The notes under the pieces are model-generated. The model saw only the letters and a program-made list of their open reading frames with translations, had not been told where the DNA came from and ran no database searches. A DNA stretch of 64,000 nt from Agromyces soli. GTDB taxonomy: Bacteria > Actinomycetota > Actinomycetes > Actinomycetales > Microbacteriaceae. Where the stretch lies: assembly GCF_022811605.1 (NCBI RefSeq), contig NZ_CP094533.1, forward strand, positions 930,001 to 994,000, written 5' to 3'. Shown in pieces: positions 1 through 64,000 of the stretch (position 1 is its first letter; the number at the start of each line of letters is the position of its first letter). A program made the position numbers and the translations under genes.

Positions 1-852
1 GTCGAGGTAGAGCAGGTAGCGGCCGGGCGTCGGGGCGCTGGCGGCGAAGGCGATCTCGGGCCCGCCCGTCGCACCGGCGTCGGGCTCCTCGCCCTCGGGG
101 TGCACGTGCAGGAAGGCGAGGTCGCCCTGGCGCAGCGCCACGAGGTGCCCGAAGGCGCCCAGGTACGGCTCGAGCTCGGCGACGGGTCGTCCGTCGCGCT
201 CCACCGTGAGGGTGAGCTCGCTCGAGGCGCCCGCGGCCAGCTCGCCGTCGAGGGTGACGACGAAGCCGTCGACCTCGCTGCGACGGTTCGGCTCCGCGGC
301 GACGGGGGCGTACTCGCCCGCGACGTCGACCGTGCGGCTGAGGGTGACGCCCTCGGCGTCATCGCCCGCCGGCGTGAAGTCCGCGTAGAGCCGGTAGCTG
401 CCGGCCGCGTCCCACGTCCAGGGGAGCGACCAGACGCCGCTCGCCTCGTCGAGGGCCGGGTGCACGTGCCGGAATCCGGCGCCGTCGGAGCGCACGACGA
501 TGGTATGCAGCTCGCGTTCGTGCGACGTCGTGTACTCGATGACGGGTTCGCCCGAGGCATCCAGCACCTGGAAGCGGAGCTCGCCCGCCTCGCCGACCGA
601 GCCGGGCGCGGTCACTGAGGAGAGCAGGTAGCCGGCCGCGTCGATCGAGACGCCGTTCGGCGCGTGCGCCGCCGTCTCGGCGCCGGCCCCGCCGTGCGTG
701 TTCTGGTCTTCGCCGTGCGTCTCCATGTCGCTTCCTTCCGCCCAGGCCGTCACGAGGGAGTCGGGCACGACGACCCCGGCGAGCGCGTAGGCGCCGCCGA
801 AGGCCACCGCGAGCCCCGCCCCGTAGAGGGCCAGTCGTGCCCCGGCGCGCAT
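1..852 (-). CDS. Secreted or membrane-anchored metal-handling protein, C-terminus cut by window edge
   Basis: The reading frame runs from an ATG at 852 down to base 1 without a stop, so 284 residues are visible and the C-terminus lies outside the window. Residues 8-28 form a hydrophobic segment that may be a signal anchor. The rest is a beta-rich extracellular-type domain with two HVHP-type motifs (FRHVHPAL and FLHVHPEG) that could bind metal. The ATG overlaps the copZ stop codon (ATGA), so it is probably translationally coupled to copZ and under the same CsoR-like control. Proteins of this type are often found beside copper chaperones in actinobacteria. The function in copper handling is inferred from context; the enzymatic or binding role is unknown. 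Confidence 0.75.
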   Translation of the reverse strand, partial: MRAGARLALYGAGLAVAFGGAYALAGVVVPDSLVTAWAEGSDMETHGEDQNTHGGAGAETAAHAPNGVSIDAAGYLLSSVTAPGSVGEAGELRFQVLDASGEPVIEYTTSHERELHTIVVRSDGAGFRHVHPALDEASGVWSLPWTWDAAGSYRLYADFTPAGDDAEGVTLSRTVDVAGEYAPVAAEPNRRSEVDGFVVTLDGELAAGASSELTLTVERDGRPVAELEPYLGAFGHLVALRQGDLAFLHVHPEGEEPDAGATGGPEIAFAASAPTPGRYLLYLD

Positions 853-1061
853 CAGATGCGCACGGCCGAGTAGCCGGCCTCCTCGACGGCCGCGAGCACC
901 GCGGCGTCGTCGATCTCGTCGGCCGAGCTCACGACGAGCCGGCCGGTCTGCGCACTGACCTGAATCTCCTGGATGCCGGCGAGCTCGCCGACCTCTTCGC
1001 GAATCGACAGCTCGCAGTGCCCGCAGGTCATGCCGGTCACCTGGTACTCGTTGGCGGTCAT
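852..1061 (-). CDS. copZ: Copper chaperone CopZ, HMA domain
   Basis: This 69-residue protein is a single heavy-metal-associated domain, a ferredoxin-like fold that carries Cu(I) to a copper-exporting P-type ATPase. The metal site is MTCGHC, with Cys13 and Cys16 in the first loop, and the length is typical of stand-alone CopZ. The ATG at 1061 is preceded by a good GGGAGA ribosome site; a longer reading frame starting at 1106 lacks one. The downstream gene overlaps by four bases. CsoR-like dyads sit just upstream, which suggests copper-dependent derepression. No CopA ATPase is visible; it may lie beyond the left edge. Confidence 0.93.
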   Translation of the reverse strand: MTANEYQVTGMTCGHCELSIREEVGELAGIQEIQVSAQTGRLVVSSADEIDDAAVLAAVEEAGYSAVRI

Positions 1062-1082
1062 CGCTTCTCCCTTTCGCCGCTC

Positions 1083-1134
1083 GTACCCGTCGGGGTACCT
1101 GTGCACGTGACAACGATATACCCTCGGGGGGTAT
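1083..1134. promoter_or_regulatory. Two CsoR-type operator dyads upstream of copZ
   Basis: Two G/C-tract dyads lie between copZ and its upstream neighbour. ATACCC (1118-1123) is followed after 5 bases by GGGTAT (1129-1134). GTACCC (1083-1088) is followed after 4 bases by GGGTAC (1093-1098). TACCC-Nx-GGGTA is the known pattern of actinobacterial CsoR copper-responsive repressor sites. The regulator itself is not in the window. Binding is inferred. Confidence 0.65.
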
Positions 1135-1185
1135 TCCGCGAGTCGTGCAGGAGCGCCGAAGGCGGATGCCGGACGACGGTGGTCG

Positions 1186-1365
1186 CTACTCCTCGCGGCT
1201 CGGGCCAGGCTTGCCCGGCCGGACGGCCGCGGAGTCGGCGACGTCGATGCGGGTCACGTCCTCGTCGGTCTCGGTGACCGTCACGCGCGGCGCGGCGTCG
1301 CCGGGGTCGGCCTTCGGGGCCGCGGTGAGCTGCTCACGGCGCTGTTCGGGATCGGCTGCGGGCAC
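1186..1365 (-). CDS. Small acidic hypothetical protein
   Basis: A 59-residue reading frame starts at a GTG (1365) that has a strong GGAGG ribosome site seven bases upstream. It is hydrophilic, with a Pro/Ala-rich N-terminal half and an acidic RVTVTETDED-type segment followed by a TRIDV stretch. It has no signal peptide, membrane segment or recognised domain. A longer frame with an ATG at 1404 exists but lacks a ribosome site. I do not recognise the family; the ribosome site and short compact frame are the main reasons for calling it a gene. Confidence 0.5.
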   Translation of the reverse strand: MPAADPEQRREQLTAAPKADPGDAAPRVTVTETDEDVTRIDVADSAAVRPGKPGPSREE

Positions 1366-1521
1366 GATGGGTCCTCCGTTCCTGGGGTGCTGACTCCAGT
1401 CCATCGCGGACCCGGGTCGCGCAGAAGCGGCTTGACACGCGGGTGCTCGGCAGTCGGCGCACAGCCTCGCTGAGATGTCAACGCGCTCGCGCGGCCCGTG
1501 CGGTGGGCGTACGGTCCGCGG

Positions 1522-1830
1522 ATGGGCAGGATCGGATACAGCACCCGCGACTTCGAGGTCCCGGACCGCACCCTCGCGCACCTGCAGGTGGTCATCCTCG
1601 ACAAGCTCCGACGCTCGGAGACCTTCAGTCTGACCCTGGGCAGCGGACTCGACGGCGGCGCCCGCACCGTCGTCATCGGGCCGGGCACCGAGCTCGCCTT
1701 CGTCTACGCGGGCAACCGCCCACCGCGGTTGAACCGCCGCTGGCTGGCCCAGCTCGCCGGGGTCGCGTCGACGAACACCGGCCTGCTGGTCACCTCCGAA
1801 CCGGACGACGGCGAGCCGCTGCCGGAGTGA
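1522..1830 (+). CDS. DUF7882 family small protein
   Basis: This 102-residue protein begins MGRIGYSTRDFEV and has the RTLAHLQVVI and KLRRSE-F motifs of a small family common in Microbacteriaceae. Members are often mislabelled 'ATP-dependent DNA ligase' in databases and are now placed in DUF7882. The ATG at 1522 is chosen because the family starts at this point. A -10-like TACGGT at 1510-1515 lies six bases before the ATG, which suggests a leaderless transcript. The 3' end overlaps the convergent surface-protein gene by 41 bases. The biological role is unknown. Confidence 0.7.
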   Translation: MGRIGYSTRDFEVPDRTLAHLQVVILDKLRRSETFSLTLGSGLDGGARTVVIGPGTELAFVYAGNRPPRLNRRWLAQLAGVASTNTGLLVTSEPDDGEPLPE

Positions 1831-3280
1831 GCGCGAGTCCCAGCGCCATCAGCAGCAGGGCGGCGAGCGCCGGTCCGGCGATGGGGCTCCCGGTCTCCGC
1901 GAGCTCCTTCGCCCCGCCGTGCTGGGCGGGCGCCGGCTCGCCCGGAACCACTGGCGCAGCCTCCACCGTCACCGTCTGAGCGGCGTCCGCGAGGTCGTGA
2001 TGCACGGCGACGGGCTCGGCGACCCCCGCCTGCGTCAGCGTCTCGAAGGCGACGAGCTGCTGACCGGCATAGCCGGCGGGCACCGTGAACGACACGTCGA
2101 CCGTGCCGTCCGGCGAGATCGGCGTGAACGTGGCCGAGCCGGTGATGCCCGTCGCGGACCCGTCGCTCTTGCGCATGAGCTCGCCGGACACCGTGTACTC
2201 GACGCCCGGGGTGAGGTGCTGGTACGCGATCGTGTCGGTCGCGGTGCCGCCGTTCCACGGCAGGGTCTGGTCGCCGTCCGCCGCGTCGACGAGCGTGGTG
2301 CCGATCACGGGCGGGACTGCGGTGCCGACCCACTCCGCGGTGGCGCTGGCGGTGGAGACCGCGCCGGCGGGGGCAACGAGGGCGATGGTCTGCGCGTGCG
2401 AAGCCTCGCTCGGGGTGCCGCCCGGCGTCGTCGGCACCGAGACGATGCGGCCGCCGACCGTCGAGCCGTCGGCGGTGGCGGTGACGGTCGCGGTGCCGCT
2501 CGTGTCCGCGTCGCGCAGGTCGAGGTACAGCTCCTGGCCGTCGACGACGGCGTCCGCGTCGATCGGGGTGCCGGCGGCGTCGGTGATGGCGACCGCCGGA
2601 TCCGCGGTGACGCGCAGGCTCGGCCGATCCGTCGTCACGGTGAAGGGACCGACCAGCGTGCCGGCCTCGTGCGGGCCGGATGGGCCGGTGATCGACAGGG
2701 TGATCGAGAGCTCCGCCGGCGTGAGTCCGCCGCTCGCCTCGGCCCCGTCCGCCAGATAGTGGTAGACCGCCTCCGAGTTGGGCGTCTCCCACGGCCAGGC
2801 CGCGTCGAAGCCGAGGTCCGTGTACCGCCAGATCGCGTACTGGGTCGCCTCGAAGGCGTCGCTGGCGTCGAGCCCGGGCGCCCCGGCGGCCGTGCCGAGG
2901 TCCGCCAGCGAGACCGCCGGATAGCTGTGCGCGAGGATCCAGAGCACCTTGCCCTGCACGACCGGGTCGGTGAAGAAGTTGTCGCCGAGGTAGTCGTCGG
3001 CCCCGCCGATGGTTCCCTCGAGCCCGGTCCGCGCCGTCACGTCGTGTTCGATGCAGAAGGCCCAGAGGTCCGGCTCCCCCGGCGCCGACGGATCGGCCGG
3101 GGTGTCGAGGTAGATCGGGAAGGCGCCCGTGCCGGCGTAGCCCTGCCGCGCGCCGATGTAGGCGGAATCGCCGAGCTCGGGCGCCGCGAGGGCCGCGGTC
3201 GGCACCGCCAGCAGCGCGGCGACCGCCAGCGCCCCGATCGCCCTGAAGGCCCGCGATCGACCAGTTCGAGTGCTCACCAC
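1790..3280 (-). CDS. Surface-anchored thioester/VaFE-repeat adhesin with LAETG sorting signal
   Basis: This 496-residue protein has a Sec signal peptide (residues about 12-33). A thioester domain follows, with Cys76 in WAFCIEHD and Gln147 in TQYAIW, the Cys/Gln pair that forms an internal thioester in TQXA adhesins. After Ig-like segments there is one VaFE repeat (about residues 325-440), ending in an FETLTQ-type stretch. A LAETG sorting motif (460-464), a hydrophobic helix and an Arg-rich tail finish the protein. Known family function is covalent attachment to surfaces or host ligands. LAXTG is the signal of class E sortases, and one is encoded at 35061-35864. The start is GTG at 3280 or the adjacent GTG at 3277, which is better spaced from GGTGGAG. 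Confidence 0.88.
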   Translation of the reverse strand: MVSTRTGRSRAFRAIGALAVAALLAVPTAALAAPELGDSAYIGARQGYAGTGAFPIYLDTPADPSAPGEPDLWAFCIEHDVTARTGLEGTIGGADDYLGDNFFTDPVVQGKVLWILAHSYPAVSLADLGTAAGAPGLDASDAFEATQYAIWRYTDLGFDAAWPWETPNSEAVYHYLADGAEASGGLTPAELSITLSITGPSGPHEAGTLVGPFTVTTDRPSLRVTADPAVAITDAAGTPIDADAVVDGQELYLDLRDADTSGTATVTATADGSTVGGRIVSVPTTPGGTPSEASHAQTIALVAPAGAVSTASATAEWVGTAVPPVIGTTLVDAADGDQTLPWNGGTATDTIAYQHLTPGVEYTVSGELMRKSDGSATGITGSATFTPISPDGTVDVSFTVPAGYAGQQLVAFETLTQAGVAEPVAVHHDLADAAQTVTVEAAPVVPGEPAPAQHGGAKELAETGSPIAGPALAALLLMALGLALTPAAARRRPVRR

Positions 3281-3418
3281 AACTCCACCGCCTTCCCGAT
3301 TCCGGGGCGCGCCTGGTCGCCCCCCGGAACGGCATCACCGTATCCAGCCGGCGGCCGTCAGCACCAGGGGCGGCACCGGAAGCCCCCCGAACGGGGTCCG
3401 GGGTTGTCCACCGGTCGA

Positions 3419-3795
3419 TCACTCGGCAGCGACGGCGCTCGCCTCGTGCGGCGCTCCCACGGGCTTCGACTCGGACGAGCCCCGCTGTCGCAGGAAGATC
3501 GAGAACGCCACCATGCTGCCGACGGCCAGGAACTCGGACTGCCAGTTCTGCAGGGTGCGGTTCCAGAAGTCGGCCGAGACGGCGTAGCCGAGCCAGTCGA
3601 CCGCGGCCTGGCCGTGCTCGGCCTGCTCCGCTGCAGGTACTCGGACTGCCAGTTCTCCGCCGCGTCGACCACGAACTGCGAGGACAGCAGGTACTCGCCG
3701 AGGCCGACCGACGGCAGTCCGTGCGAGGCCTGCTCCTCGTTGGTCAGGGCGAGGCCCGTGAGCGCCTGGCCCGCGAGCGCCGCGAGACGGGGCCG
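3419..3795 (-). pseudogene. Remnant of a DUF6766 membrane protein gene
   Basis: Two pieces of a DUF6766 protein occur in different frames. The first (about 3795-3630) encodes ALAGQALTG, NEEQASHG and AENWQSEYLQ. The second (about 3632-3419) encodes EQAEHG, ADFWNRTLQNWQSEFLA, a hydrophobic stretch and RQRGSSESKPVGAPH up to a stop at 3419. Intact family members are about 220 residues with two such repeats, each followed by membrane segments. Here the region between repeats is deleted near 3627-3632 with a frame change, and the N-terminal start is missing next to the stop codon of the hydrolase. This reads as a decayed gene. A sequencing error could explain the frame change but not the missing parts. 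Confidence 0.75.
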
Positions 3796-3810
3796 GCGCC
3801 GCGCGTCCGC

Positions 3811-4557
3811 TCAGTCCCCGAGGTACGCGTCGATCAGCTCGCGCAACCGCTCGCCGTCGAATGATGCGCCGTGGCCGGCGTGCACGGTGCGCACCGGGAG
3901 CCCGCGCAGCCGGCGGAGGCTCGTGGCGTAGTCGCCCCGGTCGGACTCGTGCAGCCCGTCGAGCAGCACGTCGTCGTAGATCACGTCTCCGCTGAAGAGC
4001 GTGCCGGTCGCCTCCTCGAGCAGGCACAGGGAACCGGGCGTATGCCCCGGCAGGTGGAGCACGGTGAACCGTCGGTCGCCGAGATCGATCGCGTCGCCGT
4101 CGACGAGGCGGATCGTCGCCGGCGCCGGGCGGAGACGGTATCCGTCGGGATCGAACCCCGCCGGTCGCGCAGTGAGCAGCAGCTCCGGCAGCTCCTCGTC
4201 GAGGCCGAGTTGCTCGGCGAGCTCGGGCCCGCGGATGGACGTGCCGCGCGGCTCGCCGAGCGGCTCGGTGGCGTGCGCGCGGCGGTCGCCGAACTCGTGC
4301 GCGCCACCCATGTGATCGAGGTGGGCGTGGGTCACGACGAGGATCGGGTCGTTCGCGAACAGTTCGGGGAGCTCGTCGCGAAGCGAGGCGACCCCCAGGC
4401 CGGCGTCGACCACGAGGTCGCGGGCGGCACCTCGAACGTGCCAGATGTTGCCCCGCAGCACCTCGTGCACATTCGGCTCGTCGATCCGCGTGACGCCCTC
4501 CCCGAGGTGGACCGCGGTGAACCACCGCTCGACGGTGCCGAGATCCGCCTGGCTCAC
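3811..4557 (-). CDS. Metallo-beta-lactamase-fold hydrolase
   Basis: The protein has 248 residues and the THAHLDHMGG motif (HxHxDH) of metal-dependent MBL-fold hydrolases, followed by LPGHTPGS and FSGDVIYDD, which supply the further His and Asp ligands. It has no signal peptide, so it should act in the cytoplasm. The GTG at 4557 overlaps the permease stop codon (GTGA), so the two genes are co-translated. The genetic link to an NCS1 nucleobase/hydantoin-type transporter suggests hydrolysis of an imported compound, but the substrate cannot be read from sequence. Confidence 0.88.
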   Translation of the reverse strand: MSQADLGTVERWFTAVHLGEGVTRIDEPNVHEVLRGNIWHVRGAARDLVVDAGLGVASLRDELPELFANDPILVVTHAHLDHMGGAHEFGDRRAHATEPLGEPRGTSIRGPELAEQLGLDEELPELLLTARPAGFDPDGYRLRPAPATIRLVDGDAIDLGDRRFTVLHLPGHTPGSLCLLEEATGTLFSGDVIYDDVLLDGLHESDRGDYATSLRRLRGLPVRTVHAGHGASFDGERLRELIDAYLGD

Positions 4558-6059
4558 TCGGAGGCTCCGACCCGCTCGGCTCGGGTGGCGGGCACCTCGT
4601 GCGTGCCGCTCGGGAGTGCGGCCGCCGAGCGCCGGATCGTGCGCGGGGCGAGCACCGCGTACAGCCCGCCGCCGAGGAGGACGCCGACGAACGGGGAGAC
4701 ATCGGCCCCACCGAGGGCCGCCGCGATCGGGCCGGTGTAGAACGTCGTGTTCACGCACAGGGCGGTCACCACACTCCCGACGCCGAGGGCGATGCACCCG
4801 GCGGGGTTCCAGCCGGCGGAGTACCAGTTGGGACCGTCGCGGGATTCGTCCTGCAGGGCGATCCCGTCGTAGCGGTTGCGTCGCAGGAGGATGTCGACGA
4901 CGTAGATGCCGAGGGCGGGTGCGAGCACCGCGATGCTGATCTCCAGCAGCCCGCTCACGGTCCCGAGGAAGTCGGAGACGAAGAGCGCGTAGAGGGTGAG
5001 CGCGACGGCGATCACCGCGTCGAACACGACGGTCACCGAACGCTTCCACTGGATGCCCGACGCCATGAGGGCGAGGCCGGTGCTGTACGCGGTGAGCGCG
5101 TTGTTGGTGATCGAGCCGATGACGACCACCAGCAGGAAGATCGGATAGAACCACGCGGGCACGATCTCGGCCATGGACTCTTCGGGCACCGACATGTCGA
5201 CGACGGTGCCCGCGAGGACGCCGAGCGAGCCGATCACCACCGCGGGCAGGAACCCGCCGAGGGCCGTCCAGAAGGCGACCTTCGCGGGGCTTGACCGCTC
5301 CGGCAGGTAGCGCGAATAGTCCGCGCCGACGAGCCAGGAGAGCGGTGCCGAGGCGATGATCGTGAAGCCGGCGGCCGCCGCGGCCCAGAGCTCGACGCCC
5401 TCGAGGACCCCGCCGTCGGGCACGTACGTCAGATCGGCGTTCGTCAGCACGAACCACGCGAGCACGGCGATCCCGGCGAGCAGGGCCCACATCACCCAGC
5501 CGCTGATCTTCAGGATCGTCGCGTGGCCGTAGACGCTGATCGTGAAGGTGAGCAGCGCGAGCCCGATCACGATCGCCGCCATGACCGCGTCCGGGGCATC
5601 CGGGGCGAACCAGCGCACGAGCGTGAAGCCCACGAGGGCGCCGACCGAGAGGTTGATCGCTTCGTAGAGGACGCCGATCAGCCAACCGAGGACGACGTTC
5701 ACGACTCGGTTTCCGCGCACACCGTAGAAGCTGCGGGTGATGACCTCGCTGGGCACGCCGGCGCGCGGTCCACTGATGGCGAGGAACCCCACGCCGATGA
5801 AGAAGAGATTGCCGGCGACCACGACGGCGAGAGCCTGCCACGCATCGAGGCCCAGCAGCACCAGGATGCCGCCGAGCACGAAGTACAGGTACGTCACCCC
5901 GGATCCCGCCCACACCGCGAAGAGACTGCGCGGGGTGCCGTGCCGCTCGATCACGGGAATGTGGTCGGTGCCGTGCTGCTCGACCCGCCCGGCGCGGGTG
6001 TTGACCTCCCGCGCGGCCGTCTCCGCAGGCTGCAGCCCGGTCGTCCCTCGTTCCGCCAT
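4554..6059 (-). CDS. NCS1 family purine-cytosine/hydantoin-type permease
   Basis: This 501-residue protein has about twelve hydrophobic segments and the NCS1 layout. Family features include SGVTYLYF in the first helix, SEVITRSFYGVRG-N, YEAINLSVGA, LSWLVGADYSRYL and ITNNALTAYS. NCS1 symporters import purines, cytosine, uracil, allantoin, hydantoins or thiamine with H+ or Na+; the substrate here is not determined. It is the first gene of a two-gene operon with the MBL hydrolase. Upstream palindromes and a TetR gene suggest local repression. Confidence 0.88.
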   Translation of the reverse strand: MAERGTTGLQPAETAAREVNTRAGRVEQHGTDHIPVIERHGTPRSLFAVWAGSGVTYLYFVLGGILVLLGLDAWQALAVVVAGNLFFIGVGFLAISGPRAGVPSEVITRSFYGVRGNRVVNVVLGWLIGVLYEAINLSVGALVGFTLVRWFAPDAPDAVMAAIVIGLALLTFTISVYGHATILKISGWVMWALLAGIAVLAWFVLTNADLTYVPDGGVLEGVELWAAAAAGFTIIASAPLSWLVGADYSRYLPERSSPAKVAFWTALGGFLPAVVIGSLGVLAGTVVDMSVPEESMAEIVPAWFYPIFLLVVVIGSITNNALTAYSTGLALMASGIQWKRSVTVVFDAVIAVALTLYALFVSDFLGTVSGLLEISIAVLAPALGIYVVDILLRRNRYDGIALQDESRDGPNWYSAGWNPAGCIALGVGSVVTALCVNTTFYTGPIAAALGGADVSPFVGVLLGGGLYAVLAPRTIRRSAAALPSGTHEVPATRAERVGASE

Positions 6060-6080
6060 CGTGAACGCCTCCTCGCGTTA

Positions 6081-6145
6081 TTGGCCTTGAGGCCAAGTCC
6101 AAGCACACAGGAGGCTAGCGCTTGTTGACCTATCGGTCAACAAGC
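6081..6145. promoter_or_regulatory. Strong and weaker TetR-type palindromes upstream of the permease
   Basis: A perfect inverted repeat with 11-base arms, GCTTGTTGACC at 6120-6130 and GGTCAACAAGC at 6135-6145, flanks TATC. A second shorter one, TTGGCC (6081-6086) TTGA GGCCAA (6091-6096), has the same 4-base spacer and lies 44 bases from it, centre to centre. The core TTGACC-N4-GGTCAA is typical of TetR-family operators. There is no T-run on either side, so it is not a terminator. The adjacent TetR protein is the likely ligand-responsive repressor. Confidence 0.7.
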
Positions 6146-6161
6146 CGGTGCGGCGGCGCGG

Positions 6162-6797
6162 TCAGGCCGGGCGCAGTGCGCCCGGGGGAAGGCCGAGCTC
6201 CCGCTCCGATGTGCTGAAGACGAAGTCGGTGACGTTCGCGTAGTCGATGGTGGGCTCGTCCAGTCCCGCCCGGACGGCCGCGTTCGCGGCGAGCCCGTCG
6301 ACGAGGGCAATGATGCGCATCGAGGTCTTCGCCGATGCCTCGGGGAAGACCCCGCTGGTGATGCCCGCCTCGATGATGACGTCGAGGTCCGCGACGTCGC
6401 CCTCCATCTGGCGGATGACCGCCTGCCGCACGGCCGGGCGATGGGCGCTCTCGCGCCAGGCGTCGAGCCAGAGCAGCGCGGAGGGATCGCGCTCGTGGGA
6501 GACGTAGAACTCGAGGATACGTCGCAGGTCTGCGACCGGATCGCCCGAGGGCCGCGGATCGAGCGCATCCCGCTCGGCCTCCGACGCCCGCTCGAAGGCC
6601 GCCGCCAAGAGCTCGTCGATCGAGCCGAAGTAGTGGGTGACCAACCCCTGCGCCACCCCCACGCGCGCAGCGACCCGGCGCGCCGTGACCTTGCCGAGGC
6701 CGTCCTCGAACGCGAGCGCGACGGCGGCGTCGAGGAGCTCCTCGCGACGGTCTTCACGCGGGCGCCTCGTGAAGGCGCCGCCCTGGCTGCGGGTCAC
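6162..6797 (-). CDS. TetR/AcrR family transcriptional regulator
   Basis: The protein has 211 residues. An N-terminal TetR helix-turn-helix (about 18-65) contains KVTARRVAARVGVAQGLVTHYFGS, broken here as TARRVAARVG and GLVTHYFGS. An all-helical ligand domain follows, with ALLWLDAWRES resembling regulators of the BetI-like group. It lies upstream of and in the same direction as the NCS1 permease operon, separated by 102 bases that carry the palindromes. It is inferred to repress that operon and perhaps itself. The inducer is unknown. Confidence 0.9.
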   Translation of the reverse strand: MTRSQGGAFTRRPREDRREELLDAAVALAFEDGLGKVTARRVAARVGVAQGLVTHYFGSIDELLAAAFERASEAERDALDPRPSGDPVADLRRILEFYVSHERDPSALLWLDAWRESAHRPAVRQAVIRQMEGDVADLDVIIEAGITSGVFPEASAKTSMRIIALVDGLAANAAVRAGLDEPTIDYANVTDFVFSTSERELGLPPGALRPA

Positions 6798-6877
6798 CTC
6801 AGTCAGGGTAGCGGGGCGGAGCCGAGCGCGCGGCGCGAGCGGTGCCTCGCGTTCACCGCCGGATCCGACGGGAGGTC

Positions 6878-6906
6878 TTGACGCAGCACTTTTATTTTAC
6901 AAGTAT
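6878..6906 (+). promoter_or_regulatory. Promoter of the VOC-HxlR operon, leaderless
   Basis: TTGACG (6878-6883) and AAGTAT (6901-6906) are 17 bases apart, so transcription should start at or next to the ATG at 6913. An AT-rich TTACAAGTA at 6897-6905, resembling HxlR-type half-sites, overlaps the -10 element and could bind the downstream HxlR product. Confidence 0.55.
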
Positions 6907-6912
6907 GACCCC

Positions 6913-7317
6913 ATGAGTCTCTTCATCAGCTGTCCCGTCGCGGACGTCGAGCGCGCGACCGCCTTCTACACCGCCCTCGGCTGGGTTCTCAACACCGAGA
7001 TGTCGGACCACAACGTGTCCTGCTTCGCCATCGCCCCCGAGCAGTACGTCATGCTCTCCAGCCGCGAGATGTACGCCAGCGTCGGCGGCACCGAGGAGCT
7101 GATCGGCGGACCCGACACCCCCTCGAAGGTCACCGTCTCCTTCGACCTCCCCAGCCGCGAAGCGGTCGACGAACTCGTCGAACGGGCCCGCGCCGCCGGC
7201 GGCCGCATCGGCGACATCGACGACTACCCCTTCATGTACCAGCGCCAGTTCGACGACCCCGACGGCTACCACTACTCGCCGTTCTGGATGAAGCCGGACG
7301 CCGATCCGACGGCGTGA
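6913..7317 (+). CDS. VOC superfamily (glyoxalase/bleomycin-resistance-like) protein
   Basis: This 134-residue single-domain protein opens with MSLFISCPVADVERATAFYTALG, a typical betaalpha-beta-beta-beta VOC start (given here as two parts: MSLFISCPVADVERAT and AFYTALG). It ends with DDPDGYHYSPFWM, in which the DPDG-type turn is characteristic. The family includes metal-dependent lyases, dioxygenases and drug-binding proteins; the substrate is unknown. The ATG at 6913 is fixed by family start and by the promoter position. The stop codon overlaps the GTG of the HxlR gene (GTGA), so the two are coupled. Confidence 0.85.
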   Translation: MSLFISCPVADVERATAFYTALGWVLNTEMSDHNVSCFAIAPEQYVMLSSREMYASVGGTEELIGGPDTPSKVTVSFDLPSREAVDELVERARAAGGRIGDIDDYPFMYQRQFDDPDGYHYSPFWMKPDADPTA

Positions 7318-7595
7318 GCGACCTCGCCGCCGCCCTGGAGATCGTCGGCTCGCGCTGGGCGCTCCGCATCGTGGAGCAACTGCTCGACGGCCCGCAGCGC
7401 TACGGCGACCTGCAGCGCGAGCTCGGGGCACCGACGAACATGCTCGCGATGCGCCTGCGGGAGCTCGAGACGGCCGGCGTGCTGTACCGCCTGCCGCTCA
7501 AGCACAACACCCGGGCGTACGCCCTGACCGAGCGCGGCCTCGCCCTGCGGGATGCGATCACCGCGCTCGGGCGCTGGGCGGCCGAGCAGGCCTAG
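7314..7595 (+). CDS. HxlR family winged-helix regulator
   Basis: At 93 residues this is a compact HxlR-type winged helix: IVGSRWALRIVEQLLDGPQRYGDL is the characteristic opening (IVGSRWALRIVEQLLDG, then RYGDL), followed by LRELETAGVLYR and YALTERG. HxlR proteins usually sense electrophiles or other stress. There is no cysteine in the sequence, so a thiol-redox sensor is unlikely. It starts at GTG 7314, overlapping the VOC stop. It probably controls its own operon. The stop codon shares the CTAG at 7592-7595 with the convergent acetyltransferase gene. Confidence 0.9.
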   Translation: MSDLAAALEIVGSRWALRIVEQLLDGPQRYGDLQRELGAPTNMLAMRLRELETAGVLYRLPLKHNTRAYALTERGLALRDAITALGRWAAEQA

Positions 7596-8143
7596 GCGCC
7601 GCCGAGGTCGCGACGCACGACCTGCCCCGCGGCGCTGACGAGGTGGTTCGGCGGCACATCCTTCGCCACCACCGCACCGGCGGCCACGACCGACCCCGAT
7701 CCGATCCGCACGCCGGGTGCGACCGTGACGTTCGCCCCGAGCCAGACGTTCTCGCCGATCACGATGGGGGCGGTCGTGATGCCGTCGAACCGCTCGCCCG
7801 GAGCCACCGGATGCCCCGCGGTGCAGAGGGTGACGCCGGGGCCGATCATGCTGCGATCCCCGATGGCGATGCCGCCGAGGTCGAAGAAGGAGCAGTTCTG
7901 ATTGACGAAGACGTGCTCCCCCAGCTCGAGGCCGAGGCCGTAGTCGCAGTAGAAGGGTGGAAGGATCACGGCCGTCGCCGGCAGTGGCCGCCCCAGGATC
8001 TCGGCGAGCAACGCATTGCGCGTCTCCACGTCGCGGTGCCGCAGCACGTTCAGCCGGGAGGTCAGGTCCATGACGACGTCCACCCTCGCCGTGGCGGCGC
8101 GCGACGCCTCGGTGCGCCGGGGGATCAACCGCTCACCCTGCAT
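7592..8143 (-). CDS. Sugar O-acetyltransferase, LbH hexapeptide-repeat family
   Basis: The 183-residue protein resembles maltose/galactoside O-acetyltransferases, which move an acetyl group from acetyl-CoA to a sugar hydroxyl. An N-terminal helical cap (about 1-55) is followed by left-handed beta-helix hexapeptides with FVNQNCSFFD, IGPGVTLCTAGHPV (containing the catalytic His) and IGENVWLGANVTV. The ATG at 8143 is chosen because AAGGAG lies ten bases upstream; longer frames lack a ribosome site. It stands alone, convergent with HxlR. The acceptor sugar is unknown. Confidence 0.87.
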   Translation of the reverse strand: MQGERLIPRRTEASRAATARVDVVMDLTSRLNVLRHRDVETRNALLAEILGRPLPATAVILPPFYCDYGLGLELGEHVFVNQNCSFFDLGGIAIGDRSMIGPGVTLCTAGHPVAPGERFDGITTAPIVIGENVWLGANVTVAPGVRIGSGSVVAAGAVVAKDVPPNHLVSAAGQVVRRDLGGA

Positions 8144-8250
8144 GATCGGCACGCTCCTTCTCTCCTCGCCGTGCTCGGCCTCGGCACTCGCGGCGCCATC
8201 CTGCCACCGATGCGCGGAGACGACCGAACCGACCCGCTTCGAAGACGCGC

Positions 8251-8279
8251 TTGACACGGCCCATCGGCTACCCGATAAA
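8251..8279 (+). promoter_or_regulatory. Consensus-like promoter of the marR gene, leaderless
   Basis: A perfect TTGACA at 8251-8256 is separated by 17 bases from GATAAA at 8274-8279. The predicted start site coincides with the ATG at 8288 within two bases, and no ribosome site is present, so the mRNA is probably leaderless. Confidence 0.7.
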
Positions 8280-8287
8280 GTAACTGC

Positions 8288-8758
8288 ATGCGCAAGCAAC
8301 TTGAAGATTCGATCTCGGCGGTCACCACGGCGGATGCCTGGGCGCAGCTCTCGCTCCTCGCCTCGGCCGTCGACTCGGAGCTCGATCGCTGGCTCGGCGA
8401 CGCCTTCCGCGTGAGCGCCACCGAGCTGCGGGCGCTCGAGCTGCTGAGTCGGGCGAGCGACAAGGAGCTCCGCGTGAACGAACTCGCCCAGCGCATCGGA
8501 CTCAATGCCAGCTCAGTCACCCGCCTCGTCAACCGCCTCGAGGCGAAAGGGCTCGCCCGGCGCGACCTCTGCGCCGACGACGGACGCGGGGTCTACGCCG
8601 TCATCGACGAGGCCGGCGAGCGACTGCTGGCCGACGCCCGACCCGCCGCCGACGCGCACCTGGCGAGCATGCTCGGCCAGCTCGCCGCCCGGTTCCCGCA
8701 GCTCGACACCGGAGCGACGAAGCGGGCGCTGGGCGAGCTCGGCGAGCGGATCGGGTAG
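8288..8758 (+). CDS. MarR family transcriptional regulator
   Basis: This 156-residue protein has a MarR winged helix. The recognition region is RVNELAQRIGLNASSVTRLVNRLEAKGLARR (residues about 62-92; key parts LAQRIGLNASSVTRLV and RLEAKGL), followed by the wing around DDGRGVYAVIDEAG. MarR proteins usually repress nearby efflux or detoxification genes and release DNA on binding small aromatics. The two SMR genes 80 bases downstream in the same direction are the likely targets. Confidence 0.9.
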   Translation: MRKQLEDSISAVTTADAWAQLSLLASAVDSELDRWLGDAFRVSATELRALELLSRASDKELRVNELAQRIGLNASSVTRLVNRLEAKGLARRDLCADDGRGVYAVIDEAGERLLADARPAADAHLASMLGQLAARFPQLDTGATKRALGELGERIG

Positions 8759-8838
8759 GCCCCGGCGCATCATCCGTCGACACCGCTTGCCTATTTCGTT
8801 GCATGTACAGACAGTTATCTCTCCCGAAAGGACCGAAC

Positions 8839-9159
8839 ATGAGTTGGATCGCACTCGGCATCGCCGTCGTCTTCGAGGTGTTCGTCGGCTTCGCCGCGGG
8901 CAAGGCGGACGGTTTCAGGAACCTCTGGTGGACGATCGCCACCCTCCTCGGCGGCGGCATCGCCACCTTCTTCCTGAGCCTCGCCCTGCTCACCTTCGAC
9001 GTCGGCGTCGGCTACGCCATCTGGACCTCGGTCGCGGGCGTCGGGATCGTCATCGTCGGCGCGCTGTTCTTCCAGCAGCGGCTCACCAAGCAGAAGGCGA
9101 TCGGAATCGCGGCCGTCATCGCCGGCGTGATCGGACTCAACCTCGCCAGCAGCGTCTGA
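8839..9159 (+). CDS. SMR family multidrug efflux subunit
   Basis: At 106 residues with four hydrophobic helices this is a standard small multidrug resistance protein. The membrane-embedded Glu13 in VVFEVFVGFAAGKADG corresponds to the essential proton/substrate-coupling Glu of EmrE. DVGVGYAIWTSVAGVG is the family signature of helix 3. The ATG at 8839 has GAAAGGA upstream. It is followed 47 bases later by a second SMR gene, the arrangement of obligate heterodimeric SMR pairs such as EbrAB or YkkCD. Confidence 0.9.
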   Translation: MSWIALGIAVVFEVFVGFAAGKADGFRNLWWTIATLLGGGIATFFLSLALLTFDVGVGYAIWTSVAGVGIVIVGALFFQQRLTKQKAIGIAAVIAGVIGLNLASSV

Positions 9160-9206
9160 GCGGGCCTCGACCTCACGACCATCTCTCACGGAAACGGACA
9201 CCAATC

Positions 9207-9632
9207 ATGACCATCGACTCCTCCTCCCCTCGGACCCGCACCGGACGGGCCTGGGCGGCCCTCGTCACCGCCGGCGCCTTCGAAGTGGGCTACGCCCTGA
9301 GCGTCAACGGCAGCGCCGGGTTCACCGACCTCGTGTGGTCGCTCGTCGCCATCGGCTTCTTCGTCCTCACGCTCCTCTTCCTCAGCATTGCGCTGCGCTC
9401 GATCGACGTCGGCATCGGCTACGCCGTCTGGGCGGGCATCGGTGCGGTCGGGGCGGCGCTCCTCGGTCCGGTGTTCTTCGACGAGACCATGACCCCGGTG
9501 AAGGCGCTCTGGCTCGCCCTCATCATCGGCGGCGTCGTCTGGTTGAAGCTCGCCGACAGCCCCGCGCTCGGACGACGGGCCGAGAAGTCCGGCGGCCGGG
9601 TGTCCGCGGGGGCTGCGAGCATGGAGCTCTGA
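9207..9632 (+). CDS. SMR family multidrug efflux subunit, paired
   Basis: This 141-residue SMR protein has the in-membrane Glu26 (AGAFEVGYALS) and the helix 3 signature DVGIGYAVWAGIGAVG. It is longer than usual, with about 12 extra residues at the N-terminus and a basic C-terminal tail of about 25 residues. It lies in the same operon as the preceding SMR gene and probably forms a heterodimer with it in opposite membrane orientation. Substrates may be quaternary cations or guanidinium compounds; sequence does not decide. Confidence 0.88.
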   Translation: MTIDSSSPRTRTGRAWAALVTAGAFEVGYALSVNGSAGFTDLVWSLVAIGFFVLTLLFLSIALRSIDVGIGYAVWAGIGAVGAALLGPVFFDETMTPVKALWLALIIGGVVWLKLADSPALGRRAEKSGGRVSAGAASMEL

Positions 9633-9650
9633 CCGAGGAAGGAGGCCGTG

Positions 9651-9980
9651 GTGATCACCTGCGTCGTCGACTACACGATCGATCCGGCCGAGACCGAGGC
9701 GTTCGAGCAGTTCGCCCAGGCGTGGATGCGACTGGTCGCCGAGCACGGCGGCATCCACCACGGGTACTTCCTGCCCGCCGAGGGGGCGAGCGACCGGGCG
9801 CTGGCGTTGTTCTCGTTCCCGTCGCTGGCCGCCTACGAGCAGTACCGCGCACGGTTCGGGGTCGACCCCGAGTTCATCGCGGCCGATCGCATCCGCGACG
9901 CGAGCGGCTGCGTGCTCAGGTACGAACGCACCTTCATGCGCCCGCTGCTGCCGACCGACCTGCCGGGGCACTCGGGCTAG
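9651..9980 (+). CDS. NIPSNAP family protein
   Basis: The protein is about 109 residues, a dimeric alpha/beta-barrel fold with the NIPSNAP pattern: an IDPAETEAFEQFAQAW start, GGIHHGYFLPAEG in the middle and ALFSFPSLAAYEQYRARFG near the C-terminus. GTG at 9651 is preferred because AGGAGG ends five bases before it; GTG at 9648 is the alternative. It follows the SMR pair by 18 bases and is likely in the same transcript. Biochemical function is unknown for most bacterial members. Confidence 0.8.
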   Translation: MITCVVDYTIDPAETEAFEQFAQAWMRLVAEHGGIHHGYFLPAEGASDRALALFSFPSLAAYEQYRARFGVDPEFIAADRIRDASGCVLRYERTFMRPLLPTDLPGHSG

Positions 9981-10126
9981 GTTCGAGGCGCCTCGGCGAG
10001 GCCTGCGGACCCGGTCGGAGGCGGTCGGGCACAAGTCGGAAGCGCGCCCACGACCGACGGCTGGCGCCGGCGGCGTTTCCCCGCGTCGCCCCATTGGTCG
10101 GGTCGAGCGTCCTGTTGCGTGTCCGT

Positions 10127-11068
10127 TCACGAACGCAGATACCGGTTGAGGAACAGAACCTGATCGTCGAGAGCCCGCCGCGCAAGCGCGGCCTCGGGCG
10201 CCAGCTGGTCGAACACATGGAACGCTCCCGACCAGAGCCGGACGTCCACCGGGATGTCAGCCTCGACCAGGCGGCTCGCGAAGTCCAATGCCTCGTCCCG
10301 GAGCGGGTCGCGGTCGGCGGCAAGGACGTAGCTGGGCGGGAGCCCGCCGAGCCGTTCGGCGCGCGCTGGCGCCGCATACTGGTCAGCCTGACCACCTCGC
10401 AGGTACAACGCCCACATCTCTCGCGTGTTCGCCGCGTCCCAGACCGGTGAATCGGTCAGTTCGATGACCGACTTCGACCGCAACCGGTCATCGAGCGCGG
10501 GGAACAGCAGCATCAGCACGCGGGGACGGCGCCGGCCCTGATCCCGTAGCTTCAGTACGGCACCCGCGGCAAGCGCACCTCCAGCGCTGACGCCGGCGAT
10601 CCCCACGCGCTCGGGGTCGATTCCACGGGCGGCGGCTTGCATCCATTCCAGCGTCGCCAGGGTGTCCTCGAGTGCGGCCGGGTACGCGTGCTCGGGCGCG
10701 AGCCGATACTCGGGGCTGACCACCATGCAGCCGGCCTCGGCCGCGAATCGCAAGCTCCGCGCGTGCTCCGCGCCCCGGTCTCCCCCGACGAACGCGCCCC
10801 CGTGGAGCAGCAACAGCGCAGGCGTCGGCGCGGCGACGTTCCGGGGGCGGTAGACGCGCACCTCCAACGAGCGATCCTCGAGCGACATGATCTGCTCGGA
10901 GACCTCCACTCGCTCGCCGTACGCAGCCTCGGCTTGGGCGATCGGGAGCCCCGCCGACCCCATGAGATGTCGGGCGCGCGCGAGGTCGCCAGACAGCTCG
11001 GGACGTTCGGCACCTGCGATCGTCGCGGCCAGCTCGGGGTCGATACTGACGAACTCAGTCGTCGTCAC
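10127..11068 (-). CDS. Alpha/beta hydrolase fold-3 (HSL-type) esterase
   Basis: This 313-residue protein belongs to the hormone-sensitive-lipase group of esterases. It has the oxyanion-hole HGGAF motif, the nucleophile elbow GVSAGG (GxSxG), the acid in DPLRDEA and the catalytic His in GAFHVFDQ. No signal peptide is seen. The GTG start at 11068 overlaps the ABC permease gene by 14 bases, making it the last gene of the sugar-import operon. It may deacylate an imported acylated glycoside. This role is inferred from operon position only. Confidence 0.87.
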   Translation of the reverse strand: MTTTEFVSIDPELAATIAGAERPELSGDLARARHLMGSAGLPIAQAEAAYGERVEVSEQIMSLEDRSLEVRVYRPRNVAAPTPALLLLHGGAFVGGDRGAEHARSLRFAAEAGCMVVSPEYRLAPEHAYPAALEDTLATLEWMQAAARGIDPERVGIAGVSAGGALAAGAVLKLRDQGRRRPRVLMLLFPALDDRLRSKSVIELTDSPVWDAANTREMWALYLRGGQADQYAAPARAERLGGLPPSYVLAADRDPLRDEALDFASRLVEADIPVDVRLWSGAFHVFDQLAPEAALARRALDDQVLFLNRYLRS

Positions 11069-12044
11069 GTGCCCGCCACCGATCGATACCGAGGGCGATG
11101 ATCAGCACCACTCCAGTTGCGATCCCCTGCACGTACGACGACACGTTGAGGATCACGAGACCGTTGCTGAGCACCGCGAGGAACACGATACCGAGCAACG
11201 ATCGCATCACGCTTCCCCGCCCACCGAAGAGCGACGTCCCGCCGAGCACGACGGCCGCGAAGATGTCGAACTCTGCGCCGGTACCGTTGCTGGGGGCCCC
11301 GGAACCGAGGCGCCCGGCGAGAAGGACGCCGGCGACCGCAGAGAGCGCCCCTGCGACCACGAAGATCTGAATCGCCTGCCGCCGTACTCGGATTCCGGCG
11401 GTCCTGGACGCCCGCGCCGAGGACCCGATCGCGTATGTCCGCATCCCCCACGCCGTCTTGCGCATGACGAACTGAGCCACGAGGTAGGCGATGAGCACGA
11501 GGAGCACGCTGACCGGAATCGGGCCGATCGACCCGACCCCCACCCATGCGAGGAGGTCGAAACCGGACGTGGTCGGCGCAGCAATCGATTGACCACCGGT
11601 GAAGAAGAGCGCAGCCCCACGGATCACCAACGCCGTCGCCAGCGTGGCGATGAAGCCGGGAATCCGCAAGCCCTCGGTCAAGAGGCCGTTCCCGAGGCCG
11701 AGCAGGGCGCCGAGGAGCACCGCTCCGAGCATGGCGATCGCGGCTGGGAGGCCCGCCTGCATGAGAGCGACGCAGACGATGCCGGACGCACCGATGATCG
11801 CGCCCTGGCTGATGTCGAGGCGGCCCGCGATCAGGATCATGGTTCCGCCGATCGCCGCCACGCCGAGGACGGCGGATTGGCGCAGGATCACGAACAGGTT
11901 GTCGACGGTGAAGAAGGTCGTCGAGAGGATCGCGAACACGGCAACCATGAGAACCAGCGCGGCCGGGAGCACGAGCAGGGTCGGGTCGATTCGTCGAGTC
12001 CGGGAGGTGGTCGGCGCCTCAGGTTCGACTGATGCGATGGTCAT
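11055..12044 (-). CDS. Ribose-type ABC transporter permease
   Basis: The protein has 329 residues and eight to ten membrane segments typical of the RbsC/YtfT group (BPD_transp_2 family). It carries the conserved GGTMILIAGRLDISQGAIIGASGI region (key parts IAGRLDISQG and GASG) and AAVVLGGTSLFGGRGSV. It forms the membrane channel for a carbohydrate. It overlaps the ATPase gene by four bases (ATGA) and the hydrolase gene by 14 bases. Transcription should start upstream of the binding-protein gene. Confidence 0.92.
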   Translation of the reverse strand: MTIASVEPEAPTTSRTRRIDPTLLVLPAALVLMVAVFAILSTTFFTVDNLFVILRQSAVLGVAAIGGTMILIAGRLDISQGAIIGASGIVCVALMQAGLPAAIAMLGAVLLGALLGLGNGLLTEGLRIPGFIATLATALVIRGAALFFTGGQSIAAPTTSGFDLLAWVGVGSIGPIPVSVLLVLIAYLVAQFVMRKTAWGMRTYAIGSSARASRTAGIRVRRQAIQIFVVAGALSAVAGVLLAGRLGSGAPSNGTGAEFDIFAAVVLGGTSLFGGRGSVMRSLLGIVFLAVLSNGLVILNVSSYVQGIATGVVLIIALGIDRWRARDDD

Positions 12045-13561
12045 CGGGTGCCTCCAGTGGCAGCTGACATGAGAAGTTGTTCGGTTGCCTCATCGGCGGC
12101 CAGTTCGGCGACGACGCGGCCCTTCCGCATCACGAGGATGCGGTCGCACGCGGCGAGGAGCTCAGGGATCTCCGAGCTCACCATGAGCACCGCGATGCCC
12201 TTGCGCGTGAGCTCGCCCACGGTGGTGAGCAGATCGTGCTTGGCCCGGACGTCGATGCCGTGGGTCGGCTCGTCCAAGATGAGCACGCTGAGCTCTTCTG
12301 CGAGCAGCCGGGCCAGGAGGACCTTCTGCTGGTTGCCCCCCGAGAGGTCTCGGATGTCCAGGGAGTCGCTCGCCGCCTTGATACGCAGCCGGTCGAACAT
12401 CTCGCGTACGAGTCTGGTGATCGCACTGTCCCGCAGTACGCCACCGCGTGCGGTGTCGCGCGGTGCGCGGACCGTGATGTTCTGGCGGACGCTGAGGCCC
12501 GGGAGGATCCCCTCCGACCGCCGATCCTCGGAGAGGCAGGCGACCCCGACTGCGAAGGCATCGGCTGCGCTCCGCGGCCGATACGGTTGCCCGGAGATCG
12601 TCATCGTCCCGGCCGATGCCGGCATCAGCCCGGCGAGCACCCGGCCGAGCGAGGACTTCCCCGCCCCCACGAGCCCGAAGAGCCCGACCACCTCGCCGCT
12701 GCGCAGATCGAAGTCGATCGGCGCACGTCCATGAACTTCCAGCCCTGCCGCCGAGAGCACGGTGCCTCCGAGTGCCGGGCGGTCCATCCGGCGACTCAGG
12801 AGCTGCGCGCCGGGAACCATCGCCTCCACCACGTCGCCCATGCTCGCTGCGTCGACACCGAACTCGCCGGCCACCCGTCCGTCTCTCAGCACGACAACGC
12901 GGTCGCAGAGCTCAGCGACCTCGTTGAGTCGGTGGGAGATGAACACCACGCCGACCCCCTGGTCGCGGAGGGAGCGCATCACAGCGAAGAGGCGTTCGGC
13001 TTCGAAGGGCGTAAGCGATGATGTGGGTTCATCGAGCAGCAGCACCGTGCCGGATGAGCGCAGCGCACGAGCAGCGGCCACGAGCTGCTGATCGCCGATC
13101 GCGAGGTCCCTGACCAGGATGGACGGGGAGAGGTCGAGTCCGACTCGCTTCAGCGCCTTCGCAGCGGCTCGGCTCATCGCCGAGCGATCGAGCGTGCCGT
13201 GGCGCCGGAATCTCCGCTCGTCACCGAGAGCGAGGTTCTCTGCGATGCTCAAGTCGGGGACAAGGTCCAGCTCTTGTCTCACGACCCCGATGCCATGGTC
13301 GGCCGCACGGCGAGGCGCGTCGAGAGTGACCTCGACTCCGCGCACGGACAGCGTGCCGGTGTCCGGGATCAACTGTCCGGTGAGCACGTTGATCAGGGTG
13401 GACTTGCCGGCGCCGTTGGCGCCAGCAAGTCCGAGAACCTCGCCGGCTCGAATCGTGAGGTCAACGCCCGTCAGCGCGGCAACGCCCCCGAACGATTTCC
13501 CCACTCCCTCCACGCGGAGGGCAGGTGTTCCCTGATCCACCTCGATGAGCGGACTGGTCAT
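12041..13561 (-). CDS. Sugar ABC transporter ATP-binding protein, RbsA/MglA type
   Basis: At 506 residues it has two ABC domains. The first has GANGAGKST and LLLDEPTSSL. The second has a degenerate GLVGAGKSS and intact LSGGNQQKVLLAR and LILDEPTHGID. The two-domain form in one chain is typical of the CUT2 (ribose/galactose/xylose) group. The start at ATG 13561 overlaps the binding-protein stop (ATGA), so reading frames extending further upstream are not the start. It energises import by the permease at 11055-12044. Confidence 0.93.
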   Translation of the reverse strand: MTSPLIEVDQGTPALRVEGVGKSFGGVAALTGVDLTIRAGEVLGLAGANGAGKSTLINVLTGQLIPDTGTLSVRGVEVTLDAPRRAADHGIGVVRQELDLVPDLSIAENLALGDERRFRRHGTLDRSAMSRAAAKALKRVGLDLSPSILVRDLAIGDQQLVAAARALRSSGTVLLLDEPTSSLTPFEAERLFAVMRSLRDQGVGVVFISHRLNEVAELCDRVVVLRDGRVAGEFGVDAASMGDVVEAMVPGAQLLSRRMDRPALGGTVLSAAGLEVHGRAPIDFDLRSGEVVGLFGLVGAGKSSLGRVLAGLMPASAGTMTISGQPYRPRSAADAFAVGVACLSEDRRSEGILPGLSVRQNITVRAPRDTARGGVLRDSAITRLVREMFDRLRIKAASDSLDIRDLSGGNQQKVLLARLLAEELSVLILDEPTHGIDVRAKHDLLTTVGELTRKGIAVLMVSSEIPELLAACDRILVMRKGRVVAELAADEATEQLLMSAATGGTR

Positions 13562-14553
13562 GAGAGCGAGTCGAGAATGCTCTGAGCGTTCTCGCTCGTG
13601 ACGAGCTCCGCGGGAACGATCTGCTCCCGCTCGACGGACTCGCCCCGCGACTTCTTCAGAATCGTTTCGGCGATGATGTTGCCCTGCTTGACGGGGAACA
13701 GGCCGACGGTCGAAGCGACCTCGCCCGAGAGCACGTACTCCAGGATTCGCTTGTCCTCTCCACCGGTGACCACCCCGACATCCTTGCCCGGGGTGCGACC
13801 ACTGGACTTGATGGCCGACACCGCGCCGAGTGCGCTGGAGTCGTTGAGGCCGATGATGAGGTCCAGGTCGGGGTGCGCCTGCAGGATCACCGACGTCTGT
13901 GCGTTGCCCGTGTCCTCCTGGAAGGCTTCGACTTCGCTCACCAACTCCCAATTGCCCTGACCGAGGACTTCGTCGATACCGTCGATCGCCCCCTGGTGAC
14001 GGTCCAGCAGCGGTTCACCGCCGGAGTCCTGATGGAGAATCGCGACCTTCGGCTTCTCCTCCGGCCGGTTCTCTTCGAGCCACGTGCCCGCGCTCGTACC
14101 CTCGATCATCCCGAAGGCACGGTCATCGAGATTGAACGTGATGTCCGCCTCAGGGATCGAGGTCGCAAGCCCAACGACGAGGACCCCCTGCTCGGTGAGT
14201 CGCTTCGCCACCGGACTGACCGCTTTCGGATCGGTCGGAGTGATGACCACTGCCTTGGCACCGGCCGCCACGAGGTTCTCGATCCCACTGACCTGCTTGC
14301 CGGAGTCGGCGTCGGGGTCCGAGGTGGTCACGGCGATCCCGCAGGGCTCGAATGCCTCCTTGAGACCTCGTTCGACGAACGGGAAGTAGCCGCCGGTGTT
14401 CGAATACGGGGAGTAGCCGACCTTGGTGAGGCTGACCCCGTCGCATTCGGCGGGCTTCTCTGCTGAAGCGGGGCCGCCCGCCTGGCACGCGGTCAATGTG
14501 AGCGCGGCGACAGCGACGAGGGCCGTGGCGCCGAAGCGAAGACGATTGATCAT
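13558..14553 (-). CDS. Sugar-binding lipoprotein of a CUT2 ABC importer
   Basis: This 331-residue protein has a lipoprotein signal with lipobox LTAC and lipidated Cys23. The mature part is a type 1 periplasmic-binding fold (Peripla_BP_4), with NLVAAGAKAVVITPTDP and LIIGLNDSSALGAV features of ribose-binding-like proteins. The start ATG has AAAGGAG upstream. It is the first gene of the importer operon and lies behind a promoter that overlaps the putative ROK operator. The bound sugar is unknown; the neighbouring GH97 glycosidase suggests an alpha-glycoside product. Confidence 0.92.
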   Translation of the reverse strand: MINRLRFGATALVAVAALTLTACQAGGPASAEKPAECDGVSLTKVGYSPYSNTGGYFPFVERGLKEAFEPCGIAVTTSDPDADSGKQVSGIENLVAAGAKAVVITPTDPKAVSPVAKRLTEQGVLVVGLATSIPEADITFNLDDRAFGMIEGTSAGTWLEENRPEEKPKVAILHQDSGGEPLLDRHQGAIDGIDEVLGQGNWELVSEVEAFQEDTGNAQTSVILQAHPDLDLIIGLNDSSALGAVSAIKSSGRTPGKDVGVVTGGEDKRILEYVLSGEVASTVGLFPVKQGNIIAETILKKSRGESVEREQIVPAELVTSENAQSILDSLS

Positions 14554-14622
14554 TGCTCTCCTTTGTGCAATAACGCGCCGGCGCCAATCGCTGTCGGGCC
14601 GGCAGTTCGGGTAACGCTCCAG

Positions 14623-14661
14623 ACCCTATGGGCGACGCTATTTTTGCGTCAATGAACAGAA
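14623..14661 (-). promoter_or_regulatory. Importer-operon promoter with ROK-type operator
   Basis: On the minus strand TTGACG (14647-14652) and TAGGGT (14623-14628) are 18 bases apart. The -35 element lies within TTTTGCGTCAATGAACAGAA (14642-14661), an imperfect dyad with outer TTT...AAA and inner TCA-A-TGA. The same 20 bases recur at 18241-18260 upstream of the GH97 gene. This is a good candidate site for the ROK repressor encoded at 14668-15894. Confidence 0.7.
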
Positions 14662-14667
14662 ATTTGC

Positions 14668-15894
14668 CTAGACGATGCCCTTCATCAGGACCGCGCCCAC
14701 CGCGCCGAGAGCAGCCGCGCTTCGCCCGAGCGCGCCGAGCCGCACGGGCGTCTCGGCGCACGCCGGAAGCGCGTGTGACCGGATCCCCTCCGCAACCTGC
14801 CCCTCGATGTCGTTGGATGCTCTGCTCAGCGCGCCACCGAGGATGACCGCGGCTGGGTTGAGGATGTTGCAGAGCGAGGCCGTTGCGCGGCCGATCACCT
14901 CATGAGCATCGCCGAACGCCTCCTGCGTCGCCGCGTCGCCCGACCGGAGCCGCTGGAGCACTTCGCGCCAGTCGGGTTCGTGCCCGTATGCGATGGAAAG
15001 ACCGCGCATGATGGCGGGCACTCCGACGACCGTCTCCAGGCAGCCGCGACCGCCGCAACGGCACCGCTCCCCGCCGGGTACCACCACCATGTGACCGACT
15101 TCTCCGGCAACACCTGAAGCACCGGACACGATGCGACGATTCAGCACGAATGCCCCTCCCACGCCGGAGTGCAACTTGACGTAGAGGAAGTTGTCGAAGT
15201 CCCGGCCGGCGCCCCAGAGCAGCTCCGCGTAGCACGCCAGACGCGTGTCATTCCCCAGAACGATGGGACAGGGAAGGTGTTCGCGCGCTCTGGCGACGAC
15301 GTCACCACCCCAATGCGGGAGCAAGCTGTCCAGCGAGGGCGCGTTGTTCTCGTAATCGATCGGGCCGCTGATCGCGATGCCTGCTCCGACGATGTCCGAC
15401 CAGTCGACTCCAACATCCTTGAGCATGCCGTCGATCATCTGTCTCGCGCGGGCCAGTCCACTGTCGGGCCCGTAGTCGTCGCCGAGTTCGCGCTCGTCGG
15501 AGGCGAGGATGGTGTGGTCGACGCTCGCGAGGATGGTACGCACCGAGCGATAGCCGAAGTCGATTCCGATCGTCGCGGCCCGACCCACCACCAATCGAAG
15601 CTGCGCTGTCGGGCGACCTCGGCGTCCTGAACCAGCCGGAACGTCCTCCGCAAGCAGGCCTTCGTCCAGCAGCACCGTCGCGACCCGCGTCACCAACGTT
15701 CGCGACCATCCGAGCTCACCCATCGCCTCGGCCCGCGACATCGCCCCCTTCGCCGCGATGAGGTTGATGAGTTCGGCGATCTTGGCGCGACGCCCCTCGG
15801 GCACACTGCGCAGCACACCGAGGGGGTCCTGGTAGCCCGACTGGTTCACCATGGTGGAAGCATAGAGCGGCGCCCCAGGACCCCTTTCGCTCAC
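14668..15894 (-). CDS. ROK family transcriptional repressor
   Basis: The 408-residue protein has an N-terminal winged helix (about 30-90, with AKGAMSRAEAMGELGWSRTLVTR read as SRAEAMGELGWSRTLV) and a ROK sugar-kinase-like domain. The zinc/sugar signature appears as GEVGHMVV, followed by CRCGGRGCLETV. Such repressors leave DNA on binding a sugar. GTG at 15894 overlaps the GH97 stop codon (GTGA); ATG at 15852 is an alternative. Being cotranscribed with GH97 behind the repeated operator, it probably represses itself, GH97 and the importer. Confidence 0.9.
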   Translation of the reverse strand: MSERGPGAPLYASTMVNQSGYQDPLGVLRSVPEGRRAKIAELINLIAAKGAMSRAEAMGELGWSRTLVTRVATVLLDEGLLAEDVPAGSGRRGRPTAQLRLVVGRAATIGIDFGYRSVRTILASVDHTILASDERELGDDYGPDSGLARARQMIDGMLKDVGVDWSDIVGAGIAISGPIDYENNAPSLDSLLPHWGGDVVARAREHLPCPIVLGNDTRLACYAELLWGAGRDFDNFLYVKLHSGVGGAFVLNRRIVSGASGVAGEVGHMVVVPGGERCRCGGRGCLETVVGVPAIMRGLSIAYGHEPDWREVLQRLRSGDAATQEAFGDAHEVIGRATASLCNILNPAAVILGGALSRASNDIEGQVAEGIRSHALPACAETPVRLGALGRSAAALGAVGAVLMKGIV

Positions 15895-18167
15895 CCGAAC
15901 CAGAAGAGCTGTCCGGTGTCGCCGCTTCGATACGGCACCTGCCGGAGCTGCGTCCCCCAGTCGGAGTCCACAGCCGCGAGAACGAGACCGCTGAGGCGGT
16001 TGACGATCCTGAACCTGCCGCCCCCAGCGTCTTCAAGGAGCCATTCATCGTTCGCGACCGCTGCGTTGCCGTAGTCGTGCTGGACAGCGACCGCGCCGGG
16101 AGATGTGCCGGCGTCGAGGATGACGACGTCGCGACCACTGTGCTTCGCGATGATCCTCACATAGCCATCGCCGAGAGGCGCCACCGAGAAGGAGCTGTTC
16201 GGGTCGGCGCTCGCCGGCCACTGGACGATAGCCGCGCCATTCGAGCTGCTGGCGTACGCGACGTTCAGAGCGAGACCGCTTCCGTCGAGCCGAATGCGCG
16301 TCGCCTCAGCCGGGGCACTGACGACCCGGGTGAATCTGATGGCGTGGCCTCCATTCGCCACCGCTGTCGGAATGGTGAGCGCCGCCCCCGCGGTCACGAC
16401 TTGGGTGGTCCGGCGAAGGGTACCGTTCGGCGCATCGTCAACCACCTCGGCCAGCCACTGCCCGGAGCCGAGGAACGCGGTCGAATAGGTGATGTTGCCG
16501 GGGGCACCCGCCTTCATCGCGCCGAGGTACCAGCGCTCATCGCTCCGACGGGCGACCACGGCCCCGGTCTCGGGCGTGCCGCCGACCAGTCGTGTCTCGT
16601 CCCAGACGACCGGAACGGATCGCATCCACCACTCACTGATCGGACGCGCGGCATACGAGCTCCTCGTCCCCGCGGGCAAGAGGAGGCCCGTGTCGTAGAG
16701 CACAGTTTGTGCAAGCTCGACTGCGTCGCTGTTCGGCTTGCCGTTCTGGAAGCCGAGCGGTGTGTAGTCGGTTCCGCCGAGAGCGCCGCGGGTGAATGGC
16801 GCGGCCGCGACATGAGCGATGGTGCGATCGCCGAGGAACTCTCCTCCGCGGATCGCTTCAGAGGTGAGCAGATGCGGCCAGGTGCGCGAAGAGCCCTGCG
16901 GAAGACGGGAGCCATGGAAGTCGACCATGAGCTGGAACCGCGCAGTGTCTTCGAGCGTCGCTTCGTACCAGGCATAGCGGCTCAGGGAGTCGCTGTCCAT
17001 GAAGTCGATCTTCACGCCCTTGACGCCCCAGTCGCGGAAGGTGGTGAACGTTGACTCGCGCTGGGCCGCCGTCTCGAGGTCTGCTGAGTGGACCCAGAGC
17101 AGGATGCCGACATTGCGCTCCGCCGCATACGCGACGAGTTCGGGGACCCAGCTCTGCCCCTTCCAGCCTCCATCTACCAGCGAGTACGCCCACCCTTGCT
17201 TCGATGCATAGTCGACCCAGGCCTTCTGTTGAGCGAGCGAAGCCTGCCCGGCTTCGTAGCCGTCGAGCCAGTTCCATGCAGAGATGCCAGGCTTGATCCA
17301 CGAAGTATCGGTGATCTTCGACGGCCGTGCGACATCGTCGACGAGCGTGGACTGGAAGAGGTCCGCGGGCGAACCGACCGAAACCACCCGCCATGGAGTG
17401 ACCGCCCCGGCCGCCATGGGGACAGACGCCGTCGCGAGCGCGACCTCGAACCCGGACGCCCCCCAACGGTTGAGCGCACCTCCCGGGAACGTGCCGTCGG
17501 GATCGCCTTCCGCCAACTGCACGGCCATGCCGTTGCTCCGCCGCAGCACACTGCCGAACTCGTAGCTCCCCGCGCCGAGTGCTCCGACCGTGGTCGTTCC
17601 CCACGGGGTCTCGTGCGGGCCCGCGTATCGAGCGGTCGTGATCGAGGTATCGGAAGGAAACTGGAACTCGGTTGCATCATCGATCACGGTCGCAGCGTTC
17701 GGGAGCGCATAGCGCACGGCAACGCCGCTCTGAGACACGCGGACGATGACGACGAGTTGGACACCGCCGCGAGCGAAGGTGAAGGTGGAGATGGTGGCCG
17801 CACGAGACCGTTGCCGCGACTTCCCCGAGACCATCGTGTAGTCGTCGAAGACCGTGCGGTCCGAACGCGCCACGAAGTCGAGCTGCTGCGTGAAGTCGAC
17901 AGAGGTCGTACGCAACGCCAACTGACCCGGATCAAGCGCCGCAACGCAGTCTCGCGCGGCGGCCAGCGTGAGGCGCCCGTTCGAGTCGAGCGCGAGCGCC
18001 GCACGGGTGCCCCCGCACGTACCCGTCGCACCAGGCTGCGCCACCTCCCACGACCCGGGCGTGACTGCCTGTGCGGGAGTGGCCTCGAGCGCGACGGCGG
18101 ACATCCCCGCCACGAGTATTGCGACGAGCGCCGCCCTCCAGGCCTGCGACCGAACGGTCCAAGACAT
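15891..18167 (-). CDS. Secreted glycoside hydrolase family 97 enzyme with C-terminal ricin-like domain
   Basis: At 758 residues it has a signal peptide (about 1-34), a GH97 N-terminal beta-sandwich, a TIM barrel and a C-terminal beta domain. The last 95 residues form a ricin B-like carbohydrate-binding segment. GVKIDFMDSD in the barrel carries the Asp expected as nucleophile in retaining GH97 alpha-galactosidase-like members, rather than the Glu arrangement of inverting SusB. Function is inferred as release of an alpha-linked sugar outside the cell. ATG 18167 has AAGGAGAAGG upstream. It is cotranscribed with the ROK gene. GH97 is best known from Bacteroidota, so its presence here may reflect transfer. 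Confidence 0.88.
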   Translation of the reverse strand: MSWTVRSQAWRAALVAILVAGMSAVALEATPAQAVTPGSWEVAQPGATGTCGGTRAALALDSNGRLTLAAARDCVAALDPGQLALRTTSVDFTQQLDFVARSDRTVFDDYTMVSGKSRQRSRAATISTFTFARGGVQLVVIVRVSQSGVAVRYALPNAATVIDDATEFQFPSDTSITTARYAGPHETPWGTTTVGALGAGSYEFGSVLRRSNGMAVQLAEGDPDGTFPGGALNRWGASGFEVALATASVPMAAGAVTPWRVVSVGSPADLFQSTLVDDVARPSKITDTSWIKPGISAWNWLDGYEAGQASLAQQKAWVDYASKQGWAYSLVDGGWKGQSWVPELVAYAAERNVGILLWVHSADLETAAQRESTFTTFRDWGVKGVKIDFMDSDSLSRYAWYEATLEDTARFQLMVDFHGSRLPQGSSRTWPHLLTSEAIRGGEFLGDRTIAHVAAAPFTRGALGGTDYTPLGFQNGKPNSDAVELAQTVLYDTGLLLPAGTRSSYAARPISEWWMRSVPVVWDETRLVGGTPETGAVVARRSDERWYLGAMKAGAPGNITYSTAFLGSGQWLAEVVDDAPNGTLRRTTQVVTAGAALTIPTAVANGGHAIRFTRVVSAPAEATRIRLDGSGLALNVAYASSSNGAAIVQWPASADPNSSFSVAPLGDGYVRIIAKHSGRDVVILDAGTSPGAVAVQHDYGNAAVANDEWLLEDAGGGRFRIVNRLSGLVLAAVDSDWGTQLRQVPYRSGDTGQLFWFG

Positions 18168-18221
18168 GCACCTTCTCCTTACGACATCATCGGCGTAGAT
18201 CGCGGCGGTGCCGCTTCGAGC

Positions 18222-18260
18222 ACGGTATGAGTCGACCGTATTTTGCGTCAATGAACAGAA
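18222..18260 (-). promoter_or_regulatory. GH97-ROK promoter with the same operator
   Basis: On the minus strand TTGACG (18246-18251) is followed after 18 bases by TACCGT (18222-18227). The -35 lies in the 20-base sequence at 18241-18260 that is identical to 14642-14661. The two promoters therefore share the operator, spacing and -10 type. Confidence 0.7.
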
Positions 18261-18338
18261 TTGTCGTGGCCCGCCGCCGGCCCCCGACCCACCCAGGTCA
18301 GCCGCCCGTGGAAGGTGAGAGAAGCCTGGACCGGAATA

Positions 18339-18356
18339 CATAGAGTGGGGTCTATG
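18339..18356. promoter_or_regulatory. ArsR-type operator overlapping -10 and start codon
   Basis: CATAGA (18339-18344) and TCTATG (18351-18356) form a perfect inverted repeat with a 6-base spacer. It includes a -10-like TAGAGT (18341-18346) and the ATG at 18354, so binding would block a leaderless transcript. The same dyad occurs before arsC at 19279-19296. Confidence 0.75.
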
Positions 18357-19241
18357 AATCTGGCGCAGCGGGTCTCGGCGACGGTGTCAGAACCGACGCG
18401 CGCCGCACTCCTCCGGCTGATCCTGCGCGAGCGCGACGGTCGGTCGACGGTGACGCGGCTGGCGGACGAGCTCGGATTGCGGCAGCCGACGATCACGCAT
18501 CATGCTCGACTCCTCGTCGAGGCGGGGGTGCTCGATCGCAGGCCCGAGGGACGCCGGGTCTGGTACTCGGTCGCCCCTGGGCAGCTGGATCGCGTGCTCG
18601 AGGCGCTCGGCGTCCCCAGCACGACCGGCCCGGAGGCCGCCGTCTTCGCACGCATTGTCGACGACCTGGCCGTGCGATTCGCGGGCACCTTCAGCCACGA
18701 GACCGTCGAGCGCTTCGTCGACGAGAGTCGGCAGCTGCTCGCCCGAGCAGGCGGTGGGACGCGGTTGGCGTCGCGGACAGCGGCGTTCTCCGCGCAGCGA
18801 CTCGCCGCGGTCGCCGCGCGTCAACAGGAACCGGGCGGTGCGCTTGCGGTGCTGTTCGTCTGCGTTCAGAACGCCGGGCGCTCGCAGATGGCCGCGGCGC
18901 TCCTGCGTCAGCTCGCCGGCGACCGGGTGCACGTGCGCACCGCCGGCTCGGAGCCGGCGGGCGCGGTGGCGTCGGTCATCGCCGCCGCCTTGGAAGAGGT
19001 CGGGGTGTCGCTCGGTGGCGAGTTTCCGAAGCCGCTGACCGACGAAGTCGTGCGGGCGGCGGATCTGGTCATCACCATGGGGTGCGGCGACGCGTGCCCG
19101 GTCTATCCGGGCACTCGCTACCTCGACTGGGAGCTCGAGGACCCGGTGGGCAAACCCCTCGAAGAGGTGCGCCGCATCCGTGACGACATCGACCGACGCG
19201 TCCGGGAACTCCTCGCAACCCTCGCCGAACCGGCTTCGTGA
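18354..19241 (+). CDS. ArsR repressor - arsenate reductase fusion protein
   Basis: This 295-residue protein joins an ArsR-type winged helix (about 1-85, LADELGLRQPTITHHARLL), a helical linker domain (95-150) and a low-molecular-weight phosphatase-type arsenate reductase (165-290). The reductase has the CX5R loop at Cys170-Arg176 (CVQNAGRS) and further cysteines Cys244 and Cys248 in GCGDACP, enough for a thiol-relay reduction of arsenate to arsenite. The HTH part contains no cysteine, so it lacks the usual As(III) site. ATG 18354 is chosen over upstream starts because it coincides with the leaderless promoter and operator. Confidence 0.88.
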   Translation: MNLAQRVSATVSEPTRAALLRLILRERDGRSTVTRLADELGLRQPTITHHARLLVEAGVLDRRPEGRRVWYSVAPGQLDRVLEALGVPSTTGPEAAVFARIVDDLAVRFAGTFSHETVERFVDESRQLLARAGGGTRLASRTAAFSAQRLAAVAARQQEPGGALAVLFVCVQNAGRSQMAAALLRQLAGDRVHVRTAGSEPAGAVASVIAAALEEVGVSLGGEFPKPLTDEVVRAADLVITMGCGDACPVYPGTRYLDWELEDPVGKPLEEVRRIRDDIDRRVRELLATLAEPAS

Positions 19242-19278
19242 ACATCTGCTGAATCGGCTCGGCTCAGCTCGACCAATG

Positions 19279-19298
19279 CATAGATGCTGATCTATGTT
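19279..19298. promoter_or_regulatory. Second CATAGA-N6-TCTATG operator, before arsC
   Basis: CATAGA (19279-19284), six bases and TCTATG (19291-19296) repeat the dyad found at 18339. It overlaps a -10-like TATGTT at 19293-19298. Occurrence of the same perfect dyad at both reductase genes and nowhere else noticed in the window supports control by the ArsR-ArsC fusion. Confidence 0.75.
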
Positions 19299-19330
19299 TA
19301 AAGGGTTCGAGTTCGAGGAAAGGTCTGCTG

Positions 19331-19747
19331 ATGTCCGAGAAGCCCACGGTGCTGTTCGTGTGCGTGCACAACGCCGGTCGTTCGCAGATGGCCGCCGGGT
19401 TCCTTCGTGAACTCGGTGGCGACCGTCTCGAGGTCCGCTCCGCAGGCTCTGAGCCCAAGGACCAGATCAACCCGGTGGCCGTGCAGGCGATGGCCGAGGA
19501 AGGCATCGACATCGCGAACCACGTGCCGAACGTGCTGACCACCGACGCCGTCCGCGACTCCGACGTCGTCATCACCATGGGCTGCGGCGACGCCTGCCCG
19601 ATCTTCCCCGGCAAGCGCTATGAGGACTGGGATCTGGACGACCCCGCCGGTCAGGGCATCGAGGCCGTCCGTCCGATCCGCGATGAGATCCGGCACCGGG
19701 TCGAGGCGCTTCTGGCTGAGCTTCTCCCGCAGGATGCGAGCGCATGA
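19331..19747 (+). CDS. arsC: Arsenate reductase, LMW-phosphatase type
   Basis: The 138-residue protein is a stand-alone ArsC with Cys11 and Arg17 in the phosphatase loop CVHNAGRS. Cys85 and Cys89 in MGCGDACP complete the disulfide relay. It reduces arsenate to arsenite using thioredoxin or mycothiol-type thiols; which one cannot be read here. The ATG has GAGGAAAGG upstream. It follows the ArsR-ArsC fusion by 89 bases with its own operator and promoter. Its sequence closely resembles the reductase half of the fusion, so one may derive from the other. Confidence 0.93.
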   Translation: MSEKPTVLFVCVHNAGRSQMAAGFLRELGGDRLEVRSAGSEPKDQINPVAVQAMAEEGIDIANHVPNVLTTDAVRDSDVVITMGCGDACPIFPGKRYEDWDLDDPAGQGIEAVRPIRDEIRHRVEALLAELLPQDASA

Positions 19748-19832
19748 CCGGCGAGCACGTCCCGAAACGGCGCACCCGAGACGCGAGACGCGCGTCCCGG
19801 GGCTGATCCTCGGCAGCCCCGGGACACCGGCC

Positions 19833-21146
19833 CTACGAGCAGCAGCTCGATGAGCCGCCGAGGTCGGTCGAGCACACCCCGGTTGCCGGCAGGACGAGTT
19901 CGACGTTCGAGGCGGCGGCGAGATCGCCGTCGAGCCACGCCACGACCGAGCGCACCTGCTCGTATCCGGTGGTGAGCAGGAAGGTGGGGGCGCGGCCGTA
20001 CGACTTCATGCCGACGATGAAGAATCCGTGCTCGGGGTGAGTGAGCTCGGTGAAGCCGTGGGGTTCGACCGTGCCGCACGAGTGCAGATTCGGGTCGATC
20101 AACGGCGCCAACCGCTTCGGCGCCTCGACGATCTCATCGAGCTCGAGCCTGATCTCACGCAGCACGTCGAGGTTCGGGCGGAACCCGGTCGCGTTCACGA
20201 CGACCTCGGTTCCGTGCACGGCGATGTCCCCGCCACGCTGGCCGACGAGCTCGACGCCGTCCTCGGCACGACGGGCGCGAAGGATCTCGAACCCGTCGAC
20301 GAGTTCGATATCGCCTCGGCGTACCGCCGCGTCGACGCGGCCGCCGAGCTTCGCCCGATCGGCGAGCTCATCTCCCTCGGAGGACGACACCCGCACCGCT
20401 CGAGCGTTCCGGATCAGCCACGTGACCCGAGTCCCGGGCACCTCGCGAGCGAGCTGCACCAGCCCGAGGAGGGTGTTCGCCGCGGAGTGTCCGGCGCCGA
20501 CGACGGTGGTGTGCCGGCCAGCGAACGCGTCGCGGTCGCGACCGAGGACGTCCGGGAGCGCGGGCTGCAGCCGGTCGGCGATGTCGTCGAACCCGATGAG
20601 GCCGAGCCCGGAGGAGCTCAGCGAGTTCGGCGAGCGATACGTGCCGGACGCGTCGATCACGGCGCGTGCCGTCAGCTCCTCCAGCCCCGCTGCGGTTCGC
20701 AGCCGCACCAGGAACGGCGTGGTGAAGCGGTTCGCCGTGCGAGTCCGGTCCATCCCTTCTCGGCTGACTGCGAGCACTTCGGCGCCGGTGCGGATCCGCG
20801 AAGCGATGGGTGCCAGTCGGCTGAGCGGCACCAGGTAGTCCTCGACCAGCTCGGTTCCCGAGGGCGCGCGTTCGGGCGAAGGCAGCTGCCAGCCTTCGGC
20901 CTCGAGCAGACGACGTGAGGCAGGGTCGACAAGATGCTTCCACGGCGAGAAGAGTCGGGTGTGCCCCCACGAGCGAATGCTGTCGGCGATGTCGTCGCCG
21001 GCTTCGAGGATGACGAAGTCGATGCCGCGTTCGACGAGGTTCGCGGCCGCGGCGAGCCCGATGGGGCCGGCGCCGACGATCACCACCGGCAGCGTGGCGA
21101 GGCGGTCGTTCGTCACTGGACGAGTGGTCAAGTCGAGCAGCGTCAC
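19833..21146 (-). CDS. ArsO-like FAD/NAD(P)-binding oxidoreductase
   Basis: This 437-residue flavoprotein has an N-terminal FAD-binding Rossmann motif (VVIVGAGPIGLAAA). A second nucleotide-binding motif is in TTVVGAGHSAANTLLG, followed by the ATGFRPNL motif typical of flavin monooxygenase-like proteins. The C-terminus ends in a cysteine cluster (GVCSTD...SSCCS), as in ArsO-type proteins of arsenic operons. The precise reaction is not established for the group. The GTG at 21146 is preceded by GGAGG with five-base spacing. It is divergent from arsR and shares the TATCGA-rich control region. Confidence 0.85.
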   Translation of the reverse strand: MTLLDLTTRPVTNDRLATLPVVIVGAGPIGLAAAANLVERGIDFVILEAGDDIADSIRSWGHTRLFSPWKHLVDPASRRLLEAEGWQLPSPERAPSGTELVEDYLVPLSRLAPIASRIRTGAEVLAVSREGMDRTRTANRFTTPFLVRLRTAAGLEELTARAVIDASGTYRSPNSLSSSGLGLIGFDDIADRLQPALPDVLGRDRDAFAGRHTTVVGAGHSAANTLLGLVQLAREVPGTRVTWLIRNARAVRVSSSEGDELADRAKLGGRVDAAVRRGDIELVDGFEILRARRAEDGVELVGQRGGDIAVHGTEVVVNATGFRPNLDVLREIRLELDEIVEAPKRLAPLIDPNLHSCGTVEPHGFTELTHPEHGFFIVGMKSYGRAPTFLLTTGYEQVRSVVAWLDGDLAAASNVELVLPATGVCSTDLGGSSSCCS

Positions 21147-21160
21147 TGCATCCTCCTGGG

Positions 21161-21239
21161 TATCGACGGATATCGATGAACTTCGATGCAGTCAGTATGT
21201 GCTCGCTATCGATAGATGTCAATATCGACTAGTATCGAT
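21161..21239. promoter_or_regulatory. Divergent arsO/arsR control region with five TATCGA sites
   Basis: TATCGA hexamers start at 21161, 21171, 21207, 21223 and 21233. Two pairs share the pattern TATCGAC-N3-TATCGATG with 10-base phasing, one near each gene. TCGATA (21209-21214) and TATCGA (21223-21228) form a dyad with an 8-base spacer. On the minus strand TTGACA (21217-21222) and CATACT (21194-21199), 17 bases apart, make an arsO promoter that this dyad would block. Confidence 0.65.
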
Positions 21240-21241
21240 GC

Positions 21242-21601
21242 ATGGTCACGATGCTCGAGGTCACCGACATCTCCGCAGGGGTGTGCTGCGCGCCGCTGGT
21301 TCGCGAGCCCCTCGGCGCGTCCGACGCTGAGATCCTCGCTCACAAGATCAAGGCGCTCTCCGACCCGACCCGGCTGCGACTGCTCTCCATCGTGGCCGCC
21401 TCGGAGGATCAGGAAGCCTGCGTGTGCGACCTCACCGAACCCGTCGGGCTGAGCCAGCCGACCGTGTCGCATCACCTCAAGATCCTCACCGAGGCGGGCT
21501 ACCTGACCCGCACCCGCCGCGGGTCGTGGGCATACTTTCGACTGCAGCCGGAGGCGCTCGAGCTGATCACGCAGTTCCTCTCGCTCCCCGCGCGCACCTA
21601 G
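21242..21601 (+). CDS. arsR: ArsR family arsenic-responsive repressor
   Basis: At 119 residues it is a standard ArsR/SmtB winged helix with LSDPTRLRLLSIV and the recognition helix in GLSQPTVSHHLKIL. Adjacent Cys15 and Cys16 near the N-terminus and the CVCDL motif (Cys60, Cys62) resemble the As(III) site described for the Corynebacterium glutamicum ArsR, which uses an N-terminal Cys pair plus one Cys in the core. It probably represses itself and arsO from the TATCGA region. ATG 21242 is used; ATG 21251 is possible and would shift the numbering by three. Confidence 0.92.
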   Translation: MVTMLEVTDISAGVCCAPLVREPLGASDAEILAHKIKALSDPTRLRLLSIVAASEDQEACVCDLTEPVGLSQPTVSHHLKILTEAGYLTRTRRGSWAYFRLQPEALELITQFLSLPART

Positions 21602-21615
21602 CGGCGCGGAACGAG

Positions 21616-21645
21616 AAAAGCCCCGGCAGTTCTGCCGGGGCTTTT
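21616..21645. terminator. Bidirectional terminator between arsR and tRNA-Leu
   Basis: A 13-base stem AAAAGCCCCGGCA / TGCCGGGGCTTTT around GTTC gives a GC-rich hairpin with T-runs on both strands, serving arsR (+) and tRNA-Leu (-). Confidence 0.88.
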
Positions 21646-21655
21646 CTTCTGTGCG

Positions 21656-21742
21656 TGGTGCGCAAGGGGGGAGTTGAACCCCCACGCCCTTTCGGGCACA
21701 CGGACCTGAACCGTGCGCGTCTGCCTATTCCGCCACTTGCGC
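21656..21742 (-). tRNA. tRNA-Leu (anticodon CAG)
   Basis: The minus strand folds as a class II tRNA. Acceptor stem GCGCAAG/CTTGCGC, anticodon loop TTCAGGT with CAG, a variable arm GTGCCCGAAAGGGCGT and a GGTTCAACTCC T-arm are visible. CCA is encoded at 21656-21658. Confidence 0.95.
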
Positions 21743-21985
21743 ATGCCGGCACTCGCGTGCCAGCCGATCGAGACTAACACTTCACCCGCCCGATCTCCAT
21801 TCGACGGCCGGGCCCCACTCCGGCCCCGACCGGCGCGGCTGCGAGTACGGCGGCCGCGGCCCGCCTTCGAACCCGCTGAGCGTCGCCGCCTCCCCTCGCG
21901 GGCCGCGCGCCTCCGGGCATAGCATCGGACGCGGGTGTTGACGCCCAGACCGACGTGACGACGACGACGTGACGAAAGGACCGGC

Positions 21986-22771
21986 GTGACTACCGTCGAC
22001 CCCTCCCCCGACCTCTCCTCCATCCGTGCGTGGCTCTTCGACCTCGACGGGGTACTGACGCCGACCGCGGTGGTGCACATGCACGCCTGGGCGCGACTGT
22101 TCACCCCGTACCTGGCCGAGCACGGCGCCGCGCCGTACACCGAGGCCGACTACTTCGCCTACATCGACGGCAAGCCCCGCTACGACGGCGTGCGCAGCCT
22201 GCTCGCGAGCCGGGGCATCCGCGTCCCCGAGGGCGAGCCGAGCGATCCGCCGAGCGCGGACACGGTGCACGGCCTCGGCAACCGCAAGAACGCCGTCTTC
22301 ACCGACACTCTCGCCGAGGAGGGCGTCTCGCCCTACCCCGCGAGCGTCGCCTTCCTCGACGCGGTCGAAGCGGCCGGATGCCTCGCCGCGGTGGTCTCGA
22401 GCTCGAAGAACGCGCCCGACGTGCTGCGCGCCGCCGGCCTCGCCGACCGCTTCGAGGTCGTCGTCGACGGCGGCTACGCGGCCGCCGAGCAGCTGCCCGG
22501 CAAGCCCGCACCCGACACCTACACCCGCGCGGCCGAGCTGCTGGGCGTGCCGTCGACGGCCTGCGCCGTCGTCGAGGACGCCGAGTCCGGCGTGCAGGCG
22601 GGCGCCGCCGGCGACTTCGGTCTCGTCGTCGGCGTCGACCGCGGCGTCGGACGCGATACGCTGCTGCGGCTCGGTGCCGATGTCGTCGTCGACGAGCTCG
22701 ACGAGCTCGTCCCCGCGCTCAGCACCGCACCGCCCTCCCCCGACCCCACGACCGGAAAGCGCACTGCATGA
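21986..22771 (+). CDS. HAD hydrolase, beta-phosphoglucomutase-like
   Basis: This 261-residue protein has the HAD motifs in order: LFDLDGVL with the nucleophile Asp, VVSSSKNA, PGKPAPD with the Lys, and VVEDAESGVQAG. The cap insertion after motif I and the adjacent GH65 gene fit beta-phosphoglucomutase, which turns beta-glucose 1-phosphate into glucose 6-phosphate. A sugar phosphatase is the alternative. It starts at GTG 21986 and overlaps the GH65 gene by four bases (ATGA), so both act in one pathway. Confidence 0.87.
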   Translation: MTTVDPSPDLSSIRAWLFDLDGVLTPTAVVHMHAWARLFTPYLAEHGAAPYTEADYFAYIDGKPRYDGVRSLLASRGIRVPEGEPSDPPSADTVHGLGNRKNAVFTDTLAEEGVSPYPASVAFLDAVEAAGCLAAVVSSSKNAPDVLRAAGLADRFEVVVDGGYAAAEQLPGKPAPDTYTRAAELLGVPSTACAVVEDAESGVQAGAAGDFGLVVGVDRGVGRDTLLRLGADVVVDELDELVPALSTAPPSPDPTTGKRTA

Positions 22772-25278
22772 GGTTCGCCGACACCGACCCGCTGAACCGC
22801 ACCCGGTTCCCGCTCGACGAGTGGGCGCTGGTCGAGACCGAGTTCCAGGCCGACGACCAGGGCCGCACCGAGACCCTGTTCGCCGTCGGCAACGGCTACC
22901 TCGGCCTCCGCGGCAACATCGAGGAGGGCCGCGACGGCTACGCGCACGGCACCTTCGTCAACGGCTTCCACGAGACCTGGCCGATCCGGCACGCCGAGGA
23001 GGCGTTCGGCTTCGCCCGCGTCGGCCAGACGATCGTGAACGCGCCGGACGCGAAGATCATCCGCCTCTACGTCGACGACGAGCCCCTCGTCATCACCGAG
23101 GCCGAGATCCTCGCCTACGAGCGCCGGCTCGACTTCCGCACCGGCGTGCTGAGCCGCTCGATCGAGTGGCGCACCCCGGCCGGCAAGCGCGTGCTCATCA
23201 CAAGCCGGCGCATGACGAGCTTCGTCGACCGGCACCTCGCGGTGCTCGACTACGAGGTCGAGCTGCTCGACGCCGACGCCGCGGTCACGATCACGAGCCA
23301 CATCCTGAACCGCCAGGACGGCCGCGACGAGTACCGCTCCGGCGTCACCGAGGCCCCCGGCGCCTTCGATCCGCGCAAGGCGGAGACCTTCACCGAGCGC
23401 GTCCTGCAGCCCCGGGTGAAGCGGCAGCACGGCGACCGCTATCTGCTCGGCTACCAGACCACGAACTCCGGGATGGCCCTCGCGGTCGGTGCCGAGCACG
23501 CCATCGCGACCGACAACCAGTACACCGAGACCGGCACGATCGACGACGACCTCGCGAAGCACACCTACCGGGTGCAGGCGAAGCAGGGGCATCCGATCCG
23601 CGTCACGAAGCTCGTCAGCTACCACTCGGCCCGCTCGGTGCCGGCGCGCGAGCTCGGCGACCGCGCCGACCGCACGCTCGACCGGGCGCTCGAGCAGGGC
23701 GTCGCCGAGCTCTTCACGCAGCAGCGCGACTGGCTCGACGACTACTGGACCCGCTCGGACGTCGAGGTCGGCGGGCAGCCGCTGTTGCAGCAGGCGATCC
23801 GGTGGAACCTGTTCCAGCTCGCCCAGGCCTCCGCCCGCACGGACGGCGGCGGCGTCGCGGCGAAGGGCGTCTCGGGCTCCGGCTACGGCGGTCACTACTT
23901 CTGGGACTCCGAGATCTACGTCATGCCGTTCCTCACGTACACGGCTCCGATCGTCGCGCGGAACGTCATGCGCTTCCGCCAGCGGATGCTGCCGGCCGCC
24001 CGCGCCCGCGCACTCGAGCTGAACCAGCAGGGCGCGCTGTTCCCGTGGCGCACGATCAACGGCCTCGAGTCGAGCGCGTACTACGCGGCGGGCACCGCGC
24101 AATACCACATCGACGCCGACATCTCCTACGCGCTGATGCACTACGTGCAGGCGACCGGCGACGAGGACTTCCTCGCCCGGGGCGCGATCGACATCCTCGT
24201 CGAGACCGCCCGCATGTGGGAGGACCTGGGCTTCTGGCGGCACAACGCCGACGACGTGTTCCACATCCACGGCGTCACCGGGCCCGACGAGTACACGACC
24301 GTCGTGAACGACAACCTGTACACGAACGTCATGGCCAGGGCGAACCTCGAGGACGCGGCGAGCGCCGTCGACCAGCTGCAGGTGCGGCATCCGCTCGAGT
24401 ACCACAAGCTCGTCGAGCGGCTCGGCGTGACCCCGGCCGAGGTCGCCGGGTGGCGCCGCGCCGCGGCGCACATGCACATCCCCTTCGACGCGAAGCTCGG
24501 CGTGCACCCGCAGGACGCCGCGTTCCTCGACAAGGAGCTGTGGGACCTCGAGCAGACCCCGGAGCAGCTGCGCCCGCTCCTCCTGCACTACCACCCGCTC
24601 GTGATCTACCGCTTCCAGGTGCTGAAGCAGGCGGATGTCGTGCTGGCGCTGTTCCTGCAGGGCGACCGCTTCACGACCGAGCAGAAGCTCGCCGACTTCG
24701 AGTACTACGACCCGCTGACCACGGGCGACTCGACCCTGTCGGCGGTCGTGCAGTCGATCATGGCGGCCGAGGTCGGCTATCACGAGCTCGCGCTGCGCTA
24801 CTTCCGCTCGGCCCTGTTCGTCGACCTCGCCGATCTGCACCACAACGCCGCCGACGGCGTGCACGTCGCCTCGACGGGCGGCGTGTGGAGTGCGCTCGTG
24901 TTCGGCTTCGGCGGATTCCGCGACCACAAGGGCAAGTACGGCTTCGATCCGCGGCTTCCCGACGGCTGGGACGAGCTGACCTTCCGCATCACGCTGCACG
25001 GGGCCCGGGTCCGCGTCACGGTGCAGCCCGAGACGATCCGTTTCGCCCTCGAGACGGGCGAGCGGGTGGAGCTCGCGGTGCGCGGCACGCCGGTCGTCGT
25101 GACCGCCGACGCGGAGGTCTCCGTGCCGCTCGACGGACAGGGTCCGCGCATCCTCGGACGGCCGACGATGCGTGACGTGGAGGGCGCCCGACGGGCCGAC
25201 GGCACGCTGCTCACGGCCTCGGTGCCGACGCTCTCGCTCGACGTCGACGAGGGGGATGCGACCATCGCCCTGGACTGA
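22768..25278 (+). CDS. Glycoside hydrolase family 65 disaccharide phosphorylase
   Basis: The 836-residue length and domain order (N-terminal beta-sandwich, linker, (alpha/alpha)6 barrel, small C-terminal sheet) match maltose, trehalose and kojibiose phosphorylases. The general acid is Glu508 in TGPDEY. GYGGHYFWDSE and the FKQADVV-like LKQADVVLAL segment are family features. The enzyme splits an alpha-linked glucose disaccharide with phosphate to glucose and beta-glucose 1-phosphate. No signal peptide is present, so it is cytoplasmic. The preceding mutase gene removes its product. Which disaccharide is used cannot be decided here. Confidence 0.92.
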   Translation: MRFADTDPLNRTRFPLDEWALVETEFQADDQGRTETLFAVGNGYLGLRGNIEEGRDGYAHGTFVNGFHETWPIRHAEEAFGFARVGQTIVNAPDAKIIRLYVDDEPLVITEAEILAYERRLDFRTGVLSRSIEWRTPAGKRVLITSRRMTSFVDRHLAVLDYEVELLDADAAVTITSHILNRQDGRDEYRSGVTEAPGAFDPRKAETFTERVLQPRVKRQHGDRYLLGYQTTNSGMALAVGAEHAIATDNQYTETGTIDDDLAKHTYRVQAKQGHPIRVTKLVSYHSARSVPARELGDRADRTLDRALEQGVAELFTQQRDWLDDYWTRSDVEVGGQPLLQQAIRWNLFQLAQASARTDGGGVAAKGVSGSGYGGHYFWDSEIYVMPFLTYTAPIVARNVMRFRQRMLPAARARALELNQQGALFPWRTINGLESSAYYAAGTAQYHIDADISYALMHYVQATGDEDFLARGAIDILVETARMWEDLGFWRHNADDVFHIHGVTGPDEYTTVVNDNLYTNVMARANLEDAASAVDQLQVRHPLEYHKLVERLGVTPAEVAGWRRAAAHMHIPFDAKLGVHPQDAAFLDKELWDLEQTPEQLRPLLLHYHPLVIYRFQVLKQADVVLALFLQGDRFTTEQKLADFEYYDPLTTGDSTLSAVVQSIMAAEVGYHELALRYFRSALFVDLADLHHNAADGVHVASTGGVWSALVFGFGGFRDHKGKYGFDPRLPDGWDELTFRITLHGARVRVTVQPETIRFALETGERVELAVRGTPVVVTADAEVSVPLDGQGPRILGRPTMRDVEGARRADGTLLTASVPTLSLDVDEGDATIALD

Positions 25279-25344
25279 TCACCCAGCATTTTCAGCCGCT
25301 CGCGCTAACATGACGCGAAGTCAGACACCGGAATCGGGAGACCT

Positions 25345-26079
25345 GTGGGCCTACTGGACAACTTCGAGAAGGGTCTCGAGCGCGCCGTCAACGGCGCGTT
25401 CGCGAAGACCTTCCGTTCCGGACTCCAGCCGGTGGAGATCACCTCCGCGCTAAAGCGCGAGATCGACACGAAGGCCGCCGTCGTCTCGCGCGACCGCGTG
25501 CTGGTGCCGAACACCTTCACGGTGCGGATGGCGGCGGAGGACTACGACCGGATGTCCCGGCTGGGCCCCGCCCTGACCGACGAGCTCGTGGACCTCGTGC
25601 AGAAGCACGCCGCGAGCCAGCGCTTCCAGTTCGCCGGCGGCATCACGATCGAGCTGCAGCCCGACGCGGAGCTCAGCGTCGGCATGGTGCAGGTCGACTC
25701 GCAGAACGTGAAGGGCCAGGTCGCCTGGACCCCGGTGCTCGACGTCGACGGCAAGCGATACCCCATCATCAAGGGCCGCACCGTGCTCGGCCGCGGCAGC
25801 GAGGCCGACATCGCCCTCGGCGACACCGGCGCCTCCCGCCGGCACGCCGAGGTGCAGTGGGACGGCTCGCGCGCGCGCGTGCGCGACCTCGGCTCGACCA
25901 ACGGCACCCAGCTCGACGGCGCCCCGGTCTCCGACTCCGTGCTGGAGCCGGACTCCGTGATCACCATCGGGCGCACCCGCATCGTGTTCCGCGTCCTCGC
26001 GCAGGCCGCGGCCGCGCCCCGCCGCGAACCCGCGACGGAGCGCCACGACATGGACGGGTTCTGGGGGCCGGCCGAATGA
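25345..26079 (+). CDS. fhaA: FhaA, DUF3662 and FHA domain protein
   Basis: At 244 residues it has an N-terminal DUF3662 domain (about 1-115, GLLDNFEKGLERAVNGAF) and a C-terminal FHA domain with RGSEADIALGD, SRRHAEVQW and STNGTQLDG that binds phosphothreonine. In mycobacteria the orthologue binds phosphorylated MviN and regulates peptidoglycan synthesis; the mycobacterial protein is much longer because of a linker. The GTG at 25345 has GGGAG upstream, and a -10-like TAACAT at 25306-25311 marks the probable operon promoter. It overlaps fhaB by four bases. Confidence 0.92.
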   Translation: MGLLDNFEKGLERAVNGAFAKTFRSGLQPVEITSALKREIDTKAAVVSRDRVLVPNTFTVRMAAEDYDRMSRLGPALTDELVDLVQKHAASQRFQFAGGITIELQPDAELSVGMVQVDSQNVKGQVAWTPVLDVDGKRYPIIKGRTVLGRGSEADIALGDTGASRRHAEVQWDGSRARVRDLGSTNGTQLDGAPVSDSVLEPDSVITIGRTRIVFRVLAQAAAAPRREPATERHDMDGFWGPAE

Positions 26080-26618
26080 GTCAACTCACCCTCCTCGTCC
26101 TCCAGATCGGCTTCCTGCTGCTGATGTGGGTGTTCGTGTTCGCCATCGTCTACGCCCTGCGCAGCGACCTGTTCGGTCAGCGCGTGCGCAAGCTCCAGCC
26201 CGATGCGGCGCAGGCCGGCGCGCCCGCGGCATCCGGGTTCCCCAGCTCGCCGATCACCCCCGGCGGCGGCACCCGCAAGCCGGCCCCCGCCCCCGCTCCC
26301 GCCAACGGCGAGATCGCGTCGGCGCAGAACGCCCGCACGCTCGTCATCACCTCCGGCCCGAAGGCCGGCGCGGAGTTCCCGCTCGGCCGCGACGAGATCA
26401 CCATCGGCCGATCGGCGGACTCCGCGATCATCATCCGCGACGACTACACCTCGACCCACCACGCCCGGCTCATGCTGTGGAACGACCGGTGGATGATCCA
26501 GGACCTCGATTCCACGAACGGCACCTTCCTCGACGGCTCCCGGGTGAGCGTGCCGACCCCGATCCCGCTCGGAGTCCCGGTCAAGGTCGGCGCGACGACG
26601 TTCGAGCTCCGGCGGTAG
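26076..26618 (+). CDS. fhaB: FhaB (FipA), membrane-anchored FHA protein
   Basis: The 180-residue protein has an N-terminal membrane helix (about 5-28), a Pro/Ala-rich linker and a C-terminal FHA domain with IGRSADSAIII, STHHARLM and STNGTFLDG. The conserved Arg, Ser and Asn residues for phosphothreonine recognition are present. The family links Ser/Thr kinase signalling to cell division. It sits between fhaA (ATGA overlap) and pstP (3-base gap). Confidence 0.92.
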   Translation: MSQLTLLVLQIGFLLLMWVFVFAIVYALRSDLFGQRVRKLQPDAAQAGAPAASGFPSSPITPGGGTRKPAPAPAPANGEIASAQNARTLVITSGPKAGAEFPLGRDEITIGRSADSAIIIRDDYTSTHHARLMLWNDRWMIQDLDSTNGTFLDGSRVSVPTPIPLGVPVKVGATTFELRR

Positions 26619-26621
26619 CCC

Positions 26622-27851
26622 ATGACGCACGTCAAGGCGAGCGCGGCGGTCTCCCACGTCGGCCGGGTCCGGAGCAACAACCAGGACTCCGGCTTCGAGG
26701 GCAACCATCTCTTCTTCGTGGCCGACGGCATGGGCGGGCACGCCGGCGGCGACGTGGCGAGCGCGATCGCGACGCACCGCATCGCGGAGGTCGACCGCGC
26801 CTTCACCGACCCCACCGAGGCGGCGGCGACCCTCGAGGGCGCGCTCATCGCGGCGAACCGCCGGCTCGCGGAGACGGTCGCCGAGCACTCCGAGCTGACC
26901 GGCATGGGCACGACCGTCAGCGCCATGATGCTGACCGGCGACCGCGTGGTCATCGCGCATATCGGCGACTCCCGCATCTACCTGCTCCGCTCCGGCGAGC
27001 TCAACCAGGTCACGATCGACCACACCTTCGTGCAGCGGCTCGTCGACGCGGGGCGCATCACCGCCGAGGAGGCGATGGTGCATCCGCGCCGCTCGGTGCT
27101 GATGCGCGTGCTCGGCGATGTCGAGGCCTCCCCCGAGATCGACACGATGGTGCTCGAGACCCGGCCGGGCGACCGCTGGATGCTCTGCTCCGACGGCCTG
27201 TCCGGCGTCGTCTCCTTCGAGGAGATCCACGACTTCCTCGCGAGCGACCAGAGCGCCAAGCCCGTCGCGGAGCGCCTCGTCAAGGCCTCCCTCGACGGCG
27301 GCGCCCCCGACAACGTCACCGTCATCGTCGTCGACGTCGGCGAACCGCCGGCGCCGGAGACCCCCGGCGTCATGGTGGGCTCCGCCGCCGCGCCGCTCGC
27401 CTTCAAGACGCCTGAGCCCGCGCGGCCCCGCGGCATCCGGCTGACGCCGTTCCGCCCGCACCCGGTGCAGGAGACCCACTTCGAACCCGACTCGGTCGAC
27501 TACTTCGACGAGCTGATCGAGGAGGACGAGCGCCGCCGACGCCGCCGCCGCATCGTCTGGGGCGCCTGGATCGTGCTCCTCGTCGGCGCGATCGTGGCGG
27601 CCTTCGTCGTCGGCTACCAGTGGACGCAGACCCGCTTCTACGTCGGCGAGCACAACGGCCGCGTCGCCATCTACCAGGGCATCCAGCAGAATCTCGGGCC
27701 GATCTCGCTGCACGAGCTGCACACCGAGACGACGATCGACGTGTCCGAGCTGCGCACCTACGACCAGCAGCGCGTTGAGCAGACGATCAGCGCCGACTCG
27801 TACTCCGAGGCCTCCCGCATCGTGCAGCGATTGGAGGCGTCGCTTGACTGA
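26622..27851 (+). CDS. pstP: PP2C-type Ser/Thr phosphatase PstP
   Basis: The 409-residue protein has a cytoplasmic PPM phosphatase domain (about 1-240). Metal-binding motifs are RSNNQDS, FFVADGMGGHAGG, HIGDSRIYL, LCSDGLSG and DNVTVIVVD. A linker, one membrane helix (about 307-330) and a short external domain follow. It removes phosphate from PknA, PknB and their substrates. The stop overlaps the downstream rodA start by eight bases. Confidence 0.94.
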   Translation: MTHVKASAAVSHVGRVRSNNQDSGFEGNHLFFVADGMGGHAGGDVASAIATHRIAEVDRAFTDPTEAAATLEGALIAANRRLAETVAEHSELTGMGTTVSAMMLTGDRVVIAHIGDSRIYLLRSGELNQVTIDHTFVQRLVDAGRITAEEAMVHPRRSVLMRVLGDVEASPEIDTMVLETRPGDRWMLCSDGLSGVVSFEEIHDFLASDQSAKPVAERLVKASLDGGAPDNVTVIVVDVGEPPAPETPGVMVGSAAAPLAFKTPEPARPRGIRLTPFRPHPVQETHFEPDSVDYFDELIEEDERRRRRRRIVWGAWIVLLVGAIVAAFVVGYQWTQTRFYVGEHNGRVAIYQGIQQNLGPISLHELHTETTIDVSELRTYDQQRVEQTISADSYSEASRIVQRLEASLD

Positions 27852-29313
27852 GCCCACCGCCTCCATCGCGTCCGGTTCCCCGAGCTCGTCCGGTTCCCCG
27901 AGCTCGTCGAGGGGCGCCCGCCGCGCGGCACGGGCCGCCGGCGAACCGACGCCGCCCTCCGGCATTCGCCGCATCCGCCTGCCGCAGAAGCTCCGCAACC
28001 TCGAGCTCGCCCTGCTGCTCTTCGCGTGCGTGATCAACGCGGGCGCGATCGTACTCGTGCAGCTCGGCGCCCTCGGCGCCATCGACACCCAGCTGATCCT
28101 GCTCGGCGCCGGGCTCTCGGCGCTCGTGCTGGCCCTGCACATCTCGATGCGCTTCGTGGCCCGCGACGCCGACCCCTTCCTGCTGCCGATCGCCACGCTG
28201 CTGAACGGCATCGGCATCGCGATGATCTACCGCATCGACATCGCCGAGGGCGACACCGGCTGGGACAGCGCCGCCGTGCGCCAGATCGTGTGGAGCGCGA
28301 TCGCGATCGTCTGCGCGATCGCGACGATCCTGGTGATCCGCAACCACCGCGTGCTGTTCAAGTACACCTACCTGTCCGGCCTCGTCGCGATCGTGCTGCT
28401 GCTGCTGCCGCTCGTGCCCGGGCTCGGCGACGACCACGACGGCGCCCAGGTCTGGATCTCCATCGCCGGGGTCATGAACTTCCAGCCCGGCGAGATCGCG
28501 AAGATCGCGCTGGCGGTGTTCTTCGCCGGCTACCTCGTGCGCAACCGCGACTCCCTCTCGATGGTCGGCCGCACCTTCCTCGGCATGCGCTTCCCGCGGG
28601 CGCGCGACCTCGGGCCGCTGCTCGTGGTCTGGGCCCTGTCGATGGCGGTCATCGTGTTCCAGCGCGACCTCGGCACCGCCCTGCTCTACTTCGGGCTGTT
28701 CCTCGTCATGCTGTACGTCGCGACCGGCCGGCTGTCGTGGATCGTGCTCGGCCTCTCGATGTTCCTCGCCGGCGCCCTCATCGCGAGCCAGGTCCTCGAG
28801 TACGTCGGCAACCGCTTCGCGAACTGGCTGAACCCCTTCGACCCGGCCCGCTACGAGGCGGAGGTCGGCGGCAGCTACCAGCTCGTGCAGGGCCTGTTCG
28901 GCCTCTCCAACGGCGGGCTGATCGGCACCGGCTGGGGCCAGGGCCGGCCGGACATCACGCCCGTGCCGCAGTCGGACTACATCATCGCGAGCCTCGGCGA
29001 GGAGCTCGGTCTCGCCGGCATCTTCGCGATCCTCGCGCTCTACCTGCTGTTCGTGTCCCGCGGCTTCCGGATCGGCTTCGCCGGGCAGGACGACTTCGGC
29101 AAGCTGCTCGGCGTCGGACTCTCCTTCGTCGTCGCCCTGCAGGTGTTCATCGTCGTCGGCGGCGTCATGCGCGTCATCCCGCTCACCGGCCTGACGACCC
29201 CGTTCCTCGCGGCCGGTGGGTCCTCGCTCGTCGCGAACTGGATCATCGTGGCGCTGCTGCTACGGCTCTCCGACACGGTCCGCAACCATCCGAGGCTGGT
29301 GATCGACGGATGA
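27844..29313 (+). CDS. rodA: RodA/FtsW family SEDS peptidoglycan polymerase
   Basis: At 489 residues with about twelve membrane segments this is a SEDS glycosyltransferase. Typical features are FQRDLGTALLYFG with the catalytic Asp region, NRFANWLNPFDP, and the SDYIIASLGEELG loop. It polymerises lipid II together with the class B penicillin-binding protein encoded next. The start is TTG at 27844, chosen because GGAGG lies six bases upstream; no ATG or GTG is suitably placed. The N-terminal 40 residues are a Ser/Pro-rich cytoplasmic tail that includes a tandem repeat. Confidence 0.9.
   Translation: MTEPTASIASGSPSSSGSPSSSRGARRAARAAGEPTPPSGIRRIRLPQKLRNLELALLLFACVINAGAIVLVQLGALGAIDTQLILLGAGLSALVLALHISMRFVARDADPFLLPIATLLNGIGIAMIYRIDIAEGDTGWDSAAVRQIVWSAIAIVCAIATILVIRNHRVLFKYTYLSGLVAIVLLLLPLVPGLGDDHDGAQVWISIAGVMNFQPGEIAKIALAVFFAGYLVRNRDSLSMVGRTFLGMRFPRARDLGPLLVVWALSMAVIVFQRDLGTALLYFGLFLVMLYVATGRLSWIVLGLSMFLAGALIASQVLEYVGNRFANWLNPFDPARYEAEVGGSYQLVQGLFGLSNGGLIGTGWGQGRPDITPVPQSDYIIASLGEELGLAGIFAILALYLLFVSRGFRIGFAGQDDFGKLLGVGLSFVVALQVFIVVGGVMRVIPLTGLTTPFLAAGGSSLVANWIIVALLLRLSDTVRNHPRLVIDG
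27871..27906 (+). repeat. 18-bp tandem duplication in the rodA N-terminal tail
   Basis: TCCGGTTCCCCGAGCTCG occurs twice head to tail, encoding SGSPSS twice. It is in frame and affects only the low-complexity tail. Confidence 0.9.
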
Positions 29314-30764
29314 ACCGCGAACTGAAGCGCATCACGATCCTCGTCTTCGTGATGTTCCTGTCGCTCTTCGTCGCCTCGACGATCGTGCAGTACGCGCAGG
29401 CGGAGGCGCTGGCCAACGACCCGCGGAACTCGCGCACGCTGTACGAGAGCTACTCGGTCGAGCGCGGGCCGATCCTCGTCGGCGGCGAGCCGATCGCGTA
29501 CTCGCAGCCCTCCGACGACGACTACAAGTTCCAGCGCGTCTACGCGAACGGCCCGCTGTACGCGCCGATCACTGGCTTCCTCCCCATCAACGGCGAGGCG
29601 ACCGGGCTCGAGCGCTCGCTGAACTCGTATCTCAGCGGACAGTCCTCCACCCAGTTCTTCGACCAGCTCAACCGCCTGATCTCGGGACAGGATCCGATGG
29701 GCGCCTCCGTCGAGGTCGCGATCGACCCGGTCGCGCAGCAGGCGGCCTGGGACGCGCTCGGCGACTACACGGGCGCGGTCATCGTGACGGAGCCCTCGAC
29801 GGGCCGCATCATCGCGATGGTCACGAAGCCCACCTACGACCCGAACACCCTCGCCGTGCACAACAGCGGTGAGGTGCAGGAGACCTACCAGGGCCTCGTC
29901 GACGACCCGTCCGACCCGCTCTACAACCGCGCCACCGGGGGCGACATGAACCCCCCGGGCTCGGTGTTCAAGCTCGTGGTCACGGCCGCCGCACTCGAGT
30001 CCGGCAAGTACACGCCCGAGAGCACCTTCCCGAACCCGGCGTCGATCACCCTGCCCGGCACCGACTCGGTGGTGCGGAACACCGACGGCGGCACGTGCGG
30101 CGGCGGCGCCCAGGTGACGCTGGCCGACGCGCTCCGCCTCTCGTGCAACATCCCCTTCGCCGAGCTGGGCATGGCGCTCGGCGACGACGCGATCCGCGAG
30201 CAGGCCGAGAAGTTCGGCTTCGACACCGAGTTCGACATCCCCACGGCGACCCAGCCCAGCACCTACCCGGCCGTGCTCGACGAGCCCCAGACCGCGCTGA
30301 CCGCCTTCGGTCAGGGCGACGTGCGGGCGACGCCGCTGCAGATGGCCATGGTGTCCGCCGCGATCGCGAACGGCGGCATCGTGATGAACCCGAACCTGGT
30401 CGACCAGATCACCGCCCCGGACTTCACCCCGCTGCAGGAGTTCCAGAAGAGCGAGTTCGGCCGTGCGATCAGCAAGGAGACGGCCGACACCATGGTGCGG
30501 ATGATGGTGAACGGCGTCGAGAACGGCGCCGCGAGTAATGCAAGAATAGACGGCGTCAGCGTGGCTGGGAAGACGGGCACCGCGGAGAACGGCGAGAGTG
30601 ATCCGTACACTCTCTGGTTCACCGGTTTTGCCCCGGCCGACGCCCCCCAGTATGCGATCACGGTCCTGGTGGAAGACGGCGGGGGACAAGGGCAAGAGGG
30701 GTTCGGCAACGGGATTGCCGCACCGGTGGCGAAACAGGTACTAGAGGCGGTGCTGAACAAATGA
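29310..30764 (+). CDS. pbpA: Class B penicillin-binding protein PbpA
   Basis: The 484-residue protein has an N-terminal membrane anchor (about 9-30), a dimerisation domain and a transpeptidase domain. The active-site motifs are SVFK in PPGSVFK (near residue 217), SCN (near 278) and KTG in AGKTGTAE (near 421). It cross-links peptidoglycan with the RodA polymerase. ATG 29310 overlaps the rodA stop (ATGA), and its own stop overlaps pknA in the same way. Confidence 0.94.
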   Translation: MNRELKRITILVFVMFLSLFVASTIVQYAQAEALANDPRNSRTLYESYSVERGPILVGGEPIAYSQPSDDDYKFQRVYANGPLYAPITGFLPINGEATGLERSLNSYLSGQSSTQFFDQLNRLISGQDPMGASVEVAIDPVAQQAAWDALGDYTGAVIVTEPSTGRIIAMVTKPTYDPNTLAVHNSGEVQETYQGLVDDPSDPLYNRATGGDMNPPGSVFKLVVTAAALESGKYTPESTFPNPASITLPGTDSVVRNTDGGTCGGGAQVTLADALRLSCNIPFAELGMALGDDAIREQAEKFGFDTEFDIPTATQPSTYPAVLDEPQTALTAFGQGDVRATPLQMAMVSAAIANGGIVMNPNLVDQITAPDFTPLQEFQKSEFGRAISKETADTMVRMMVNGVENGAASNARIDGVSVAGKTGTAENGESDPYTLWFTGFAPADAPQYAITVLVEDGGGQGQEGFGNGIAAPVAKQVLEAVLNK

Positions 30765-32503
30765 GACCGAGCGCAGGGCTCACCTTCGGTGGGCGCTACG
30801 AACTGCAGTCGCGCATTGCGATCGGCGGCATGGGCGAGGTGTGGCAAGCCACCGACCTCGTGATCGGCCGGCAGGTCGCCCTCAAGATCCTGAAGGACGA
30901 GTACCTCGGCGACCCCGGCTTCCTCGAGCGCTTCCGCGCCGAGGCCCGGCACGCGGCCCTCGTCAACCACGAGGGCATCGCCAACGTCTTCGACTACGGC
31001 GAAGAGGACGGCAGCGCCTACCTCGTCATGGAACTCGTGCCCGGCGAGGCGCTCTCGACCATCCTCGAGCGGGAGCACGTGCTCTCGACCGATAAGGTGC
31101 TCGACATCGTGGCCCAGACGGCCGCGGCGCTCCAGGCCGCCCACGCGGCGGGCCTCGTGCACCGCGACATCAAGCCCGGCAACCTGCTGATCACGCCCGA
31201 CGGTCGAGTGAAGATCACCGACTTCGGCATCGCCCGCATCGCCGACCAGGTGCCGCTGACGGCCACCGGGCAGGTCATGGGCACCGTCCAGTACCTCTCG
31301 CCCGAGCAGGCCTCCGGCCACCCGGCGTCGCCGACGACCGACATCTACTCGCTCGGCATCGTGGCGTACGAGTGCCTCGCAGGCCGTCGCCCGTTCACGG
31401 GCGAGTCGCAGGTCGCCATCGCGATGGCCCAGATCAACGAGACGCCGCCGGAGCTGCCGGTGACGGTCTCCGAGCCGGTCCGCAACCTCGTCTACGCGTG
31501 CATCGCGAAGAACCCGGCCGACCGTCCGCAGTCCGCCGCGCACCTCGCGCGGGCCGCGACCGCACTCCGCCGCGGCGACGTGCAGGCCGCGGCCGCGGCG
31601 GTCCCCGCCGTGCTCGGCACGGGCGACGGCACCGCCGCGACGCTCCTGCTCCCGCAGCAGGGCGCGCCCACCGCCGCCACGACCGTGCTCGCCGCGGGCG
31701 CCGGCGCGGCTGCCGGTGCGGCCCTCGCCGCCGACGGCACCGCCGAGGGCGACGAGACCGCGGACGGCAAGAAGAAGCGCAGCAAGTGGACCTGGCCGCT
31801 CATCATCCTGATCGCGATCCTCGCGATCGTGTTGATCGGCATCGTCGTCGCGCTCTTGATGAACGGCAACGGCAAGGCCGGGCCGTCGACCTCGAGCAAG
31901 CCGCCGACCACGTCCAGCGCGCCGCCGAGCTCGAGCGCACCGCCGACCTCCGAGGCTCCCGACACCATCCAGATCGATCGCGCGCACTACATCGGCATGA
32001 ACATCGATGCGGCGCGCGCCGAGATCGACGGTCTCGGCCTGCCCGTGAACGCGGTCGAGGGCGGCCCCGCGACCGAGCCCGGCCTCGCGAACACCGTGTC
32101 CGACGTGAACCCCAGCGGCCCGGTGCAACCCGGTACGACGATCACGCTGACCTACTACGGCGAGCCCGAGACGCCCTCGGCCCCCGGTTCGGCGCCCTCG
32201 GTCGACCCCGCCTCCGTCACCGCCGGGCAGTCGTTCACCGTCTCCTGGCCCGCCGCGAGCTGCCCCTCGGGCCAGACGCTCTCCGGCTACAGCATCACCG
32301 TCGACGGACCGGCCTCCCAGCCCTCGCCCGTCTCGGCCGATGTGCGCCAGGTCACGATCGCGACGAACGCCGACGCCACCGGCCAGGTCAACGTGAGCTA
32401 TAGCTACTTCTGCGGTCAGCTGAGCTCGCCGTCGTCACCGGCCGCCACCGTGACCATCGAGGAGTCGCCGCTGCCCGGCAACGAGCAGCCCGACGGAAAC
32501 TGA
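30761..32503 (+). CDS. pknA: PknA-like Ser/Thr protein kinase with one PASTA domain
   Basis: The 580-residue protein has a complete kinase domain (about 10-275) with GGMGEVW, the Lys in VALKIL, HRDIKPGN and DFGIAR. An Ala-rich linker and a membrane helix (about 343-366) follow. Outside are a Ser/Pro-rich spacer, a single PASTA domain (about 400-470) and a fibronectin-like C-terminal segment with two cysteines. Classical mycobacterial PknA lacks PASTA, so this is a variant layout. It controls envelope growth and division with PknB. The ATG overlaps pbpA. Confidence 0.92.
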   Translation: MRPSAGLTFGGRYELQSRIAIGGMGEVWQATDLVIGRQVALKILKDEYLGDPGFLERFRAEARHAALVNHEGIANVFDYGEEDGSAYLVMELVPGEALSTILEREHVLSTDKVLDIVAQTAAALQAAHAAGLVHRDIKPGNLLITPDGRVKITDFGIARIADQVPLTATGQVMGTVQYLSPEQASGHPASPTTDIYSLGIVAYECLAGRRPFTGESQVAIAMAQINETPPELPVTVSEPVRNLVYACIAKNPADRPQSAAHLARAATALRRGDVQAAAAAVPAVLGTGDGTAATLLLPQQGAPTAATTVLAAGAGAAAGAALAADGTAEGDETADGKKKRSKWTWPLIILIAILAIVLIGIVVALLMNGNGKAGPSTSSKPPTTSSAPPSSSAPPTSEAPDTIQIDRAHYIGMNIDAARAEIDGLGLPVNAVEGGPATEPGLANTVSDVNPSGPVQPGTTITLTYYGEPETPSAPGSAPSVDPASVTAGQSFTVSWPAASCPSGQTLSGYSITVDGPASQPSPVSADVRQVTIATNADATGQVNVSYSYFCGQLSSPSSPAATVTIEESPLPGNEQPDGN

Positions 32504-32569
32504 CGCGGGCCCCCGCCGCTCCATCGCGCGAGACCTCCCCGATCGCGCCGAGGAAAGGAACTGCACGAC

Positions 32570-34264
32570 GTGAACGATGAAGGACGCATTCTCGCGGGTC
32601 GATACCGCGTGGGCGCGCTCATCGGGCGCGGCGGCATGGCGGACGTGCACGTGGGCACCGACTCCAGGCTGGGCCGCCAGGTGGCGATCAAGCTGCTGAA
32701 GCCGCAGCTCGCGACCGACCCGGCGTTCCGCATGCGGTTCCGGCAGGAGGCGCAGTCGGCGGCACGGATGGCCCACCCGACGATCGTTCGCGTCTTCGAC
32801 GCCGGCGAAGAGACCGTGGTCGACGCCTCTGGCCACGAGGTGCAGCTCCCGTTCATCGTCATGGAGTACGTCGAGGGGCGCCTCCTGAAGGACGTCATCA
32901 GCGACGGACCGCTCGAGCCGCAGGCCGCGGTCCGGGTCGCCGAGGGCGTGCTCACGGCCCTCGAGTACTCGCACCGCGCCGGTGTCGTGCACCGCGACAT
33001 CAAGCCCGGCAACATCATGATCACCACCTCCGGCCAGGTGAAGGTCATGGACTTCGGCATCGCCCGCGCGGTGTCCGACTCGTCGACGACCGTCGCCCAG
33101 ACGACGGCCATCCTCGGCACCGCCGCGTACTTCTCGCCCGAGCAGGCGAAGGGCGAGACCGTCGATGCGCGCACCGACCTGTACTCGATGGGCGTCGTGC
33201 TGTTCGAGATGCTCACTGGCCGCCCGCCGTTCCGCGGCGACACCCCCGTCGCCGTCGCGTACCAGCACGTCAGCGAGCGCCCGGTCAAGCCGAGCGTCAT
33301 CAACCCCAAGGTCTCGCCGGCGCTCGACGCCGTCGTCATGCACGCCCTCGCGAAGAACCGCGACGAGCGGTACCAGACGGCGGCCGAGTTCCGCGCCGAC
33401 GTCGAGACGGCCGCCTCGGGCCGGGTGCCGGTGCACCGTGAGCCCGAGGGCACGGCGATGCTGTTCGACGCCCCGACCGGCTCGCTCTCGAGCTCGGAGC
33501 TCGCGCTCCGCCAGCTCACCGAGGACGAGACGATGGCGCGCACCCAGCGGCGCCCACCGGCGGTGTGGATCTGGTCGGGCATCGTCGCCGTCGTGGTCAT
33601 CGTCATCGCGGTGATGTACTGGGCGCTGAACCTCCAGCCGACCTCCGAGCTGCCCACCGACGTCGCCCGCATCCCAGACCTCAGCGGGCAGACGTACGAG
33701 GAGGCCGCGGCGACGCTCCAGGACCTCAAGCTGCCGGCGACGAGGATCGACCGCGCCGACGAGGCGGTCGAGGCCGGCAAGGTCATCAGCACCGACCCGC
33801 CCTCCGGCGAGACCGTCGCCAACGGCACCGTCGTCACGGTCTACGTCTCCACGGGGCGCGATGCCGTCGAAGTGCCCGACGTCACCAACATGCCGCTCGA
33901 TCAGGCGAAGCAGGCGCTCACGGATGCCGGCCTCGTCGCAGGCAGCGAGACGCGAGCCAATTCGCCGACGGTCGCCGAGAACACGGTGCTGTCGACCGAC
34001 CCCGCCGCGAAGACCAAGGTCGAGGTCGGCGCCACGGTGAAGTTCACCGTCTCGAGCGGCAAGGTGACGCTGACCGACCTCACGGGGCAGTCGCTCGAAG
34101 CGGCGACCTCGGTGCTGCAGTCGCAGAGCGTGCAGCTCGTGCCGGTGCCGGTGCCCGACCCCGACTGCGCGTCGGAGCCCGGTTCGCCGGTCACCCAGCA
34201 GTCCCTCGCACCCGGCGACGTTCCGCAGGGCTCCGAGGTGCAGCTGACGTACTGCGCGGGCTGA
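32570..34264 (+). CDS. pknB: PknB-type Ser/Thr protein kinase with three PASTA domains
   Basis: At 564 residues it has a kinase domain (about 10-275) with GRGGMADVH, VAIKLL, HRDIKPGN (near residue 143) and DFGIAR, then an activation loop with Ser/Thr residues. A membrane helix (about 332-352) leads to three external PASTA repeats (about 360-430, 431-497 and 498-564) that bind muropeptides. The GTG at 32570 has AGGAAAGGAA upstream. The last PASTA contains two cysteines that could form a disulfide. Confidence 0.95.
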   Translation: MNDEGRILAGRYRVGALIGRGGMADVHVGTDSRLGRQVAIKLLKPQLATDPAFRMRFRQEAQSAARMAHPTIVRVFDAGEETVVDASGHEVQLPFIVMEYVEGRLLKDVISDGPLEPQAAVRVAEGVLTALEYSHRAGVVHRDIKPGNIMITTSGQVKVMDFGIARAVSDSSTTVAQTTAILGTAAYFSPEQAKGETVDARTDLYSMGVVLFEMLTGRPPFRGDTPVAVAYQHVSERPVKPSVINPKVSPALDAVVMHALAKNRDERYQTAAEFRADVETAASGRVPVHREPEGTAMLFDAPTGSLSSSELALRQLTEDETMARTQRRPPAVWIWSGIVAVVVIVIAVMYWALNLQPTSELPTDVARIPDLSGQTYEEAAATLQDLKLPATRIDRADEAVEAGKVISTDPPSGETVANGTVVTVYVSTGRDAVEVPDVTNMPLDQAKQALTDAGLVAGSETRANSPTVAENTVLSTDPAAKTKVEVGATVKFTVSSGKVTLTDLTGQSLEAATSVLQSQSVQLVPVPVPDPDCASEPGSPVTQQSLAPGDVPQGSEVQLTYCAG

Positions 34265-34270
34265 GCCCGG

Positions 34271-34903
34271 CTACTTCAGCAGCGGGTTGAGGCCCGCGGC
34301 CCGCTCGCGCGCCTCGGGGAGTCCTGCGGCCGCGAGCCAGTTGCCGAGCATGCGGTAGCCGCCCTCGGTCAGGACCGACTCCGGGTGGAACTGCACGCCG
34401 TAGATCGGGGCCCGCTCGTGGCGGAGCCCCATGATGACGCCGCCCTCGGTGCGACTCGTGACGACGAGCTCGGGCGGCAGCGTGCCGTCGACGACCGCGA
34501 GCGAGTGGTACCGCGTCGCCGTGAACGGCTGCGGCACGCCCGCGTAGAAGTCGTCGTCGTCGTGGCGCACGTTCGAGGTCTTGCCGTGCATGAGCTCTTC
34601 GGCGTTCGTCACGACCCCGCCGAAGGCCTCGGCGATCGCCTGGTGGCCGAGGCACACCCCGAGCAGCGGCTGGCCGCTGGCGAGCGCGGCCTCGACCGCG
34701 GGGATCGAGATGCCGGCGTCGGCCGGCTTGCCGGGACCCGGCGAGACGAGCACGGCGTCGAACTCCGCGAGGCGCGCCGGCACGTCGGCGACGGCGATGT
34801 CGTCGTTGCGGACGACCTCGGTCTCGGCGCCGAGCTCCTGCAGGTACCCGTTGAGCGTGTAGACGAAGCTGTCGTAGTTGTCGATGACGAGGACGCGGAA
34901 CAT
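34271..34903 (-). CDS. pabA: Glutamine amidotransferase of aminodeoxychorismate/anthranilate synthase
   Basis: This 210-residue class I glutamine amidotransferase supplies ammonia to PabB or TrpE. The triad is Cys in GVCLGHQAI, then His and Glu in GVQFHPES. LVIDNYDSFVYTL and LVSPGPGKP are typical of the PabA/TrpG group. Its placement beside pkn and sortase genes is a known actinobacterial arrangement and does not include the synthase subunit. It starts directly after the stop of the small membrane-protein gene (TAAATG). PabA is favoured over TrpG by context, not by a decisive residue. Confidence 0.9.
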   Translation of the reverse strand: MFRVLVIDNYDSFVYTLNGYLQELGAETEVVRNDDIAVADVPARLAEFDAVLVSPGPGKPADAGISIPAVEAALASGQPLLGVCLGHQAIAEAFGGVVTNAEELMHGKTSNVRHDDDDFYAGVPQPFTATRYHSLAVVDGTLPPELVVTSRTEGGVIMGLRHERAPIYGVQFHPESVLTEGGYRMLGNWLAAAGLPEARERAAGLNPLLK

Positions 34904-35059
34904 TTACTCCACCGTGACGTTGATCGGGTTCAGGATGTGGTCGACCCAGGGGAAGACCCAGGTGAACAGGGCGTAGACGGCCGCTGCGGCCAGCACGAGC
35001 ATGATCAGCAGCCGCAGCCACCAGGGGCCGGGCAGGATGCGCCAGAGGGCTCCGTACAC
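34904..35059 (-). CDS. 51-residue membrane protein between sortase and pabA
   Basis: A short frame from GTG 35059 to TAA encodes an N-terminal YGALWRILPGPWW segment, one membrane helix (about 16-36) and a C-terminal WVDHILNPINVTVE tail. GGGAG lies upstream inside the sortase gene. It fits without gaps: the sortase stop ends two bases before it and pabA starts immediately after. The dense packing, ribosome site and aromatic-rich interface residues argue for a real gene. I believe similar short proteins occur at this place in related genomes. Function is unknown; help with sortase or envelope work is a guess. Confidence 0.78.
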   Translation of the reverse strand: MYGALWRILPGPWWLRLLIMLVLAAAAVYALFTWVFPWVDHILNPINVTVE

Positions 35060-35060
35060 G

Positions 35061-35864
35061 TCACTGCTCCCATCGTGCGACGTCGGCCGCGATCTCGGCC
35101 GGGGGGCCGGCGGACAGCGGCTGCCACGACTCGAGCACGCCGTAGGCGATCAGTCGTTCGGCGGTGGAGTACAGCGGGTTGCAGGTCGTCAACGTGACGA
35201 GCCGATCGCTCGGCTGCAGATCGGGGTGGTGCGGCACCGGCGCGAGCACGTCGACCGAGTCCGGCGTGACGTACTCGAAGTCGCGGAAGCGGTAGGTGTA
35301 CCAGCCGTCCTTCGTCTGGATGAAGATGCCGTCGCCGAGCTGCAGCTGCTCGATCTCGTGCATACCGCCGCCGTAGGCGCTGCGGTGCGCGGCGATCGCG
35401 AAGTTGCCGACCTCGCCGGGCATCTGCGTCTCGGGGTAGTGCCCGACGCCGAGCTCGAAGCTGTTCAGCACGTCGAGTCCGTAGCCCTGCGCGACCGTGC
35501 GCACCGAATCCACCGTGCCGGGGGTGTTGAACCGGGGCACGTACATGACGGCGAGCGGCTCGCCGTTGCCGTACTCGGTGGTGTCGACGATCGGGTCTCC
35601 GTAATCGGCGGGGTCCGGGGCGGGCGCGTCGCCGCGCGCGGCGCGTTCGTCCTCGATCCACTTCGAGGACTGACCGGATGCCGCCTGCGACTGCTGGCCC
35701 GCCATGATCGCGTCGTTCCACCACAGTTGCCAGCCGAGGAAGAGCAGGATGAGCACGCCCGCGGTGACGAGGAGTTCGCCGAAGACCCCGACAACGCTCA
35801 CCCGGGGGCGCGGTTTCGCAGGGCGACGCGAGGCGCGTCGCCCACCCTCAACCGGCGCGGACAT
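35061..35864 (-). CDS. Class E sortase
   Basis: This 267-residue sortase has one N-terminal membrane helix (about 28-50) and a sortase domain. His160, Cys228 (TLTTCNP) and Arg237 form the catalytic triad. Class E enzymes attach LAXTG-bearing proteins to peptidoglycan in high-GC actinobacteria. The adhesin at 1790-3280 ends in LAETG and is a likely substrate. It is the first gene of a unit with the 51-residue protein and pabA. Confidence 0.93.
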   Translation of the reverse strand: MSAPVEGGRRASRRPAKPRPRVSVVGVFGELLVTAGVLILLFLGWQLWWNDAIMAGQQSQAASGQSSKWIEDERAARGDAPAPDPADYGDPIVDTTEYGNGEPLAVMYVPRFNTPGTVDSVRTVAQGYGLDVLNSFELGVGHYPETQMPGEVGNFAIAAHRSAYGGGMHEIEQLQLGDGIFIQTKDGWYTYRFRDFEYVTPDSVDVLAPVPHHPDLQPSDRLVTLTTCNPLYSTAERLIAYGVLESWQPLSAGPPAEIAADVARWEQ

Positions 35865-35956
35865 ACCCGTGAGTCTACTGCGGCCCGGCTGTGGCGGAAC
35901 CGTGCGGTTCGGACCCGGGATGGGCGCAGGGCCCGGCCTCGGCTAGAATCTCGGGC

Positions 35957-36196
35957 ATGGCACGTGCGAAATCTTCGAAGCCCGCGAACGCGGAGCAGCC
36001 GAGCGGTGAAGAGGCCCCGAACCCCGTCTGGTTCAAGCCCGTCATGTTCGGCTTCATGCTGCTCGGACTGGCCTGGATCATCGTGTTCTACGTCTCCGGC
36101 GGGGCCTGGCCGATCGCCGACCTCGGTCCGTGGAACATCCTCATCGGCTTCGGCATCGCCTTCATCGGCTTCCTCATGACCACCCGCTGGCGCTGA
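35957..36196 (+). CDS. crgA: Cell division protein CrgA
   Basis: At 79 residues with two membrane helices (about 28-46 and 59-77) and the NPVWFKPVMFGFMLLGL-type first helix, this is CrgA. In actinobacteria it binds FtsZ, FtsQ and PBPs at the septum. A -10-like TAGAAT at 35944-35949 lies seven bases before the ATG, so the mRNA is probably leaderless. A strong terminator follows. Confidence 0.94.
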   Translation: MARAKSSKPANAEQPSGEEAPNPVWFKPVMFGFMLLGLAWIIVFYVSGGAWPIADLGPWNILIGFGIAFIGFLMTTRWR

Positions 36197-36217
36197 CGCC
36201 GGCCGACTGCAGCTCCA

Positions 36218-36253
36218 AGAAGGGGGCGGATGCTTCGGCATCCGCCCCCTTCT
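36218..36253 (+). terminator. Terminator after crgA
   Basis: A 16-base perfect stem, AGAAGGGGGCGGATGC paired with its complement around TTCG, ends at TCT. The T-tract is short, but the stem is very stable. Confidence 0.85.
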
Positions 36254-36270
36254 CGTGTGTGCGGCTCTCA

Positions 36271-36436
36271 CTTTCCACAGCTCTCCACAGTGTTGTCCCC
36301 ATTTTCCACAGCCGCCTGTGGAATCTGGGGATAACCCCCTCGGCCCCGAGATTCCCGCGAATCCGGCACTCTGGAGCGTCGCGCGCTGAATCACACCCCT
36401 GTAATTCTCCCCAGTCTGTGGAGAGGGTGTGGATAA
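36271..36436. other. Cluster of DnaA-box-like 9-mers between crgA and rhomboid genes
   Basis: Eight 9-mers resembling TTWTCCACA lie in 166 bases. Plus strand: CTTTCCACA 36271-36279, CTCTCCACA 36281-36289, TTGTCCCCA 36293-36301, TTTTCCACA 36302-36310. Minus strand, read on plus: TGTGGAATC 36317-36325, TGGGGATAA 36326-36334, TGTGGAGAG 36417-36425, TGTGGATAA 36428-36436. The last is a perfect consensus. Neighbouring boxes are 9-12 bases apart, about one helix turn. No AT-rich unwinding region adjoins. DnaA binding is inferred. Confidence 0.7.
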
Positions 36437-36437
36437 C

Positions 36438-37292
36438 TCAGAAGGCGCCGATCTTCCAGCGGGCGACGAGGAAGCCGAGCACGAAGAGCACGACGACGAG
36501 GCCCGCGAGCAGGCCGATCTGCAGCCCTCGGCGCGAGCGGTCGCGCGTCTCGAGATAGATGAGCCCGACCAGCGCGCCGCCGATGAGCCCGCCGAGGTGC
36601 GCCTGCCACGAGATGTTCGCACCCGGCAGGAAGCCGATCGCGAGGTTGATCGCGAGCAGCACGTAGAGCTGGGTGAGGTTGCCGCCCAGCCGGCGCTGGA
36701 TGACGACGAAGGCGCCCATCAGGCCGAAGATCGCGCCCGATGCGCCGAGCACCCAGGTGAACGGGTCGGCGAACACGACGACACCGATCGAGCCGGCGAG
36801 GCCGGCGATCAGATAGAGCGCGAGGAAGCGCCAGCGGCCGAGCATCGACTCCAGCAGCTGGCCGAACAGCCACAGCGTGTACATGTTCAGCAGCACGTGC
36901 AGAATCGAGCCGTGCAGCAGCAGGCTCGTGAGCGCCCGCCACGGCTCGATCGACAGCACGAACGCCTGCGGCGTGAACGCGAACAGGTTCGTGAGCAGCG
37001 AGCCGGTGAGGAACTGCAGCAGGTAGACGACGAGCGTCACGCCGATGATCGAGTACGTGACGACCGGGGCGCCGCGGCCGGCGGCGCTGCGCATCCGGGT
37101 GAAGGCGGCCGGCTTCGTGCGCGGCGCCTGGGCGCGCTGCTCACGCATGCACTCGGGGCAGATCACCCCGACCGGCGCGGGGGTCTGGCACTCGCCGCAC
37201 ACGGTGCGGCCGCAGCGCTGGCACAGCACGTAGCTCCGCCGATCGGGATGCCGATAGCAGAAGTCCTCGCGGGACGGCGCGCCCTCGCTCAC
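36438..37292 (-). CDS. Rhomboid family intramembrane serine protease
   Basis: The 284-residue protein begins with a cytoplasmic zinc-ribbon-like region of Cys12, His15, Cys24, Cys27, Cys32, Cys35, Cys45 and Cys48. Six or more membrane helices follow. The catalytic pair is Ser185 in VLGASGAIFG and His232 in WQAHLGG, with LHVLLNMYTLWLFG (the HxxxN oxyanion region) before them. It cleaves membrane proteins inside the bilayer; substrates are unknown. The stop codon adjoins a perfect DnaA-box sequence. Confidence 0.93.
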   Translation of the reverse strand: MSEGAPSREDFCYRHPDRRSYVLCQRCGRTVCGECQTPAPVGVICPECMREQRAQAPRTKPAAFTRMRSAAGRGAPVVTYSIIGVTLVVYLLQFLTGSLLTNLFAFTPQAFVLSIEPWRALTSLLLHGSILHVLLNMYTLWLFGQLLESMLGRWRFLALYLIAGLAGSIGVVVFADPFTWVLGASGAIFGLMGAFVVIQRRLGGNLTQLYVLLAINLAIGFLPGANISWQAHLGGLIGGALVGLIYLETRDRSRRGLQIGLLAGLVVVLFVLGFLVARWKIGAF

Positions 37293-37317
37293 CCGATGCT
37301 CGGGATTCTCGGGCGGG

Positions 37318-37878
37318 TCAGCGCTGCTCGATGGAGATCGACTCGATCACCACGTCGTCGAGCGGCTTGTCGCGGCCGTCGGTCGGCACGGCGGCGAGCT
37401 TGTCGACGACCGCCTGGCTGGCCGCGTCGGTCACCTTGCCGAAGATGGTGTGCTTGCCCTGCAGCCACGTGGTCGGGCCGACGGTGATGAAGAACTGCGA
37501 GCCGTTGGTGCCGCCGCCCGTGATGCGGTCGGGGCCGGCGTTGGCCATGGCGAGCACGTAGGGCTCGGTGAAGTCGAGCTCGGGGTTGATCTCGTCGTCG
37601 AACTGGTAGCCGGGGCCGCCGATGCCCTGGCCGAGCGGGTCGCCGCCCTGGATCATGAAGCCGGGGATGATGCGGTGGAACACGACGCCGTCGTAGAGCG
37701 GCACGCCGCTCTGCTTCTGGCCGGTGCCCGGGTGGGTCCACTCCTGCTCGCCGGTCGCGAGACCGATGAAGTTGCGCACCGTCTTCGGGGCGTGATTGCC
37801 GTAGAGCTCGACCTCGATCGGGCCGTGGTTCGTCGTGATCGTCGCAACAGCGGTGGGGAGAGCAGCCATGTCGGCCAT
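37318..37878 (-). CDS. Cyclophilin-type peptidyl-prolyl cis-trans isomerase
   Basis: At 186 residues it is a cytoplasmic cyclophilin with [29 protein letters not shown] and [11 protein letters not shown], which include the active-site Arg, Phe and Gln residues. It speeds prolyl bond isomerisation in protein folding. ATG 37878 is preferred to a longer frame up to 37953 because the cyclophilin domain starts at once; ATG 37869 is also possible. It lies 25 bases before the rhomboid gene and probably shares its transcript. Confidence 0.92.
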
Positions 37879-37989
37879 TCTCTCATGCACGAAGCGGCAT
37901 CCGCTGGCAACCCCCGACGACTCCCACCTCGTTTCCAGGCGGTTCGGTGGCAAGATGGAGGAGTTCGCTGCACAACGATGGAGGTCGAC

Positions 37990-38499
37990 ATGAGCCTGTC
38001 ACGCAAGCGCCGGAAGGAACTCAAGCGGCTGCGGGGGAGTGCGGAAGAACTGTGGGGGAACCAGCAGGCCGTACTGGAGCACGCGAATTCCGTCGCCCGT
38101 GAGGCCAGCCGCCAGCTCGGCAACCTGACGCGCGAAGAGGTCGTTCCGCGGGTTCGAGACGGCTACCAGACGTACGTCCGGCCTGGTCTCGACTCGGCGC
38201 GGGTCGTCGCGAAGCGCGCCGGCGACACCGCCGAGCGCACCGTCGGCGGCTTCCTCGGCTCGCTGCTCTCGGTCGGCGACATCGCCAACGACACGCGGGT
38301 GCGTCGCGCGCTCGAGCGCGTCAACCCGCGGGCCGTGGTCGTCGAGCAGAAGAAGGGCCCGGGCGTCGGCACGATCCTCGCGATCGGCGCCGGCGTGGTC
38401 GTCGCGGCCGGTGTGGCATATGCCGTCTGGCAGACGTTCCGCGCCGACGACGAGCTGTGGGTCGCCGACGACGAGCCCGAGAGCCCCGCGGCATCCTGA
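37990..38499 (+). CDS. Hypothetical protein with C-terminal membrane helix
   Basis: This 169-residue protein starts at ATG 37990, behind GGAGG with five-base spacing. It begins with a basic [16 protein letters not shown] segment, continues as an amphipathic helical region (about 20-115) rich in Ala, Arg and Glu, and has one membrane helix (about 126-146) with an acidic tail. The pattern resembles membrane-tethered helical proteins such as YtxH or ElaB types, but I do not recognise a specific family. It is divergent from the cyclophilin gene and ends before a terminator. Confidence 0.8.
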
Positions 38500-38533
38500 T
38501 TCCCCCGCGTCCCTTCCGACGCGCACCACTCGC

Positions 38534-38566
38534 CCGAAGGCCCCGCTGATCCAGCGGGGCCTTCGG
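38534..38566 (+). terminator. Terminator after the hypothetical membrane protein gene
   Basis: A 15-base stem CCGAAGGCCCCGCTG with its complement around ATC forms a GC-rich hairpin 35 bases after the stop codon. Confidence 0.8.
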
Positions 38567-38605
38567 CGTCTCCGGAAACGATTCGATCGGATTTCGGGCG
38601 GGTAC

Positions 38606-38635
38606 TTGCGCGCGCGCTGCGAACACCGATAGGTT
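38606..38635 (+). promoter_or_regulatory. Promoter candidate for a small-protein transcript
   Basis: TTGCGC (38606-38611) and TAGGTT (38630-38635) are 18 bases apart. Start would be near 38642. The unit ends at the terminator at 39332-39366. Confidence 0.45.
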
Positions 38636-38680
38636 CGTGACCGTTCGTTTCCGCCGAGTTTCAGAGAGGAGTGATGACCG

Positions 38681-38761
38681 ATGATGAAGCAGACCTTCCA
38701 GTCGCCCGCCGGCCACACCTTCCTCGGCGCAGCGTTCGCGGCCTCCGTCGCCGCCTGCTGA
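38681..38761 (+). CDS. Candidate 25-26 residue small protein
   Basis: The frame MMKQTFQSPAGHTFLGAAF then AASVAAC ends in TGA at 38761. GAGAGGAG lies upstream with nine-base spacing to the second candidate ATG at 38684. It follows a plausible promoter by about 40 bases and precedes 271 bases with no other frame before the next small gene. It could be a leader peptide or a small membrane-active protein. An overlapping frame from ATG 38674 is 32 codons long and less well placed. Evidence is limited. Confidence 0.4.
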   Translation: MMKQTFQSPAGHTFLGAAFAASVAAC

Positions 38762-39032
38762 GCCCGGGCTGAGCGCCGCCAGTCTGCACTGGCCCCGTCG
38801 CTCCTGAAGGCTCCAGCCCCACGGGCACGTCGCGCCATCGAGGCGCATCGCCCATCACCGAGTCGCTGACTCGGACGCCGTACGCTGCGGCTCCCCGCCC
38901 CGGACCTCCGGTGCGGCCGCGCGACGCCGGTCCACCAGGGCCCGTCGCGACTGAGACTCGGCGCGCCCGCGCGCGTCGACCCGGCTCCGAGCATCCTCGG
39001 CGCCGATCATCCTGAAACGAAGGAACCATCTC

Positions 39033-39281
39033 GTGAATCCCACGACCATCACCACCCTCGGGACCACCGAGTCCCGGGCGAGCGACGTGCGCACCGGTGC
39101 GCGCATGCTCCGCGAGCGCTTGGCCGCACGGCTCGGGCTCGCACTCATCGAATGGAGCCGTCGGCACGACGAGCGCCGCACGCACCGAGCGGTGGCCCAC
39201 CACCGCGAGGCGCAGCGCATCGCGACGGCACTCCGTGACGAGGAGTTCGCCCGCATCGCACTGAGCGTCACCGCCAGGTGA
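39033..39281 (+). CDS. Small basic helical hypothetical protein
   Basis: The 82-residue protein starts at GTG 39033 with AGGAA seven bases upstream. After a Thr-rich start it is Arg/Ala-rich and predicted helical (RMLRERLAARLGLALIEWS and HHREAQRIATALRDEEF). No membrane segment or known domain is seen. A well-formed terminator 51 bases after the stop supports a real transcript. About 271 untranslated bases precede it after the small frame at 38681. Confidence 0.6.
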   Translation: MNPTTITTLGTTESRASDVRTGARMLRERLAARLGLALIEWSRRHDERRTHRAVAHHREAQRIATALRDEEFARIALSVTAR

Positions 39282-39331
39282 CCCCGTGAGCACCGTACGT
39301 CCCGCCGGGTGCACCGCCCCGGCGCCGATCC

Positions 39332-39366
39332 AACGGCCCCGTCCGCTCGGACGGGGCCGTTCCCTT
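39332..39366 (+). terminator. Rho-independent terminator of the small-protein unit
   Basis: The stem AACGGCCCCGTCC / GGACGGGGCCGTT around GCTC (39332-39361) is followed by CCCTTTTCT. Confidence 0.88.
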
Positions 39367-39404
39367 TTCTCCGGGGCGGCGACGTTCCCCGAGGAGTCGT
39401 CCGC

Positions 39405-39842
39405 TCAGCGCTGACGCCCGTCCGCGGGCTCCTCGGCGTTGAGTCGCAGCCCGACATCCAGCAGGCTCACCCGCTTCAGCCGCGGGATCTCCTCGAGCCG
39501 CACCCACCGCGCCTCATCGCTCGACCCGCCCACCTCGTTCCGCAGCTCGCCGCCGGTGACGTGGGCACGGTACACGACCCGCATCGCGTAGAGCGGCGCC
39601 TGCCCCGTGTTCCGCCGCTCCGCGGGGATCACCATCGTGTCGATGCCGAGCAGGCGGTCGATCTCGGCGTCGTAGCCGGTCTCCTCGCGGATCTCGCGGA
39701 CCGCCGCCTCGAGCGGGTGCTCCGACCCCTCGATGCCGCCGCCGGGCAGCGTCCAGCCGGACCGGCCGTGCTCGTTCCAGTGCGAGAGCAGCATCCGCCC
39801 CTGATCGATGATGACGCCATACGCCGCGATGCGGATGTCCAT
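39405..39842 (-). CDS. NUDIX hydrolase
   Basis: This 145-residue protein has the NUDIX box as GGGIEGSEHPLEAAVREIREETGY (key residues G-x5-E, REIREETG). It hydrolyses a nucleoside diphosphate linked to another group; the substrate is unknown. The N-terminal MDIRIAAYGVII strand is typical. A TACAGT -10 element (minus strand, 39849-39854) ends six bases before the ATG at 39842, which has no ribosome site, so the mRNA is probably leaderless. Confidence 0.92.
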   Translation of the reverse strand: MDIRIAAYGVIIDQGRMLLSHWNEHGRSGWTLPGGGIEGSEHPLEAAVREIREETGYDAEIDRLLGIDTMVIPAERRNTGQAPLYAMRVVYRAHVTGGELRNEVGGSSDEARWVRLEEIPRLKRVSLLDVGLRLNAEEPADGRQR

Positions 39843-39880
39843 TCGGTCACTGTACCCGCCACGCCGCGAGGCGACGCCGA

Positions 39881-40429
39881 CTACTCGGGCGGGACGCGAT
39901 CGGGCAGGGCCGCCTGCAGCTCGCGGATGGTCGTCGCGAGCACGCCTGCGGCGAGCAGCCCCGGACCCAGCGGACCCGCGGAGTCCGTGCCGAGCAGCGG
40001 AAGCCGCAGCAGCGCGCGGTGCGCCTCCGGCGTGAGGCGCCGAAGCTGCCACTCGACCTCTTGCCGTCGCGCGGCCTCCGCGTCGGTGGCGGCAAGTGCG
40101 GCCGCCTTCGCCGCGTAGGCCGCCGCGCCCAGCGCGTGCGCACCCATGTGGGCGACGCCTGCGGCCTGACCGGCGGCACGCGCCGCAGCGATCGCGGCGG
40201 GCGTCTCCGCGGAGCCCGCGGCGCGGCCTGCGACGAAGCGGATGCGGATCTGCTCGGCGGTGTCGAGCTCGCCGCGTGAGAAGGCCCGCGCCCGGTCGAT
40301 GCCGTCTCGCGCGCGATCGTCGTCGGGCGCCTCCGCCTCGAAGAGCGGCAGGACTCGCTCGGCGCAGTCGGCCGCCCAGCCTGCGACGACGCGACGATCG
40401 GCCTCGCTGAGTGCCTGCGGCGTGGTCAT
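39881..40429 (-). CDS. Imm5-like putative immunity family protein
   Basis: At 182 residues the protein begins SEADRRVVAGWAADCAERVLPLFE and has DRARDGIDRARAFSRGE, then an Ala-rich helical centre (AARAAGQAAGVAHMGAHALGAAAYAAKAA, in parts AAGVAHMGAHALGAAAYAAK). This matches a family annotated as putative immunity proteins (Imm5-like), proposed from genome context to neutralise polymorphic toxins. No toxin gene is adjacent. ATG 40429 has AAGGAA upstream; a longer frame to 40597 has no such support. The immunity role is a family-level prediction. Confidence 0.72.
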   Translation of the reverse strand: MTTPQALSEADRRVVAGWAADCAERVLPLFEAEAPDDDRARDGIDRARAFSRGELDTAEQIRIRFVAGRAAGSAETPAAIAAARAAGQAAGVAHMGAHALGAAAYAAKAAALAATDAEAARRQEVEWQLRRLTPEAHRALLRLPLLGTDSAGPLGPGLLAAGVLATTIRELQAALPDRVPPE

Positions 40430-40478
40430 CCGGATTCCTTCCCGTCTCCGACATCCTGCCCGGGCCCGGCCGTCGGTG

Positions 40479-41981
40479 CTAGTGCCCGAGCGCCGGCGCC
40501 TCCACGTGCGCGGCGCCGTCCGGGCCATCCGCGCTGTCCCTCGCGGGCGTGCGCACGAAGCACGCGAGCACGACCGCGGCCGAGGCGATGCAGGCACCGA
40601 TCAGGAAGGCGGTGTGCACACCGGCGTTCGTCGCGGCGACGGTGTCGGCCCCGGCCCGTGCGGCATCCGCCGTGCCGACCGACATGAGCGTGACGAAGAG
40701 CGCGGTGCCGGCCGCACCGGCGACCTGCTGCAGCGTGCTGACCGTCGCGCTGCCATGGGAGTAGAGCCGGCGAGGCAGCGAACCGAGCGCCGAGGTGAGC
40801 AGCGGGGTGAAGACGAACGCGAGGCCGAGGTTCAGCGCGACGTGCACGGCGATGATCCAGCCGATCGCGCTGTCCTGGCCGAAGGTCGCCATGCCCCAGA
40901 GCGCTCCGGTCGCGACGATCATGCCGGGGATGACGAGCGGCGTCGGCCCGAAGCGGTCGAACAGCGAACCGACGACCGGGGCCGCGACGCCCATGAGGAT
41001 GCCGCCGGGCAGCAGCATGAGGCCGACTGCGAGCGTGTCGAGCCCGAGCACCTGCTGGAGGTACATGGGCAGCAGGATGAGGGAGCCGAACAGCGCCGAC
41101 ATGACGACGACGACCAGCACCACCGCGATGCTGAACGATCGCGAGGTGAAGGTGCGCAGGTCGAGGAGCGCGGCGTCGGACTTCTGCAGCTGCAGCTGGC
41201 GGGCGACGAAGGCGCCGAGCGCCGCGGTGCCGACGACGAGCGGGATCCACACCGGCACGGGCGCGTGTCCGCTCGCGGACTCGCCGATGGAGCTCAGACC
41301 GAAGATCAGGCCGCCGAAGCCGAGCGCCGAGAGGATGACGGAGAGCACGTCGAAGCGCGCGTGCCGCGTCTCGGTGATGTTGCGCACCCAGATCGCGCCG
41401 AGGGCGATGGCGACGAGCGCGATGGGCAGCACGATCCAGAACATCCAGCGCCAGTCGAGCGCGGAGAGGATGATGCCGGAGACGGTGGGGCCGATCGCGG
41501 GGGCGACCGCGATGACGATGGAGATCACGCCCATCATGCGGCCGCGATGGGTCGGCGGCACGACGTTCAGCACCGTCGTGAACAGCAGCGGCATCATGAT
41601 CGCGGTGCCCGAGGCCTGCACGATGCGACCGGCGAGCAGCACCTCGAAGCCGGGGGCCACCGCGGCGATGAGCGTGCCGGCGGCGAACAGCGACATGGCC
41701 GTGAAGTAGAGGGAACGCAGCGGGAAGCGGGCGAGCAGGAACCCGGTCAGCGGGATCACGATCGCCATGGTGAGCAGGAAGCCGGTGGTGAGCCACTGCG
41801 CGGTCGCGGCGGAGATCTCGAGATCGATCATCAGGCTCGGCAGCGCGACGCCCATGATGGTCTCGTTGAGGATGACGACGAACGCCGAGGCGACGAGCAG
41901 GGCGATCACCGGTCCGGTGCGAGGCGGCGGGGTCTCGACGGTCGAGGTCGTGGCGGTGTCGGGGTGCTTCGCGAGAGTCAT
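40479..41981 (-). CDS. MFS drug:H+ antiporter, DHA2 (EmrB/QacA) type
   Basis: The 500-residue protein has fourteen predicted membrane helices. Motifs include FVVILNETIMGVALPSL with the helix 1 Asn/Glu, GFLLTMAIVIPLTGFLLARF and GRIVQASGTAIMMPL, typical of DHA2 exporters. It expels amphiphilic drugs or quaternary compounds; substrates are unknown. It is divergent from a TetR gene, the classic repressor-pump layout, with a TATATT -10 in the shared gap. Confidence 0.92.
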   Translation of the reverse strand: MTLAKHPDTATTSTVETPPPRTGPVIALLVASAFVVILNETIMGVALPSLMIDLEISAATAQWLTTGFLLTMAIVIPLTGFLLARFPLRSLYFTAMSLFAAGTLIAAVAPGFEVLLAGRIVQASGTAIMMPLLFTTVLNVVPPTHRGRMMGVISIVIAVAPAIGPTVSGIILSALDWRWMFWIVLPIALVAIALGAIWVRNITETRHARFDVLSVILSALGFGGLIFGLSSIGESASGHAPVPVWIPLVVGTAALGAFVARQLQLQKSDAALLDLRTFTSRSFSIAVVLVVVVMSALFGSLILLPMYLQQVLGLDTLAVGLMLLPGGILMGVAAPVVGSLFDRFGPTPLVIPGMIVATGALWGMATFGQDSAIGWIIAVHVALNLGLAFVFTPLLTSALGSLPRRLYSHGSATVSTLQQVAGAAGTALFVTLMSVGTADAARAGADTVAATNAGVHTAFLIGACIASAAVVLACFVRTPARDSADGPDGAAHVEAPALGH

Positions 41982-42044
41982 GGGTCCTTCGGTGGTGCAG
42001 GAGCGAACGGGTGAGCGGGCAGCACACCTGTGGGCCGCTCATCC

Positions 42045-42087
42045 AATATATGACAGAAACTGCCATTTTGGCGGAAAGTGAGAGAAT
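42045..42087. promoter_or_regulatory. Divergent MFS/tetR promoter region
   Basis: On the minus strand TATATT (42045-42050) is a strong -10 for the MFS gene. An imperfect dyad TGCCA-TTT-TGGCG (42061-42073) lies where its -35 should be and is a candidate TetR operator. GAGAAT (42082-42087) could be the -10 of a leaderless tetR transcript starting near 42094. Confidence 0.5.
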
Positions 42088-42093
42088 GGCATC

Positions 42094-42741
42094 GTGTCCG
42101 AGCACGCCGCCCATTCCGAAGCCCAGTCCGTCGGCCTGCGCGAACGACGCCGCCAGACGACCCGCCGTGAGCTCGCCGCCGCAGCGCTCGAGCTCTTCGA
42201 ACGCCAGGGCCTGCACGGCACGACCACCGACGACATCGCCCGGCTCGCGGGGATCTCGCCCCGCACCTTCTTCCGCTACGCCGAGACGAAGGAGCACGCG
42301 ATGTTCCTCGGCGACGACGGGTTCGAGGACTTCCTCGCCCAGGTCGCCACGGGCATCCGCGGCGGAGCCCGGCCGGTCGACGCCATCGAGGCGGCGCAGA
42401 TCGCCGTGCTGCGCGGCTTCGACGCCGAGTCGTCGGATCGTCAGCACGAGATGCTGCGCGTGCGGCGCCTGATCATCTCCGAACCGAGCCTGCTCTCGCT
42501 CGCACTGGCCGCCGATGCGGCGAAGGGCGAGTCGCTGCTCGAGGTGCTCACCACCGAGGCCCCCGACATCGGCGAGCTCGAGGCGCGCGCGCTCGTCGCG
42601 GCGCTGACCGCCACGATGCGGCTCGCCTTCGACGAGTGGGTGCGGCGTGCGGAAGCCGGCGAGACCGCCTCGGTGCACGCGCTGCACGAACATATCCAGC
42701 GCTCGTTGGTCGGGCACTTCTCGGAGCGCGCGAGCGGGTAG
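42094..42741 (+). CDS. TetR/AcrR family regulator of the MFS pump
   Basis: At 215 residues it has a TetR helix-turn-helix (about 18-65) with LHGTTTDDIARLAGISPRTFFRYAETKE (key part IARLAGISPRTFFRY). The ligand domain is helical and resembles actinobacterial TetR_C regulators with an ALVAALTATMRLAFDEWV segment. It starts at GTG 42094. Being divergent from the DHA2 exporter, it probably represses that gene and itself. Confidence 0.9.
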   Translation: MSEHAAHSEAQSVGLRERRRQTTRRELAAAALELFERQGLHGTTTDDIARLAGISPRTFFRYAETKEHAMFLGDDGFEDFLAQVATGIRGGARPVDAIEAAQIAVLRGFDAESSDRQHEMLRVRRLIISEPSLLSLALAADAAKGESLLEVLTTEAPDIGELEARALVAALTATMRLAFDEWVRRAEAGETASVHALHEHIQRSLVGHFSERASG

Positions 42742-42793
42742 CGGAGCTTCGCGATGGAGCTGAGGTTCTCGACGGAGCGAGCTCCTGATGGAG

Positions 42794-42866
42794 TGGAGCC
42801 TAGGAGAATCGAACTCCTGACATCCTGCTTGCAAAGCAGGCGCTCTACCAACTGAGCTAAGGCCCC
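42794..42866 (-). tRNA. tRNA-Ala (anticodon TGC)
   Basis: A 73-base cloverleaf reads GGGGCCT ... AGGCTCC with one G-T pair in the acceptor. The D-arm GCTCAGTTGGTAGAGC, anticodon stem CTGCT/AGCAG with TGC and T-arm AGGAGTTCGATTCTCCT are present. CCA is not encoded. Confidence 0.96.
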
Positions 42867-42907
42867 GGGCCGGTGGCGATGCCGCCGGTGAGTGTGGAGT
42901 TTTGGAG

Positions 42908-42981
42908 TGGGGATACGAGGACTTGAACCTCGGACCTCTTCGTTATCAGCGAAGCGCTCTAACCGCCTGAGCTATATCCCC
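42908..42981 (-). tRNA. tRNA-Ile (anticodon GAT)
   Basis: A 74-base cloverleaf with acceptor GGGGATA/TATCCCC, D-arm GCTCAGGCGGTTAGAGC, anticodon loop CTGATAA with GAT, and a T-arm CGAGGTTCAAGTCCTCG. CCA is not encoded. It lies just upstream of tRNA-Ala on the same strand, a pairing common near gyrA in actinobacteria. Confidence 0.96.
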
Positions 42982-43072
42982 GAATCGGTGCCGGCCCGTG
43001 AAGGCCGAAGGACAGCCTACCGGACCGTGCGCGAAACACCGAATCGGGCTGCGCACTGCCGGCACCGGTGGA

Positions 43073-43477
43073 TCAGTTGTTGGTGAAGCCCACCAGGATG
43101 CCGCCCGTGATCTTCACGCTGAGGTTGTAGAGCACGGCCATGATCGCGCCGAGCGCGGTCGTCACGACGAGGTTCAGCAGCGACACGACGATGGCGAAGC
43201 CCATCACGTTGCCGAGCGACAGGATCGCGGTGAGGTCGCCGCCCTGCCCGGCCACGTCGCGGACGAGCTCGTTGACCTTGCCGAAGATGCCGGTCGAGTT
43301 CAGCACCGTGTAGACGAGGAACGTCGCGACGATGTTCACGACCGCGAGGCAGACCGCGATCAGGAAGGACAGTTTCACGGCCGACCAGAAGTCGATGTAG
43401 ACCAGGCGCAGGCGGACCTGCTTGGCCGGGGCCTTGCGGCCGGACTTCTTGGCCAGCTTCTCGGCGACGCTACTCAT
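43073..43477 (-). CDS. DUF3566 membrane protein downstream of gyrA
   Basis: This 134-residue protein has two main membrane helices (about 35-60 and 95-120) and the VRLRLVYIDFWSAVKLSFL start of DUF3566, the family of mycobacterial Rv0007. It follows gyrA by 24 bases in the same direction, the conserved actinobacterial position. The function is unknown, though the family has been linked with envelope or division proteins. Confidence 0.9.
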   Translation of the reverse strand: MSSVAEKLAKKSGRKAPAKQVRLRLVYIDFWSAVKLSFLIAVCLAVVNIVATFLVYTVLNSTGIFGKVNELVRDVAGQGGDLTAILSLGNVMGFAIVVSLLNLVVTTALGAIMAVLYNLSVKITGGILVGFTNN

Positions 43478-43501
43478 CGGTGGTGATTCTCCCTTAGGCG
43501 G

Positions 43502-46090
43502 TTACTCGGCGTCCGTCGACTCCACCGACTCTTCGGTTTCCTCGTCGAGGTTCCTCTCTGAATTCTTCGCGATCGCGATGATGCGGTCCTCGTTCGCGAA
43601 CTTCGCGAACACGACGCCCATCGTATCCCGGCCCTTGGCCGGGACTTCGGCGACATGGGAGCGTACCACCTTGCCACTGGCAAGAACCACAAGGACCTCG
43701 TCGCTGCGGGAGACCATGAGGGCGCCGGCGAGATCGCCGCGGTCCTCGGAGAGCTTCGCCACCTTGATGCCGAGCCCGCCGCGGTTCTGCTTGCGGTACT
43801 CCTCGATCCGGGTGCGCTTGGCGTAGCCGCCCTCGGTGACCACGAAGACGTACGCGTCGCTCGGGCTGAGCTTCTGCCCCGCGGCATCCTCCGGGGCATC
43901 CGCCACGTCGTCGTCATCGGAGGAGGGGACGACGGATGCCGCGAGCAGCGCGTCCCCGTCGCGGAACGACATGCCCTTGACGCCGGACGTCGCCCGGCCC
44001 ATCGGCCGGAGCGCCTCGTCGGTCGCCTCGAAGCGGAGCGACATGCCCTTCTGCGAGACGAGCAGGATCTCGTCGGTCTCGTTGGCGAGCATCGCGGAGA
44101 CGAGTTCGTCGCCCTCGCGGAGGTTGATCGCGATGACGCCGCGCGAGCGGTTGGTGTCGTAGGCGGCGAGCTCGGTCTTCTTGACGAGGCCGTCGCGCGT
44201 GGCGAGCACCAGGTAGGTGGCCACCTGGTAGTCGCGGATGTCGACGATCTCGGCGATCTGCTCGTCGGGCTGCATCTCGAGCAGGTTCGCGACGTGCTGG
44301 CCCTTGGCGTCGCGGCCGGCCTCGAGGATCTCGTACGTCTTCGCCCGGTAGACGCGGCCCATGTTCGTGAAGAACAGCAGCCAGTGGTGCGTCGTCGTGA
44401 CGAAGAAGTGGTCGACCACGTCGTCGGCGCGGAGCTGCGCGCCCTTCACGCCCTTGCCGCCGCGGTGCTGCGAGCGGTAGTTGTCGCTGCGGGTGCGCTT
44501 GATGTAGCCGCCGCGCGTGACGGTGACGACCATCTCCTCTTCGGGGATCAGGTCTTCGACCGACATGTCGCCGTCGAAACCCGGCATGATGTGCGTGCGC
44601 CGGTCGTCGCCGAACTTCGCGACGATCTCGGTGAGCTCCTCGGAGATGATGGTGCGCTGGCGCCCCTCGTCGGCGAGGATCGCGAGGTACTCGGCGATCT
44701 CGAGCTCGAGCTGCGCGAGGCGGTCGATGATCTTCTGCCGCTCGAGGGCCGCGAGGCGGCGCAGCTGCATGGTGAGGATCGCGTCGGCCTGCAGCTGGTC
44801 GACCCCGAGCAGGTTCATCAGGCCGGTGCGGGCCTCGTCGACGTCGGGCGAGCGGCGGATGAGCGCGATGACCTCGTCGAGCGCGTCGAGCGCCTTCACG
44901 TAGCCGCGCTGGATGTGCGCGTCGGCCTCGGCCTTCTTCAGGCGGAAGCTCGTGCGGCGCACGATCACGTCGATCTGGTGCGCGATCCAGTGCGTGATGA
45001 AGCCGTCGATCGAGAGCGTGCGCGGCACGCCGTCGACGATCGCGAGCATGTTCGCGCCGAAGTTCTCCTGCAGCTGGGTGTGCTTGTAGAGGTTGTTCAG
45101 CACGACCTTCGCGACCGCGTCGCGCTTCAGCACGAGCACGAGCCGCTGGCCGGTGCGGCCGGAGGTCTCGTCGCGGATGTCGGCGATGCCGGCGAGCTTG
45201 CCGTCCTTGACGAGCTCGGCGATCTTCACCGCGAGGTTGTCGGGGTTCACCTGGTACGGCAGCTCGGTGACGACGAGGCAGGTGCGACCCTGGATCTCCT
45301 CGACGCTGACGACCGCGCGCATCGTGATCGAGCCGCGACCCGTGCGGTAGGCGTCGTGGATGCCCTTGACGCCCAGGATCTGCGCGCCGGTCGGGAAGTC
45401 CGGTCCCTTGATGCGCTCCATGAGCGCCTGCTGCAGCTCTTCGTGCGAGGCATCCGGGTGCTCGAGCGCCCAGAGCGCGCCCTCGGAGACCTCGCGCAGG
45501 TTGTGCGGCGGGATGTTCGTGGCCATGCCGACCGCGATGCCGACCGAGCCGTTGACGAGCAGGTTCGGGAATCGCGCCGGGAGCACCGTGGGCTCCTGGG
45601 TGCGACCGTCGTAGTTGTCCTGGAAGTCGACGGTCTCTTCCTCGATGTCGCGCACCATCTCGAGGGCGAGCGGCGACATCTTGGTCTCGGTGTACCGGTG
45701 GGCGGCAGCGCCGTCGTTGCCGGGAGAGCCGAAGTTGCCCTGGCCGAGGGCGAGCGGGTAGCGCAGCGACCACGGCTGCACGAGGCGCACGAGCGCGTCG
45801 TAGACCGAGCTGTCGCCGTGCGGGTGGAACTGGCCCATGACGTCGCCGATGACGCGCGTGCACTTCGAGAACGCGCGGTCGGGGCGGTAGCCGCCGTCGT
45901 ACATCGTGTAGATGACGCGGCGGTGCACCGGCTTCAGGCCGTCGCGGACGTCGGGCAGCGCGCGCCCGACGATCACGCTCATCGCGTAGTCGAGGTACGA
46001 GCGCTGCATCTCCAGCTGCAGATCGACCTGGTCGATCTTGCCGTGGTTGTGCTCGCCGTCTGCGGCTTCGGTGCTGAATTCGTCAGTCAT
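43502..46090 (-). CDS. gyrA: DNA gyrase subunit A
   Basis: The 862-residue subunit has the breakage-reunion domain, with catalytic Tyr133 in HRYTE, and a C-terminal six-bladed domain with the GyrA-box-like QHRGGKG. It introduces negative supercoils together with GyrB. The quinolone-resistance segment reads [10 protein letters not shown] (89-98), with Ser94, Ser95 and Asp98 unchanged at the positions usually mutated. The C-terminus is Asp/Glu-rich. It follows gyrB by 55 bases. Confidence 0.98.
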
Positions 46091-46145
46091 GTCTTCTCGT
46101 CGATTCGAACTGCTCGCGGATCGCGCGCCGGGTCACGGTGCGCGC

Positions 46146-48287
<2,142 letters not shown>

Positions 48288-48773
48288 TCAGCCGTAGGTG
48301 TCGCGCGGACCGCGGCCTGGAACCGATCTGGGACCGCGTTTCCAGGTGGGGGCGTCCGGCCCCTGGAACCGGATCGATTCCACCCCGGCGCCGGGGTGCA
48401 CCTCGGCGATGCGCGCGAGCAGCTGCTGGCGCATCAGCCGCAGCTGCGTGGCCCAGGCCGTGGAATCGCAGCGCACCTGCAGCGTGCCGCCCTCGATCGC
48501 GATCGGCTCGGAGTGCTGCGCCGTCTCCTCACCGGCGATGTCGCGCCAGGTGGTCAGCAGGTCGGCCTGCGAGAGCGGACCGCTCCAGCCGAGCTGCGAG
48601 GAGAGCTGATCGATCGCCGTGCCGAGGGGGCGGGGGTCGCGACCAGGGGTGAACGGCTCGCTGCCGGAGGTCTCGCGGGTGCGGCGCGCGCGGCCGGGAC
48701 GGTACCGCGTCTCGCCGCCGAAGATCTCGCGGAAGTGCTGGTAGACCCGGATGGCCTCGGAGGCGTCGCTCAT
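48288..48773 (-). CDS. DciA-like DUF721 protein
   Basis: The 161-residue protein has a central DUF721 domain (about 48-135: [22 protein letters not shown] and [16 protein letters not shown], each a family feature). DUF721/DciA proteins load the replicative helicase in bacteria that lack DnaC or DnaI. The N-terminal part is basic and Arg-rich. The ATG overlaps the recF stop (ATGA), continuing the dnaN-recF-dciA-gyrB order of actinobacterial origins. Confidence 0.9.
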
Positions 48774-50035
48774 GCCTTCGCCTCTTCTTCGTCAGCGGCG
48801 GGGACGGGAACGGCTGCCGGCGCGTTCGCCGGCGCGTCGACGATGCGGCCCGCGTCGATGTGCACGATCGTCGCGGTGAGCGGCTCGGGCACGTCTTCGA
48901 GCACCGCCGCGGTGACGAGCACCTGCTCGTAGCCGCCGATCGCCGCGGCCAGTCGTTCCCGCCGCAGGCGGTCGAGTTCGGCGAAGACGTCGTCGAGCAC
49001 GAGCACCGGGTCGCCGGTGGCCGAGTCGCGGCGCAGCAGCTCGGCGGCGGCGAGCCGGAGCGCGAGGGCGAACGACCAGGACTCGCCATGACTCGCGTAG
49101 CCCTTGGCCGGCAGGCCGTTGAGCAGCAGCAGCACGTCGTCGCGATGCGGGCCGGCGAGCGTCACGCCGCGCTCGAGCTCCTTGCGGCGGAGCCCGCGGA
49201 GCGCGGCGGCGAAGCGGTCGGCGGTGGGCACCGCGGGAGAAGTCGCGGCGGAGCCCACGGCGGATGCCTCGGCCGAGGCATCCGCGCCGTCGCCCCGCGG
49301 TGCCGGGCGCGGCTCGTCGTCGTCATCGGCGACCGCGCCGTCGATGGAGAGCACCGGCTGCAGCGAGGGCCCGTGGTCGGCGTCGACGATCGAGTGGTAC
49401 GCGGCCGCGAGCGGCTCGGCGAGTTCAGCGACGAGTGCGAGCCGCTGGTCGATGAGCTCGGCGCCCAGGGCGACGAGCCGCTCGTCCCAGATGTCGAGCG
49501 TGGTGAGCTTGTCGGCCCCCAGCCCCCGCGCGCGGGCGCTCTTGAGCAGGGTGTTGCGCTGCCGGAGCACCCGGTCGTAGTCGCTCATGACGCCCGCGAG
49601 CCGGGGCGAGCGCTGCACGAGCAGTTCGTCGAGCATGCGCCGGCGCACGCCGGGCTCGCCGCGCACGATGGCGAGGTCCTCGGGCGCGAACAGCACGGTG
49701 TGCGCGTAGCGCGGCAGCTCGCGGGTCTTGACCGGCGAGCGGTTGAGCTGCGCGCGGTTCGCGCCCTGCCGGTTGAGCTGCAGCTCGAGGAGGAGCTGTC
49801 GGTCGCCGTGCACGAGGAGGGCCCGGACGATGGCCGACTCGGCCCCGGCCCGGACCAGCGCCTGGTCGCCGGAGACCCGGTGCGAGCCGAGGGTCGCGAG
49901 GTAGCCGATCGACTCGACGAGGTTGGTCTTGCCCTGGCCGTTGCGGCCCACGAGCACGGTGGCCCCCGGCCCGAGCTCGAGCTCGGCGCGCTCGTAGTTG
50001 CGGAAGTCGGTGAGGGAGAGGCGGGCGACGTGCAC
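48770..50035 (-). CDS. recF: DNA repair protein RecF
   Basis: RecF (421 residues) is an SMC-like ATPase that loads RecA at single-strand gaps. [12 protein letters not shown] is the Walker A motif (about 30-37), and LDDVFAELD is the Walker B/D-loop. GTG 50035 gives the usual [14 protein letters not shown] start, with AGGAG eight bases upstream; GTG 50044 is an alternative. An acidic and Ala/Ser-rich stretch (about 233-272, with ADDDDEP) is inserted before the signature region and makes the protein longer than most RecF. It overlaps dciA by four bases. Confidence 0.96.
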
Positions 50036-50099
50036 CGGCACCACTCCTCTCGCTCGACCTCCGTCTACGGTACCCGCGACCGCCGACAGCGGCGCGGGA

Positions 50100-51251
50100 T
50101 CAGCGCAGCAGCAGGTTCGGCTGCAGCAGGTACCGGTAGCTGTCGCTGCCGGCCTGCTCGCGCGAGGTCTGGCTGGTGATGAGCACGGGCCCCGGCTTGT
50201 TCGGGTTCTCGGTCTTCGTGAACGAGACGCGCACGAACTCGGAGTGCACCGCGCCGAGGCCGTCGAGGAGGAACTGCGGCTTCAGCGACACGACGGTCTC
50301 GTCACCGGTGAGGATGGCGTCGATCGACTCGGAGGCCTGGGCCTGCTCGCTGCCGATCGCCTCGAGGGTGAGCCCGTCGGGCGTGAACGAGTAGCGGAGG
50401 GCGGCCTCGCGCTCGAGCACGAGGGCGACACGGCGGGTCGCCTCGATGAGCTCGGCGGTGTTCACCACGGCGTAGTTGTCGACGACCTCCGGGAAGAGCC
50501 GGCGCACGGGCGGGAAGTTGCCCTTGATGAGCAGGCTCGTGACGGTCTTCCTGTCGGCGCTGAAGGCGATGAGCTCGCGGTCGTCGCGGCTCGTGATCGA
50601 GACCGAGATCGTGCCGGAGTGGCCGAAGGTCTTGCCGACCTCCTGCAGGGTGCGGGCCGGGACGAGCGCGGTGAGCGCCTCCTCGGCGGTGGCGACGGAG
50701 CCGCCGTCCCAGTCGATCTCGCGCACGGCGACGCGGTAGCGGTCCGTCGCGACGAGGCCGAGGCTGTTCTCGCGGACTTCGAGCTGCACGCCCGTGATGA
50801 CCGGGGTGACGTCGTCGCGGGAGGCGGCGACGGCGACCTGCGCGACGGCGGCCGCGAACTCCTCGGCGGGGACGACGCCGGACTGGTCGCCGATCTCCGG
50901 GATGGAGGGGTACTCCTCGACCGGCATCGACAGCAGCGTGAAGCTCGCCGAGCCGCAGCTGACCTGGATGCGGTTCTCTTCGGTGGCGATGCGCACCGGG
51001 GCGTTCGGCAGCCGGCCGGCGATCTCGGCGAGGAGACGGCCGGAGACGAGCACGGTGCCCGGCTGCTCGACGTCGGCCTGGATCTCGGTCTGGCTGGAGA
51101 CCTCGTAATCGAAGGAGGAGAGGACGAGCCCGTCTTCGTTCGCCTGGATCAGGACGCCGGAGAGGATGGGCAGCGTCGTCCGCTGCGGGAGCAGCTTGAC
51201 CGCGAACGACACGGCCTCGCTGAAGACGTCGCGGTTGACCTGGAACTTCAC
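50100..51251 (-). CDS. dnaN: DNA polymerase III beta sliding clamp
   Basis: The 383-residue protein is a three-domain clamp, beginning [16 protein letters not shown] and containing [11 protein letters not shown] and the C-terminal region with [20 protein letters not shown] (parts [13 protein letters not shown]). It encircles DNA and tethers the polymerase. The start is GTG 51251 with AGGAGAGCC upstream; the frame continues further upstream without a ribosome site. It lies between the origin region and recF. Confidence 0.98.
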
Positions 51252-51693
51252 GGCTCTCCTGTCGTCATGGCGCGTGCTCCGCACGACCGTGCCCTCCCGC
51301 GTCGGTGGACGCGGGTTCCCATGCTATCGAGCGACCTTCGAGGCATCCACACCGTCAGGTTGTCGAATGCCCGTCGATGAACACTTAAGTCTCTTAACGG
51401 TGTTAACCGCTGTGGAAACTGTGGATGGTGTTCGGAGATCCGCGGAGTGATGCCGATCGGAGCCCATTCGATCTGTGCACACCGTGTGGGAATCGCCGAG
51501 GGGACACTGAACGGCGTGCAGGGACGAATTCGGGTTGTGCACAGGGCGAGCTCGCGTCTCAACAGCTGGGAGCCGGTTGCTCGTTAACAATCCACAGGCT
51601 TTCCACAATTGTGGGGAACGCCCCGAACGGCCCGCAGAACGGCGCCTGCGGGCGCCGCGAGGCATCCCTCGAACCCCTCGCGACGACCGGAAC
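51252..51693. other. Probable oriC, dnaA-dnaN intergenic region
   Basis: The 442-base gap holds imperfect DnaA boxes: GTTTCCACA (minus, 51411-51419), CCATCCACA (minus, 51420-51428), ATTCCCACA (minus, 51485-51493), TTGTGCACA (51535-51543), CAATCCACA (51588-51596), CTTTCCACA (51599-51607) and TTCCCCACA (minus, 51610-51618). An AT-richer stretch at 51380-51410 (CTTAAG, TTAACGG, GTTAACC) could be the unwinding element. Position, flanking genes and switch in gene direction are those of a typical actinobacterial origin. None of the boxes is a perfect TTATCCACA. Confidence 0.82.
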
Positions 51694-53112
51694 TCAGCGG
51701 TAGCGCGCGGTCTGCTTGATGCGGGCGGTGAGCTCGGTGACCTGGTTGTAGATCGAGCGGCGCTCCTTCATGAGCTCCGAGATCTTCTTGTTCGCGTACA
51801 TCACGGTCGTGTGGTCGCGGTTGCCGAACAGCTGCCCGATCTTCGGCAGCGACAGGCTCGTCAGCTCGCGGCAGAGGTACATCGCGATCTGCCGGGCCGT
51901 GGCGACGGCCTGCGAACGGCTCGAGCCGTAGAGGTCGTCGACGGTGAGCTTGAAGTAGTCCGCCGTCGCCGTGATGATATCGACCGGCGCGATCACGTTG
52001 TCGGAGTCGTCGGTGATGAGGTCCTTCAGCACCGTCTGCACGAGCGGCATGTCGACCGGCGTGCGGTTCAGGCTCGCGAACGCCGTGACGCGGATCAGGG
52101 TGCCCTCGAGCTCGCGGATGTTGCTCGAGACCTTCGACGCCATGTACTCGAGGATGTCGTCGGGCACCTGCAGCCGCTCGGACTGCGCCTTCTTGCGGAG
52201 GATCGCGATGCGGGTCTCGAGGTCGGGCGCCTGCACGTCGGTGATGAGGCCCCACTCGAAGCGGCTGCGCATGCGGTCCTCGAAGCCGGTGAGGTGCTTC
52301 GGCGGCACGTCGCTCGTGATCACGACCTGCTTGTTGTGGTCGTGCAGCGTGTTGAAGGTGTGGAAGAACGCCTCCTGCGTCTCCGCCTTGCCCTGCAGGA
52401 ACTGGATGTCGTCGATCAGCAGGATGTCGATGTTGCGGTAGCGCTGCTGGAACAGCGAGCCGCGGTTGTTCGCGATCGAGTTGATGAAGTCGTTCGTGAA
52501 CTCCTCGCTCGACACGTAGCGCACGCGGATGCCGGGATAGAGGCTCATCGCGTAGTGGCCGATGGCGTGCAGGAGGTGCGTCTTGCCGAGACCGGAGTCG
52601 CCGTAGATGAAGAGCGGGTTGTAGGCCTTGGCCGGCGCCTCGGCCACGGCGACGGCGGCCGCGTGCGCGAAGCGGTTCGACTGGCCGATGACGAAGCTGT
52701 CGAAGGAGTACTTCGGGTTCAGCCGCGAGTCGCGCGGGCGGTCCTGCGGGGAGCTCTCGAAGACGGCTGGCGGGGCGGCGTGCAGTTCGACGGGCTCCGC
52801 GTACTCGTCGCCCGCCCCCTGCGGCTCGGCCGGGCGGATCTCCTCGAGCTCGGGGTTCACGACGACGTAGAAGGAGGTCACCGCGGACGGCACGTCGAGC
52901 TCCGACATCGCGGCGAGCAGGGGCACCCGCATCCGCTGGTTGAGCATGCTCGCCGTGAACTCGTTCGGCACCTCGAGATAGAAGGTGCCGGCCGCGATGC
53001 CCTTCGGCTCGACGAGGTTGAGGAAGCCCTGCAGCATGGGGGTGATCGCGTCGTCGTGCGAGAGTCGCTCGAGCACCGTCGCCCACGTCTCGGAAATGGG
53101 CTGTTCCGTCAT
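51694..53112 (-). CDS. dnaA: Chromosomal replication initiator DnaA
   Basis: The 472-residue protein has the four DnaA domains: N-terminal helicase-binding (1-85), a short acidic linker, AAA+ ATPase with GDSGLGKTHLL and LLIDDIQFLQGK, and a C-terminal DNA-binding domain with DHTTVMYANKKI. It starts at ATG 53112 with GGGGAGC upstream; the frame extends further to 53361 but without a start signal. The linker is shorter than in Streptomyces. It opens the origin next to it. Confidence 0.98.
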   Translation of the reverse strand: MTEQPISETWATVLERLSHDDAITPMLQGFLNLVEPKGIAAGTFYLEVPNEFTASMLNQRMRVPLLAAMSELDVPSAVTSFYVVVNPELEEIRPAEPQGAGDEYAEPVELHAAPPAVFESSPQDRPRDSRLNPKYSFDSFVIGQSNRFAHAAAVAVAEAPAKAYNPLFIYGDSGLGKTHLLHAIGHYAMSLYPGIRVRYVSSEEFTNDFINSIANNRGSLFQQRYRNIDILLIDDIQFLQGKAETQEAFFHTFNTLHDHNKQVVITSDVPPKHLTGFEDRMRSRFEWGLITDVQAPDLETRIAILRKKAQSERLQVPDDILEYMASKVSSNIRELEGTLIRVTAFASLNRTPVDMPLVQTVLKDLITDDSDNVIAPVDIITATADYFKLTVDDLYGSSRSQAVATARQIAMYLCRELTSLSLPKIGQLFGNRDHTTVMYANKKISELMKERRSIYNQVTELTARIKQTARYR

Positions 53113-53547
53113 TGCTCCCCGCAATCTGCCGCGCTCGGCTGTGCGCCGTCGATCGAACGCATTCTCCGGTCCCCCTCCGGAGCGCGAAACGGCGCCAGGC
53201 GAATTGTTCACAATGTTGTCCACCGCCTGTGAGCAGATCGGCCGGAAACCCGATGATTCCGCGTTCGAGGCTGGGGATAACTGGTGACTCACGCTAGCGA
53301 ATGGATGTGCCGCCGACAAATGCCGCGAGCGGGATTCGACGCGCCTGGCGTGTCGATCCACAGCGCTCGCGCAGGATGGCGGGATACTGTGTGGTTCGAT
53401 CGCCGAAGGTCTCGGTCGTGGTCGGTTTGACCCCAGCGCGCCCAGGCCGTAGTTTTAATAGGTTGACCGCCGCCCTTTGGGCACCCAGTTTTCCCGTAGA
53501 CGCACCGTTGACGCGTCGCGAGGAGAGTCCGACAGCCGGAGAGAAGA
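53113..53547. promoter_or_regulatory. dnaA-rpmH divergent control region
   Basis: No gene is seen in this 435-base gap. On the plus strand TTGACC (53427-53432) and TAGTTT (53450-53455), 17 bases apart, are the likely rpmH promoter. DnaA-box-like sites TTGTCCACC (53216-53224), TTATCCCCA (minus, 53272-53280) and CGATCCACA (53354-53362) lie on the dnaA side and may autoregulate dnaA. An ATTGT-TC-ACAAT dyad is at 53203-53214. Confidence 0.65.
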
Positions 53548-53685
53548 ATGAGCAAGCGTACCTTCCAGCCCAACAACCGTCGTCGTGCCAAGAAGCACGG
53601 CTTCCGTCTGCGCATGCGCACCCGTGCCGGCCGTGCCATCCTGGCCGCTCGTCGTCGCAAGGGCCGCACCGAGCTCTCCGCGTAG
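53548..53685 (+). CDS. rpmH: 50S ribosomal protein L34
   Basis: A 45-residue basic protein, [19 protein letters not shown] at the start, with [17 protein letters not shown]. It is the universal L34 of the large subunit, divergent from dnaA as in most bacteria. GGAGAGAAG lies upstream of the ATG. rnpA follows after eight bases. Confidence 0.98.
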
Positions 53686-53693
53686 TTCTTCCG

Positions 53694-54068
53694 GTGCTCG
53701 CCAAAGCCAATCGCCTCACGAGCGCCGATGACTATCGAGTCGTCGTGCGCCGTGGAGCGAAGGCGGTCGGCCCCCACACCGTGAGCTATCTGCGCACCGG
53801 TGAGCCGGGATCGACCGCACGCTTCGGCTTCATCGTCTCGAAGAAGGTCGGCACCGCCGTGCGACGCAATCTCGTGAGACGCCGCCTCAAGGCTGCGTGC
53901 TCCGAGCTCGTCGCCAGCGGTGCCGTCGGCGTAGACATGGTGGTGCGAGCACTCCCGACCGCGGCCGACGCCGACTGGGCGTCGTTGCGCGCGGAGGTCT
54001 TCTCGGCCTTCGAGCGCCGAGGCCACCGCGTCGCCGCCCAGGCATCCGCTTCCTCCCGAGACGTGTGA
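53694..54068 (+). CDS. rnpA: Ribonuclease P protein component
   Basis: This 124-residue basic protein begins MLAKANRLTSADDYRVVVRRG and has the RNR motif region in KKVGTAVRRNLVRRRLK. It helps the RNase P RNA mature tRNA 5' ends. The start is GTG 53694, eight bases after rpmH; the open frame runs further upstream but the family starts here. Confidence 0.96.
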   Translation: MLAKANRLTSADDYRVVVRRGAKAVGPHTVSYLRTGEPGSTARFGFIVSKKVGTAVRRNLVRRRLKAACSELVASGAVGVDMVVRALPTAADADWASLRAEVFSAFERRGHRVAAQASASSRDV

Positions 54069-54069
54069 C

Positions 54070-54564
54070 ATGCGAAACCTTGCGCGATTCGTGCTGCTGC
54101 TCCCCCGCAACGCCGGGGTCCTGCTGCTCCGCGGCTACCGCGCGCTGATCTCACCGCTCTACGGCGACGTCTGCCGCTACTACCCCTCCTGCTCGGCCTA
54201 TGGTCTCGGTTCGGTGCAGCAGCGCGGGCTGATCGTCGGCTCGGCCCTGACCGCGTGGCGCATTCTCCGGTGCAACCCGTGGGCGGCCGGCGGCATCGAC
54301 GACGTGCGCGCGGCTCGACACGACCGGGATCGCATCACCCGCTTCGGCTGGGTGGTTCCCGCCGGCATGTTCCCCAAGGCTGAGGCTGCAGCGGAAGCCG
54401 CGCGCGAGGCCCACCTGCTCGAGCACCTCCGCGTCGACGAGGCCGCGGCGGTTCGCGCGGCGGCGTCCGCCGCTCCAGTTCTCCGCACTGCCCTCCGCAC
54501 GTCTGCGCCGCTCGGCGCGCCCGTGCTCGCGACCTCCTCCCCCATCCCGTCCCGGAAGGACTGA
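54070..54564 (+). CDS. yidD: Membrane protein insertion efficiency factor YidD
   Basis: The first 90 residues are a typical YidD domain with YRALISPLYG, CRYYPSCSAYG and RCNPWAAGGIDDV. It assists YidC in membrane protein insertion. The total of 164 residues is longer than the usual 70-120; the extra C-terminal part (about 95-164) is Ala-rich, probably helical then disordered. It starts one base after the rnpA stop. Confidence 0.93.
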   Translation: MRNLARFVLLLPRNAGVLLLRGYRALISPLYGDVCRYYPSCSAYGLGSVQQRGLIVGSALTAWRILRCNPWAAGGIDDVRAARHDRDRITRFGWVVPAGMFPKAEAAAEAAREAHLLEHLRVDEAAAVRAAASAAPVLRTALRTSAPLGAPVLATSSPIPSRKD

Positions 54565-54567
54565 TCC

Positions 54568-55539
54568 TTGGATCTCATCGGCACGCTCCTATGGCCCATC
54601 AAGTGGGCCATCGAGCTGATTCTCGTGGCGTTCCACTGGCTGTGGACCGCCATCGGCATGGACCCCGACGCCGGGGTCACCTGGGTGCTGTCGATCGTCG
54701 GCCTGGTCATCGTCGTCCGCGCCGCGCTCATCCCGATCTTCGTCAAGCAGATCAAGAGCCAGCGCCGCATGCTCGAGGTGGCGCCGCAGCTCAAGAAGAT
54801 CCAGGACAAGTACAAGGGCAAGAAGGACCAGTTCTCGCGCGAGGCCATGTCGCGCGAGACCATGGATCTCTACAAGCGCACCGGTACGAACCCGCTGTCG
54901 TCCTGCCTCCCCCTCCTGCTGCAGATGCCGATCTTCTTCGGCCTGTTCTCGGTGCTGAACGACGCGCAGCACGACAAGGCCGGTGTCGGCCTCTTCACGC
55001 AGCAGCTCGCGAATTCCTTCGCGAACGCCGAGTTCTTCGGGGCTCCCCTCAAGTCGACGTTCATCGGCGAGTGGAACCACATGACGGCCGGCCAGCCGTT
55101 CAGCCTCTCGGTGATGCTCATCGCGCTCACGATGATCGTGCTGATGACCGCGTCGCAGTTCATCACGCAGCTGCAGATCGTCTCGAAGAACATGTCGCCG
55201 GAGACCAAGGCGAGCCCGATGTTCCGTCAGCAGCGCATCCTGCTGTACCTGCTCCCCCTCGTGTTCGCCTTCTCGGGTGTGGCCTTCCCCCTCGGCGTCA
55301 TGTTCTACTGGCTCGTCTCGAACTTCTGGACCATGGGCCAGCAGTTCGTCGTCATCCGCAACATGCCCACCCCCGGCAGCGAGGCGGCGAAGGCCCGCGA
55401 GGCGCGCCTCGCCAAGAAGGGCAAGCTCGTCGCCCCCGACTCCCCCGCGGCTGAGGCTGAGGAGCCGGCGAAGCCGAAGACCACGCAGCGCCAGCAGCCC
55501 ATCAACAAGTCGCGCGCGAAGAAGCAGAGCGGAAAGTGA
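54568..55539 (+). CDS. yidC: Membrane protein insertase YidC
   Basis: The 323-residue protein has five membrane segments in the YidC/Oxa1 order and TNPLSSCLPLLLQMPIFFGLF (split: NPLSSCLPLLLQMPIF), VMFYWLVSNFWTMGQQ and a basic C-terminal tail. It inserts membrane proteins alone or with Sec. TTG 54568 is the likely start, three bases after yidD, with GGAAGGA upstream; ATG 54589 would remove part of the first segment. Confidence 0.96.
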   Translation: MDLIGTLLWPIKWAIELILVAFHWLWTAIGMDPDAGVTWVLSIVGLVIVVRAALIPIFVKQIKSQRRMLEVAPQLKKIQDKYKGKKDQFSREAMSRETMDLYKRTGTNPLSSCLPLLLQMPIFFGLFSVLNDAQHDKAGVGLFTQQLANSFANAEFFGAPLKSTFIGEWNHMTAGQPFSLSVMLIALTMIVLMTASQFITQLQIVSKNMSPETKASPMFRQQRILLYLLPLVFAFSGVAFPLGVMFYWLVSNFWTMGQQFVVIRNMPTPGSEAAKAREARLAKKGKLVAPDSPAAEAEEPAKPKTTQRQQPINKSRAKKQSGK

Positions 55540-56042
55540 CCGACATGACCGACGTGAAGCAGGACACCGAGGAGCGCACCCTCTCGCAGATCGAGGAAGA
55601 GGGCGACATCGCGGCCGACTACATCGAGGAGCTCCTCGACATCTGCGATCTCGATGGCGACATCGACATCGACGCTCGGAACGGCCGGGCGTACGTCTCG
55701 GTCAACGCCGGCGATGACGCGAACCTCGAGCTGCTGTCGAAGCCCGACACGGTCAACGCGCTGCAGGAGCTCACCCGGCTCGCCGTGCAGAGCCGCACCG
55801 GCGCGTTCTCCCGCTTGATCCTCGACATCGGCGGCTCGCGCGACGCGCGACGCACGGAGCTCGCGAGCCTGGTGGCTCGTGCCGCCGAGCGCATCGACGG
55901 CGGTGCGGCTGAGGCGGCGCTGCCCCCGATGTCGTCGTACGAGCGCAAGCTGGTCCACGACCTCGTGGCTGAGCGTGGACTGCACTCGGCATCGCGCGGC
56001 GAAGGTGCCGACCGGCACACGGTCATCACGCGCGTCGGCTGA
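55536..56042 (+). CDS. jag: Jag/KhpB-like R3H domain RNA-binding protein
   Basis: At 168 residues it has an N-terminal acidic helix, a KH-like domain (about 30-100, DYIEELLDICDLDGDIDI) and an R3H domain (about 115-168, SSYERKLVHDLVAE and GLHSASRGEGADRH). It is the yidC-linked RNA-binding protein of bacterial origins. GTG 55536 overlaps yidC by four bases (GTGA); ATG 55545 is a possible alternative. Confidence 0.93.
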   Translation: MTDMTDVKQDTEERTLSQIEEEGDIAADYIEELLDICDLDGDIDIDARNGRAYVSVNAGDDANLELLSKPDTVNALQELTRLAVQSRTGAFSRLILDIGGSRDARRTELASLVARAAERIDGGAAEAALPPMSSYERKLVHDLVAERGLHSASRGEGADRHTVITRVG

Positions 56043-56050
56043 TCGCCGCC

Positions 56051-56716
56051 GTGGCGGATGTTTCACGTGAAACGATGACCGAGAACCTCGAACCCGAGCC
56101 GGCGTTCGCAGCCGAACTGTTCGGCGACACGCTGCCCAAGGCGCGCGCCTTTACCGCGGCGTTGGCGAAGCATGGCGAGGAACTCGGACTGATCGGGCCG
56201 CTCGAGCTGCCGCGCCTGTGGACCCGGCACATCATCAACAGCGGACTCGTCGCCCCCCTGCTGCGGCCCGGCCACGTCGGCGACGTCGGCTCGGGAGCCG
56301 GACTGCCGGGGCTTGTGCTCGCGATCGCGCGACCCGACGTCTCGTTCACGCTCATCGAGCCGATGGAGCGACGTGTGGCGTGGCTCGAGCAGCAGGCTGC
56401 CGAGCTCGAGCTGTCGAACGTCGCCGTGATGCGGGCGCGAGCCGAAGAAGCGAAGCTGAAGGGTGCGCTCGACCAGGTGACTGCGCGGGCCGTGAGCGCA
56501 CTGCGCACGCTGATCCCGATCACCGCTCCCCTACTCAAGCCGGGCGGAGAGCTCGTGCTGATGAAGGGCGCGAGTGTCGAGCAGGAGATCTCGGGCGCGG
56601 AGAAGGCGATGCGCAAGTTCCGCCTGTGCGACCCGGAGGTCATCGTGCTCGGCGAGGGCAAGGTCGATGAGCGCGAAGTGACGCGCGTGTTCCGAGCGAC
56701 CGTCGCCGAAGGCTGA
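56051..56716 (+). CDS. rsmG: 16S rRNA m7G527 methyltransferase RsmG
   Basis: The 221-residue protein is an SAM-dependent methyltransferase with DVGSGAGLPGLVLAIARPD (motif I) and RAVSALRTLIPITAPLLKPGG as the later core (parts RAVSALRTL and LLKPGG). It modifies G527 of 16S rRNA. GTG 56051 is given as start; the codons VSRET then come from a parS site. ATG 56075 would exclude parS and fits the family start as well. Confidence 0.93.
   Translation: MADVSRETMTENLEPEPAFAAELFGDTLPKARAFTAALAKHGEELGLIGPLELPRLWTRHIINSGLVAPLLRPGHVGDVGSGAGLPGLVLAIARPDVSFTLIEPMERRVAWLEQQAAELELSNVAVMRARAEEAKLKGALDQVTARAVSALRTLIPITAPLLKPGGELVLMKGASVEQEISGAEKAMRKFRLCDPEVIVLGEGKVDEREVTRVFRATVAEG
56059..56074. other. parS site 1
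   Basis: TGTTTCACGTGAAACG, 15 of 16 matches to the parS consensus, at the start of rsmG. ParB loads here for chromosome segregation. Confidence 0.93.
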
Positions 56717-56756
56717 GTCGCGCGCGGCTGGGGTCGGCTGGGCCTGGGCCTGCGGC

Positions 56757-56847
56757 TCGTCGGTCGTCGTTCGTCGGTCGTCGTTCGTCGTTCGTCGGTC
56801 GTCGGTCGTCGTTCGTCGGTCGTCGATCGTCGTTCGTCGGTCGCCGT
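56757..56847 (+). repeat. Heptanucleotide tandem repeat TCGTCGN x13
   Basis: Thirteen adjacent 7-base units TCGTCGG, TCGTCGT or TCGTCGA, the last degenerate (TCGCCGT). It begins 41 bases after the rsmG stop. The variable seventh base is G or T except once. Confidence 0.92.
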
Positions 56848-57069
56848 CTGCGGCTCGCGGCTGGTCTGCGGGTCGCGTTGTGGTTCCTGAGTCCTCTTGC
56901 GAGGCGGGTCTCGAAGGTTCGGGGCGCTCCCCTGGCCCGCCCACGTCATTGCGCCCGCACCGATTCAAGGCTGCGAGCCGCGCTCGGCTCATCTGCATGA
57001 CTGTGTGCCGCTGCGCGAGCGCTGGCGGGTGGTGGCGCGGGCCCTGGCGACCCTGCTTGTGCACCCCGA

Positions 57070-57085
57070 TGTTTCACGTGAAACG
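57070..57085. other. parS site 2
   Basis: TGTTTCACGTGAAACG, 15 of 16 consensus matches, in the rsmG-parA gap. Confidence 0.93.
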
Positions 57086-57241
57086 GTGGGCCGCCCCGAC
57101 TTGCTCACTCAGCGTGCGCGCCCCTGCGATCATGAACGATTGGCGCGGGCTGGATCCCTGTTTGGTTCGGTCCCCGTCGAGTTCGCGCCGGGCGGACTGT
57201 GGGGCGACGGGCAGCGCCGTCGTTGCCGCTGCTCGCCCCGA

Positions 57242-57257
57242 TGTTTCATGTGAAACG
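57242..57257. other. parS site 3, degenerate
   Basis: TGTTTCATGTGAAACG differs from consensus at position 8 (T for C) and the last base. It may bind ParB more weakly. Confidence 0.8.
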
Positions 57258-57519
57258 GCTGGCCCGACTATGCCTGTAGGTACTCATCCACTTGAGCCTG
57301 GGTTGGGCCGGCGGGTGCGGGCGAACTCTGCTTGGCGAAGAGACCGCTCCCGCGAATCTCCGCATGCGACACCGTGTACTCATCACATCTCCCCCGAGCC
57401 CTTCCTACTCCTCGGTCGCGACCGCCTCGCGGGGTCGGCCCGCGGCGCACGTCTCCGACCGGCAATACTCTCCGGACGCTCCGGCGTCGTTGCGTGCGCG
57501 CGCCCGTGCCCATCTGTGA

Positions 57520-57535
57520 TGTTTCACGTGAAACG
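57520..57535. other. parS site 4
   Basis: TGTTTCACGTGAAACG, 15 of 16 consensus matches, in the rsmG-parA gap. Confidence 0.93.
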
Positions 57536-57913
57536 TTGCGAGGCGCGGTATCCGGGTGCGGGCGGGTTGCTCCTGCGTCGGTGCTGCAGCGGGGCCGCCG
57601 CTCGCCAGGTGCGTCGGTAACGGCGAGCACAAGCACGCCACACTCAGTCCGTGCGGGTGGAGGCTGGCTAACCGTTCGCTTCCACAACCAGGATTCGATG
57701 TGATGGCGGCCTCCCCTGCCGAGGCGCGAGGGGCGCGGGGGCCGAGTAGTACGTCCGCCCGGCGGATCGTCCTCCGCGGTCCACGTATCGACTCGCGAGC
57801 TCGGCGTCCCGCCCCGAATGAGAGACACGAGGGCCGGATCCAGGAGCCAGCCAATGTCGCCGGGCGCAGCGCCCCTTGCTTGGAGGCAGCGGCCGACGGG
57901 ACTTCCGCTCGAA

Positions 57914-57929
57914 TGTTTCACGTGAAACA
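57914..57929. other. parS site 5, perfect
   Basis: TGTTTCACGTGAAACA, identical to the 16-base palindromic consensus. It is the only perfect copy of the six. Confidence 0.95.
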
Positions 57930-58107
57930 TGGCCCCGCGCGGCGTTACCTCCCCTCCACAGCTCGCTCGGACCGCATTGTCCTCACAGATTTGCGCCCCC
58001 TGCGTAGCTGCTGCTGGTGCTGACGGTTAGGCTTGAGAGAGCCACTCGCGAGACGCCTCTCGCGCAATTGCGTGGCTTTCTGATCGAGGTTTCGGGAGTC
58101 TCATCAC

Positions 58108-59964
58108 ATGGCACAGAGCGGGGGTCGCGGGTGGTTCCGCCGTCGTACCCACGCCGATGACGTGCATGATGCGGGTCTCGACCCGGCTCAGTCCACTGGG
58201 GACCAAGCGGTGAGTCCTCCGGCCGGTCTCGATACGGGCGGCGCACCGACGCCGACGGCGGGCGATGTGGCTGAGCAGCGCCCGTCGCCCCCCAGCGCAA
58301 CGCCATCCGCGATGCACCCGGGCGACGATGCATTGCGGCCCGCGAAGGACATCCCGTCCACCACTACCCCTCCGCGACCGGCCCGTGTGGATTGGGATGC
58401 GGCGACTGCGGCCGCGTTGGCCGACGACACCGCGATTTCACCGGACGCGCATCAGGCGGCACCATCGGCAGACCCGCTCCTCGAAGAGATCATCCGGGAG
58501 ATCGTGGGGGATGCCGCAGTCGATACGGTCGAGTCTCTGCAGCCACGCACGGCAGAGTTCAGTGCCGAGTCGCCCACGGCCGGATCGCGTACTGAAGGCG
58601 TTGGACGGTCGAATGGGACTGATGCGTCTGCTGCTCGCGTGAATCAGGCCCAGGGTGAGGATCTGCCCACCAACTCCGCTCCCCCAGCCGCGGGAAGCGC
58701 CAGTCTTGCTGCGGCTCCTCCCGTAGCTGACGAGTCCCCCGCGAGTCCTGAAGACTCGGGCCAGGTCGATACTCTCGGCGGTGTCGACTCCGACGGCAGC
58801 GCACCGCATTCGCCGTCCACGAACACCGAACAGCTCCGTCTCGCGATCTCGGGGGCGCTCGACCGCAGTCTCGGGCCCGCGCCGGTGCCGGACACTTCGG
58901 CGACGGCGACCCCGTCCGCCCCAGCGGAGCCCGATGGCACCGCCGAGGCGGAGCGCCGTGCCGCGAGTGCGGTCCAGGAATCACCGGTCGGCCCCGAATC
59001 CGCCGGCAAGCCGGCCGCCGACCTCATCACCACACCTGATGTTTCACGTGAAACGTCGATCATCTCTGGAGGAACTCCCCTGGCTGACGCATTGGCCGAC
59101 GAAACCCGCCGTCGGATCGCACTCGAAGAGGCGGTTCTCCCCCTCCCCCCGACGACTCGGGTGCTCACCATCTCGAATCAAAAGGGCGGGGTGGGCAAGA
59201 CGACGACCGCCGTCAACCTCGCCGCAGCGCTCGCGCGTTCCGGCGCGAAGGTGCTCGTGATCGACCTGGACCCGCAGGGCAACGCTTCGACGGCACTCGG
59301 TGTGGATCACCGCTCCGAAGAACGCAGCGTCTACGAGGTGCTGGTGTCGGATCTTGCGCTCAGCGAGGTCATCCGGCCCTCGACCGAGCACGAGATGCTC
59401 GACTGCGTCCCGGCGACGATCCATCTCGCGGGCGCGGAGATCGAGCTGGTTTCGCTCGTCGCACGTGAGCAGCGCCTGCGCCGCGCACTCGACACCCACC
59501 TCTCGTCGATGGAGCGGCCCTACGACTACGTCTTCATCGACTGCCCGCCGTCGCTGGGTCTACTCACCATCAACGCCTTCGTCGCTGCCCGCGAGGTGCT
59601 GATCCCGATCCAGTGCGAGTACTACGCCCTCGAGGGGCTCTCCCAGTTGCTGAGCAACATCGAGCTGATCGAGAAGCACCTGAATCCGGAGCTGCGGCTC
59701 TCCACGATCCTGCTCACCATGTACGACTCGCGCACCAATCTCGCGCAGCAGGTCGCGCAAGAGGTGCGCAACCACTTCCCCACCCAGACTCTGCAGACGA
59801 TCATCCCCCGATCGGTGCGCGTGTCCGAGGCTCCGAGCTACGGTCAGAGCGTGATCAGCTACGACTTCGGATCCACCGGTTCACTCTCTTATCGTGAGGC
59901 CGCGGCGGAGATCGCGAAGCGGGGCGCCGCCAAGGCCGGCGCGCCGAGCAAGGAGCAGCACTGA
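58108..59964 (+). CDS. parA: ParA chromosome-partitioning ATPase with long N-terminal extension
   Basis: The C-terminal 280 residues (about 335-618) are a standard ParA/Soj ATPase with the deviant Walker A KGGVGKTT (Lys359, Lys364), DLDPQGNAS, FIDCPPSLG and a PRSVRVSEAPS region. It drives ParB-parS segregation. The first 310 residues are Pro/Ala/Ser/Thr-rich, with short helical pieces such as DPLLEEIIREIVG and EQLRLAISGALDRSL. Codons 312-316 (VSRET) lie on a parS. ATG 58108 has GGGAG upstream and the frame is open throughout. Family members usually start near residue 315, so a shorter product cannot be excluded. It overlaps parB by one base. Confidence 0.9.
   Translation: MAQSGGRGWFRRRTHADDVHDAGLDPAQSTGDQAVSPPAGLDTGGAPTPTAGDVAEQRPSPPSATPSAMHPGDDALRPAKDIPSTTTPPRPARVDWDAATAAALADDTAISPDAHQAAPSADPLLEEIIREIVGDAAVDTVESLQPRTAEFSAESPTAGSRTEGVGRSNGTDASAARVNQAQGEDLPTNSAPPAAGSASLAAAPPVADESPASPEDSGQVDTLGGVDSDGSAPHSPSTNTEQLRLAISGALDRSLGPAPVPDTSATATPSAPAEPDGTAEAERRAASAVQESPVGPESAGKPAADLITTPDVSRETSIISGGTPLADALADETRRRIALEEAVLPLPPTTRVLTISNQKGGVGKTTTAVNLAAALARSGAKVLVIDLDPQGNASTALGVDHRSEERSVYEVLVSDLALSEVIRPSTEHEMLDCVPATIHLAGAEIELVSLVAREQRLRRALDTHLSSMERPYDYVFIDCPPSLGLLTINAFVAAREVLIPIQCEYYALEGLSQLLSNIELIEKHLNPELRLSTILLTMYDSRTNLAQQVAQEVRNHFPTQTLQTIIPRSVRVSEAPSYGQSVISYDFGSTGSLSYREAAAEIAKRGAAKAGAPSKEQH
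59040..59055. other. parS site 6, inside parA
   Basis: TGTTTCACGTGAAACG inside the parA frame, encoding VSRET just before the ATPase domain. Confidence 0.93.
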
Positions 59965-60947
59965 TGGCCAGCAAGCGCACAGGACTCGGTCGTGGAATCG
60001 GCGCCCTGATCCCGACGGGCGATGACACTCCCAAGGCCAATCGGCCCGTCGATGTCTTCTTCCCAGACTCGTCCGAGAGCACCACCGCCACCGTGGTTGC
60101 CGCCGTCGAGCAGGCCGCCTCTGCGGAAGGGCTGCTGACGGTCCCTGGTGCCCGGCTCGCACGCCTCGACCCCAACACCATCGTTCCGAACGCGAACCAG
60201 CCTCGCAGCGTCTTCGACCCCGAAGACCTCGCCGAGCTCGTGCACAGCATCCGCGAGTTCGGGGTGCTGCAGCCGATCGTGGTGCGTCCGCACCCGAGTG
60301 AAGCGGGCAAGTACGAGCTCGTCATGGGCGAGCGTCGACTGCGCGCGACGAAGGCGGCCGGTCTTGACACCATTCCCGCGGTCGTCAAGGACACCGCCGA
60401 TGACGCAATGCTTCGGGATGCGCTGCTCGAGAACCTGCACCGTTCGCAGCTGAATCCCCTCGAAGAGGCATCCGCCTATCAGCAACTCCTCGCCGACTTC
60501 TCCATCACGCAGGAAGAGCTCGCCAGCCGCATCGGTCGCTCACGCCCGCAGATCTCGAACACCCTTCGTCTGCTGAAGCTGCCGGAGGCGGTGCAGCTCC
60601 GAGTCGCGGCCGGGGTGCTCAGCGCCGGTCACGCTCGTGCGATTCTCGCGATGCCCGACGCCGAGTCGATGCAGAAGCTCGCCGACAAGATCGTCAACGA
60701 GGACCTGTCGGTGCGACAGGCCGAAGCCATCGCGGCCTCGGCTCCCAAGCCGAATCGAGTGAAGCCGGCCGCCGGCAAGCGGCAGGAGTTCCTCGACGAT
60801 CTCGCCGTGCGTCTCGGCGACCGCTTGAACACCCGGGTCAAGATCGCGCTCGGGGCACGAAAGGGCCAGATCAGCATCGATTTCGCGACGGTTCAGGACC
60901 TGCGCAGGATCCTTACCGACCTGGGCGAGGAGCTTGAAGGCGTCTGA
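59964..60947 (+). CDS. parB: ParB chromosome-partitioning CTPase
   Basis: The 327-residue protein starts with KRTGLGRGIGALIP, the ParA-stimulating motif. It has an N-terminal CTP-binding domain with GERRLRA (122-128) and ENLHRSQLNPLEEA, a HTH with SRIGRSRPQISNTLRLL and a C-terminal dimerisation domain. It recognises parS, closes as a CTP clamp and spreads. TGATG links it to parA. A terminator lies about 70 bases after the stop. Confidence 0.97.
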   Translation: MASKRTGLGRGIGALIPTGDDTPKANRPVDVFFPDSSESTTATVVAAVEQAASAEGLLTVPGARLARLDPNTIVPNANQPRSVFDPEDLAELVHSIREFGVLQPIVVRPHPSEAGKYELVMGERRLRATKAAGLDTIPAVVKDTADDAMLRDALLENLHRSQLNPLEEASAYQQLLADFSITQEELASRIGRSRPQISNTLRLLKLPEAVQLRVAAGVLSAGHARAILAMPDAESMQKLADKIVNEDLSVRQAEAIAASAPKPNRVKPAAGKRQEFLDDLAVRLGDRLNTRVKIALGARKGQISIDFATVQDLRRILTDLGEELEGV

Positions 60948-61016
60948 GATCGAGCGACGCAGAACTTGCGCATCTCGCCCGCCTGGAGCGGAGCGCAGAA
61001 TCGCTCCTGACGAACT

Positions 61017-61055
61017 GAAACGGCCCGATTCCGAACGCGGAACCGGGCCGTTTTC
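61017..61055. terminator. Bidirectional terminator between parB and ddl
   Basis: AAACGGCCCG (61018-61027) pairs with CGGGCCGTTT (61044-61053); an inner TTCCG/CGGAA stem closes on AACG. T-runs are present on the plus strand (TTTTC) and, as GAAA, on the other. Confidence 0.85.
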
Positions 61056-61100
61056 GTCGGCAGACGCCGAGGGATGAGATCGCGCGGGTGCGGCCGGACC

Positions 61101-62057
61101 TCAGCCGCGAGCGATCGCCGCGCGCACGAGCTCCGAGTAGAGCTGCGGGGTCTCGAGCCCGGCGGCCTCGGCAGCGAGCGGGAGGAGCGAGGTCTCGGTG
61201 AGACCGGGCAGCACGTTCGCCTCGAGGAACCAGGGCGTGCCCGACGCGTCGACGATCAGATCGACGCGGGAGACATCGCGCAGCCCCAGCTCGAGATGCG
61301 CACGGATCGCGACCGCCTCGACTTCGCCGAGCACCTCGGGCGACAGTCGCGCCGGGACGAAGAACGTCGTCTCCCCCGCGTTGTACCGAGCATCGAAGCT
61401 GTACACACCGGCGGTGGGCACGATCTCCACGGGCGGCAGCGCCCGCGGGCCCTCCCCCGTGTCGACGATCGCGACCGCCAGCTCGGTGCCGACGACGCGC
61501 TGTTCGACGATCGCGACGTCCGCGTAGGTGAACGCCTCGACCATGGCCCGCGGCAGGGCCTCGGCGTCGATCACGACGGTGACGCCCTGCGCCGAGCCGC
61601 CCGAAGCGGGCTTCACCACGAGTTCGCCGGGCAGCGCCTGCCGGACGACCTCGAGCACGCTCGCCGCTCCGAGCTCGCGGAACGACTCGTGGGAGAGCAC
61701 GATCGACTCGGGCACCGGGAGACCCGCCGCCTGCACGATCGAACTCGCGGCGGGCTTCGACCAGGCGAGCCGTGCCGCCTCCGCCGTGGACCCGACGGTC
61801 GGAACGCCGAGCGCGGCGAGCAGCTCGAGGAGCGCGCCATCCTCCCCGCTCGATCCGTGCAGTGCGGGGAACACGGCATCGGGCCGGTGCTCCGCGAGGT
61901 ACGGGAGCAGCGAGGCATCCGGATCGCGCAGCACGACGCGGTGACCGGCGGCCGTCAGCGCGTCGGCGACGCGTCGGCCCGAGCGCAGCGAGACATCGCG
62001 CTCGTGGGAGATGCCGCCGGCGAGGACGACCACGGTCAGTGCTCCGGATTCGCTCAT
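61101..62057 (-). CDS. ddl: D-alanine--D-alanine ligase
   Basis: At 318 residues this ATP-grasp enzyme begins VVVLAGGISHERDVSLRSG, with HGSSGEDGALLELL, LVVKPASGGSAQGV and FLEANVLPGLTETSLLP as conserved parts. It joins two D-alanines for the peptidoglycan stem peptide. It is opposite to parB. Some actinobacteria have a second Ddl elsewhere, so this copy may be one of two. Confidence 0.92.
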   Translation of the reverse strand: MSESGALTVVVLAGGISHERDVSLRSGRRVADALTAAGHRVVLRDPDASLLPYLAEHRPDAVFPALHGSSGEDGALLELLAALGVPTVGSTAEAARLAWSKPAASSIVQAAGLPVPESIVLSHESFRELGAASVLEVVRQALPGELVVKPASGGSAQGVTVVIDAEALPRAMVEAFTYADVAIVEQRVVGTELAVAIVDTGEGPRALPPVEIVPTAGVYSFDARYNAGETTFFVPARLSPEVLGEVEAVAIRAHLELGLRDVSRVDLIVDASGTPWFLEANVLPGLTETSLLPLAAEAAGLETPQLYSELVRAAIARG

Positions 62058-62132
62058 GATCTGGGGTTTCTCCGTTCAAGTCTGGCTGTTCGCTGCGTCG
62101 GCCGTGATGTAACCGGATGACAGGGTTGCGGG

Positions 62133-63458
62133 CTATTTGAGGTCGCTCGGCGGGGCCGACTCGATCCCCGGCTTCGCCGGCAGCTGCAGCGTGCCGGTGC
62201 CGGCGAAGGTGTCGAGCAGGTCGAGTTCGCCATTGATGACGGTCGCGAGTCGACGGATGCCGAGGCGGATCGCCTCGGGCGTCGGATAGCAGTACGACAG
62301 GCGCATCGCGTGCCGTCCTCGCCCGTCGGCGAAGAACGCGGTGCCGGGCGTGTAGGCGACGAGTTCGCGCACCGCGCGGGGGAGCATCTGCTTCGAGTCG
62401 AGCACGTCGGGCATCGTGACCCAGACGTAGAAGCCGCCGTTCGGGTTCGTCCAGCGCAGCTGCGGCAGGTACTCCCCCAACGCCTCGATCATCGCGTCCT
62501 TCCGCTCGCGGTAGACGCCGCGGAAGGTGTCGATCTGCCCGCGCCAGTCGACCGTCGACAAGTACTCCGCGACGACGAGCTGACTGAAGGACGAGGGCGA
62601 GAGCACGGCGGACTCGGCGGCCAGGATGAGCTTCTCGCGGATGGCGTGCGGGGCGAGCGCCCAGCCGACGCGGAACCCGGGGGCGAGCGTCTTCGAGAAG
62701 GAGCCGAGGTAGATGACGCCCTCGGGATCCATCGAGCGCAGGGCGTTGGGAGCAGGCTCGTCGAAGTGCAGCAGCCCGTAGGGGTTGTCCTCGAGCACGA
62801 GGATCTCGTTCTGGCGGCAGATCTCGAGGATCTCCGGGCGACGCTCGGCCGAGAGCGTGACTCCGGCCGGGTTGTGGAAGTTCGGGATCGTGTAGAGGAA
62901 CTTGATCCGCCGGCCCTGGCTGCGGAGGAAGCCGATCGTCTCGCGCAACGCCTCGGGGATGAGCCCGTCGTCGTCGGTCGCGACGTGCACGACCGAGGCC
63001 TGGTAGGAGCGGAAGACACCCAGCGCGCCCACATAGGAGGGCGCCTCGGCGAGCACGACGTCGCCGGGATCGAGGAAGAGTTTCGCGACGAAGTCGAGCG
63101 CCTGCTGCGAGCCCGTCGAGGTCACGACGTCGTCGACCGAGGCGCCGCGGATGCCCTCGAGCGACATGACGTCGAGGATGTGCTCGCGAAGCGCCGGAAT
63201 GCCCGCTCCCCCGCCGTACTGCAGCGCGGTCGGGCCCTGCTCGCGCATGACGCGGTCCATCGACGTGGTGATGAGGTCCTGCGGGAGCGCCGAGACGAAC
63301 GGCATGCCGCCGGCGAGCGAGACCACTTCGGGCCGCGACGCGACGGCGAACAGAGCTCGAACCTCGGAGGCGGCGAAGCCGGCGGCTCGCTCGGCGTAGT
63401 TCGCGTACCAGGGGTCGAGATTGTTGCCAGTCCGCTCGGGGACGCCGTCAGTGCTCAC
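62133..63458 (-). CDS. PLP-dependent aminotransferase, class I/II
   Basis: The 441-residue protein is a fold-type I aminotransferase of the LysN/kynurenine aminotransferase-like group. FSKTLAPGFRVGW carries the PLP-binding Lys (near residue 255), and LEDNPYG, TSTGSQQALD and YSYPT-like LSYCYPT complete the site. It has no HTH domain, so it is not an MocR regulator. The donor and acceptor are unknown. The ddl-aminotransferase-trx order near parB is typical of related genomes. Confidence 0.9.
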   Translation of the reverse strand: MSTDGVPERTGNNLDPWYANYAERAAGFAASEVRALFAVASRPEVVSLAGGMPFVSALPQDLITTSMDRVMREQGPTALQYGGGAGIPALREHILDVMSLEGIRGASVDDVVTSTGSQQALDFVAKLFLDPGDVVLAEAPSYVGALGVFRSYQASVVHVATDDDGLIPEALRETIGFLRSQGRRIKFLYTIPNFHNPAGVTLSAERRPEILEICRQNEILVLEDNPYGLLHFDEPAPNALRSMDPEGVIYLGSFSKTLAPGFRVGWALAPHAIREKLILAAESAVLSPSSFSQLVVAEYLSTVDWRGQIDTFRGVYRERKDAMIEALGEYLPQLRWTNPNGGFYVWVTMPDVLDSKQMLPRAVRELVAYTPGTAFFADGRGRHAMRLSYCYPTPEAIRLGIRRLATVINGELDLLDTFAGTGTLQLPAKPGIESAPPSDLK

Positions 63459-63636
63459 GTGCCATCCGTTCTGTTCAGGGTTCTCATGCTAGTCATCGGT
63501 GGGTGGGCTCGAAGACCTCGTGACACGCTCGGTCGCCGTGGAGAACTCAGGAACGCCTCGGTCGAGACGCCCGGAATCTCGCGGAAGCCCGGATGCCTCG
63601 TCATGCATAACTGCCAGATGTTCCTGAGTTGTGTGC

Positions 63637-63657
63637 GGGCGGGCGGGCGGGCGGGGG
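63637..63657 (+). repeat. G-tract (GGGC)4GGGGG, possible G-quadruplex
   Basis: Five G-runs of three or more separated by single C bases lie in the trxA-aminotransferase gap, between trxA's hairpin and the aminotransferase start. Confidence 0.7.
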
Positions 63658-63663
63658 AACGCG

Positions 63664-63696
63664 AAGGACCCGCCCGGCGGTGCCGGGCGGGTCCTT
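63664..63696 (-). terminator. Hairpin after trxA
   Basis: AAGGACCCGCCCGGC and its complement flank GGT, a 15-base perfect stem 20 bases after the trxA stop. No long T-run follows on the minus strand. Confidence 0.7.
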
Positions 63697-63716
63697 GGGT
63701 CGTACGAGGATGCCGG

Positions 63717-64000
63717 CTACTGGATGTAGGCGGCGAGGTCGGCCTCGAGGGCCGGCTTGGGCTTGGCGCCGACGAAGCTCTGCACGACCTCGCCCTGCTT
63801 GAAGACCTTGAACGCCGGGATGGCGGTGATCTGGTACTTCATGGCGAGCTGCGGGTTCTCGTCGACGTTGAGCTTGACGATGTCGATCTTGTCGGCGTGC
63901 TCGGTCGCAATCTGGTCGAGGATCGGGCTGACCGCGCGGCACGGGCCGCACCATTCGGCCCAGAAGTCGACGATGACGGGCTTGTCGTTCTCGAGCACCT
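63717..64000 (-). CDS. trxA: Thioredoxin, N-terminus cut by window edge
   Basis: About 94 residues of a thioredoxin are visible, with the active site WCGPC, KLNVDENPQLAMKYQI and the cis-Pro in ITAIPAFKVF. The frame continues past base 64000; about 10-15 N-terminal residues are missing. GTG at 63998 lies within the usual sequence and is not the start. It reduces protein disulfides and could serve the ArsC relay. A thioredoxin reductase gene is expected upstream, outside the window. Confidence 0.95.
   Translation of the reverse strand, partial: VLENDKPVIVDFWAEWCGPCRAVSPILDQIATEHADKIDIVKLNVDENPQLAMKYQITAIPAFKVFKQGEVVQSFVGAKPKPALEADLAAYIQ

Follow-up and report, generated by a model that had tools for sequence, protein, structure and literature searches.

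A 48-bp noncoding element downstream of the crgA gene of Agromyces soli joins three DnaA boxes to a palindrome that matches the published binding site of the mycobacterial regulator McdR, also called ResR (Rv1830). The best explanation, to which we assign a probability of roughly 0.5, is that this element is a site near the origin at which DnaA is controlled and McdR acts as the gate. Binding of both proteins is predicted from the sequence, and an effect on the initiation of replication is inferred.

The element lies within a 64,000-nt stretch of the A. soli genome (hereafter, the window) that corresponds to G000:C1:930001-994000 of the single 3.81-Mb contig (Table 1). There, crgA (+) and a rhomboid protease gene (−) are convergent, and the gap between them carries a hairpin followed by a cluster of DnaA boxes. 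The hairpin is probably the crgA terminator and, because it is symmetric, possibly serves both convergent genes. The cluster is about 15.3 kb from the 3′ end of dnaA, and we take the dnaN-dnaA gap to be oriC by analogy with known actinobacterial origins. The nearest named crgA loci to that of the window are from Agromyces mediolanus, with protein identities of 97% and 99%.

Table 1. Features of the A. soli window, in window coordinates.
Feature	Position	Strand	Basis or remark
crgA, cell division protein CrgA	35957-36196	+	Top NCBIfam matches are CrgA models, E 4e-20, under curated cut-offs
Perfect 16-bp inverted repeat, 4-nt loop	36218-36253		In the crgA-rhomboid gap
Part A, six DnaA boxes	36271-36334	+ at 36271, 36281, 36293, 36302; − at 36317, 36326	Box scan, locus comparison
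Predicted McdR/ResR site AATCACACCCCTGTAATT, 18-bp palindrome	36389-36406		Fits published AATnACAnnnnTGTnATT exactly; discovered de novo
DnaA box I TTCTCCCCA	36405-36413	+	Shares 2 bp with the predicted McdR site; fused pattern conserved
DnaA box II CTCTCCACA	36417-36425	−	Box scan
DnaA box III TTATCCACA, perfect	36428-36436	−	Box I to III 23 bp start to start; 1 bp off the rhomboid stop
Rhomboid family intramembrane serine protease	36438-37292	−	Top NCBIfam matches are rhomboid models, under curated cut-offs
dnaN	50100-51284	−	In window
dnaN-dnaA gap, presumed oriC	51285-51693		Context, outside the element
dnaA	51694 to ~53112	−	Start picked by eye from family match

The box cluster is genuine, with a density far above chance expectation. 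There are 23 matches to TTNTCCACA (≤1 mismatch) in the 64 kb, and eight of these are located inside the 166 bp from 36271 to 36436; the densest 170 bp in each of 60 windows simulated with a first-order Markov model held one box (38 runs), two (20), or three (2). An initial annotation had already described eight boxes in 166 bp, placed between convergent crgA and rhomboid genes some 15 kb from dnaA, and these counts and positions bear it out. Its statement that four boxes on one strand are followed by four on the other is incorrect: when boxes are scored with ≤2 mismatches to TTNTNCACA, the order is + + + + − −, then a 70-bp stretch, then + − −. This stretch contains one weak (+) match (2 mismatches) at 36387, within the palindrome. 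The only two perfect boxes of the window (TTTTCCACA at 36302 and TTATCCACA at 36428) both belong to the cluster, which offers better matches than the dnaA-dnaN gap, as had been proposed. Within the window perfect boxes are confined to the cluster, but in the genome perfect TTNTCCACA is not unique, with 17 occurrences versus 7 for the reversed control pattern. Three tandem TCCACA motifs at the spacing of the cluster have a single occurrence in the 3.81-Mb genome.

The cluster consists of two parts, a variable part A and a conserved core, part B (36389-36436). Part A is a variable Agromyces addition: both A. mediolanus loci (L002 and L003) have a similar version of it, and in other Agromyces it is rearranged or reduced. 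Gaps were compared by eye for 75 of 80 named crgA loci, mainly from Microbacteriaceae, with longer gaps cut to 300 nt; left out were two loci without a rhomboid match and three with a non-convergent rhomboid gene. In this comparison the left group of boxes changes rapidly and the right group tends to persist. In the recurrent core layout, a palindrome like AATTACACnnGTGTAATT passes without a break into TT(A/C)TCCCCA (+); next comes either a (−) box or the box-like TGTTAATAA, and finally TGTGGATAAC (−), which is frequently near the rhomboid stop.

The 18-bp palindrome is the most informative feature of the core, and it was overlooked by the initial annotation; its recognition changes the likely mechanism. 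As described in the accessible part of PMC9040748, McdR is a MerR-family mycobacterial regulator that binds AATnACAnnnnTGTnATT at the whiB2 promoter and represses whiB2 in mycobacteria, and its effect is abolished by mutated half-sites or an altered spacer length. Because the palindrome discovered de novo fits published AATnACAnnnnTGTnATT exactly, the motif has been reached twice independently, and a link to whiB is common to both lines of evidence. With one genome examined per genus of the family, AATTACAnnnnTGTAATT (≤1 mismatch) was found in 59 of 60 genomes at 1-4 sites each, and the reversed AATTACAnnnnTGTAATT control was found in 3 of 60 rows. Of 30 palindrome loci examined, 21 adjoin a whiB2-like gene, 7 are at crgA/rhomboid, and 2 are at neither; the whiB2-like target of the palindrome in the A. 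soli genome encodes a protein with a WhiB domain. No obvious adjoining box was seen at two of the non-whiB2 palindromes (L242 and L246). The binding motif and a whiB2-type promoter target in Microbacteriaceae are held in common with the mycobacterial McdR/ResR regulon as it appears in the accessible parts of PMC9040748 and PMC10336103. The regulon targets reported there are promoters, whereas the window site is not at a promoter, lying where the two flanking genes end.

Two other regulators were considered as binders of the palindrome and set aside. The BldD box is TNAC(N)5GTNA, whereas the half-site spacing here is N6. The MtrA motif is a degenerate direct repeat, judging from the available portion of PMC6265350, whereas the site here is, by eye, an inverted repeat.

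The A. soli genome has 11 MerR-domain matches. One candidate, G000:C1:3196526-3197077 (−), adjoins genes for an FHA (GarA-like) protein and a CDP-alcohol phosphatidyltransferase, which we take to be the neighborhood of Rv1830. Judged from its domain and gene neighborhood, this MerR protein is a likely McdR orthologue. NCBIfam gave no match under the name McdR, and a search of the PDB gave one weak match. Orthologues of the candidate are present in 379 of 394 class genomes (E ≤1e-12).

Conservation of the boxes in relatives, on which the initial annotation had staked its proposal, is strong in the family and extends beyond it. In a sample of one genome per genus (59 crgA loci), the McdR motif (≤1 mismatch) follows crgA by no more than 1300 nt at 43 of 59 loci (reversed control 0/59), and at 35 of 59 it is fused to a DnaA box with the exact 2-bp overlap. 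The palindrome is absent at ≤2 mismatches from 13 of 59 family loci, some of which (for example, L163 and L208) still keep boxes. We describe the fused pattern as AATNACANNNNTGTNATTNTCCMCA, an McdR site sharing 2 bp with a DnaA box, and allow ≤1 mismatch. It is present in 59 of the 80 named crgA loci at this threshold and in 70 of 80 at ≤2 mismatches (reversed control 0/80). These loci contain 72 sites at ≤1 mismatch, 63 of which are within the crgA-rhomboid gap; the other nine, at most ~140 bp downstream of crgA, are in loci for which no convergent rhomboid gene was matched. The fused site extends to 159 of the 396 genomes sampled in the order, spread over 40 of 109 genera, and to 87 of 394 genomes (33 of 137 genera) across the class, where the two samples have genomes in common and the counts carry shared phylogeny. 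The reversed fused control was zero in every order and class row shown.

Within the class sample, the fused site was found in 0 of 39 genomes of a family inferred to be Streptomyces-like (f5) and in 2 of 35 genomes of a family that is possibly Mycobacteriaceae, again by inference (f6). Because McdR orthologues occur in 379 of 394 genomes and the strict fused site in only 87 of 394, the presence of McdR does not predict the fused site, and the near-universal distribution of the regulator makes its co-occurrence with the element uninformative. An earlier strict core pattern was too narrow, matching only 9 of 396 phylum genomes; at four of these nine loci (L107-L110), no crgA, rhomboid, or whiB2 gene was found.

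The fused palindrome bears directly on whether the core could be a pure DnaA titration cluster at which the McdR site is incidental or merely tunes occupancy. Models for such clusters reportedly include D78 of Streptomyces coelicolor and clusters of Bacillus subtilis. The additional, fast-changing boxes of part A do resemble a sink, and two Streptomyces-like genomes (G023 and G161, loci L233 and L234) carry a box trio in the crgA-rhomboid gap without an McdR palindrome; the trio is inverted relative to that of Microbacteriaceae, and of 11 f5 genomes these are the 2 that fitted the earlier strict core pattern. However, a palindrome with a fixed 2-bp overlap has been kept across families, which titration by boxes alone would not need, and we regard this explanation as unlikely.

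The genomic locations of fused sites speak to a different alternative, in which the fused site lets McdR and DnaA regulate the genes around it, with the copy between crgA and rhomboid controlling or separating their convergent transcription as a roadblock. We inspected 79 fused loci, including the window's own (L301). This non-random sample comprised 30 loci from the order, 29 from the class, and 20 regions hand-picked from the class matches, mostly in families not seen before. A crgA and/or rhomboid match is present at 67 of 79, where a match means a tblastn hit within the same 3-kb locus and not always the exact gap. Five loci are upstream of or adjoining nrdR or a class II ribonucleotide reductase gene (L316, L318, L320, L337, and L343), and two from family f2 are between rpmH and dnaA, in the dnaA upstream region (L314 and L315). 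The remainder include one locus at whiB2 (L306), one in a glycoside hydrolase-sulfatase gap (L290), and three without identification (L317, L319, and L321). Given the five nrdR/ribonucleotide reductase loci and the two dnaA loci, the fused site, when away from crgA, tends toward replication genes. Its position upstream of nrdR and dnaA also indicates that it can be a promoter site; this, and the fact that crgA is a division gene, favor a transcriptional role. Against such a role for the crgA-rhomboid copy, the window site lies at the 3′ end of each gene and follows the crgA hairpin, and L073, L076, and L079 keep the site downstream of crgA even though the rhomboid gene is non-convergent. A transcriptional site therefore seems rather improbable. 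In a separate genome (G446; L237 and L238), two more copies of the palindrome with DnaA boxes are located 13-17 kb past crgA.

The geometry of the element was measured in 193 distinct fused elements, which are related sequences and not independent samples. A (−) box starts 20-26 bp from box I in 163 of 193 elements, and 140 of the box matches start at 22 or 23 bp; a middle (−) box at 9-13 bp is recognizable 84 times, and any (+) box within 30 bp occurs in only 32 elements. Boxes II and III are both recognizable at 1 mismatch in 82 elements, among which the spacing is 9-12 bp for I-II, 11-13 bp for II-III (12 bp in 58), and 20-24 bp for I-III (23 bp in 46). The upstream 60 nt of 192 elements hold a (+) box in 84 cases and a (−) box in 45, indicating that boxes are also present on the far side of the palindrome, and individual loci (L051, L073, L076, and L079) carry boxes on both flanks.

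This arrangement invites comparison with Escherichia coli, in which we take the bioD-uvrB gap to be DARS1 and the rppH-mutH gap to be DARS2. The MG1655 bioD-uvrB gap contains the trio TTATCCACT-5-TGTGGATAA-3-TGTGTATTA. The rppH-mutH gap contains two trios of the same + − − layout (L172:636-670 and 952-986), namely TTATTCACC-5-TGTGGATAG-3-TGTGAAGAA and TTATCCCAG-5-TGTGGATAA-3-GGTGTAAGA; either may be the DARS2 core, and our comparison covers both. Like DARS1 and DARS2, the window core is noncoding and away from oriC, and box I faces box II while box III is oriented as II, exactly as in DARS1 and both trios of the DARS2 region. The II-III start-to-start distance is 12 bp in E. coli DARS, 11 bp in the window, and 12 bp in most of the relatives' elements noted above. 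In contrast, the I-II distance is 14 bp in E. coli DARS versus 12 bp in the window and 9-12 bp in relatives. Because the + − − orientation is expected by chance in approximately one of four trios, we call the core DARS-like in layout rather than DARS; the likeness is one of layout, and sequence homology is not claimed.

According to the available portions of PMC10380432 and PMC8682772, the DARS core has boxes I-III with I and II head-to-head and is where ADP leaves DnaA, DARS2 carries partner-protein sites for IHF/Fis, and datA is a group of DnaA boxes that includes a site for a partner protein and is near oriC in the cell. The datA partner is IHF, and datA stimulates DnaA-ATP hydrolysis; the partner in the window would act at the predicted McdR site. 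The suggestion in the initial annotation of a control site similar to datA or DARS was thus broadly right as to the kind of element, with a core orientation that equals that of DARS1, but the I-II spacing differs and the McdR site had been missed.

Facing boxes also raise the prospect of an RNA element in the 3′ UTR of the rhomboid gene. The minus strand does fold well (z −4.7, with an energy better than 200 of 200 shuffles), but stems of this kind follow simply from DnaA boxes that face each other. In 69 of 163 elements, pairing is possible between the variable base of box I and its partner in the (−) box at 20-26 bp, versus 67.0 expected from shuffling; for palindrome positions 4 and 15, complementarity is seen in 119 of 193 elements versus 112.1 expected. 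We discarded RNA structure on finding that boxes I and III do not covary at their variable positions, and an RNA element is very improbable.

It is similarly far-fetched that the cluster is the true chromosome origin or a second one. This idea draws on a local minimum in cumulative GC skew near 32-40 kb of the window and on boxes that are better than those of the dnaA-dnaN gap. However, over 400 kb the GC skew proved uninformative, with deeper minima elsewhere and a signal set mainly by the strand of the genes: of 40 bin values for third-position skew on the coding strand, 39 are negative regardless of gene orientation. Moreover, the gap lacks an AT-rich unwinding stretch, with a GC content of 62% and a best 20-mer of only 12 AT, which is the palindrome itself. 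An identity as oriC was rejected given this lack and the 15-kb distance from dnaA/dnaN. The initial annotation had argued from the same lack of an AT-rich element that the cluster is not an origin, and we concur on both counts.

Gating of a DnaA-control site by McdR is the reading that we favor over these alternatives. It starts from features that are legible in the DNA, including the boxes, the palindrome, the 2-bp overlap, a conserved geometry, recurrence at replication genes, and a likely McdR orthologue. The core would be a bipartite DNA site, with McdR on the palindrome and DnaA on the three adjoining boxes, where the two proteins may bind side by side or compete. In the manner of datA or DARS, DnaA collecting on the boxes might be titrated or undergo a change of nucleotide state that inactivates or reactivates it. 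The timing of this event could be set by McdR, the site of which overlaps box I. McdR would then act both on division (via whiB2) and on initiation (via the core site). In the accessible part of PMC9040748, overexpression of McdR in Mycobacterium smegmatis is described as repressing whiB2 and raising the copy number of ori-proximal DNA. The latter effect fits a role in initiation, and a DNA site coupling McdR to DnaA would suggest a mechanism for it. However, because the fused site is found in only 2 of 35 f6 genomes and 0 of 39 f5 genomes, the effect in M. smegmatis may have another cause.

A broader proposal, which we offer tentatively and consider somewhat doubtful, is that many Actinomycetes possess an origin-linked DnaA switch gated by McdR/ResR, such that one checkpoint protein would set initiation, dNTP supply, and division (through whiB2). 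This proposal encompasses the fused site near the origin and, in some lineages, the copies at nrdR/ribonucleotide reductase genes or dnaA.

To our knowledge, DnaA control in actinobacteria and the coupling of initiation to division are largely open problems, and DnaA boxes fused in conserved form to an McdR site are new. DnaA-box clusters near origins are already known, and MtrA, in the portion of PMC6265350 available, is an example of a division regulator acting at the origin of an actinobacterium. We found nothing in open-licence texts linking McdR/ResR with DnaA boxes: the term DnaA is absent from the main texts of PMC9040748 and PMC10336103, and oriC and crgA are absent from the main text of the latter. 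In the accessible part of PMC3937824, a count of DnaA boxes at oriC and a reference to CrgA stand apart, and in that of PMC6265350 both terms appear in separate reference-list entries. McdR/ResR has been linked to drug resilience in tuberculosis (PMC9040748 and PMC10336103, accessible parts), and the broader switch proposed above, if true, would provide one route from McdR/ResR changes to altered growth. It would also constitute a DARS/datA-like system outside the proteobacteria that is distinct from MtrA at oriC.

MtrA is likewise a division-linked actinobacterial regulator, which binds origin DNA of Mycobacterium tuberculosis and affects replication (accessible part of PMC6265350), and as one known link between initiation and division it makes the conserved 48-bp site a testable second link. 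The two differ in that MtrA belongs to the response regulators and has a direct repeat as its motif (same source), whereas the window site is an McdR-type inverted repeat; MtrA acts at oriC itself, whereas the window site is 15 kb away.

Origin regions of these genomes yielded several further observations. No McdR motif was found at ≤1 mismatch in the dnaA-dnaN gap of 30 dnaN loci, drawn from 60 genomes searched. A reduced genome of 1.4 Mb (G400) has an McdR-like palindrome upstream of dnaN (L117), and its crgA gap (L225) is without boxes or palindrome. Within the window, the box-like sequences TTGTTCACA, TTGTCCACC, and TTATCCCCA at 53204-53280 overlap or are just upstream of the dnaA start region.

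S. coelicolor is said to have three origin-centered DnaA-box clusters, H69, H24, and D78 (Smulczyk-Krawczyszyn et al., 2006), with loss of D78 reportedly raising initiation. These and the window cluster are alike in being DnaA-box clusters around the origin of an actinobacterium, whereas no fused McdR palindrome was seen among the 39 Streptomyces-like genomes listed. In A. soli, a second DnaA-box cluster was observed outside the window at G000:C1 ~1002820-1003035 (L094:2820-3035), ~20 kb on the opposite side of dnaA and between rplI and dnaB, both genes being confirmed by Pfam. It holds TTGTCCACA, TTGTCCCCA, and TTATCCACA together with a half-palindrome-like sequence, and includes two of the 17 perfect boxes of the genome, 57 bp apart. 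The crgA-rhomboid gap, the dnaA-dnaN gap, and the rplI-dnaB cluster make three places around the origin, an arrangement resembling the three clusters described for S. coelicolor.
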